A stretch of DNA of 39,032 nt, from positions 1-39,032 of the forward strand of contig JAAUUB010000013.1 in the NCBI GenBank assembly GCA_012031215.1, read 5' to 3'. Position numbers and translations under genes: made by a program. Below, one piece after another: positions 1 through 39,032 of this stretch. The notes under the pieces were generated by a model. The model saw only the letters and a list, made by a program, of their open reading frames with translations. It searched no databases and had not been told where the DNA came from. The first letter of the stretch is position 1; each line of letters opens with the position of its first letter. This DNA is from Microscillaceae bacterium. Lineage in GTDB: Bacteria; Bacteroidota; Bacteroidia; Cytophagales; Microscillaceae.

Positions 1-243
1 AAAACGGTGGACCGTGCCCGCCGGATTCAGCGCTTCTTGTCTCAGCCTTTCTTTGTGGCCGAGCAGTTCACGGGCCTCAAAGGAGTCCTGGTGGATATCA
101 GCGACACCATCAAGGGCTTCCGTATGTTGCTCGAGGATGATTCGCTTTTGCGCTACCCTGAAGCCGCCTTCAACCTGGTAGGCACTATTGAGGAAGCCAT
201 TGAAAAAGGCGAACGCCTTATCAAAGAAGCCGAAGGCCGCTAA
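1..243 (+). CDS. atpD: ATP synthase F1 subunit beta, C-terminal part (partial)
   Basis: This is the last 80 residues of the catalytic beta subunit of F-type ATP synthase; the gene enters from the left edge. The reading frame is open from base 1. The stretch has the strongly conserved beta C-terminal block: [17 protein letters not shown], then a DTIKGF segment and the final [12 protein letters not shown] helix. It lies on the cytoplasmic F1 head and helps couple gamma rotation to ATP synthesis. The gene for epsilon follows 73 nt downstream, and an atpD-atpC pair split from the other atp genes is usual in Bacteroidota. The family assignment is firm; only the N-terminal nucleotide-binding part is missing because of the window edge. 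Confidence 0.97.
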
Positions 244-316
244 TCTGTCTTAATTCAGTGCTTGGATGGCTTATCTCAAGGAAAAGCCGCCCAGTACTTT
301 AATTAATAAGAAAAAT

Positions 317-571
317 ATGCATATCAAAGTCATTACGCCCGACCGGAAAGTATTTGAAGGGGAGGTGAGCCAAGCTAAGTTTCCTGGGATGAGTGGCCAG
401 TTTGAAGTATTGAAAGACCACGCCGCTATGATAAGTATGCTAGGCGAAGGCCCTTTAATCCTGAATACGACCGAAGGTCTTAAGACTTTTATGATTGAAG
501 GCGGGGTAGTAGAAATTTTGCGCAACCAAATCAATGTATTGGTAGAAGCCCTCCTCCCCACAGAGGCCTGA
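317..571 (+). CDS. atpC: ATP synthase F1 subunit epsilon (short form)
   Basis: This 84-residue protein is the epsilon subunit of the F1 central stalk. I start it at the ATG at 317 (MHIKVITPDRKV), which sits behind an A-rich leader; an in-frame extension upstream to 266 has no family similarity. It has the beta-sandwich domain (TPDRKVFEGEV, FPGMSGQFEVLKDHAAMIS, the FMIEGGVVEI strand) but ends at VEALLPTEA. It therefore lacks the C-terminal helical hairpin that inhibits ATP hydrolysis in many bacteria. Short epsilon subunits of this size are common in Bacteroidota. It is co-transcribed with atpD, and a strong hairpin terminator follows at once. Confidence 0.95.
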   Translation: MHIKVITPDRKVFEGEVSQAKFPGMSGQFEVLKDHAAMISMLGEGPLILNTTEGLKTFMIEGGVVEILRNQINVLVEALLPTEA

Positions 572-591
572 TAGCGGTCTCCATCCTTGTC

Positions 592-628
592 AAAACACCT
601 TGCATTTTGCGAAGCAAGGTGTTTTTTA
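592..628 (+). terminator. Intrinsic terminator after atpDC
   Basis: A 10-bp perfect stem (AACACCTTGC at 594-603 with GCAAGGTGTT at 614-623) with a 10-nt loop is followed by a T-rich run. It lies 20 nt after the atpC stop and ends the atpD-atpC transcript. The rest of the gap up to priA shows no gene. Confidence 0.85.
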
Positions 629-784
629 TTTACCCAAGTGCTTTCCCAGAAAATAACCTTCCGATTCTTCTCTTTTTAATGGCTTTTTTGTAAAGCCCTT
701 GCACCAGTAGGATACTCCAATTAGTAAGGTTTTCTTTTCATTTTCAAGGTATCATAAAAGCCATACATTCCCACCTAATTTTTG

Positions 785-792
785 TAAATTTG
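785..792 (+). promoter_or_regulatory. Candidate Bacteroidota -7 element for priA
   Basis: TAAATTTG matches the Bacteroidota -7 consensus TAnnTTTG exactly and lies about 90 nt before the priA ATG, in a gene-free stretch. I do not see a clear -33 TTTG at the right distance, so this is a sequence match only. Confidence 0.35.
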
Positions 793-884
793 AAAAAGTA
801 ATGGACACTTGCTTTGGGTTTATCTTCCAAAACAAGGCGCATCTTTCTGCTTTTTGACTGCCATTGTCTGAATTTTTGGCCTTT

Positions 885-3417
885 ATGCAAAACCCAGAAT
901 CACCAGAAAATACTTTTCTTGCCCCTATCGAAGCTTCGGACGATTTTTTTGCCGATGTGATGTTGCCTGTGCCTCTTGCTTCCCTTTTCACCTATCGTTT
1001 GCCAGCCCAGGTGGCTCCTTTGGCCCGTGAGGGGGCCCGCGTGATTGCCCCTTTTGGCAAGCGCAAAGTACTGACGGGCATTATCGTGCGGATTCATCAA
1101 AAAGCCCCGGAAAAATATGCCACCAAAGAGCTCTTAGAACTGCTCGACGAGTACCCGCTTCTTACCCGGTTTCAGCTTCGGCTCTTTCAATGGATGGCAG
1201 AGTATTATATGTGTTATGTGGGCGAAGTGATGAATGTGGCACTCCCCGCCGGGCTTAAAATCAGCAGTGAATCCCGGATTCAATTGCGGCCCGGGGCAGA
1301 TTGGGAAAATAAAGAAATCAATGACCGCGAACTGCGTCTGCTTTCGGCCTTGTCCGAAAAAGAATCCCTCACCTATACCGAAGCCGCCGAGGCCAGCCAA
1401 ACGCCCCAGATTTACCAGGTGATTCAAAGCCTGGCCAAGAAAGAACTGATTATCCTTTTTGAAGAACTCAAAGAACGCTATCAGCCCAAAACCCTAAAGA
1501 AAATCCGCCTCAGCTCCGCTCATCTGACCAAAGGCGAACTCGAGAAGCTTTCCCAAAAGCTTGAAAAACAACCCAAGCAACTGGATGTCCTGCTGCTTTA
1601 TCTGCGCCACGTACCAGTTTTTCGCGACTGGACCCGCAACGAAGCCGGGCTGGAAAAATCCGTATTGCTCAAAACGGAGTCGGTTTCGGATTCGGCCCTG
1701 AAAACCCTGCTTAAAAATGAGGTTTTTGAGGAGTTTGAGGTCATTGTATCCCGTTTCGAGGAATACCTACCCCCCGAAGAAGACCATGTTCCCCTGCTTT
1801 CGGCGGCCCAAAGCCAGGCCTCCGAAGCCATCCTGCATTTTTTTCAGGAAAAAGAGGTAGTGCTTTTGCATGGCATCACTGGAAGTGGCAAAACCGAAAT
1901 CTACATTCACCTCATTCGTAAGGTGCTCCACAGTGGCTCCCAGGTTTTGTTTCTTCTGCCCGAAATCGCCCTTACAACCCAGATTGTATCTCGTTTGCGG
2001 CGGGTATTTGGCAGCCAGATGGGGGTCTATCATTCTAAATTTTCGGACAATGAGCGGGTAGAGACCTGGCAGGGCATCGTTTCTGGCCGGTTCAATTTTG
2101 TGGTAGGGGTTCGCTCGGCCATTTTTCTGCCCTTTGATAATCTGGGCCTCATCATCGTGGATGAAGAACACGAAGCCTCTTATAAACAACACGAGCCCGC
2201 ACCCCGCTACCACGCCCGCGATATGGCCCTGCTCATTGCCCAGATGCAACACGCCAAAGTATTGCTCGGCTCGGCGACCCCTTCTACCGAAACTTACCAC
2301 CACGCCCAGCAGGGCCGCTATGGGCTGGTGCCGCTGAAAGAACGCTATGGAAATGCCCAACTCCCTCAAATTCAACTGATTGACCTCAAAGCCGAGCGCA
2401 AGGCCAAAACCGTGAAAGGCTATTTTTCCAGTCAGTTATTGCGCGAAATACAAACCCGCCTGGAGCAACAGGAGCAGGTCATTCTGTTTCAAAACCGCCG
2501 GGGTTATTCTCCTTACATGACCTGCCGGGAGTGCAATTGGGTGCCCAAGTGCCAGAATTGTGATGTAAGTCTGACCTACCACATGTACAGCAATGAACTG
2601 CGTTGCCATTATTGCGGCCATCATATTGCCCCGCCCCGCCAGTGTGGCAGTTGTGGAGCTACCCGCATCGAGACCGTAGGGCTGGGAACCGAAAAGATTG
2701 AAGATGACTTAAAGATTTATTTTCCCGAAGCCCGTATCCAGCGTATGGACTTAGACACAACCCGAACCAAGAATAGCTACCAGCGTATTTTACAGGATTT
2801 TGAAAACCGCCAGATTGACATTCTTGTCGGCACACAAATGATAAGCAAAGGGCTGGATTTTGACCATGTGAGCCTGGTGGGCATTTTTGATGCCGACCGC
2901 TTGCTCAATTTTCCCGACTTTAGGGCCAATGAGCGGGCCTTTCAAATCATGATGCAGGTCAGCGGGCGGGCGGGCCGCAAAGACAAAGCGGGCACGGTAC
3001 TCATCCAGACCAGCGACCCGCAGCAGGAAATTCTCAAGAAAATTCTGGCCCACGATTATGAGGGAATGTACTGGCACGAGATAGAAGACCGGGCGTACTT
3101 TTTTTATCCGCCCTTTACCCGGCTTATCCGGCTCATCACCAAACACGAAGAAGATGCCCAAAGGCCACGGCAGGCCGCCCAAACCCTGGCCCGGGCCCTC
3201 ACCGAAAAAATTGGGCAAAGCCCGGGTACTGGGCCCAGAACCCGCCCTCATTCATCGGGTGCGCAACCTGTATCACTACCACTTGCTGCTCAAAGTAGAG
3301 CGGGAAAAGGTCGATTTGAAGGCCGTGAAGCTATTTATCCAGGAAAAAGCGGAGGAACTGATTACCTCGCGGGCCTACAAAAAAATCCAAATCGTGATAG
3401 ATGTGGACCCGGTTTAA
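885..3417 (+). CDS. priA: Primosomal replication restart helicase PriA (one frame break)
   Basis: PriA is the 3'-to-5' superfamily 2 helicase that reloads the replisome at collapsed forks. About 843 residues after repair. The N-terminal DNA-binding part is followed by Walker A GITGSGKTE, the DEEH box (IIVDEEHEASYKQ), a zinc-binding insertion with paired cysteines (CRECNW, CQNC, CHYC, CGSC), and helicase motifs V and VI (GTQMISKGLDF, QVSGRAGR). The ATG at 885 is chosen over an upstream TTG. The frame breaks in the A6 run at 3205-3210: removing one A joins TEK to LGKARVLGPEP and restores the conserved C-terminus to the stop at 3417. As written, the first frame runs on to 3449 with unrelated sequence. 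It is convergent with coaX, with a 9-nt gap. Confidence 0.95.
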
Positions 3418-3426
3418 AGGGAAGCA

Positions 3427-4190
3427 TTAGCCATAGCGTTCGGCAATGAGGCGAAGGCCATTGAGGGTGAGGTGAGGGTCAATCTCATCAAATAAATGGG
3501 CTACTGGCCCTAGAATGGCCGACAAGCCCCCCGTAGCCACTACTTTGCAGGGCTGGGCCAGTTCTTCTTGAATGCGGGCCAGCAGCGATTCTACCAGGCC
3601 CACATAGCCCAGCAGTACCCCCGCCTGCAGGGCCTGGGTGGTGTTTTTGCCAATGGCCGAGGGAGGCAATTCTAAGGGAACCTCAGGAAGCTGTGCCGTA
3701 TTTTTGAACAAGGCATACATCGCCGTTTTGAGACCGGGGGCAATGGCTACGCCCAGTATTTGCCCGCTGTCGGAGACCGTCGTGAAGGTAAGGGCCGTAC
3801 CAAAATCTACGACAATGCTATAATCATTAAACTTATCGTAGGCGGCTACAGCATTGGCCACCAGGTCGGAGCCGATTTCGTGGGGGCGCTCTATGGCCAT
3901 CGGCAGGCGGGAATAAATATCGGGCCCTACCCGAAGCACGGGCAGGCCAAAAAGCTCGTGTAAAACCTGCGCCAGAGTATCGGTCAGGCCGGGGACCACA
4001 CTGCTAAGCACTACCTTTGAATATTTTCTGCTTTTTGATTACTCTCCAGAAAAAACATATTGATTTCGCGGGCATAAGCACCAGCATCGCGCTGTACGGA
4101 AGTAGTAATGCGCCAAATGGCTTCCCAGTTCTGGTTTTTTGCCAGGCCCAGCACAATGTTTGAATTGCCTATGTCAACCGCCAATAACAT
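3427..4190 (-). CDS. coaX: Type III pantothenate kinase (one frame break)
   Basis: CoaX phosphorylates pantothenate in the first step of coenzyme A synthesis. It is the ASKHA-fold type III enzyme, which is insensitive to CoA feedback and often uses a monovalent cation. The start is the ATG at 4190 with the phosphate loop DIGNSN at residues 6-11. Further on come a GSDLVANAVAAYDKF segment, VDFGTALTFT with the catalytic region, and the C-terminal GGLSAILGPV. Repaired length is 254 residues, normal for the family. The frame breaks near 4016-4018: one more T on the plus strand (A on the coding strand) joins ENIQ to KVVLSSVVPG. It lies 15 nt after the aldo/keto reductase gene on the same strand, so the two are probably co-transcribed. 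Confidence 0.93.
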
Positions 4191-4205
4191 TCTATGAAAA
4201 TCAGA

Positions 4206-5237
4206 TTAGCCTTTCAAACGATGTTCAATTTTATCATAAAAATTGCCAAAACTCACGCGGCGAACGCCTTCCGAACGCAGAAAATCGTGGGGAAAGCCCA
4301 GGTCAATCTGGCTAATGGTTTCCAGGTCTTGGAGTTGTGCTTCGTTGAGCGATACCGATAAGCAGCCCAGGGCATCCTCGAGTTGGGCCAGGTTTCGGGC
4401 CCCTATGATGGGAATAATATCCGGACCTTGCTGGCGCAGCCATTGCAAAGCAACCTGGGCTGGGCTTACCCCCATTTCCTGGGCCAGGGTACTTACCTGA
4501 CGGGCTATTTGCAAATTGCGTTCGTTGAACTTTACGCTTTTTTCCGACAATCTTCCGCCCGCAATCATGCCTTCATTGTATTTTCCGGTCAGGATGCCCG
4601 CCCCCAGGGGCGACCAGGGAGTAATGCTCAGCCCAAAATGGCGGGCCATAGGCAGTAAATCGCGCTCAGGGCTACGCTGAATAAGGCTGTATTCAATCTG
4701 CAAACCCACAAAGGCGGTCCAGCCGCGCAGTTCGGCCAGGGTATTGGCCTGGGCCACTATCCAGGCCGGGGTATCCGATATGCCAATGTAGTGTACTTTT
4801 CCGGCACGCACGAGGTCATCGAGGCCGCGCATTACCTCTTCGGGGGAAGTCGTAAAATCCCAGGCGTGTACCCAAAGCAGGTCAATATAGTCGGTGTTCA
4901 GGCGGCGCAGGCTTCCCTCTACGGAGCGCATCAGGTTTTTGCGGTGGTTTCCCGAGGCGTTGGGGTCGTCGGGGCGGTCATACAGTGTATATTTTGTGGC
5001 CAGCACGAAATAGTCGCGCTGGGTAGCCACAAAATCGGCCAAAAACCTTTCGCTGCTGCCTTCGGTATAGCGGTTGGCCGTGTCAATAAAATTGCCCCCT
5101 GCCTGGGCAAAGGCATCAAAAAGCCTTTTACTTTCCGATTTATCGGCCCCTGTGCCCCATTCCAGCCCAAAGGTCATGGCACCGAGGCACAATTCGCTGA
5201 CCCGCAGGCCGCTTTTACCAAACAATTTATAATGCAT
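4206..5237 (-). CDS. Aldo/keto reductase
   Basis: A 343-residue NADPH-type aldo/keto reductase with a TIM-barrel fold. The catalytic tetrad is visible: Asp52 and Tyr57 in FIDTANRYTEGSS, Lys82 in LATKYT, and His124 in LLWVHAWD. The cofactor end shows PIIGARNLAQLEDALG, typical of the phosphate-binding loop. It belongs to the group annotated as YajO/Tas-like or potassium-channel-beta-like reductases; the substrate cannot be read from sequence. It starts at ATG 5237 and precedes coaX by 15 nt. No frame problems are seen. Confidence 0.92.
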   Translation of the reverse strand: MHYKLFGKSGLRVSELCLGAMTFGLEWGTGADKSESKRLFDAFAQAGGNFIDTANRYTEGSSERFLADFVATQRDYFVLATKYTLYDRPDDPNASGNHRKNLMRSVEGSLRRLNTDYIDLLWVHAWDFTTSPEEVMRGLDDLVRAGKVHYIGISDTPAWIVAQANTLAELRGWTAFVGLQIEYSLIQRSPERDLLPMARHFGLSITPWSPLGAGILTGKYNEGMIAGGRLSEKSVKFNERNLQIARQVSTLAQEMGVSPAQVALQWLRQQGPDIIPIIGARNLAQLEDALGCLSVSLNEAQLQDLETISQIDLGFPHDFLRSEGVRRVSFGNFYDKIEHRLKG

Positions 5238-5361
5238 AGAAGAAAAGATTTTTGTGGAAAACCCGGTCTAAGTTGCTTTCTTTTTGCGAAAAGTACAAAT
5301 TTTTTGGGGAATAAGCCGCACGGGCCGGGAGAAGGAAGGTTTTTATGCCGTCAACAAGAAT

Positions 5362-5395
5362 CCTAAAAAAAATAAAGGGATGAGATAATCCCTTT
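5362..5395 (-). terminator. Intrinsic terminator, minus strand
   Basis: An 8-bp perfect stem (AAAGGGAT at 374-381 of this kilobase, ATCCCTTT at 388-395) with a 6-nt loop is followed on the minus strand by ATTTTTTTTA. It lies between the ester-cyclase remnant, which reads toward it, and the aldo/keto reductase start, and so separates the two. Confidence 0.75.
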
Positions 5396-5464
5396 AATGA
5401 CTTACTGAATGGCCTGATTCCTGATGAAAAATTTTGCGAACTTTAAAGAAAGGGATGAGGTGGT

Positions 5465-5665
5465 TTATTTTAGTATCAGGGGACTTAGAACCGGTGCCAT
5501 CAGCATCTCAAACTCTAAATTTGTAGCGCTGCCGATGTTCTCGACTATCCATCCGTCTTCCAGCTTCAATATATGCACCTCATCAAAGATAATCTCTCTA
5601 TGCGTAGCGGCTAAACCAAAATATTCCTGGGTGTGCTTTTGATGGGAGCGAAATCGGGTAAGCAC
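5465..5665 (-). pseudogene. Remnant of a SnoaL-like ester cyclase (C-terminal half)
   Basis: About 67 residues are open on the minus strand and resemble the C-terminal half of SnoaL-fold ester cyclases: a VLTRFRSHQKHTQEYFG segment in the place of the usual R-x-x-x-x-GTHxGEFFG, then EIIFDEVHILKLEDGWIVE in the place of the final two strands. Reading back in frame meets a stop just upstream, and the expected N-terminal half is not recognisable in any frame back to 5820. It is either a truncated gene or one damaged by more than one indel. A terminator follows at 5362-5395, which fits a once-functional transcript. Confidence 0.5.
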
Positions 5666-5820
5666 TCTTTTGACATCGGCTTACAGTATGCCCCTATTGC
5701 GCATAGATACTATTATTATCCTTATAGACCTTGCAAAACCACCTTCGGCCATTAAAGTTTGGGCCATAAAAGCCCTCCGATTTGCATCACCCAGAGAAGG
5801 GCATCTTAATCATTGCTATT

Positions 5821-6864
5821 TCAGAAATAAAGCCAATGCCACTGCCAGCCTTTGGGCCGGCTAAACTCCAAGGCGGGGCCAGGCAAGCGAACCGTCTCGA
5901 GCAAAAACAGCAGCACTTTGTAAAGTTTACGTCGGGGCTGCAGGGCGGTCAAGTCCCAGTCGGGAGCCAGGTAGTATTGCCGATAAGCTCGAAGTCCGCC
6001 CAGGCTTTCATTTTCATCGTCGCGGGCGTAGAGCATGCTCCCGGCCCCATAGCCCAGGGCCAGGTTGAGCCATTTTGGAAACCGACTTTCGGGCAAAAAC
6101 TTATCCACATCTACCGAAAGCCAGTAGGTCTGTCCATTATAGTCTTTGAGCCATTCTTCCTGCCAGCCATTGCCCAGTACATTGGGCCGCTGGGGGGCAT
6201 AGGCCGTGCGGCGAAAAGAAAACTTAGGCTTAAGGCGCGTTTCATTCCAAAGCAAGGCTTGGCCCCACAAAAAGGCGGAGCCGCTGGTGTTGGCCACGAA
6301 ATCGCCCCAGGAGGCTCCGTATTCCGGCGAAAAGCCATCCAGAATCTCAATAGGGGCCAGGAGCATCACCCCGGCCATTGCTCCCCAAAACATGGCCTTT
6401 TTGTGAGAAAGGCCCGCCCAGCGAAAAGCCTCGGCACTGGCCCGGCTAAAATGATAGGCCGAGTAGAAATGCCCCACTTTGTCCATCTGTTTCCATTGGG
6501 CATTATCATTAAAAAAGCGAAACTGTGGGGAAAGTCCCTCTTTGTACCAAAGAAAATAAAGCCCACTGAGGGTAAGTCCATAAAAAGCGGTGCCTCCCAG
6601 GGCCAGGGTTTTGATACGTTTGGAAGACGGGGAAAGGCTATCGGAAGAAAATAAGTACGCATTATTTTGGGGAGAAATAGCAAAAGGGACGGCCTGTGGC
6701 AGGGCTTGCGAAAAAACGAGATGAGGCATCCACAAGCAAATGAAGCCTACACAGAAAGATTTTGCCCGCAGGCTGATATAACTAGCAGGAAGGCGCAAAA
6801 TCTTTTTCAAGTAAAAATCAATTTGCAAGCAATTACGGCTGGGTAAGTCTGGCAATATATTCAT
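5821..6864 (-). CDS. DUF2279 family membrane-associated protein
   Basis: A 347-residue protein with an N-terminal signal sequence or anchor ending near LVFSQALPQ. It carries the DUF2279 pattern common in Bacteroidota: a hydrophobic segment (ALGGTAFYGLTLSGLYFLW), a QMDKVGHFYSAYHFSR block with conserved D, K, H and Y, a second hydrophobic stretch (MFWGAMAGVMLLAPIEILDG), then SWGDFVANTSGS. The function of the family is unknown; the charged residues inside hydrophobic context suggest a membrane or outer-membrane-associated protein. I start at ATG 6864 rather than the TTG at 6885. It is divergent from the histidine kinase gene. Confidence 0.8.
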   Translation of the reverse strand: MNILPDLPSRNCLQIDFYLKKILRLPASYISLRAKSFCVGFICLWMPHLVFSQALPQAVPFAISPQNNAYLFSSDSLSPSSKRIKTLALGGTAFYGLTLSGLYFLWYKEGLSPQFRFFNDNAQWKQMDKVGHFYSAYHFSRASAEAFRWAGLSHKKAMFWGAMAGVMLLAPIEILDGFSPEYGASWGDFVANTSGSAFLWGQALLWNETRLKPKFSFRRTAYAPQRPNVLGNGWQEEWLKDYNGQTYWLSVDVDKFLPESRFPKWLNLALGYGAGSMLYARDDENESLGGLRAYRQYYLAPDWDLTALQPRRKLYKVLLFLLETVRLPGPALEFSRPKGWQWHWLYF

Positions 6865-6963
6865 TGATATTCGATAAATTTGCAATTATGAAGGGTGGGT
6901 TGCATTTTTTTTCCGATTAAGTAAAAATATGCTTACACCAGGAATGATTTCACACTTGCTTGT

Positions 6964-9900
6964 ATGAGAGGGTATTGGCCAATCATTCTTTTTGCACTTA
7001 TCCCCCAAATTGGGGCGGCCCAATCTATACTAGTATCCAAGCCAATCTCTGGTGCGCAGTCTTTACATGCACAAACGCACATATTCACAGGAGGTGCACA
7101 CCAGGCTCGCCAAATTTATCAACAATATCAGCAAGGGCAAGGGCGAAAATTGTCGAGAAATGATTTTATGCTTTGGCCCAATGCCAGTGGTTATTGGCTG
7201 GTAGTCAGGTTTGCCAATCTAAGCCCAAAGTCCTTGCAAAGGATTGCCATAATCCAGGATACAGGTTTGCGCGAAGTGCGTCTTTTCACTACTCTTGAGG
7301 GGCAATTGCGCCGCCAAGAACCATTGATACCTCATCGCACTTGGCTTTTTGCCCAGAATGCCTTCTCGATTTCCCTGCCTGCCCAATCAGAAACGGTGGC
7401 CTTATTCTGGATAAAGTCGCCTACTTTTTTATTGTCAGAGGTGTGTCTGTGGGAGCAAGCCCAGTTTATCAGGCATCAGCAGTCGTCCGCGCTCATTTTT
7501 GGGCTGTATGTGGGTTTTTTGCTGGCCCTTCTCCTGCTCAATGTGCTTTTTTTTGCTTATCCAGTTTTTCGCTGGATGGGCCTGTATCTCTTGTCGGGCT
7601 TGCTGGTTTTGCTGGCTTTTGAGGGAAATCTGGATTGTTTGCTATCTCCTTTTTTGCCGGCCTATTGGATACCCAAAGTCAGCTTTTTTCATCTTTTCAA
7701 TTTTGTGATGCTTTTTTTTATCACGCAGTTGACGGAGGCACTTTCGGGGATTCACCGCTACTCAATTGGCTTAAGGCTGGGCCAAGGCATCAATCTGGTC
7801 TTCTTAGGCCTCAGCATTGGATGGCCATTTTATACCCTCTTGCTCGGCCTTTTGTTCATTTCCTTCTATTTCTATTATTATTTGGCTTTGGTGGTGTATT
7901 ATGCCCGGAACGGGTACCGGCAATATGTCTTGTGTGTGTGTGCTTTTGGGCTTTTAGGCTTTTTTTTAAGCTTGCGGGGTTTGGCCCTTAGTCCTTTGCT
8001 GGCTTCACCTATGGGGCTTTCTCATCTTTTGCCCGTGGGGCTGAGCCTGCATTTTGGGTTATTACAGATTGCTTTATTTCGGTTTTTTTTTGCAAAGCCC
8101 TCCGCCAAAAGGCAATCAAAAATAAGCACCTCAGAAACATCGGCATCCCCGAGAAAGGATTCTTTGCAAAGCACCGCCACTGTATCTCACAAGGCATATC
8201 TGGGGGAGATAATCGAGCAACTAGGATATCAGGTATTTATCATCGACCCAAAATATCGCTTGCAGGTGGTCAATTCCTTCGGGAAAATTTTTATCCAAAA
8301 AGTCTTTGGCCTCCGGCTCAAAGCGGGAATGGATTTAAGTCCATTGTTTAGCCGTCCACTCTTTGCCGCCGAAAAGAGATATCTTGACCGGGCCTTGCAA
8401 GGAGAAGCCTTTGAGATAGCTGGGCAATATAAAGACTTTTATTTTCAGGTAGATTTTTGGCCTATTTATAATGTTGCAAATCAATTAGAAGCTGTTTTGG
8501 CAAAAGTGGAGAATACCCAGCCCCAGCCCAAAATGGAAGAGGAAGCCCAGGCCCAAGCTTTGCCTATCCTGGCCCAAAGCATTGCTACACCGGCCTTGCT
8601 CACTTACCAAAACCTGCGCATTTTTTGGGTCAATCAGGCTTTTAGCCAACTAACAGGCTATTCAGCAGCCGAGATAAAAGGGAAACATTTATTTTCATTA
8701 ATCGAGAAAAAGCTTCGCCGAGCACTCTCCCAGGAATATAGCCAATTGCCCAACCAGGGAAGCCATTGGCAGGGAGAAGTTTCCATTATCACCAAAAAAG
8801 GAAGTGTGCAGGTATTTAAAGCCCAGGGAAATAAAATCAGCTTGCCAAATTATCCACGTTCATCGTTTTTGTGGAGCGGGCAAATAGCTTCCTCATTTCG
8901 CAAGGAAGCCCAAATGCAAGGAATTATGGATGCTTATGACCAGGCGCTTTGGGTCTTGCAGTGCCCCAAATGGCAGTTGCTTTATTGCAATGTGCTGGCG
9001 AAGCAGTTAAGCCCTTGGGTTTTTGGCCGGGAGGCCCTCCTTTTTGAAAAATTATGGCCTTTGGAGATGCTCCCGACTGCTTCGCAGAAATGGGAAAACC
9101 GCTTTCGAAAAGCTTTAAAAGGCCAGGAGTTAAAAGTAGTTGACTTGGTCAGGTCAGGAAAAGACCACCACTATCTCGAGATAAAAGTGCATCCTCTTTT
9201 TCTGGAAGACAAAGTAGAGAGCCTGGCCATTTTTATCCGTGACATTAGCCATCGCCAAAAAATGGAAGATGCGCTTCGCCTGCATAAGCAACGCTATGAA
9301 CTGGCCACGGCAGGTAGTCATGAAGGGATGTGGGATTGGGATGTGAAATCTGGGGCTATTTATTTCTCTCCTTCTATGCACAGCTTGCTGGGCTATGCCG
9401 AGGGCGAGTTAGCATATCACCAGAATCTTTTCTACCGCCTGGTACAGCCAGAGGACTTGCCTACGCTGGAGCAAACAACCCGTGAATACCTGAACGGCAC
9501 CAGGGCACATTTTCAGGCCGAATTTCGGATGCAGCACAAAGAAGGGCATTGGCTTTGGCTGCACGCCAAAGCCGTCGGCCTGCGCGACGAAGAAGGAACC
9601 ATGTATCGTCTGGTTGGCTCTAGCCGCGATATAAGCCCTATCAAAGAAGCCCAATTGAAGATAGAAAAACAGGAAGCCAATCTGAGGGCCATTCTGGACA
9701 ATAGCATGGACGGTATTTGGCTCATTGACCGCCACTACCGGCTGGTGGATTTTAATAAAATCTTTGCCCGAACCATCGAGAAAAACACGGGCATTGTCCT
9801 AATGCCTGGCGATGATGCCCTTGAATTTGAAAAAGCTTTTGTGGAACTCGACCTGTTAAAGGCCCATTACGAAAGTGCCTTTGCGGGTGAGCGGGTACAA

Positions 9901-11638
9901 TTTGAGTATGAAGTCACACTGAATGGGGAAATCCATTACATGCAAAAGCTGATTAATCCTATTTTTGAGCAGGGCCAGGTAGTGGGGGCTTCGGCTTTTG
10001 TGCGCAACATCACCCAAACCAAGCGGGCACAAGCCGAGCTTCAAAAAGCCAAGCAAGTGGCCGAAGAAGCCGACCTGGCCAAGTCGCGCTTTCTTTCCAC
10101 GATGAGCCACGAAATGCGCACCTCGCTCAATGCCGTAATTGGGCTTACGCACCTGCTCCTCCAAGAGCAACCCAAAGACGAGCAAAAAGAAAATTTACAA
10201 ACCCTTTTGTTCTCTGCCGAAAATCTGCGCGCGCTTATCAATGATATCTTAGATTTTAACAAGATTGAAGCGGGGGCCTTGCAGTTGGAGCGCATAGTCT
10301 TTGACCTGCCGGCTTTGCTTCAGTCTTTGCATAAATCTTTTTTGCCCCGTAGCAAGGAAAAAAACATTCAGTTCATCCTTCTTTTGGACAAACAATTGCC
10401 CCGGCTTGTGATAGGAGACCCCGTCCGTCTGAGCCAGGTCCTCAATAATTTGATAAGCAATGCCCTTAAATTTACCTCCGACGGCAAGGTTATCTTGGAA
10501 GTGCAAGTGGATAGCATCCTCTTGGAAAAGGCCCGGTTAGTTTTTTTGGTTACGGATACTGGCATTGGCATCGAGGCCGATAAACTAGATTATATTTTTG
10601 AAAGCTTTACCCAAGCCGACCCTGATACGACCCGCAAATTCGGCGGCACGGGCCTGGGGCTGGCCATCACCAAAAAAATTATTGAACTACACGAAAGCAA
10701 GATTGAAGTAGAAAGTCAACCCGGAAAAGGCTCTGTTTTCCGGTTTTGGATTGAGTTTTTATTGCCTTCGGCAGCCGCTAGGCAGGAAAAAACCGGGGCA
10801 GGATACTCAGGATAGCCAGCCTTTTCAAAGCTTACAGGGCCTCCGGGTTTTATTGGTAGAGGACATTTTGGTGAATCGCTTTTTGGCCGAAAAATTTTTG
10901 AAAAAATGGGAAGTGAAGGTGCAATTTGCTGAAAACGGCTACGAAGCCCTTGAGCTTTTTAAAAAACAGCCTCAGGGCTTTGATTTAATCCTGATGGACC
11001 TACAGCTCCCGCTCCTGAATGGCTACGAAACCGCGGAGGCCATTCGTCAATTGCCGCTTGATTCGGCCCATACCATCCCCATTGTGGCCCTTACGGCCTC
11101 CACCCTGGCCGAAGTGAAGGAAAGAATTCAGGCCGCCGGAATGAACGATTTTCTTTCCAAGCCGTTTAATCCCAAAGAGTTTTACAATTGCCTGCAAAAG
11201 TATGCCCAAGCTTTGACCTTCCAACCTTTTACCAAACCATCAAGCCCTATACCATCTTCTATAAACCTTGATCCTGATGTAGCCATGAACCACCAAATCT
11301 ACCTTCAAAATATCATAGAACTGACAGGCGAAGACCTGGCATACCGGCGTGAGCTTTTGCAACTTTACATCCAACTGCTGGAAAACCTGCGGCGCAATTA
11401 TGCCGAATTTCTCAAAAATCCTGCCCCCGAACGCCTTCAAACAGAAATTCACCGTGCCCACCCTTCTCTCATCACCCTACAGCTCGATACGCTGGTGGAA
11501 CTCCTTAGACAGGGACAGGTCTTGCTCAAAGAAAGCCCGCTCCCGATGGTTGCTATACAGGCCTCGATAGAGAAGGTTGATAAAATGTGTCGGGAGGTAA
11601 TACAAGTCCTTGAGCAATATCGCCACAGTCTGGATTAG
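6964..11638 (+). CDS. Hybrid sensor histidine kinase, 7TMR-DISM / multi-PAS / HisKA / REC / Hpt-like (one frame break)
   Basis: About 1557 residues after repair. In order: signal peptide (to about 20), an extracellular 7TMR-DISMED2-like sensor domain (about 35-165), seven membrane segments (about 175-380), then roughly five PAS-type modules (about 410-1025, the clearest being GMWDWDVKSGAIYFSPSMH and DGIWLIDRHYRLVDFN). HisKA follows with phospho-acceptor His1049 in SHEMRT, HATPase_c with N box (NNLISNALKF), G1 (DTGIGI) and G2 (GGTGLGLAI), a receiver with Asp1345 (LILMDLQLP), and a C-terminal Hpt-like helical domain with HRAH. The frame breaks at the A6 run 10787-10792: removing one A gives QEKPGQDTQDSQPF and joins kinase to receiver. 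No response regulator gene is next to it. The ligand is unknown; the DISM domain suggests a carbohydrate-like signal. Confidence 0.9.
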
Positions 11639-11647
11639 TTTTTTTGG

Positions 11648-11655
11648 TAGCTTTG
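11648..11655 (+). promoter_or_regulatory. Candidate -7 element before the YiiX-like gene
   Basis: TAGCTTTG is an exact TAnnTTTG match and ends 22 nt before the ATG at 11678. It lies in the 39-nt gap after the kinase stop, so the hydrolase may have its own promoter. No clear -33 box was found. Confidence 0.4.
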
Positions 11656-11677
11656 CTGGATAATCAAGGCAAAAGGT

Positions 11678-12274
11678 ATGGAGCGTACCATTAATTTGCC
11701 CGAGATGCCCTTAGTTCCTTATCAAGAATTGGGCAATTGGGTACAAGATGGAGATATTTTGATGTATTCGGGTGAGGACGAAATCTCCCAGCTCATTCGC
11801 TGGGCAACCCGCTCCCAATGGAGCCACGTGGGCATTTTGCTCAAAGTGGCCAGTGCCGATAACCGGCTTATGCTTCTTGAGAGTGTAGAAAATATGGGCG
11901 TACGTCTGATTCCGCTTTCCATTTATATCAAAAACATTGAGCGGGAGGAAGTAGAAGAAATGTATTATGCCCGACTGGTAGTGGCGCGTCATCAAATGCT
12001 CCACACCGATAAAATTTCCACGTTACTCAACTTTGGTTTAGAGCAAATCACCCGCCCTTACGACCGTGAAGAGATTCAGCGAATTATGCGCCGTATTGCC
12101 ACAGGAGAAGGAAAAATAGCCCGCGACAAGGCCTATATGTGCTCCGAATTGGTATATGAGTGCTTTTTGGCCGCTGGCATTGAAATTCCTTACAATCATC
12201 TGGGCTTCATCTCTCCCGAAGACATCTGGTGCGACCCAGCCATTGTGCCTATTGCCGAGATTGACCATTTGTGA
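11678..12274 (+). CDS. YiiX/YebB-like (permuted NlpC/P60) cysteine hydrolase
   Basis: A 198-residue cytoplasmic-looking protein (no signal peptide) of the permuted papain-like family that includes YiiX, YebB and poxvirus G6. The permuted catalytic order is visible: DGDILMYSGED, then the histidine in WSHVGILLKV, an acidic LLESVENMGVRLIP strand, and the nucleophile cysteine near the C-terminus in YMCSELVYECF. Family members are amidase- or lipid-acyl-linkage-directed hydrolases, but the substrate here is not known. It follows the kinase by 39 nt. Its 3' end faces a small minus-strand membrane protein gene. Confidence 0.85.
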   Translation: MERTINLPEMPLVPYQELGNWVQDGDILMYSGEDEISQLIRWATRSQWSHVGILLKVASADNRLMLLESVENMGVRLIPLSIYIKNIEREEVEEMYYARLVVARHQMLHTDKISTLLNFGLEQITRPYDREEIQRIMRRIATGEGKIARDKAYMCSELVYECFLAAGIEIPYNHLGFISPEDIWCDPAIVPIAEIDHL

Positions 12275-12286
12275 AAATCAAGTACT

Positions 12287-12336
12287 TAGGGGGCTGTTTT
12301 CCACTCTTAAGGAAAATTATTCCGGAAAAGCCCCCA
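12287..12336. terminator. Possible bidirectional hairpin between convergent genes
   Basis: GGGGGC-TG-TTTTCC (12289-12302) can pair with GGAAAA-GCCCCC (12324-12335) except for a small bulge. It lies in the 68-nt gap between two convergent genes. There is no clear T run on the plus strand, so its role as a terminator is uncertain. Confidence 0.4.
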
Positions 12337-12342
12337 AACCTC

Positions 12343-12519
12343 TTATTCTTTAATTTGCTTTTTGTTGCTGGCCATAATCACTTTATAGCCTACATACACA
12401 CCGGCACCAATCAAGGCCCATTTGATTACAAACCACAACATTCCCATCAGCTTGCCCACCACGCCAAAGCCCAGCAAAATGGCGGCTACTATCAAAATCG
12501 TTTTTAAAAGGTCATTCAT
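12343..12519 (-). CDS. Small membrane protein, 58 residues
   Basis: An open frame on the minus strand from ATG 12519 to TAA at 12343. It encodes MNDLLKTILIVAAILLGFG, a hydrophobic stretch continuing through KLMGMLWFVIKWALIGAGVY, and a basic tail ending in NKKQIKE. This predicts two short membrane helices, or one long re-entrant pair, with a positive C-terminus inside. It has a proper start, A/T-rich upstream sequence and a composition quite unlike a random frame. No known family is recognised with certainty. It is too short for most gene callers. Confidence 0.65.
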   Translation of the reverse strand: MNDLLKTILIVAAILLGFGVVGKLMGMLWFVIKWALIGAGVYVGYKVIMASNKKQIKE

Positions 12520-12693
12520 AAAGTTTTGTGTTTGATTCGTTCAAAATTAGTCAGAATTTTTCGAAGTCTATGTCCCTTTCTCAAACGTACAAGCCTGCAA
12601 AAAGTGAGGGCTAAAAAGAAATTTACATTTTATTAATCTAAAAAATTGGCATTTTTCCAAAGTTTAAGCCTTATTCGGCAAAATATCGGAACT

Positions 12694-13551
12694 ATGCGCT
12701 ACCTGCTATTTTGGCTTTGGGGGATGTTGTTGGCCCCGCCTGGCCTTTTGGCCCAAACCGACAATGCCCTCCTGAATCCCCGTGCCGTTGGCATGGGGCG
12801 GGTATCGGTCATCCTGGCCGATGAGGGGGCCGTATGGAGTAACTTGGCGGGCCTGACGGCAGTGGAGCAAGCCTCAATCCTGGGTACTTACGAAAATCGT
12901 TTTGACTTTTCGGCCTTCCAGACTTTTGCCCTGGGCGGGGTTTTGCCGTTTGCCTGGCCGGGGGCGGCGGGCCTGAGCCTCTCCCGTTTTGGGGATGGAC
13001 TATACAATGAGTTGAAAATTGGCCTGGGCTATGCCCATCAGCTTGATATGGTGAGCCTGGGTTTGAAAATCAACTACGTACAGGTGGCTCAACAAGACCT
13101 GGACAGCCGGGGCAGCTTTGCCTTTGAGCTGGGGGGGCTGGTCAATATCACGCCCCGCTTTGTGTTTGCCGCCCATATTTACAATTTTAACCAGGGCCAG
13201 TTGCGGGCCGAAAGCACCGAGAATGAAGCCCTGCCGGTGGTGATGCGGGCCGGAGTAGGCTACCAGTTTTCGGACAACCTGCTCCTGGGAGCCGAACTAG
13301 AAAAAGACCTTGACTTTCCGGCCAGTGTGCGGGTAGGGCTTGAATACCGAATTGCCAAGCCTTTTTGGGTGCGCACAGGCATTCGCACGGCCCCCTTTGA
13401 CGTGCACGGGGGGCTGGGCCTGCGCCACAAACGCTGGCTTTTTGACGGGGCCATCAGCACCCAAACCAATCTGGGGATTACTTTCCAGTTTTCGCTGGGC
13501 TATCGCTGGGGCCAATCACAAAAACGCCCAAAGAAAAATGCAGATGAATAA
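12694..13551 (+). CDS. PorV/PorQ-like outer-membrane barrel protein
   Basis: A 285-residue protein with a signal peptide ending in GLLAQ. It opens with the block typical of the PorV/PorQ group: NPRAVGMGRVSVILADEGAVWSN. Alternating strands follow to the end (LLLGAELEKDL, VRVGLEYRI, WVRTGIRTAP), and the C-terminus ends in aromatic barrel strands (GITFQFSLGYRW). PorV and PorQ are type IX secretion components, but the wider family includes many barrels of unknown role, so I do not assign a symbol. The start is the ATG at 12694 (MRYLLFWLW). Its stop overlaps the start of the next gene, suggesting translational coupling and joint function. Confidence 0.75.
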   Translation: MRYLLFWLWGMLLAPPGLLAQTDNALLNPRAVGMGRVSVILADEGAVWSNLAGLTAVEQASILGTYENRFDFSAFQTFALGGVLPFAWPGAAGLSLSRFGDGLYNELKIGLGYAHQLDMVSLGLKINYVQVAQQDLDSRGSFAFELGGLVNITPRFVFAAHIYNFNQGQLRAESTENEALPVVMRAGVGYQFSDNLLLGAELEKDLDFPASVRVGLEYRIAKPFWVRTGIRTAPFDVHGGLGLRHKRWLFDGAISTQTNLGITFQFSLGYRWGQSQKRPKKNADE

Positions 13552-15647
13552 AATAGGTCTTTGGCTGGGGCTGGGGTTCATATACCTGGCCTGGAGCTTG
13601 CCCGCCCAGGAGTATCCCCGCCGCGAGGTAGATTTGGATGAGTTTATTCTGGAGCTTTTCCCGGTGCAGGATGAAGACCTGGACTACGAAGAGATTTACG
13701 AGGCTTTGTTTCAATATTATCGTCAACCCCTCCATCTCAACCAGGCTACGCGGGAAGAATTGCAGTCCCTCTACGTACTTTCTGAACGCCAAATCAATGC
13801 CCTGCTGGCCCACCGCGAGCAGTTTGGCGATTTGGTAAGCATCTACGAACTCCAAACAATCCCTGATTTTGACCTGGGGACAATTTACAAGCTTTTGCCC
13901 TTTGCCCAAATTCGTGATACTGGCCGCAAATCATTGCCCCTCTGGAAACGCATCCTTGAAGAAGACAATAACTACCTCCTGCTCCGCTACGACCGGGTGC
14001 TGGAAACCCAGCGGGGCTTTACCGACCAGGCCACCCCTTCTACCACCTATCTGGGTTCGCCCGGACGTATTTATGCCCGGTTTCGGGTGAGCCATCCCCG
14101 CGATTTTAGCCTGGGCTTCACTCTGGAGAAAGACAATGGCGAACAACTCATCTGGGATGCCGAAACCCGCCGCTATCTGGCCGATTTCATCTCTTTTCAC
14201 GCCTATTTTGAGAATAAAGGCCGCTTTAAAAAAATTGCTTTGGGCGATTACCAGATTCAGGCGGGCCAGGGGCTGGTTTTGTCCGGGGGGCTTTGGGGTA
14301 GGCAAGGGGGCCGAAACGGTGCTCACCGTGCGCCGCAACCAACTCGGCATACGGCCTTACACCTCTTCGCTCGAGACGGGCTTTTTCCGGGGAGCTGCGG
14401 CCTCTTACGCACTTGGACCCCTGCAAATCACGGGTTTTTACTCCCGCGTCCGGCGCGACGGCACGCTGAGTGCCCCCACCGACAGCACCGAGGCCGAGTT
14501 TGAAGCCTTTATTGAGACCCTGCGCACGACTGGCTTTCATCGAACGGAAAGCGAAATTGGGGGCAAGGGCCGTTTTGTGGAGCAGACTTTGGGCGGCCAC
14601 CTGCTCTTTCAAAATAAAAACAAAGCCTTTCAGGCTGGGCTTACGGGGGTTTATACCCATTATAACTTGCCTTTTCAGCGCAACGTGCAAAGCCGCAAAG
14701 ACAGCATCGTGGATTTGTTTGAGTTTCGGGGGCAAACCAATTACAACCTCGGCCTGCACTTTAACTATCACTGGCAAAACTTTTCTTTTTTTGGGGAAGC
14801 GGCCCGCTCCAAAAGTGGCGGCCTGGGGGCTGTGGGCGGCCTGGTTGCCAGTCTGGCTCCCAATGTAGAGTTTGCCTATCTTATCCGGCATTACGACCGC
14901 GACTTTCACACATTCTTTGGTTCGGCCCTGGGCGAGGGTACACGCAACATCAATGAACAGGGCATGTATTGGGGGATTAAAATTACGCCCATTGTGCGCA
15001 AGCTCAAAATTGCGGCCTATTACGACCGCTTTCGTTTTCCCTGGCTGCGCTTTCGGGTAGATGCCCCCTCCGAAGGATATGAATGGCTGGGGCGCATCAC
15101 CTACTTTTTTTCGCGGGCTACCAACGTATATTTTCAATATCGCCACGAAGCCAAAGACCGCAACCTGAATACCGAGGAAAGCGAAACGGTTTTTCGCCCT
15201 GTTTCACGGGGCGACCGCCGCAATTTTCTATTTAACCTTGATTATCGGGCCAAGCGGTTTTTCCGGCTTCAGTCGCGGGTGCAGTTCAGCACTTTTGATT
15301 TTGCGGGAAGGCGTACTTCAGGACTGGCCTTGGTGCAAGACCTGGGCCTGGACCTGGGTCGGCTCAAACTGGATGTACGTTTTGCCCTTTTCGACACCGA
15401 AGATTTTGACAATCGCCAGTATGTCTATGAGCGCGATGTACTTTGGGCCTTTTCCATTCCGGCCTACAATGGGCAGGGCTTGCGGAGCTATGTACTGTTG
15501 CGCTATCAGCTTACCCGCAAACTGGACCTCTGGCTGCGCTATGCCCGCTTTGATTACCGCAACCAGGACACCATCAGTAGCAGTGGCGACCTCATTGAAG
15601 GCAATACCCGCTCCGAGCTAAAGGTGCAGGCACGGGTGAAGTTTTGA
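13544..15647 (+). CDS. Secreted helix-hairpin-helix plus beta-barrel protein (one frame break)
   Basis: About 700 residues after repair. A signal peptide (to about PAQEYP) is followed by two ComEA-like helix-hairpin-helix motifs: LNQATREELQSLYVLSERQINALLAHR and the GDLVSIYELQTIPDFD repeat. The remaining 500 residues are rich in alternating aromatic strands such as RFRVSHPRDFSLGFTLEKD and LWLRYARFDYRN, and look like an outer-membrane barrel. The frame breaks in the G6 run at 14285-14290; one G fewer joins GLVLSGG to FGVGKGAETVLTV. The start at 13544 overlaps the barrel gene upstream by 8 nt. Helix-hairpin-helix domains usually bind DNA, so a surface DNA role is possible but not shown. Confidence 0.82.
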
Positions 15648-15899
15648 AATCTTTCAAAATTGACAACAAAAAAATTTAAAAATGTCTGCCCACTTGAGGT
15701 ATAAATATCTAAGCACCCCAAATAGGAGGAACCCGAGAAGTATTGATTGATTTTTGCGCTAATTCAACTCTTTAGCTTTCCAAATCAAAGTAAAACCTGC
15801 TGAATGACTGGCTCTATTTGGGTGTAAACGCCCCCGCCCACACCAAGACATCGTCCGCAAACTGATAGGGGAATTGCCTCTCCCCTGGCCAGTATTTTC

Positions 15900-16388
15900 T
15901 CAGTTGCTTTCGCGATACAAAAACAAGTACGATTGTCCGCCTTCTACGATGGCCCCATTTTTTTTGCTCACCAATACCACATTCAGGTCTATCTCTCGGT
16001 TGGGCAGGGCCGAAAAAATATTGCCCGAACTCACCCACTCAAAAGTAGTGGTATCGCGCTCCAGCACCACATTGTTGATAAAAGTATTGTCGGTGTGGTT
16101 GTAAAGCAATACCCGGCAGGTATCTTCATCCACCTGAGCCCGCATCCGGGAAACAAATACGATCGAATCTACTTCTAAGTAATTGCGCTTGTCGAAGCGG
16201 ATAAGGTCAAACTGCCCATCGGCAAAAACAGTATCCTGGCTGGGCGTGGTGATGAGGGCCGTGCCCAGGGGCAGGCGTAGCTGTCGGTCAAAACCACCAT
16301 CCTGGCCCGGGGGGCCTACTTCATTGATGGTGCATTGGCACAAAAATAAACCCAGGGCCAATACCCAGGCCCGGTATGGATGCGACAT
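15900..16388 (-). CDS. Putative lipoprotein with a collagen-like start
   Basis: A 162-residue protein with a short signal sequence and a lipobox-like LCQC, after which comes TINEVGPPGQDGG, a short collagen-like GPPGxxG motif. This start is typical of a group of Bacteroidota lipoproteins with an N-terminal GPxGPxG linker. The rest is predicted beta-rich (DLIRFDKRNYLEVDSIVFVSRM, TCRVLLYNHTDNT) with no recognised domain. It probably sits on the outer membrane facing the periplasm or surface. It is the last gene of a minus-strand group and is 66 nt after the DUF2141 gene. Between it and the helix-hairpin-helix gene is about 250 bp in which I see nothing. Confidence 0.7.
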   Translation of the reverse strand: MSHPYRAWVLALGLFLCQCTINEVGPPGQDGGFDRQLRLPLGTALITTPSQDTVFADGQFDLIRFDKRNYLEVDSIVFVSRMRAQVDEDTCRVLLYNHTDNTFINNVVLERDTTTFEWVSSGNIFSALPNREIDLNVVLVSKKNGAIVEGGQSYLFLYRESN

Positions 16389-16453
16389 ATTTGAATCTTT
16401 TTCTGGCGCAAATATTGGGAAAATTGCCCAGATTGCCTAATCTTTTGCCCGGC

Positions 16454-16894
16454 TCACCAATAGACCATCTGAATATCTGCTTGCACCTGGCCCGATTGGT
16501 GCGAAAAGCGGGCTTTCTCAAAGCTGGGTGGACCAAAACTACCTTTGGCATTGTTTGAAAATCCATAGCCTTCTTTGGGAATCCCCATCAGGGTTTTATC
16601 CAGCTTTTGGTTTTCATTTTCATCATGAAAACACACGGCGGCATACTCACCATAGGGTAGGTCTTGGATATTCAGGCGAGCCACGCCATTTTTGATGATA
16701 AGCATTTCTTTGCGCACGGCTTTTTCTATTTTCATATAGGAGGCGGCGGAGCTGTAGAGGGCCAGCATTACTTTTCCTTGGTCCGACTGGCAAGCTTTGA
16801 TGCGGAGCTGAAGAGGGCCTTTGTTGAAGGTGCTGGCCGTCAGAAAAAAAGTGAGCCCGAGCAAAAGAGCGAAGTTCAAATGTCTTGCTTGCAT
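16454..16894 (-). CDS. DUF2141 domain protein, secreted
   Basis: A 146-residue protein starting at ATG 16894 (MQARHLNFALLLG) with a signal peptide cut near TAST. The DUF2141 pattern is clear: QGKVMLALYSSAASYMK, the VARLNIQDLPYGEYAAVCFHDENENQKLD block, and a GFSNNAKGSFGPPSFEKARF end. The DENENQKLD loop resembles a metal-binding turn and the fold is an Ig-like sandwich. The function is unknown, and these proteins are found mostly in Bacteroidota and Proteobacteria. It is followed 66 nt later by a lipoprotein gene on the same strand. Confidence 0.88.
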   Translation of the reverse strand: MQARHLNFALLLGLTFFLTASTFNKGPLQLRIKACQSDQGKVMLALYSSAASYMKIEKAVRKEMLIIKNGVARLNIQDLPYGEYAAVCFHDENENQKLDKTLMGIPKEGYGFSNNAKGSFGPPSFEKARFSHQSGQVQADIQMVYW

Positions 16895-16964
16895 ACAAAG
16901 AATTTTTAAACTAAATATACGCACACTTTCTCACAGGGTTGGTTTTGCGCAATTGTTTCTTGGC

Positions 16965-18107
16965 TCAGGGAAGTTTGGCGTAGGTATTTATCCAGCGGTC
17001 GGGCACTTCACCCTGGCCGGCAGCCTGGTAGTCGCGATAGCTACAGGGCACAATCATGGCTTCGGCCGGAGTGTTACCCTCACGTGGAGGATAGGGAACT
17101 TCCATCCACCACTTTTGGGTAGTCCGGTGTTTATAGAAAACCATCTGGCTGGGATGGTCCAGGTCAGAAACCACATATTTCATAAATGCCTGCGAGTGAA
17201 AATCTTTGACTCTTACTCTTTGGTAATAGCCTTCCGTGAAGTACCATAGCATCAGGGCTACGAGCGAAGCCGTTTTGTGGCGCTCATCCCATTCGGGGTG
17301 CAATTCATAGATGCCCAAAGAGGCCATTTCTTCATTTTGCCCCGCAAACCAGCACAACTGGCAGATTTCTTCAGCACTCAGGCCCAGCAAAGAAGCCTGG
17401 GGGTGGGCGGGGGCATCCTGCATGCGGACGGCTCGCAAATCAATACTGAGCATGTGGGCCTGCCGCAGAATGGGTTCCATTTCGGCAATATCTTGCCGGA
17501 TTTGGCCAGCGCTATAGGCTTCATAATAAAAAGCCCCGAGCATCTCCCGGGCGGAGGGGTGGTTGAGATGTGGCTGGTGGCCAAGGTGGTGAAAATTAAA
17601 GAGATGGCTAGGTTTTTGGGTCAGGATTTGACGCAAATGCCTTTCCGAGGGGGGTAAGAGTTCGGATGAGCTTACATCTATGCGGGCATCCACACAAACA
17701 AGGTTCATCTTTTCGGGCTGGCAGGCAAAGGCCATAAACTGGGCATAATCGTGGGCGTGGTTACCCCCCACTATGAGCGGAACGACCTGATGTTGCCACA
17801 AGGCTTCGCATACTTGCCGAAGCACTTCCTGGGTTGCTTCTTCGCTGGCCTGGGCCTTGAGATTGCCCAAATCTACAATCAGATAAGCCCCTTTGCCTTT
17901 TTGAAATTGATACAATTGCTGACGCACAGTGTCGGCGGGGTATTGCCCGGAGGAGGCATTGGGCAGGCCCAGCAGGGCGAGGTGTTTTCGCTTCCAGGCG
18001 GGAAAACGATTGCGGAAGATTTGTATGTACTGCCCCCATTGGCTAGTTTCAAGCGGGTGGCTGAATACACTTGCCTCCACTGGCAAAAAAAAATCAGCTA
18101 AATTCAT
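16965..18107 (-). CDS. Arginase/formimidoylglutamase-fold protein with altered metal site
   Basis: A 380-residue protein with the ureohydrolase fold, commonly named formimidoylglutamase in Bacteroidota. The usual motifs are present but changed. GGDH reads GGNHAH at the first site, DAHxD reads DARID at the second, and SxDxDxxDP reads SIDLRAVRMQD at the third. Thus one bridging His and at least one metal Asp are replaced by Arg, and a dinuclear manganese centre of the usual type seems unlikely. It has no histidine-utilisation genes next to it. The start is ATG 18107. A terminator lies between it and nqrF upstream, so it probably has its own promoter. Confidence 0.8.
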   Translation of the reverse strand: MNLADFFLPVEASVFSHPLETSQWGQYIQIFRNRFPAWKRKHLALLGLPNASSGQYPADTVRQQLYQFQKGKGAYLIVDLGNLKAQASEEATQEVLRQVCEALWQHQVVPLIVGGNHAHDYAQFMAFACQPEKMNLVCVDARIDVSSSELLPPSERHLRQILTQKPSHLFNFHHLGHQPHLNHPSAREMLGAFYYEAYSAGQIRQDIAEMEPILRQAHMLSIDLRAVRMQDAPAHPQASLLGLSAEEICQLCWFAGQNEEMASLGIYELHPEWDERHKTASLVALMLWYFTEGYYQRVRVKDFHSQAFMKYVVSDLDHPSQMVFYKHRTTQKWWMEVPYPPREGNTPAEAMIVPCSYRDYQAAGQGEVPDRWINTYAKLP

Positions 18108-18162
18108 ACTTTCTTTGCGCTACCTGGTAAGAAAATAAAAGCCCTTTCTGTTGAAAATGGCT

Positions 18163-18195
18163 CAAAAAAATACCATCCCCAAGCGGAATGGTATT
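18163..18195 (-). terminator. Intrinsic terminator after nqrF
   Basis: An 8-bp stem (AATACCAT and ATGGTATT, plus-strand 18169-18176 and 18188-18195) with an 11-nt loop is followed on the minus strand by a run of T's. It lies 31 nt past the nqrF stop. Confidence 0.85.
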
Positions 18196-18226
18196 GAGAA
18201 AGTCTAAAATCCTGTGGAATAAAGCA

Positions 18227-19540
18227 TCAACCTCCGAAATCGTCAAAGCGAATGTTTTCGTTGGGTACGCCCATTTCATCGAGCATCTTCAAAACCGCCG
18301 CATTCATCATAGGCGGACCACAGAGATAATATTCTATATCTTCTGGCTCGGGGTGTTTGCTGAGGTAATTTTCCATCAAAACCTGGTGGATAAACCCGAT
18401 AAAGCCTTCCCCTTCTTCGTCATTTAAGTCGGTCTTCACTTTCCAGCTATCCACCTCTTTGGCCATTTTCTCGTCGGAGAGGGCAATATAATAGCGGAAG
18501 TTTGGAAACTCGTTTTCAATAGCCCGAAAATGCTCCGTGTAGAACAATTCGCGACGGGAGCGACCTCCATACCAATAAGAAACTTTGCGGTTGGATTTTT
18601 CGGTGTGAAACAAGTGGAAGATGTGCGAACGCAAGGGAGCCATACCCGCTCCTCCTCCAATGTAAATCATCTCGCGCTGGGTAGGGTTGATGTGAAACTC
18701 ACCATAAGGGCCAGAGATGGTTACTTTGTCGCCGGGTTTGCAGGAAAAGACATAGGAAGAACAAACGCCCGGATTGACGGCCATCCAGCGGTTATTGGCC
18801 CGATCCCAGGGTGGGGTAGCAATACGGATATTGAGCATAATAATGTTGCCTTCGGCCGGGTGATTGGCCATAGAATAGGCCCGAAACTGTGGCTCATCAT
18901 TTTTCATTTTCAATTTCCACATATCAAACTTATCCCAGTCTTCGCGGAATTTTTCCGGGCCGCCGGGGTCGTCAGGATGGGGAGCAATGTCAAAATCTTT
19001 AAAATCTACTTCTATTTTGGGTACATCAATTTGAATGTAGCCCCCTGATTCGAAGTGGAGGGTTTCTCCGGGAGGGAGTTGTACGACAAACTCTTTGATG
19101 AACGTAGCCACGTTGTAGTTGGATACCACTTCGCAATCCCATTTTTTTATCCCAAAAATTTCTTCGGGAATGCGGATGTGCAGGTCTTGCTTCACTTTGA
19201 CCTGGCAGGCCAGTCGCACATTGTCTTTGCGCTCTTGGCGGCTGAGGTGGCCCACTTCGGTAGGCAGCACATCGCCCGCGCCAGATTCAATGATGCATTT
19301 ACACATCGCACAGGTTCCCCCACCGCCACAAGCCGAAGGCAAAAACATGCTTTCCTGGGCGAGGGTAGTGAGCAAGGTAGAACCCGCTGGCACCACCCGG
19401 GGATTGGCTTCGTCCCCATTGATAATGATTTTGACCGGGCCGCTCTGCACCAATTTGGATTGGGCAAAAAGCAACAGAACCACCAATAAGGCAATGATGA
19501 TGGTGAATGCCGCAACGCCCGATAAGAGGGTAAGGCTCAT
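18227..19540 (-). CDS. nqrF: Na+-translocating NADH:quinone reductase subunit F
   Basis: NqrF is the electron-input subunit of the Na+-pumping NADH:quinone oxidoreductase; it takes hydride from NADH to FAD and passes electrons to a 2Fe-2S centre. A 437-residue protein: one N-terminal membrane helix ([23 protein letters not shown]), a plant-type 2Fe-2S domain with Cys71, Cys77, Cys80 and Cys112 ([10 protein letters not shown] then LACQ), an FAD domain with RAYSMAN, and an NADH domain with [14 protein letters not shown] and YYLCGPPMM. The usual nqrABCDE genes are not next to it; upstream is a superoxide dismutase. The reading frame is intact. Confidence 0.95.
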
Positions 19541-19709
19541 GATTCTTTTTTTTTCTTAATAGTTTTGATTCAAAATTAGTACACATCTGACAAAACCCAA
19601 GAACTTAGTCTTGAATTTCTTTGCTGAACTGGCTGCATAAGCAAAAGGTTGTTGTAGTCCCAAAAAAAACCTTGCGGGCCAATGCATTTATCAAGCCTGC
19701 CTTGGCCGA

Positions 19710-20426
19710 TTAGGCCAGGGCAGCTTTGTACCGACGGTTTACCTCCTCCCACTGAATGAGAGGCCAGAGGGCATTGAGGTAATCGGCTCTCCGGTTTTGG
19801 TATTTGAGATAGTAAGCATGCTCCCAGACATCAATGCCCAGTATGGGGATACCCACCGGGCTGGCAAGATTACGCATCAGAGGATTGTCTTGGTTGGGTG
19901 TACTACTTACAAAAAGCTTTTGGTCGCGACCCAGGGCCAGCCATACCCAACCACTGCCAAATACTTTCATTCCGGCAGTTTTCATTTCCTCAATGAGTTT
20001 TTCCAGACTACCAAATTGCGCCTCAATGGCCTTGTGCAAAGGCTTAGGCACAGGACGGTCGTGCTTGGGGCCGATAATTTTCCAAAAAAGACTATGGTTG
20101 TAGTGCCCTCCCGCATTGTTTCGCAGGGCAGTGTCCTGGGCACTGATTTGGGCCAGGATTTCTTCTAGGCTTTGCCCGCCAAGATTTGTGCCTGTCAGGG
20201 CCTTATTCAAATTATTGACATAGCCCGCATGGTGCTTGCCGTGGTGTATTTGCATCGTGAGGGTATCAATGACCGGCTCCAGGGCCTCAAAATCATAGTC
20301 GAGGGGCGGCAGGGTAAATTCATTGGCCTGCCGAGCCCGGCGGTTTTCCGCCCATACCGAAAAAGGATTGAGCACCAAAGAGCCAGCCAACAAGGCATTT
20401 GCTTTGAGAAATTCACGTTTTTTCAT
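19710..20426 (-). CDS. Exported superoxide dismutase, Mn-type
   Basis: SOD converts superoxide to oxygen and peroxide. The 238-residue protein has a 34-residue N-terminal extension, MKKREFLKANALLAGSLVLNPF in character: a lysine-arginine version of a Tat-like signal ending near VWAENRR. This places the enzyme in the periplasm. Metal ligands are His61 (MQIHHGKHHAGYVNN), His111 (YNHSLFW), Asp199 and His203 (IDVWEHAYY). Gln179 in STPNQDNPL is of the manganese type, though metal use can be cambialistic. The start is ATG 20426 rather than the TTG at 20435. Divergent from the C1 peptidase gene; the roughly 310-bp gap holds no other gene I can support. Confidence 0.92.
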   Translation of the reverse strand: MKKREFLKANALLAGSLVLNPFSVWAENRRARQANEFTLPPLDYDFEALEPVIDTLTMQIHHGKHHAGYVNNLNKALTGTNLGGQSLEEILAQISAQDTALRNNAGGHYNHSLFWKIIGPKHDRPVPKPLHKAIEAQFGSLEKLIEEMKTAGMKVFGSGWVWLALGRDQKLFVSSTPNQDNPLMRNLASPVGIPILGIDVWEHAYYLKYQNRRADYLNALWPLIQWEEVNRRYKAALA

Positions 20427-20744
20427 CGTTTTCAAGGTTTGAATTTTGGAAAGCCGGCAAAGGCTTTACGGCGGAAGTTATAACACTGCTTAAAGGTAAG
20501 GCTTTGGCCTCGTTTCTGCAAAAAAAAGGGGCAATAAGAAGCTTCGGTCTTTCGTGCGACAAACCGCTGCATCCTAACGGGCAAAAACCACGTTTTCTTG
20601 CAGGTGTGCAATCAGCCCCCAAACGCCCTTGCCTTTGTGCACATCCACTCGTTTGTTTGCCGCGCAGGTTTTAAAACTAGCCCGGCCAAATTTGGAGATT
20701 CTCGTAAAAATATGCAAACTTGTAAACAACTCCGTTCTACGCTT

Positions 20745-22168
20745 ATGATGAAAGCTTTTTCCCTCCCTACTTTGCGCTTTCTGGGTTTTATTTTATTGGG
20801 CTTTGCACCAGCGGGTTTGTGGGGCCAGGACTTTGGCAGCGGCTTGCGCCTCGATGACGAAGGCTATGCCGAAATTCCGCTCAAAGCCTCGCTCATCAGC
20901 CGTGATTATACTGAACTGCCCCGACAGGTATCGCTTAAGGCCTATTGCCCTACCCCCGGCAATCAGGGGGTGTATGCCACCTGCGTAGGCTGGGCAACGG
21001 CTTATGCCGCCCGCACCATTATGGAAGCCCAGCGAAAACAATGGACTGACCCGGCTATGATTGCGCAAAAAGCGTTTTCGGGGGCATTTATCTACAAGCT
21101 CATCCAGATAGCCAGCGATATTTCCTGTGAATACGGCACCCATTTCCAGGATGCCCTGAGCATTATGAAAGCCCGGGGGGTGCCCCGGCACCAGGATTTT
21201 CGCCCGCTTTGCCCGGGCAGTGTCTCCATCCCGGAGGCCTTGCACGACAGTGCCCAGGCTTACCGGATTGAAGATTTTCACCGACTTTTCAACGTAAGTG
21301 ATGGGGCCAATTTTAAGACCCAGGCTGTGCGCAAAGCCCTGGCCCAGGGCATCCGGTGGTGTTTGGCATCAAACTCGTGCCCACCCTTTACAAAGCTGGC
21401 CCGCTCTGGGAACCGCTCTCCGAAGAACGTCTCTCAGGTGGAGAAGGGGGCCATGCCCTTTGCATCATTGGCTATGATGATGATAAGTTTGAGGGCCATG
21501 GGGCTTTTGAAATTATGAACAGTTGGGGAACCAGTTGGGGTCAGGGAGGATTTTGCTGGATAAAATACCAGGACTTTGCCGATTTTGCCAAATACGCTTT
21601 TGAGATGATTTTGCCCGCCCCTCCTCAGATAAATGGCTGGCAAGGCCGTTTTTCGGTAGTCTTGCGCAATCAGCAGTCTCTGCCCGTGCGCTTGAAAGAA
21701 AATACTGCCGGCCTGGGATATTATGAACTGCTCCAGGCGCAGGCGGCTGGCACAGAATTCCGGGTGCATTTTGGCACTAAGGCTCCGGCCTATGTCTATA
21801 TCCTCGGTTCTGACCTCACCAATGAGATATTTGCCTTGTTTCCCCACCAACCCGGCATAAGCCCGGCGCTCAATTATACCCAGAGCGAGATTGTTCTGCC
21901 CGACGAATCTCATTATATCCGCCTGGACCAAGAGCCAGGTCGCGACTATCTGCTGGTACTCTATGCCCAGAAAGCCCTCGATTTTGCCCAACTACAAAAA
22001 GCGCTTCGGCAAAGCAGTGGAAACTTTGCCCAAAGAATACAAAAAGTATTGGGAAATACCCTGGCGAATGCCTCCGCAGTAAAGTTTGAAAACAATCAGA
22101 TGCGATTTGAAGCCCAGTGCCCGGCCGATAAAGTGGTGGGCCTGCTGCTGGAAATCAACAGGCAATGA
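20745..22168 (+). CDS. Papain-like (C1) peptidase with C-terminal DUF4384-like domain (one frame break)
   Basis: About 474 residues after repair. A signal peptide (to about LWGQDF) precedes a papain-fold domain with oxyanion Gln74 and nucleophile Cys80 in NQGVYATCVGWATAYAART, catalytic His in GGHALCIIGYDDD, and Asn in IMNSWGTSWGQGGF. The C-terminal 170 residues resemble DUF4384: a FRVHFGTKAPAYVYILGSDLT strand pair, an ALFPHQPGISPALNY loop and SEIVLPDESHYIRLD. The frame breaks at GGG 21347-21349; one more G joins AQG to HPVVFGIKLVPT. An in-frame ATG at 20712 would be a longer start. It is probably secreted or surface-bound. It is convergent with the Rpn cassette array, 4 nt away. Confidence 0.87.
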
Positions 22169-22172
22169 GCGG

Positions 22173-22415
22173 CTATGAAGAAACAAAGGGAAGGATTTTA
22201 TATAAAGCAAACTGGTCTTGCTGCACCTCTTTCACAAAATCCAGGTTTACTTCAAAAAGCTCGGCTATTTCTTCCCGGTTGAGCTTGCCCTGAGCAATTG
22301 CTTTGCGAATCCCGGCAATTTTGGTTTGTAATGTACCTTGCTGCAAGCCTTGTTGTAAGCCTTGCTGCAAGCCTCTTTCTTTTACTTCCTGTAAAATGGC
22401 TTCTTCTATTCCCAT
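22173..22415 (-). CDS. Rpn C-terminal cassette 3 (orphan, 80 residues)
   Basis: The third and shortest copy of the Rpn C-terminal cassette. ATG 22415 lies 6 nt after the stop of cassette 2, with the same TGAAAAAATATG junction, so translation is probably coupled. It encodes MGIEEAILQEVKERG, three LQQG units, then TLQTKIAGIRKAIAQGKLNREEIAELFEVNLDFVKEVQ. The final dozen residues (QDQFALYKILPFVSS) differ from the other two copies, so this is the most diverged. It lacks any nuclease domain. Expected to form a helical coiled-coil-like protein able to pair with the C-terminal end of the nuclease; this is inferred from repeat identity. Confidence 0.7.
   Translation of the reverse strand: MGIEEAILQEVKERGLQQGLQQGLQQGTLQTKIAGIRKAIAQGKLNREEIAELFEVNLDFVKEVQQDQFALYKILPFVSS
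22335..22370. repeat. 12-bp tandem repeat, 3 units (cassette 3)
   Basis: Three in-frame 12-bp units, each encoding LQQG on the minus strand. Same register as the repeats in the other two cassettes. Confidence 0.9.
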
Positions 22416-22421
22416 ATTTTT

Positions 22422-22700
22422 TCATTTCTGAGGGTGCTTGCCCTCTTGTACCTCATTCACAAAATCCAGGCTTACTTCAAAAAGCTCGGCTATTTCTTCA
22501 CGGTTGAGCTTGCCCTGAGCAAGTGCTTTGCGAATCCCGGCAATTTTGGTTTGTAAGGCTCCTTGCTGCACACCTTGTTGCACACCTTGTTGCAAACCTT
22601 GTTGCAAGCCTTGCTGTAAGCCTTCTTGCAAGCCTTGCTGTAAGCCTTGTTGCAAGCTTCTTTCTTCTACTTCCTGTAAAATGGCTTCTTCAATTCCCAT
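22422..22700 (-). CDS. Rpn C-terminal cassette 2 (orphan, 92 residues)
   Basis: A second stand-alone copy of the nuclease C-terminal cassette. ATG 22700 lies 6 nt after the nuclease stop codon; the junction reads TGA then AAAAAT then ATG. The 92-residue product is MGIEEAILQEVEERS, eight LQQG-like units (one with E), ALQTKIAGIRKALAQGKLNREEIAELFEVSLDFV, ending EGKHPQK as in the full gene. Outside the repeat it is nearly identical to the C-terminus of the nuclease, so the duplication is recent or kept similar by gene conversion. The spacing from internal ATG to cassette ATG (309 nt, then 285 nt) differs by exactly two repeat units. Confidence 0.75.
   Translation of the reverse strand: MGIEEAILQEVEERSLQQGLQQGLQEGLQQGLQQGLQQGVQQGVQQGALQTKIAGIRKALAQGKLNREEIAELFEVSLDFVNEVQEGKHPQK
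22560..22655. repeat. 12-bp tandem repeat, 8 units (cassette 2)
   Basis: Eight in-frame 12-bp units encoding mostly LQQG and VQQG on the minus strand. Unit number differs from the sister tracts (10 and 3), as expected for slippage or unequal exchange. Confidence 0.9.
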
Positions 22701-22706
22701 ATTTTT

Positions 22707-23009
22707 TCATTTCTGAGGGTGCTTGCCCTCTTGTACCGCTTTCACAAAATCCAGGCTTACTTCAAAAAGCTCGGCTATTTCTTCCAGGCTGAGCTTGCCC
22801 TGAGCAAGTGCTTTGCGAATCCCGGCAATTTTGGTTTGTAAGGCTCCTTGCTGCACACCTTGTTGCAAACCTTGCTGCACACCTTGTTGCAAACCTTGTT
22901 GCAAGCCTTGCTGCACACCTTGTTGCAAACCCTGTTGCAAACCCTGTTGCAAGCCTTGTTGCAAGCCTCTTTCTTCTACTTCCTGTAAAATGGCTTCTTC
23001 AATTCCCAT
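22707..23009 (-). other. Candidate intragenic start: Rpn small C-terminal protein
   Basis: Codon 240 of the nuclease is ATG (23009), in frame, preceded by the A-rich leader AAAGAAAAAAT. The same A-rich leader and MGIEEAI start open both downstream cassettes, where this ATG must be the true start because there is no upstream coding sequence in frame. That makes internal initiation inside the nuclease gene likely, giving a 100-residue small protein. In E. coli, rpn genes are known to make such a short C-terminal form that inhibits the long toxic form. Confidence 0.55.
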
Positions 23010-23726
23010 ATTTTTTCTTTGTTGAAAAGTGGTTTGTATCGTCTCGTCCAGCACTTGAAGGCTTTTTGCTTTCTTAAACCGGACGTAATACCGGATGAAA
23101 TTCAAAAGCTTACGAATCTTGTCATCGCTGTAATGTGCCTCCCGCAAATTTCGGACTAAGTCCCTCTTCCAAATCAACTGCCGCTCATCGCGCTGGTTTC
23201 CTTTTATGAGGGCCTGGCGAGCCGTTTGCATCACAACCGAAAAAGGATTTTCGGGCTTCTCGAGTTCCGCTTCGCTCTTTTCTAAAAGCTTAAAAGTGGC
23301 AAAATGATATTCAATCCGGGTGCTTTGGTACTGATAGTAGTAGGCCCGGGGATGAAAATCCGGGTTTTCGTCGCTCAGGAGCGCCAGGGTCAGGAGGTCT
23401 TGCCCAAAGCGTTCGCGGATACGGGTAAAGTAGATGAACATGCGCTCGGCAAAATCAGGGTCTTGATAGCCTTGCACCTCGATATGAATCAAAATCCATT
23501 GTTCGTTGTCCTGTTTGGTAAAAACCCGCACCAGTTTGTCGGCATAGCGTTTTTGGTTACCTTCGGGCTTGGGGTAGATTTCGTCCAGTTCCTTATCCAA
23601 AAACTGAAAAGCTTTGCTGAAATCAACGGTCTGGGCCGTCCATTCCGGGAAGAAATAATATAGAAAATCATCAAACAAATCCTCGATAATGCCTTTCCAG
23701 AGGGTATCTTTTGAGATGTAGGTCAT
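22707..23726 (-). CDS. Rpn-family PD-(D/E)XK nuclease / putative transposase
   Basis: A 339-residue Rpn (recombination-promoting nuclease) protein. Start is ATG 23726 (MTYISKDTLW), 16 nt after the stop of the upstream gene; an earlier GTG at 23750 would overlap it. The nuclease core shows Asp63 in RYADKLVRVF and Glu83-x-Gln85 in ILIHIEVQGYQDPDFAERMF, the ExQ form of the PD-(D/E)XK motif usual in this family. A helical middle part leads to the C-terminal cassette from Met240: GIEEAILQEVEERG, ten LQQG-like units, then a small helix-turn-helix-like tail (GKLSLEEIAELFEVSLDFV). Rpn proteins promote RecA-independent recombination, cut DNA, and act in phage defence. Two copies of the tail follow downstream. 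Confidence 0.88.
   Translation of the reverse strand: MTYISKDTLWKGIIEDLFDDFLYYFFPEWTAQTVDFSKAFQFLDKELDEIYPKPEGNQKRYADKLVRVFTKQDNEQWILIHIEVQGYQDPDFAERMFIYFTRIRERFGQDLLTLALLSDENPDFHPRAYYYQYQSTRIEYHFATFKLLEKSEAELEKPENPFSVVMQTARQALIKGNQRDERQLIWKRDLVRNLREAHYSDDKIRKLLNFIRYYVRFKKAKSLQVLDETIQTTFQQRKNMGIEEAILQEVEERGLQQGLQQGLQQGLQQGVQQGLQQGLQQGVQQGLQQGVQQGALQTKIAGIRKALAQGKLSLEEIAELFEVSLDFVKAVQEGKHPQK
22845..22964. repeat. 12-bp tandem repeat, 10 units (nuclease C-terminus)
   Basis: Ten in-frame 12-bp units encoding LQQG or VQQG on the minus strand, residues about 255-294 of the nuclease. Any change in unit number keeps the frame and alters the length of a helical spacer by 4 residues per unit. Confidence 0.9.
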
Positions 23727-23742
23727 CGCGCTTCTTGGTTCA

Positions 23743-24630
23743 CTACTCACACAAGACGGTTTCGGCCAGGGGGCTGGCGTGGACGGCTACCCGCACAACC
23801 TTGTTTTTGACCAAAACCAGGCTCAAACAACCATACGCACGGGCATAAAAATAATGCAAGCGGGGCGGAGCACCACCTATTCGGGCTACTTCGGTACGAG
23901 CGGGCAGGCCCAAAAGCTTTTGCACCGTGCGGGCCTTCTGACCCAGCACGGCCTGCGAGAGCTGACCTTTGAAACCTGTCCGCACCTCGATATAATCGCG
24001 CCCGGTGTAGAAATTAAAGCCGTGGCTGGCAAAAAACACCCCCCCACCACAGTTCATTTCGGCATTGTCGGGCGAATCGTCGGTGAAGCAAGGAAAAACA
24101 TCCTTAATCATCGGGTTGGGGGCCGTGAGTTGCATGCCATTGAGCGTGCCTTTGTCCAGGTCCAGAAACAGATGTTCGCAGTTGAGGTTTTCGCGGCGCA
24201 GGGGGGTGAGTTCCTGGGCACTCAGCCCTTCGGCTTTGCGCAGGGTGGCATAGGCCTGAAGCTGGTAATCGCTGGCCGAAAAATAGGAATAAGAAAGATG
24301 CTCGCGGTCAATCAGGGTAATGACAATGCGCCCCTCGTCCGCACAGAGCGACTGGCCCGCAAAGATAAACTCCCGAAAGACGGCCCTTTGGGCATCCGCC
24401 GTTACGAGTACCCAATCGCCCTGGCAGCCCCGGATGGGAAAAGCCACCCGGTAATGGCGACCTTCGGGCTGGGCCACCAGTGTCATTTCGCTTTCAGTCT
24501 GGATGGCGGGGGCATACACCACCCCTATCCACTGGCCTTCCATCCAGGTGGGCAGGGATTGCGCCGGGGCATTGCCCGGACTTAGCCACAAGCCCAGTCC
24601 CAGCAGCAGGTTTTGATAGATTGTTTTCAT
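23743..24630 (-). CDS. Secreted protein of unknown function
   Basis: A 295-residue protein starting at ATG 24630 (MKTIYQNLLLGLGLWLSPG) with a signal peptide cut near APAQ. The N-terminal half begins TWMEGQWIGVVYAP and looks like a small lipocalin- or beta-barrel-like domain (REFIFAGQSLCADEGRIVI). The C-terminal half has a FNFYTGRDYIEVRTGF and LLGLPARTEVARIGG pattern with RLHYFYARAYGCLSLVLVKNKVV, resembling an SmpA/OmlA-like or gliding-motility-type fold, but I cannot assign a family. Six or more cysteines suggest disulfides in the periplasm. It is 16 nt upstream of the Rpn nuclease start, so the two may be co-transcribed. I could not link their roles. Confidence 0.65.
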   Translation of the reverse strand: MKTIYQNLLLGLGLWLSPGNAPAQSLPTWMEGQWIGVVYAPAIQTESEMTLVAQPEGRHYRVAFPIRGCQGDWVLVTADAQRAVFREFIFAGQSLCADEGRIVITLIDREHLSYSYFSASDYQLQAYATLRKAEGLSAQELTPLRRENLNCEHLFLDLDKGTLNGMQLTAPNPMIKDVFPCFTDDSPDNAEMNCGGGVFFASHGFNFYTGRDYIEVRTGFKGQLSQAVLGQKARTVQKLLGLPARTEVARIGGAPPRLHYFYARAYGCLSLVLVKNKVVRVAVHASPLAETVLCE

Positions 24631-24923
24631 AACACCTTTCTTTCCAATAGATTGATTGGCGAATATACTAAAAAACTGGAGAATATTGCTGTTTAGCGGG
24701 ATTTCTTTGGCAAAGGTCAATAAACTAAAAATACTAAACACAAGATTATTGACTAAATCGGACACGTGCATTGTCCACGAAGTCTTATGAAGAAAGTAGA
24801 GCAATGCCACCTTTTCATTATTCCAATGAGCGTATTTGCTGAAAGATTACAGAATTGTTTGAAACAAAATCACACTTGCAAATTAAATTTTAAAAAACAA
24901 CGATTTAGCACTAATTTAATATA

Positions 24924-25042
24924 TAGCCATCAAAAATCCGATTATTCGCGAATTGGAGCGTGATAGTGTTTTGCCTCAGTTTGGGGAGCTCAACCTAGAG
25001 GCTCATAAGGGCGGAGATTTTATCTTCGTAAGGAAGCGCTAG
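24924..25042 (+). pseudogene. C-terminal remnant of an unrecognised gene
   Basis: About 37 codons read as clean protein sequence on the plus strand: IKNPIIRELERDSVLPQFG, then ELNLEAHKGGDFIFVRKR and a stop at 25042. The residue mix and G+C of this stretch resemble coding DNA, while the 290 bp before it is A/T-rich with stops in all frames. I read it as the tail of a gene lost by deletion or insertion next to the secreted protein gene. It overlaps the 3' end of the next minus-strand gene by 4 nt. I do not recognise the family. Confidence 0.45.
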
Positions 25043-25653
25043 GCGGGCAGGCTGATGAGTTGGTTGAGTAGCCGCTCGTGCTTTTCCTGCAATTTTTTAA
25101 TGCGGTCTTCAATCGTAGCATAAAAATCAGCCGGGAAAGGTGCCTGAAAATCAACCGGGTTGTAGGTTTGCAAGGATTCTATGCGCCGGAGGGTATCATA
25201 AATAACCATGTGTTTGAGATAGCGGTTGAGTTGAGTTTGCAGTTCGGGGTCTATTTCAATGAGGTGTACCTTGGTTTCAATGATTTCCACCATTTCCCGG
25301 TGGTTTTTTAAGATGTATTCCTGCTCTATGATGGCATTGGCTTCTCTGGGTAGGGGCTGATTTTCCTGATTCAGTTGTGGCGAAAGTCTCCAGATGGCAT
25401 TGTCTTTTTGAAGCCGAAAATAGATGGGGTAATAAAATTCGGCCAGTTGTTTTTCTACCCTCTCCAGGCCTTTTTCCCGGGCACTTTCCAGAATTTTATG
25501 ATTCAATAAAAGATTTTGCTTTTCAATCTCGAGGTGTTTTGTGTTTTCAAATTTGAGTTTTTCCAGGCTCTTGTGTATCCAATACCCCACAATGGCCAGC
25601 AAAAGTGCCAGGAGGCCTTTATCTACAAGGAGGGTGATGAGTTGTTCGGTCAT
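25039..25653 (-). CDS. Single-pass membrane protein with coiled-coil region
   Basis: A 204-residue protein of unknown role. One N-terminal membrane helix (GLLALLLAIVGYWIHKSLEKL) is followed by a charged helical segment, then EFYYPIYFRLQKDNAIWRL and a mainly helical C-terminal half ending EDRIKKLQEKHERLLNQL. It looks like an inner-membrane protein with a cytoplasmic helical domain. The EFYYPIYFRL part resembles membrane-bound proteins found scattered near defence and mobile genes, but I do not name a family. It is isolated: the gene-free stretch upstream (25654-26140) holds only the dyad noted separately. Confidence 0.7.
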   Translation of the reverse strand: MTEQLITLLVDKGLLALLLAIVGYWIHKSLEKLKFENTKHLEIEKQNLLLNHKILESAREKGLERVEKQLAEFYYPIYFRLQKDNAIWRLSPQLNQENQPLPREANAIIEQEYILKNHREMVEIIETKVHLIEIDPELQTQLNRYLKHMVIYDTLRRIESLQTYNPVDFQAPFPADFYATIEDRIKKLQEKHERLLNQLISLPA

Positions 25654-25813
25654 AATTCAGCAAAGAAATGATAAAACGTGGGCAAAAAAGCCACGGCGAC
25701 TACGCTTTTTTCACAAAGATATGCTATCATTGGCGCATTTATCTGCCCTGAGTAGGGCAACTAATCGTGCCTGGCTAGTGTCCTCTTGTGGCTTCTTGCC
25801 TGGTACACCTGAT

Positions 25814-25833
25814 TTTTGAACATTTGTTCAAAA
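25814..25833. promoter_or_regulatory. Perfect 20-bp dyad, possible operator
   Basis: TTTTGAACA-TT-TGTTCAAAA is a perfect inverted repeat with 9-bp arms and a 2-bp centre. The short centre makes an RNA hairpin unlikely and a dimeric repressor site more likely. It lies in a 487-bp gene-free region between the divergent membrane protein and porin genes, about 160 bp from the former start and 310 bp from the latter. No regulator gene is nearby. The rest of the gap shows nothing I can name. Confidence 0.5.
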
Positions 25834-26140
25834 TTGCTCCTAAGATAATAAAGCAAGGCGATTTGATATTTTTCCCAGAGGGCTTATGCAAGTTTAAGGG
25901 ACATCGTACGGGGGGGCTATTATTTTGTGCATAAATTGCCTTTCGTGGCAGTATTAGAAAAATGAGGGGAAAGATTTTTTCCTTTGGGAAATGGCAAGGA
26001 AGATTTTGCTGTTTGGGTATTTCTGGCTAGGCTATGAATCTAATTTAAGGGCGATTCACTTCTTTTCCGTTAATTTTCCTTAAAACTTTTGTCGCTTTGG
26101 CCCTTGCCCTCTTACTTTGCAAATGGTGCAAAACAATCTC

Positions 26141-28081
26141 ATGAAGCGTATTCTTTGCTTTTGCGGTTTGCTGGGGGGGCTTGGTAGCTTTCCGCTGACC
26201 GCGCAAATCCTGGACGATTCCACCCAGCAGGTCTATGGCCCCAAAACCACCGCCTATTACCAGGAACTGGATGTATTGGAAGGGAAGGCAGGCCCCTATG
26301 GGGTAGATACCTCCCTGCATAATTTCCATCGCTATTTTGACACCCAAAAGCAGGAAAACCTGAGCCAGAACCTCGGAACCTTTGCTTCTATTATGCGGCC
26401 TTTGTTTTTTGACCCAAGCCCTACCCTGGGCACACGACTGGGGCTGGACGGCTACGATTTTTTTACTTTTTTCCCCGAAAATATTCGCTATTTTGATACC
26501 AAATCGCCTTTTACACAGGCCTATTATGTGCAGGGAGCCAATAGCGACACGGAAATTCATTTTCTGTTTGCCCGCAATATCAACCCCCGCTGGAACATTG
26601 GCTTTCATTATGTCCGCCAAAATACCAACCGGGTCTTTGGCACCAGCCAGCCCGACGACCGCCTCGTGGATGCCCTTCGATTTGTGGCTTTTACGGGCTA
26701 TAGCTCCGAAAACGGAAAATATCGTATCTTGTATCATCTCTCGGCCCTGAACCACGACGATAGTGAAACAGGAGGAGTAGAACCTAATCCGGCCCTGCCC
26801 AATGAGGGTTTTTATAGCAATCGGGAGGCAGATGCCCAGCTTGACCGCACCGCCCGCAGTCGCCAATCGCGCACCTATCACCATCTTTACCAGCAATATG
26901 CCCTCAATCCGGCCTTTACAATCTACCAAACGCTGGACATCCGCCGGCAACTGGACGAATTTAAAGCTTCTCGGATTCGTAATTATGCCGACTTTTACCC
27001 CCCCGCCCAGCCCAGTCTGCTCCTGGATGGAGAAGAAGAGGCGGTAGCTGTTTTTAACTTCAATGGCAGTCTTAGCAATGAAAGCACGATTTTTCGGCTC
27101 TACGAAAACAAATTTGGTATCAAAGGCAAACTGACCAAGTTCAATTATCGGCTTTATTTCCAGAGCCGTGTGTATCAATGGGATACGGGCTACGAAGGGC
27201 AGCTTTTGCGCCGACTCAATTCCGATTCTAGCACGGCCTCCGCCCGCCGGATTGAAAAAAGACTGGCCTCCGGGTTTGAAAATTTCGTGGGCGGCACACT
27301 TTTTTATCAGTTTAGTGATTCTTCGCGGCTGGAAACCGAGGCCGTGCTGCGTTTGGGGCGCGATTATCGTTTGCAGGCCGTGTTTCGCAACCGCCTGGTG
27401 GAGGCCCGTTTTCTCAGCACCCTCTACACACCATCCCTCTTCCAGCAGGTCTATCTGAGTAATCATTTTGAATGGAACAATGCCTTTAGCAATACTCTGG
27501 TCAATGAAGTATCAGGGCAAATACACTGGCGCAATCGCCGCCAAAGCCTGTATTTTGCCCCGCAGGGGCGATATGCCGTCGTGAATAATTATATTTATTT
27601 TGACAGCCTGGCCGTCCCCCGGCAAACCAGCGATTTTATCCAAATTTTGCAGGTAGGGGCGCGGATAGAAGTGGTACTGGGGCGATGGCACTGGGAAAGC
27701 CTGGCTTTGTTTACGGCCAACACGGGAGACGACTTTTTACGGATGCCCGATATTTTGGTCAATGCGCAGGTTTATTGCCAGGATTGCTTGCTCAAAAAGT
27801 TTTTGCATACCCAGATTGGCCTGGATGTGCACTACAAATCGGGCTATTTTGCCGATGCGTATATGCCCGTTACAAAGCAATTCTATTTGCAAGACCGGCT
27901 CTTTGTGGAAGGCTACCCGATTGTGGATATTTTCATGAACGTAAAAATTCAAAATTTCCGGGTATTTCTTAAGCTGGCCCATGCCAATCAATTGCCCGAA
28001 GCAGGCTATTTGACCACCCCCTTTTATCCGGGGCTGGCCCGGACTTTTGTGTTTGGCATAGATTGGATGTTTTTTAAATAA
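26141..28081 (+). CDS. Putative outer-membrane porin (Porin_10 family)
   Basis: A 646-residue protein with a signal peptide (MKRILCFCGLLGGLGS to about LTAQ). It has the start typical of the Bacteroidota putative porin family: GPKTTAYYQELDVLEG, then the HNFHRYFDTQKQENLSQNLGT block, GTRLGLDGYDFF and FFPENIRYFDTKSPFTQAYYVQG. Long runs of alternating strands follow to the final FVFGIDWMFF, as in outer-membrane barrels. Function is probably diffusion of small solutes; the substrate is unknown. I start at ATG 26141; an ATG at 26123 and a TTG at 26117 are longer options, but the TTACTTTG at 26112-26119 may be a -7 box. Confidence 0.85.
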   Translation: MKRILCFCGLLGGLGSFPLTAQILDDSTQQVYGPKTTAYYQELDVLEGKAGPYGVDTSLHNFHRYFDTQKQENLSQNLGTFASIMRPLFFDPSPTLGTRLGLDGYDFFTFFPENIRYFDTKSPFTQAYYVQGANSDTEIHFLFARNINPRWNIGFHYVRQNTNRVFGTSQPDDRLVDALRFVAFTGYSSENGKYRILYHLSALNHDDSETGGVEPNPALPNEGFYSNREADAQLDRTARSRQSRTYHHLYQQYALNPAFTIYQTLDIRRQLDEFKASRIRNYADFYPPAQPSLLLDGEEEAVAVFNFNGSLSNESTIFRLYENKFGIKGKLTKFNYRLYFQSRVYQWDTGYEGQLLRRLNSDSSTASARRIEKRLASGFENFVGGTLFYQFSDSSRLETEAVLRLGRDYRLQAVFRNRLVEARFLSTLYTPSLFQQVYLSNHFEWNNAFSNTLVNEVSGQIHWRNRRQSLYFAPQGRYAVVNNYIYFDSLAVPRQTSDFIQILQVGARIEVVLGRWHWESLALFTANTGDDFLRMPDILVNAQVYCQDCLLKKFLHTQIGLDVHYKSGYFADAYMPVTKQFYLQDRLFVEGYPIVDIFMNVKIQNFRVFLKLAHANQLPEAGYLTTPFYPGLARTFVFGIDWMFFK

Positions 28082-28135
28082 AATATTGAAAATAGGGCGG
28101 GGGCTCTCCCGATAAACCCGGTCTCTAAATGCGCA

Positions 28136-28507
28136 ATGATGGAAGCACAAGTCTGGCATAAGGTCTTTGATTCCTGGGCCGAGGCAGAGACACAAGTACC
28201 CACAGGCAGCCTGGTTTCGCGCTGGGTGGGAGGGCTGCGTTTGGCCCTGGCCCGGACGGAAGAAGGTTTTTTTGCATTTGAAGATGCCTGCCCCCACAAG
28301 TTGGTTCGCCTGAGCCAGGGAAAACTTTGCGCGCCCGCTCAGGTGGAGTGCTACTGGCATCAGTATCGGTTTGATTTGCACACGGGCGAGGAATGTACGG
28401 GCAAAAACATTCGTCCTTTGAAAGTATATCCCTTGCAAGCCCAGGGAGAAGGCATTTTTGTGGCCCTGCCTCCTGCACCCGAAGAAAAAGACCCTTTTAG
28501 TTTTTGA
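28136..28507 (+). CDS. Rieske 2Fe-2S ferredoxin-like protein
   Basis: A 123-residue cytoplasmic protein with a single Rieske domain. The ligand pairs are visible: CPH at residues about 49-51 and CYWH about 17 residues later, followed by the YRFDLHTGE block that often follows the second pair in Rieske ferredoxins. It is similar to the ferredoxin parts of ring-hydroxylating dioxygenases and to small nitrite-reductase NirD-like proteins. No oxygenase partner is in the window. It could donate electrons to an unlinked oxygenase. It is 54 nt after the porin gene and convergent with amtB. Confidence 0.88.
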   Translation: MMEAQVWHKVFDSWAEAETQVPTGSLVSRWVGGLRLALARTEEGFFAFEDACPHKLVRLSQGKLCAPAQVECYWHQYRFDLHTGEECTGKNIRPLKVYPLQAQGEGIFVALPPAPEEKDPFSF

Positions 28508-28540
28508 TGGCCGGGCCGATTGCTCGCCGTACCAAATAAA

Positions 28541-28572
28541 AAAACCGGACGCAAAGCAACCCGGTCTTTTTG
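28541..28572. terminator. Bidirectional terminator between Rieske gene and amtB
   Basis: A short stem (ACCGG at 28544-28548 with CCGGT at 28561-28565) has A's on the left and CTTTTT on the right, so T runs follow the stem on both strands. It lies between two convergent genes. Confidence 0.7.
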
Positions 28573-28604
28573 CAATTATACCTAAAATTAAAAACTAAAC
28601 TAAA

Positions 28605-29903
28605 TTAACTTGTATGGATATTGAAACCTCTTTCGCCATGATAAGCTTCGTCCAGGCCCGCCCGCTCTAGCGACTCTTCGACCCTGGCCCCGCGCGTGAT
28701 GAGAGCAGAAATAAAATAAACCACTAAGGTGGCGAGGGCGGAGTAGGCCAGCGTAACCAGAACGGCGATGAGCTGCACGGCTACCTGAGAAGGATTACCA
28801 TAGAGCAGGCCCACCGCATTGGGGTTGATGGCCGGATTGGCAAAAATGCCGGTGGCCAGGGAGCCCCAAATGCCTACCAGCCCGTGAATGCCAAAGGCAT
28901 CGAGCGTGTCATCGTATTTGAGCAGGCTTTTGAGCTTGACAGCCCCAAAATAACCCACCAACCCGGATACAAAACCTATGGCCAGGGCCCCGCTTACGCT
29001 TACAAAGCCACAGGCCGGGGTAATGCCTACCAGGCCAGATACGACCCCGGAGGAAACACCCAGCAAAGAAGGTTTTTTACGATAGGCCCATTCTATCAGA
29101 ATCCAGGCCAAACCCCCTACACTGGCCGCCACATTGGTTACCAGCATGGCATTGGCAGCCGTGGCATTGGCTCCCAGCGCACTGCCCGCATTGAAGCCAA
29201 ACCAGCCAAACCAGAGCAAGGCCGAGCCTAGCACCGTAAGCTTGAGCGAAAGCGGTTTTTCGCCGCCATTGCCAAAATTTTTGCGCTTGCCCAGCAAAAT
29301 AGCCAAGACCAGCCCGGCCACGCCCGCATTGATATGTATTACTGTGCCGCCTGCAAAATCCAGCTCGCCACTGCCGCTCAGAATACCACCCCCCCAAACC
29401 CAGTGGGTGATAGGGCTATACACCAGCAGCACCCACAAAAAGGAAAAAACCGCCCAAAATGAAAACTTGACCCGCTCTACGACGGCCCCGCTCACAATGG
29501 CCACGGCAATGGCGGCAAAAGTGCCTTGAAAAACCACAAACAAGAGAGTAGGAATAGTGCCTTGTAAATCATTGATTTTGATATTTTCAAGCATCCAGGT
29601 ATCCCAGGCCCCAATCCAGGCATTGCCGGTCCCAAAGGCCAGAGAATAGCCCACCAAGACCCAGGCTACCGAAGCTACACAAAAGGAGATATAGCTCATT
29701 CCTACGGTATTGAGCGCCGATTTGCTATTGGAAAGACCCCCATAAAACAAGGCCAGCCCTGCCGGGGTCATCAGCATCACCAAAGCGGTGGCCATCAGCA
29801 TCCAGGCGGTATCGCCAGCACTAAGGCTGGGGGCGGTTTCCTGGGCCAGCAATGCCGGAGCCACCAATCCAAAAGCAAGGCTAAGTAATATTTTTCTGTG
29901 CAT
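28605..29903 (-). CDS. amtB: Ammonium transporter AmtB
   Basis: A 432-residue channel that passes ammonium, as NH3, across the inner membrane. A signal peptide (LVAPALLAQ) precedes the usual 11 helices. Family marks include MTPAGLALFYGGL, the first pore histidine in VIHINAGVAGLV, GWFGFNAGSAL, and the second pore histidine in DAFGIHGLVGIWGSLATG. The C-terminal tail ends YHGERGFNIH. A PII gene (glnK), often next to amtB, is not present here. The glutamine synthetase gene lies upstream on the same strand, beyond a terminator and a 320-bp A/T-rich gap, so the two probably have separate promoters but share nitrogen control. Confidence 0.95.
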   Translation of the reverse strand: MHRKILLSLAFGLVAPALLAQETAPSLSAGDTAWMLMATALVMLMTPAGLALFYGGLSNSKSALNTVGMSYISFCVASVAWVLVGYSLAFGTGNAWIGAWDTWMLENIKINDLQGTIPTLLFVVFQGTFAAIAVAIVSGAVVERVKFSFWAVFSFLWVLLVYSPITHWVWGGGILSGSGELDFAGGTVIHINAGVAGLVLAILLGKRKNFGNGGEKPLSLKLTVLGSALLWFGWFGFNAGSALGANATAANAMLVTNVAASVGGLAWILIEWAYRKKPSLLGVSSGVVSGLVGITPACGFVSVSGALAIGFVSGLVGYFGAVKLKSLLKYDDTLDAFGIHGLVGIWGSLATGIFANPAINPNAVGLLYGNPSQVAVQLIAVLVTLAYSALATLVVYFISALITRGARVEESLERAGLDEAYHGERGFNIHTS

Positions 29904-30170
29904 ACTTTATTTAATTTTTCTGAAGGCCTTCAATTTGAGGGCTGATTAGGATAATTGTTGTTGTTTTTTCATAAGTAAGCCTTCATTTTTAGCTTACCTG
30001 TTCAAAAATAGAGGCTTTTTAAAGAAAATGACTTTAAGAGCGAAGGAAGGATATTTTTTTCCCAAAATTTTTTTGAGAAATTGACTTTTAGAAAGATAAT
30101 TTTTAAAAAATTTTTGGGCTGATTCTTTATCGCCATATAAAATTTGGATAAAAAAAGGCTTATATCTCAA

Positions 30171-30201
30171 TAAAAAAGCCGGATTTCTTACAATCCGGCT
30201 T
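30171..30201 (-). terminator. Intrinsic terminator after glutamine synthetase
   Basis: A 10-bp perfect stem (AAGCCGGATT at 30176-30185 with AATCCGGCTT at 30192-30201), a 6-nt loop, and a T run on the minus strand. It lies 25 nt past the glnN stop. The gap from here to amtB holds no gene. Confidence 0.9.
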
Positions 30202-30225
30202 CGTTTCTGGAATAAAACCAAAGGC

Positions 30226-32414
30226 TTAGCGCACCATCAACAGTTCGCGGTATTTGACCAGCGGCCAGTCTTCGTCATCCACAATGAGCTCGAGTTTGTC
30301 GACGTGCTCGCGGATTTGCTCAAAGTAGGGTTTTACTTTTTCATCATATACAAGGGCACGTTCGCGCGTATCTTCTATTTTGTTGGCATCGCGGCGTACC
30401 AGGCGCATCTCTTCGGCCAGGCTTTGGATTTGGCTGATATGATGCGAAACGGTTTTGATGGCCTCGGTCATAGTGCCTATACTTTCACACTCAAGCCCCA
30501 AATCGCGTAATCCCTTTACATTAAGAATCAGTTCATTTTGGTATTTTACTGCCGTGGGGATGATATGATTGAGGGCCAAATCACCAATCATTCGGGATTC
30601 AATCTGTAGTTTTTGATAAAATGTTCCAGCAAAATCTCATGGCGACCGTGCATTTCCGAATGGTTTAGTACGCCCAGTCGCTCGAAGAGTTCGAGGGCTT
30701 CTTCCGAAATCAGGGCATCCAGGGCCAGGGGGGTAGATTTTACATTGGGCAGTCCTCGCCGTTCGGCTTCTTTGACCCAGTCCTCGGAGTAGTTATCGCC
30801 TTCAAAAAGGACGTTTTTCGCTTCTTTAACATAGCGACGCAGGACATTGACAATGGCCACTTCTTTTTTTGACTCGGATTCTGATTCTTTATCGACCTCT
30901 TCCTTGAACTTGAAAAGCTGCTCGGCCACAATGGTATTGAGAATGGTCATAGGCGAGGCACAATTGAGCGAAGACCCAGCGGCCCTAAACTCAAACTTAT
31001 TGCCTGTGAAAGCAAAAGGAGAGGTACGGTTGCGGTCGGTATTGTCCAGTAGTACCGGCGGCACTTTGTCAATCCCCAGTTTGATGTAGAGGTTTTCGCC
31101 TTTTTCTACCTTGATGGAGGCATTTTCTTCCAATTCTTTGAGCACTTCCATCAATTGCGAGCCAATAAAGACCGACACAATGGCGGGCGGGGCTTCATTG
31201 GCCCCCAGGCGGTAGTCATTACCCGCCGAGGCGATACTGGCCCGAAGCAGGGCCGAATAGGTATGTACGGCCTTGATGGTATTGATAAAGAAAGTAAGGA
31301 ATTGCAGGTTTTCTTTGGGCTTGGTGCTGGGGCCCAGCAAGTTCACACCCGTATCCGTACCCATCGACCAGTTGTTGTGTTTGCCACTGCCATTAATGCC
31401 TGCAAAGGGCTTTTCATGAAAGAGCACCTCAAAATGATGCTTACTGGCTACCTTGCGCATCACATCCATGAGCAGGAGGTTATGGTCAACCGCCAGGTTC
31501 ACTTCTTCAAAAGTGGGCGCACATTCGAACTGGCTGGGGGCTACTTCATTGTGGCGGGTGCGTACCGGAATGCTGAGCTTGACACACTCTTGCTCAAAAT
31601 CGGCCATAAAGGCCCGCACCCGGGCGGGGATAGAGCCAAAGTAGTGGTCTTCCAGTTGCTGGCCTTTGGCGGGTTCGTGGCCAAAGACCGTGCGTCCGGC
31701 CAGTACCAAATCTGGGCGGGCATAATAAAGGGCTTTGTCCACCAGGAAATATTCCTGCTCTGGGCCCAGGGTGGCAATCACTTGCTTGACCTCCCGGTCA
31801 AACATCTGGCAAACCTGCGTGGCGGCCTTGTCCAGGATATGCAAAGCCCGCAAAAGGGGGGTTTTGTAATCGAGGGCTTCCCCCGTGTAGGACACAAAGA
31901 TGGTGGGAATGCAAAGGGTTTTGCTGTTGCCATTTTCCATAATGAAAGCTGGCGAAGAAGGGTCCCAGGCGGTATAACCCCTTGCCTCGAAAGTGGTACG
32001 CAAACCGCCGCTTGGAAAAGAAGAGGCATCCGGCTCTTGTTGTACCAAGGCACTGCCCTTAAATTTTTCGATGACATCGCCTTTGCTGTCCACATCAAAA
32101 AAAGCGTCGTGTTTTTCAGCGGTGGCCCCAGTCAATGGCTGAAACCAGTGGGTGTAATGCGTTACCCCTTTGCCAATGGCCCAGGACTTCATTGCGGCAG
32201 CAACCGCATCGGCCGCATCAGCCGAAATGGTCATTCCCTGGCGAATGGCCTGGCTAACTTGCTTATAGACCTCGGCACTGAGGGTGGCCCGCATCACGCG
32301 GTCATTAAAGGTATTGATACCATAATATTCTGATACTTTATCAGAAGGGAAGTTTACCGCAACCGTAGGCCGGTTTTGGGCATACTCAAGGGCTTTAAAT
32401 CGCTGAATGGCCAT
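30226..32414 (-). CDS. glnN: Type III glutamine synthetase (one frame break)
   Basis: GSIII makes glutamine from glutamate and ammonium and is the usual enzyme in Bacteroidota. Repaired length 729 residues, typical for the type. Marks include LGPEQEYFLVDKALY, RHNEVAPSQFE, the KHNNWSMGTDTGVNL block, PFAFTGNKFEFRAAGSS, and the C-terminal IGDLALNHIIPTAVKYQNELI. The frame breaks near 30606; one more base between KN and Y/QIES restores NYQIESRMIGDLA, the conserved join. As written it would end at 608 residues with the last 121 in another frame. It starts at ATG 32414. Confidence 0.94.
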
Positions 32415-32684
32415 AATTTAGGGATAAAGATATTGGTATAATGAAAAAAATCCTTCCGATGCTATTTTATGAGCCATTTTGCAAGCCATCTTCCGGTTTC
32501 TCGTGCTTTTGGTAAAAAATAAGCAAAAGCTCATTCCAAAAGCTGAAAAAAAGGTTGACTTAGAAAACAAGCCCATTCTGAAAAAAATCCAGGCTTTGCG
32601 CCCAAATGCCGTTCAAAAATAAGCGGTTTTTTTGAAATGATTTACAATTTTTTCAAAGGCCCCCTTATAAAAGCAGACGAGCCT

Positions 32685-32692
32685 TAATTTTG
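32685..32692 (+). promoter_or_regulatory. Candidate -7 element before the DUF486 gene
   Basis: TAATTTTG is an exact TAnnTTTG match ending 24 nt before the ATG at 32717. A -33 box at the right distance was not clear. The rest of the 300-bp gap upstream, next to glnN, shows nothing else I can name. Confidence 0.45.
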
Positions 32693-32716
32693 CGCCTCAT
32701 CATAAATCTGGCACGT

Positions 32717-33043
32717 ATGCACACCATTTTATTGCTTACCCTGTCCAATGTCATTATGACCTTTGCCTGGTATGGCCATCTTAAGTTCAAGGCTTTGCCT
32801 TTGTGGCAGGCCATCTTGGCCAGTTGGCTATTGGCTTTTTTTGAATACAGCCTAATGGTTCCGGCCAATCGTTGGGGGCATGGGCGTTTTTCGGCCTATC
32901 AGCTCAAGATTTTACAGGAAGTCATCACGCTGGTGGTGTTTGTCATTTTTGCTCATTTTTATCTGCGTGAGGCTTTGCACTGGCGTTATGTGCTGAGCTT
33001 TGGCCTGGTAGCCCTGGCGGTATGGGTGGCCTTTCGCCCCTAA
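32717..33043 (+). CDS. DUF486 (DMT-like) small membrane protein
   Basis: A 108-residue, four-helix inner-membrane protein of the DUF486 group within the drug/metabolite transporter superfamily. It starts MHTILLLTLSNVIMTFAWYGHLKF, has AILASWLLAFFEYSLMVPANRWGHG in the middle, and ends YVLSFGLVALAVWVAFRP. The FEYSLMVPANRxG block is the family signature. Substrate unknown. The start at 32717 is preferred to an upstream TTG-type start at 32690 because the -7 box lies in that stretch. Confidence 0.88.
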   Translation: MHTILLLTLSNVIMTFAWYGHLKFKALPLWQAILASWLLAFFEYSLMVPANRWGHGRFSAYQLKILQEVITLVVFVIFAHFYLREALHWRYVLSFGLVALAVWVAFRP

Positions 33044-33167
33044 TGGGGCTTTCAGAAGCAAATCAGCGGAAAGCCTTCCCCCTCATTGCGAAAGTTGTTT
33101 TTTTAGAGAAAAGCCATTAGCTTGCAAGTCAGCAGGTTAGAAAAACCTGGTTTCAATTGCCAGAGCG

Positions 33168-34343
33168 ATGTCGGTATCCGAAAATCATTTTTCTCAAAAG
33201 AGCCAGGAATGGAGTACTTCCTTTCGCTTGCGCCAACACCTACAGGCAAGCTGGCAACCGCATATTCAGCAGCAAAACCTGGCCCTCAACCAGTTTCAGG
33301 ACTGGGAACTGGCACAGAGCCGGGCGGCTTATCTGCGGGCCGAAACACTTCAAAACCTGGCTCAACAACTCGAGACCTTTGAAACAAACTTTAAAAAACA
33401 GGGCGGGGACCTCTTATGGGCCAGCAATGCCGAAGCGGCACAAGCCCACCTGCGTCAGCTTATCCGGCGCTATGGTCTCGATACGCTGGCTTATAGTCAA
33501 GCCCTGATTTTGCTGGAAATAAATCTGCCAGAATGGGAAGGAAGCCTGGCTTTGTCGCCAACAGGCCAGCCTAAGGGCCAAGCCCTGTTGCCGGCCTGGC
33601 TTGCTCAGCTTGCGCCTCCGCTTCCTGAAGAAACCCTTGAGGACCCTCCCCCCCATACAGGGGCCGCTATCCCTTCGGTATTACGGGTAACAAGTGCGGA
33701 TTTTATGGTGGCCGACACGGGTGTCCTGGTCATGATTGATGCGGATGGCACACACACCGCCTTGCTTTCTCAAAGCCAGCCTTTGGTGGTGGTGATGGGG
33801 CTGGAGCAAGTCCTGGCCCGGCTTGAAGACGTAGAACTGATGGCGAGTATCAAACATATCCATCGGGAAGCCAAGCCTCATTTTGCCCAATTGCTTTTGG
33901 CTGGGCCAGCTCCGACCTCCCCCTTGCACCTGATTCTGCTAGACAATGGCCGAAGCCAGCTTTGGCGGCATCCCTACTTGCACGAGGCCCTGCAATGCAT
34001 TGGCTGTGGGGCTTGTAGCCGGGCCTGTCCTTTGGTGCCCCTCACGGCGGCGAGCGACCAGGGGCTTTATCCGGGGCCGATTGGCGCTATCCTTAATCCT
34101 TTTCTGGCCAAAGCGCGTGTTGCAAAGCCCAGCCTTATTGATACCAGCCCCCTTTGTGGGGCCTGTAGCAGTGCCTGCCCGGTTGGGATAGATTTGCAAA
34201 ACCTGCTCCATCAGCAGAGAGTTCACCGGCCTCGCCCTTTCTGGCAAAAAGTAAAAACGTGGTGGCCCTTTAGAAACCGCCTGCCCTTTTTAAAAGCAGT
34301 CCAAAAGTTTGCCGCAGTGCAAGGTGCGGTTCGCAAGCGTTGA
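33168..34343 (+). CDS. LutB/LldF-like LUD and 4Fe-4S protein, short form
   Basis: A 391-residue protein resembling LutB (YkgF), the iron-sulphur subunit of the LutABC L-lactate oxidase. The N-terminal helical part contains FETNFKKQGGDLLWA. The LUD domain has ADFMVADTGVLVMID, and two 4Fe-4S sites follow: CIGCGACSRACP with a further cysteine group, CGACSSACPVGID. LutB is usually about 460-480 residues; here the mid part (the LLATSGTGQRLT region) is missing or shortened and no lutA or lutC partner lies next to it. It may be a specialised relative or act with unlinked partners. It starts at ATG 33168. Confidence 0.78.
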   Translation: MSVSENHFSQKSQEWSTSFRLRQHLQASWQPHIQQQNLALNQFQDWELAQSRAAYLRAETLQNLAQQLETFETNFKKQGGDLLWASNAEAAQAHLRQLIRRYGLDTLAYSQALILLEINLPEWEGSLALSPTGQPKGQALLPAWLAQLAPPLPEETLEDPPPHTGAAIPSVLRVTSADFMVADTGVLVMIDADGTHTALLSQSQPLVVVMGLEQVLARLEDVELMASIKHIHREAKPHFAQLLLAGPAPTSPLHLILLDNGRSQLWRHPYLHEALQCIGCGACSRACPLVPLTAASDQGLYPGPIGAILNPFLAKARVAKPSLIDTSPLCGACSSACPVGIDLQNLLHQQRVHRPRPFWQKVKTWWPFRNRLPFLKAVQKFAAVQGAVRKR

Positions 34344-34392
34344 TAAGTTATCTATCTATCATTAAGCAATAATTTTAGGGTCTTGCCCCCTC

Positions 34393-35262
34393 TCAGTACT
34401 GAGTTCCGGAAAAGCGCTGGCTTTGGTCTATCCCCTTATTTTCGCTCCAGTCGCTTTCTTTCATTTGCCCACTTTGGCCGTAGGCTTGCAGGGCATTTTG
34501 GTAGCAAACCTGGCGCACCTGGGCCTCTTCAATACCCCGCTCGAGCATGAGGGCGGCGGTTTTGGGCACGGCCAGGGGGTCGCTCACCCCCCAGTCGCAG
34601 GCACTGTCCACGATGATGCGGTCGGCCCCATATTGTCGTATAATGTCCACCATGCGCTCATTGCCCATTTTGGTATGCGGGTAGATGGTAAAGGCGGCCC
34701 AATAGCCCCGGTCCAGCACTTCGCGCACGGTTTCTTCATTGTTGTGGTCAATGACTACTCTATCGGGCGACATGCCCATTTCTTCCAGGACATCCATACT
34801 GCGGGTAGTGCCCGCTTTTTTGTCGCGGTGAGGGGTATGAATCATAATGGGTAGTTGGGTCTCGAGAGCCAGGGCAATTTGGAGCCGGAAATACTTGTCT
34901 TCGGCGGCAGTTTGGTCATCGTAGCCTATTTCGCCCACCGCTACTACGCCCTCTTTCATCAGGTAGAGGGGCAGAAGTTCCATAACTTGTTCGGCCAGGG
35001 CTTCGTTGTTGGCCTCTTTGGAATTAAGCCCAATGCAGCAATAGTGTTTGATGCCAAACTGGCTGGCCCGGAAGCGTTCCCAGCCTACCAGACTGCTGAA
35101 ATAGTCTTTGAAGGAGCCGGCCTCCGTGCGGGGCTGACCCAGCCAAAAAGCGGGTTCTATGAGGGCTACAATGCCGGCCGCCCGCATGGCCTCGTAGTCG
35201 TCGGTGGTGCGCGAAACCATGTGGGCATGGGCATCAATAAAGGGCATTTGAGGGAATTGCAT
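34393..35262 (-). CDS. eboB: TatD-like metal-dependent hydrolase EboB
   Basis: A 289-residue amidohydrolase-fold protein of the TatD group. Metal-site marks are the DAHAHM at residues 10-15, GEIGYD, PIMIHTPHRD, and a DSACDWGVSDPLAV segment. It follows an EboA-domain gene on the same strand at 56 nt, which identifies it as EboB of the ebo group. In cyanobacteria and Bacteroidota the ebo set is a metabolite-export-related cluster (eboA-F) linked to periplasmic delivery of scytonemin precursors and other products. The gene is intact; the substrate is unknown. Confidence 0.75.
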   Translation of the reverse strand: MQFPQMPFIDAHAHMVSRTTDDYEAMRAAGIVALIEPAFWLGQPRTEAGSFKDYFSSLVGWERFRASQFGIKHYCCIGLNSKEANNEALAEQVMELLPLYLMKEGVVAVGEIGYDDQTAAEDKYFRLQIALALETQLPIMIHTPHRDKKAGTTRSMDVLEEMGMSPDRVVIDHNNEETVREVLDRGYWAAFTIYPHTKMGNERMVDIIRQYGADRIIVDSACDWGVSDPLAVPKTAALMLERGIEEAQVRQVCYQNALQAYGQSGQMKESDWSENKGIDQSQRFSGTQY

Positions 35263-35318
35263 GGCGATTGCTAAGTTTAGGTGTTGAATTCAGGAAAAAT
35301 AAGTGGCAGGCCAAAGCC

Positions 35319-36205
35319 TTAATAATCTTCGTACCAGGACTGGGCCAGGCTCGGCCAGGTGAGTTCGCCTTCTTGAGCTTCCTCTGTCCACATCGGAAAA
35401 TGCTCTAAAAGCAGACGGGCATCGGCATAGGGGTTTTGGTAGCAAACCAGGGTGGCGGCTTGTTGCTGGCGTATGTCGGCATCAATAAAGAGATGCTCTA
35501 AATCCGGCAGGAGGCTTTCCTCTACAAATGAAAAAACGACCTGCCAAGCATCCGGAGCCAGATTGCGGCCGGCAGCCCAGCGCTCGTGGGCAAAGTCAGA
35601 GAGGATGCGGCTCAGGGAAGCATTGGCGCGTTCGGCCAGGCCATAGATCTTGGTAAGCGGGCAATTGATAAAGGCGGCTTTGAGGTAAAGTTGGTTCCAG
35701 GCTGCTTCGTCAAAATACTGAGCCGGATAAGGATTATGCAAAGCAATGGCTTCAAAGACATTGCGCATATTGGAACGAACAGCTTCTGTAGCTAAAGGCA
35801 ACAGGGCGGGCCCGCTGGGCAGGAGCGGAAAGGCGGCATACAAAGCAAGCAATTCCTGATTATCGGCGGTTTCTTGTAATTGTTTCAATACCCGAGGGGC
35901 TATATCTGGCGGCACACTCAATAAAACATAGGCCCGGGCGAGTTGGGTTTGGGTCCATAAATCAAGGCGTAATCCGGGAAAAAGCCCAAGTACTTCTTCT
36001 TTTGGCTTCGGCTCTTGTAGCCAGTGCTCATGCCCAAAAACCCTTGCCGCCCCTGAATAGGTCATAAAGAAACGCTTTGGCTCAAAATCCTCAAAAGCTG
36101 CGCAGCTTTGTGGAGCCACTCCTGGCCCAAAGCCGACAAGGGCAAATCCAGAAGCCAGGTTTTAAGGATTGCAAAGGGGGCAGCCGAGGCAGAGGATGGG
36201 GGCAT
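35319..36205 (-). CDS. eboA: EboA-domain protein (one frame break)
   Basis: About 295 residues after repair. It starts at ATG 36205 (MPPSSASAAPFAILKTWLLD), continues LPLSALGQEWLHKAAQLLRILS, and then must shift frame near 36079 (one more base) to PKRFFMTYSGAARVFG. The second part has LFPGLRLDLWTQTQLARAYVLLS, the HNPYPAQYFDEAAWNQLYLKAAF block, and a C-terminal DIRQQQAATLVCYQNPYAD, which are typical of the EboA family. EboA has no known catalytic site and belongs to a helical repeat-like fold. eboB follows at 56 nt. The other ebo genes (UbiA-like eboC, dehydroquinate synthase-like eboD, eboE and eboF) are not in the window. Confidence 0.75.
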
Positions 36206-36308
36206 GGGGTTCGCTTTTTTGTTGAATAAATTTCGGGCTTAGACCACAAAATAAAGAAAAAAACCTGAAAAACCAGCCCATTCCAGCCTTTGCCCCGCTT
36301 CCTGGAAT

Positions 36309-37230
36309 TTAGGATTTTTCTAAAAAATCGAGAATAATTTGAGCCCAAGCTTCTCCTTTGTCTTCCTGCACAAAATGCCCGGCTCCGGCTATTGTGGTGT
36401 GGGCCTGCCCCTGTGTGCCCGGCACTACTTTTTGAAAAAAGGCATCGCCGCCCCGCGTGATGGGGTCGGAATCACTGAAGGCGGTCAGAAAAGGCTTCTG
36501 CCAGCCTTTCAAATCTCCCAGGCCTGGAGGTTGGCCGGCACCGCAGGGTCGTCTTCGGAAATGGGCACCAGGGCCGGAAAAATGCGGGCTGCTTCTTTGT
36601 AGGTCTCATCTGGAAAAGGCGCATCATAGGCCGCCATGATTTCAGGGCTGAGTTTATTCACACAACCCCCACTCACAATCTTGCCAATGGGCATTTCGGG
36701 GACAGTTTGTGAAAACTCCCGCCATTTTATAAAGGCTTCGGAAGGGCTGCCCTGGCCAGTTGGCAAAAAAGTATTGGAGGCTGTGATACGTTTAAACCGC
36801 GCGGTGTGCTCGGCGGCCAAGCGCAAGCCAATTAGCCCGCCCCAGTCCTGACAAACCAATGTCAGGTTTTGCAGCTCGAGTTGGGTGATAAAAGCGGCCA
36901 TCCAGTCCACATGGCTTTGGTAAGAATAATCCTTACGGCTACGGAGCTTGTCCGATTTTCCAAAACCAATCAAATCCGGGGCAATGACCCGATGGCCTGC
37001 CTGTGCCAAAATCGGAATCATCTTCCGGTAGAGATAGGACCAGGTTGGCTCACCGTGGAGCAGCAGCAGTGTTTCAGAAGCATCGGCAGGGCCTTCGGCT
37101 ACATAATGTATCCTCAAGCCGCCGTCCAGTTCCAGATAATGCGGTGCAAAAGGTAATCGGGCAAATGAGCAAATCGTTCTTCGGGGGTACGCAAAAATCC
37201 ATGGTAATGAGAATAAAAGGTGATAAGCAT
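36309..37230 (-). CDS. Haloalkane dehalogenase, HLD-I type (two frame breaks)
   Basis: An alpha/beta hydrolase of about 307 residues after repair that hydrolyses carbon-halogen bonds to alcohols. The start is ATG 37230 ([20 protein letters not shown]). HLD-I marks are [13 protein letters not shown], the nucleophile Asp129 and halide-binding Trp130 in CQDWGG, a cap-domain KWREFSQ tryptophan, the catalytic Asp in SDSDPIT, and the catalytic His in AGHFVQED. The frame breaks at 37152 (one more G gives [11 protein letters not shown]) and near 36514 (one more base gives [12 protein letters not shown]). HLD-I is close to DhlA-like and some epoxide-hydrolase-like enzymes, so the real substrate may not be a haloalkane. 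It precedes eboA by 103 nt on the same strand. Confidence 0.87.
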
Positions 37231-37467
37231 AAATCTTGTGGGTAAATTACCCAAGAAAAGCGATACATTTCAATTTGCAAAGTGAAAATTGTAAAAAATG
37301 AAGGTGGGATGACATTCGCCGCAAAAGTGATTCGGCCCGGGAAAAGGATGGGGAAGAAAATGGGCCGGAAAGGGTAGCTCAGCGATAAGGACCAAAGGGA
37401 GGAAAACCTCCATAAAAATCCTAAAATCCGGGAACCTAGCGGCTTCTCACCAAAAAAAACTTGATTC

Positions 37468-37499
37468 TTGGGCTACCTGCAAATGATTTGCTATTTTTA
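37468..37499 (+). promoter_or_regulatory. Candidate promoter for murD
   Basis: TTG at 37468-37470 and TATTTTTA at 37492-37499 (seven of eight match to TAnnTTTG) are 21 nt apart, within the usual Bacteroidota -33/-7 spacing. The latter ends 50 nt before the murD ATG. The 319-bp gap to hld holds also a GGAGG-AAAA-CCTCC hairpin near 37398-37411 without a T run. Confidence 0.35.
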
Positions 37500-37549
37500 C
37501 TTCATTATTCCGAATAGGGCAATCAAAAAAGACGAAGGTCAGAAAACAG

Positions 37550-38898
37550 ATGGAAGAAAATATAAAGAAAATTGTGGTGCTGGGGGCCGGCGAAAGTGGC
37601 GTGGGAGCGGCACGATTGGCCCAGGCCCGGGGCTACCAGGTGTTTGTATCAGATGCGGGCGAAATCGCTCCGGCATTTGAAGCAGAGCTCAAGCAGTACG
37701 AGATAGAATACGAAATGGGGCAGCATACCGAAGTGCGGGTATTGGAGGCCGATGAAATTGTGAAAAGCCCCGGAATTCCCAATGAAGTATCCATTTTAGA
37801 AACCCTTCGGGAGCGAAATATTCCCATCATTTCTGAGATTGAGTTTGCCGCCCGCCATACCCAGGCCAAGATTATTGCCATCACAGGCAGCAATGGCAAA
37901 ACCACCACCACTTTGCTTACCTACCATCTTTTGCAATCGGCGGGCTTTAAGGTAGGCCTGGCTGGCAACATCGGTGATAGTTTTGCCCGTAAGGTGTTGG
38001 AAGTGCAACCCGATTACTGGGTGCTGGAAGTGAGTAGTTTTCAGCTCGAGCACTGCTTTCACTTCAGTCCTGATATTGCCATCTTGCTCAATATTACCCC
38101 CGACCACCTGGACCGCTACGGCAATAATTTTCAGCGCTACGTGGAGGCCAAGTTTCGCATTGCCCAAAACCTGAAAGCTGATCAACATTTTATCTATTTC
38201 AAAGATAACCCGGCCATTGCCCGCGAAATGCGCAAACTCAACCTGCCGGGCAGCTTTGGCCTATTTCCATTCAGGAAACCCTCGAGAATGGGGCCTTTCT
38301 TCGCGACAAGGCCCTTCATTTTCTGTTGAAAAAAAATAAGTTTCAGGCGCAAATCCCCGCCGAGGAAATTCCGCTCAAAGGCCGCCATAACCTGGTCAAT
38401 ACGATGGCTGCAGTGCTGGCCGGATTGCAGGTAGGGGCTACGGTGGATGTATTACGGACTTATTTTCACAATTTTAAAGGCGTGGAGCATCGCCTGGAAG
38501 AGGTAGCCGAAATCGCCGGGGTAAAGTTTATCAATGACTCAAAGGCCACCAATGTAGATTCGGTCTATTTTGCCCTCGATAGCTTTGAAGAGCGAGTAGT
38601 CTGGATTGCCGGGGGAGTAGATAAAGGCAATGATTATGAAAAAATTTTCGACCTGGTCAAGCAAAAGGTCAAATACCTGGTATGCCTGGGCCGGGACAAT
38701 CAGAAGATTTTCAATACTTTTAAAGACGATATTCATATCATTTATCAGGCCGACAATATGCGCGATGCCGTTGAGCAGGCCTTTGAGCTGGCCCGGGCTG
38801 GCGATATTGTTTTGCTCTCGCCAGCTTGCGCCAGCTTTGATTTATTTAAGAACTATGAAGACCGGGGTCAGCAATTCAAAAAATTGTGGCCAAACTGA
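37550..38898 (+). CDS. murD: UDP-N-acetylmuramoyl-L-alanine:D-glutamate ligase (one frame break)
   Basis: MurD adds D-glutamate to UDP-MurNAc-L-Ala in peptidoglycan synthesis, in the cytoplasm. 449 residues after repair, as expected. The N-terminal Rossmann-like domain has VVLGAGESGVGAARLA, the ATP P-loop GSNGKTT is at residues 113-119, then EVSSFQLE, NITPDHLDRYG, and KGRHNLVNTMAA with FINDSKATNVDS in the C-terminal domain. The frame breaks around 38259-38263; one more base joins GSFGLFP to SIQETLENGAFLRDKALHFLLKKNKF. It is the first gene of a plus-strand pair with ftsW. mraY, usually just before murD, is absent; the upstream neighbour is a divergent dehalogenase gene. Confidence 0.94.
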
Positions 38899-38923
38899 AT
38901 AAAATCGCAACCCTGAAAGGCAA

Positions 38924-39032
38924 ATGAATCTGGATACTCACGAGCCGGCCGAAAACCGACCGCTGCATGAAAAGTCCGACCCCTCTAGGGCTTTTCCCTC
39001 TTTGAGAAGCTCCTCAAAGGCGACCCTTACAT
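38924..39032 (+). CDS. ftsW: Cell-division protein FtsW, N-terminal start (partial)
   Basis: The last 109 bases hold an ATG at 38924, 25 nt after murD, followed by a charged leader (MNLDTHEPAENRPLHEKSD). If one T is added to the T4 run at 38992-38995 the frame continues FSLFEKLLKGDPYI, which matches the start of Bacteroidota FtsW (F-E-K-x-x-x-GDxYIW). Position right after murD is the standard order in the division and cell-wall cluster. FtsW is the SEDS glycosyltransferase of the divisome. The membrane part lies beyond the window, so the call rests on this short match and on gene order. Confidence 0.6.
   Translation, partial: MNLDTHEPAENRPLHEKSDPSRAFPSLRSSSKATLT

Follow-up and report, generated by a model that had tools for sequence, protein, structure and literature searches.

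In Escherichia coli, the C-terminal tail of Rpn nucleases is also made separately from an internal start, and this product, RpnS, binds and blocks the nuclease (Zhong 2023, PMC10327210). The tails contain four-residue repeats that vary in number, and RpnC_L is blocked only by the RpnC_S of equal repeat number, a rule that comes from a single published RpnC experiment (PMC10327210). Stand-alone RpnS copies are located 3′ of E. coli rpnE (ypaA, the protein of which has been detected) and rpnC, and the same work mentions whole-gene rpn arrays as well as rpnS loss via deletion or fusion (PMC10327210). In the sections of that paper covered here, the cause of tail-repeat expansion and contraction is left open, and stand-alone RpnS is given no separate role. 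Spare tail cassettes downstream of a parent gene are also a feature of the orphan cdiA-CT/cdiI and rhs-CT/rhsI modules, which can be loaded onto the main gene via deletion or recombination (PMC3150448, PMC3967940).

The locus described here occupies positions 22173–23726 of the window, i.e., the whole 39,032-nucleotide stretch of DNA that was analyzed. It consists of the following features:

22707..23726, minus strand: Rpn-like PD-(D/E)XK nuclease (RpnL), 339 aa (ORF, profile match, conserved residues)
22707..23009, minus strand: cassette 1, intragenic RpnS-like tail, 100 aa, 10 units (internal Met conservation)
22422..22700, minus strand: cassette 2, stand-alone tail copy, 92 aa, 8 units (ORF and unit list)
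22173..22415, minus strand: cassette 3, stand-alone tail copy, 80 aa, 3 units, differing C-terminal end (ORF and unit list)
22846..22968, minus strand: 12-nt repeat tract of cassette 1 (Tandem Repeats Finder and unit list)
22561..22657, minus strand: 12-nt repeat tract of cassette 2 (Tandem Repeats Finder and unit list)
22336..22374, minus strand: 12-nt repeat tract of cassette 3 (Tandem Repeats Finder and unit list)
23010..23017, minus strand: leader GAAAAAAT before the internal ATG of cassette 1 (sequence)
22701..22708, minus strand: duplicated leader GAAAAAAT before the cassette 2 ATG (sequence)
22416..22423, minus strand: duplicated leader GAAAAAAT before the cassette 3 ATG (sequence)

The nuclease ORF starts with ATG, with an alternative GTG possible at 23750, and cassette 1 opens at the internal ATG 23009, inside the nuclease gene. 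Both junctions of the array read TGA-AAAAAT-ATG, such that each small ORF begins 6 nt past the prior stop and the first 2 bases of the leader ahead of cassettes 2 and 3 are the end of the preceding stop codon. The ATG-to-ATG spacings are 309 and 285 nt, and the 24-nt difference equals two 12-nt units. An earlier, sequence-only reading of this locus gave every one of these numbers correctly (ORFs, spacings, junctions, and the two-unit difference). It described cassettes 1 and 2 as nearly identical outside the repeats, and they indeed share 42/42 nt before the tract and 130/135 after it; cassettes 1 and 3 share 40/42 and 113/135 nt, the latter including their unlike ends. Its proposal that a gene tail was amplified with its start context agrees with the presence of the leader before all three ATGs. 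The C-terminal end of cassette 3 is longer than and unlike those of cassettes 1 and 2 (QQDQFALYKILPFVSS), and cassettes 2 and 3 have NREE/E in common where cassette 1 has SLEE/A. The 285-nt period was scored 1042 by Tandem Repeats Finder, far beyond chance. With the longest exact repeat in the array at 78 bp, simple collapse or expansion by short-read assembly is not an obvious explanation, although other genes of the contig are split between frames. Among the matches listed, there was no near-identical cassette copy elsewhere in the genome, the next best being 80% identical over 95 nt. A promoter scan returned 2 promoter-like sites (1.8 expected), both on the other strand, and a terminator scan returned none (3.3 expected).

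Several other features of the contig were observed. Long open frames with hydrophobic VASLVA-type repeats run antisense to the repeat tracts (22523–22792 and 22808–23077, plus strand) and are probably a by-product of the 12-nt repeats. Adjoining the array is a papain-type (C1) peptidase (20598–22168, plus strand) that is seemingly split over two overlapping frames, the domain match covering the C-terminal part only, on the second ORF. A MurD-like ligase is likewise divided between 37550–38329 and 38326–38898 (plus strand) in different frames, with Mur_ligase_M and Mur_ligase_C on separate ORFs, which suggests a sequence or assembly indel in the contig. A similar frame split may be present at 13340–15647.

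Sequence comparison supports assignment of the window gene as an Rpn-type nuclease, one that is sub-threshold by profile: it reaches 32.2 bits with TIGR01784 (cut-off 52.1) and 17.1 bits with PF04754 (cut-off 21). Its sibling L051, which is 53% identical to it, scores 59.5 bits with TIGR01784, above the cut-off, and in alignment A1, seven of eight proteins hit PF04754 with E ≤ 0.01. Profile comparison of the window class with E. coli RpnC gave a probability of 67 (E 5e-5); the alignment spans most of the length, runs to the C-terminal end, and pairs HIEVQ with VIEHQ (E-x-Q motif). Comparison with RpnE gave a probability of 2.4 (E 0.019). D63, E83, and Q85 are present in 100/100 class-A proteins, and D63 and E83 together with the E-x-Q of class A are presumably PD-(D/E)XK-type motif residues. 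The nuclease call of the initial reading is supported. The structure model of the nuclease has a pLDDT of 77; the fold search against the PDB gave Cap4 as the best match (E 0.046) and, lower down, EndoMS (E 0.3–0.4), with none at E ≤ 0.001, and a sequence search against solved structures gave nothing useful. PADLOC returned weak matches only, namely ‘C3a178 putative invertase’ (3e-8), whose match spans the linker plus the repeat tract, and HamB (0.0012). Matches to FliH were rejected as repeat-composition matches. The best named relatives of the nuclease belong to Microscillaceae, other Cytophagales, and Saprospiraceae and are mostly MAGs.

The internal methionine (residue 240) is kept in 94/100 class-A proteins, while linker columns 236–239 are conserved in at most 48%; such conservation amid a variable linker is as expected of a start codon. 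The tail of the window gene has variable four-residue repeats (10, 8, and 3 units in the three cassettes) and is predicted, at low confidence, to be helical; the single-sequence model of cassette 3 is likewise of low confidence (pLDDT 63). Correspondence of the window cassettes to the RpnS antitoxin is supported at the level of sequence; translation of cassettes 2 and 3 probably begins at the ATG that each of them carries.

The closest parallels are E. coli rpnE-ypaA and rpnC-rpnC_S, which share with the window a nuclease with an intragenic RpnS, four-residue repeats, and a downstream copy with its own start. At rpnE-ypaA, the likeness extends to repeat-number differences (measured here), and fusion alleles also occur in the E. 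coli system. The two differ in that (i) the E. coli loci that were read have one copy, whereas the window has two in tandem, (ii) the class-A nuclease of the window is remote in sequence from E. coli Rpn, and (iii) the window leader is A-rich without an evident Shine-Dalgarno motif, in contrast to GGAG in E. coli. In CDI/Rhs, a cassette combines a toxin fragment that usually lacks a start with a separate immunity gene (PMC3150448, PMC3967940); in the window, by contrast, an antitoxin-like tail brings its own start and the nuclease domain stays constant. Tandem arrays of whole rpn genes (PMC10327210; L132) are alike in being tandem direct duplications but comprise whole nuclease genes, not tails. 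L132 (G050:C1:707500-715000) has four tandem Rpn genes ~2.2 kb apart in a single-contig 1.2-Mb genome; their tails are about 84–98% identical, and the outer two genes are cut by the ends of the stretch. What is new here is the tandem pair, the recurrence, and the parent–copy repeat mismatch. Stand-alone RpnS as such was already known, a single one having been published 3′ of both rpnC and rpnE (PMC10327210), which reduces the novelty that the sequence-only reading had implied. A literature search gave no mention of tandem RpnS outside E. coli or of a parent–copy mismatch in the text it covered, and the supplement of Zhong 2023 may show cases.

The stretch duplicated at E. coli rpnE reaches 14 nt upstream of the ATG, taking in the GGAG motif; some alleles have a single mismatch. 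In five subfamily-B Bacteroidota pairs (L049 twice, L050, L053, and L107), similarity begins at the ATG. The copied leader in the window and in E. coli, together with the ATG-bounded similarity of the B pairs, points to a unit made up of start signal, tail, and stop in two phyla.

Stand-alone copies recur among relatives, while loci with more than one copy are rare. At least one downstream same-strand copy accompanies 28 of 162 distinct nucleases, and 134/162 are without one by the same test; the 162 are those with a visible stop, ≥400 nt of downstream sequence, and a gap-free tail, and a few of them are not Bacteroidota. The search extended 1,500 nt past the parent and took fragments of at most 200 aa; decayed copies without a 30-residue open fragment escape it. 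Copies were found at 1/7 loci of the window's genome, 13/26 of the family set (which is biased, many of its loci having been chosen for a previously seen cassette match), 6/68 of the order and class set, and 8/61 of the genome_contigs set (which partly overlaps the family set in loci). The alignment search retained 80/92 loci, the nuclease search of genome_contigs gave no match, and a single scan of viral contigs gave no confirmed relative. Multiple copies are present at 3/28 loci: the window (two), L049 (two), and L095/L256 (two, one frameshifted). Not counted as copies were L172 (a 213-aa fragment, above the 200-aa limit), a second match at L099 (1,852 nt off), and L168 (whose tail is interrupted by a frame change). 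Of about 31 copies, two show visible damage to the reading frame or length.

Upstream of the nuclease, the 158/162 loci with ≥400 nt of sequence yielded one cassette-like fragment (L062) and one larger Rpn-like fragment farther off (L167). The L062 fragment (G012:C25:1-143), a cassette end truncated at the contig edge, immediately precedes an Rpn nuclease and might represent the tail of an earlier gene. Of the two matches on the opposite strand, L269 is an artefact of repeats and L136 a fragment of 32 aa. For 29/32 copy ORFs, the closest parent is the adjacent one, which suggests a repeated local origin of the copies. The first stand-alone tail at L049 (G006:C16) is closer to the parent tail of L050 (G006:C3, same genome) than to that of its own parent, a sequence similarity that hints at tail traffic between loci.

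Frame changes and N runs also occur in the collection. A second class-A Rpn of the window's genome, L012 (G000:C196:18192-19099), has a mid-gene frame change, despite which its tail ORF with the internal Met stays open. In L168, an Rpn-like gene of the same genome, the frame change falls within the repeat tract. L060 and L126 have N runs (gaps or masking) within or beside the tail; if these are gaps, drafts may undercount such arrays.

Most copies have probably been under protein-level constraint. The parent versus copy dN/dS is 0.30 (bootstrap 0.24–0.39) over 25 Bacteroidota pair rows with the tract mostly excluded, and 0.23 in E. coli. By reasoning, about 0.5 or more would be expected if the copy were neutral and its parent constrained. 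The set is without the L083, L177, L126, L127, and rpnC loci, its rows include the two L095 halves of one frameshifted copy, and in several pairs the tract finder was partial, leaving some repeat codons in the count. Gene conversion could mimic the signal of constraint.

Parent and copy mostly differ in repeat number. In Bacteroidota-centered sampling, 24 of 27 scorable pairs are unequal, the parent being longer in 18 and the copy in 6; the three equal pairs are L050, L055, and L268, the last without a clear tract. The 27 pairs derive from 32 ORF hits after removal of two L256 fragments (one frameshifted copy), L258 (truncated copy), L177 (shared Met after the tract), and L284 (from a Fuchsiella and so outside Bacteroidota, with the cassette embedded in a longer ORF), with L177 and L284 being unequal by eye. 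Some pairs are partly non-independent, L175/L176, L046/L047, and L049/L050 coming from shared genomes, and part of the net difference in L083 and L113 (8 and 2 residues, respectively) lies outside the tract. Finished genomes weigh more because equal copies might be merged in draft assemblies. The L175 and L176 pairs, which come from a three-contig genome, are both unequal, and in finished E. coli genomes, 19 two-copy rpnE-ypaA loci reduce to 10 distinct allele pairs, of which 0/10 are equal. The E. coli loci were hand-picked for variety; L206 (parent with an internal stop) was unscored, L164 is single-copy, and the copies at seven two-copy rpnC loci were too diverged for a clean tract count. 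When the nine distinct length pairs (ten by sequence) were shuffled, 0.56 matches were expected and none occurred in 50% of shuffles; parent and copy lengths have a rank correlation of 0.30 (p 0.43, nine length pairs). The E. coli mismatch is therefore at the level of random pairing, which counts against required matching but does not demonstrate selection for mismatch; selected mismatch was weighed as an explanation and found unsupported.

Under the equal-number rule (PMC10327210), such frequent mismatch means that most copies should not inhibit their present parent. This weakens the suggestion of the sequence-only reading that the cassettes are additional antitoxins for the same nuclease. 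The version of it in which the copies simply add RpnS against the adjacent nuclease and repeat number hardly matters gains from the published function of RpnS and synthesis of YpaA (PMC10327210), from the adjacency of closest parents, and from the protein-level constraint. It is nevertheless unlikely, given that equal repeat numbers alone are reported to block (PMC10327210) and that 24/27 and 10/10 pairs are unequal.

Evidence that tails are replaced comes from E. coli. By megablast, the distal tail of the K-12 rpnE parent type matches in 3,102/5,426 E. coli genomes and that of the ypaA type in 5,363/5,426; at least 2,261/5,426 genomes thus hold a ypaA-type tail without a near match to the parent type. 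In 9/20 spread-sampled matches, the ypaA-type tail lies inside a gene annotated rpnE, and CFT073 rpnE (L164), the one such allele that was read, ends in the copy-type tail and is a fusion. The two tail types differ at a pooled proportion of 0.45 of synonymous sites in the distal part; of the genomes matching a given type, nearly all are ≥95% identical to K-12. Given this strong divergence between types and uniformity within them, the species probably spread after the two-copy state had arisen, and strains with a single copy presumably came about via deletion. The case for tail replacement is an E. coli one, built on the counts and a single sequence; in Bacteroidota, no replacement was seen. 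The idea of a pool for tail exchange, also raised by the sequence-only reading, is favored by the E. coli counts and the CFT073 fusion and is for now confined to that species.

The reading preferred here, to which a probability of roughly 0.5 is assigned, is that the locus is an Rpn gene-within-gene unit whose stand-alone copies are standby antitoxin tails that can be loaded by recombination, with the orphan CDI/Rhs modules as a precedent. The RpnS unit, from a short leader to the stop codon, would have been tandemly duplicated twice behind RpnL. The copies, with 8 and 3 repeats relative to the 10 of the nuclease, are probably not its cognate inhibitors if the published same-number rule applies. 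Recombination across the shared segments would delete the intervening DNA and join the next cassette to the nuclease. Loading a cassette would in this way alter the toxin and its intragenic antitoxin together, and the stand-alone product already in the cell would match the switched nuclease. We infer translation of the array, the direction of deletion, the advantage of switching, and any anti-phage role. A broader version is more tentative and clearly less probable: Rpn loci in general may act as cassette magazines, with pre-expressed mismatched RpnS copies that are loaded by deletion, so that the specificities of nuclease and antidote switch together and perhaps escape phage inhibitors.

Alternatively, the copies might guard against other Rpn proteins, whether of paralogues, incoming mobile elements, or other strains, in the manner of orphan immunity genes. 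In E. coli, the tract lengths of 0 and 4 residues found in copies recur in the parents of other strains, and the kinship of the first L049 copy with the L050 parent, at another locus of the same genome, fits such a role. No matching foreign partner was found for the cassettes of the window, and we know of no between-cell delivery of Rpn, which weighs against this explanation. In its favor, one orphan CdiI has been shown to be produced and to confer protection from the orphan toxin that it accompanies (PMC3150448). Overall, non-cognate immunity appears doubtful, somewhat more so than added dosage. Equally doubtful is the view that the copies are neutral relics of frequent repeat-driven tandem duplication and deletion, which would suit the random pairing in E. 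coli, the two broken copies, and the many nucleases without a copy but fits poorly with a dN/dS whose upper bound of 0.39 is lower than a neutral copy should give, with the retained starts and leaders, and with the persistence of the stand-alone tail type in nearly all E. coli genomes.

For the biology of Rpn systems, the mostly unequal repeat number of the copies, found in two phyla, argues against their simplest role as an extra antidote. For loading of standby tails, the E. coli strains offer both states, as K-12 has rpnE plus ypaA and BL21(DE3) rpnE ends, by annotation, in the ypaA-type tail. The mismatch yields a direct prediction that is testable in E. coli rpnE/ypaA strains.
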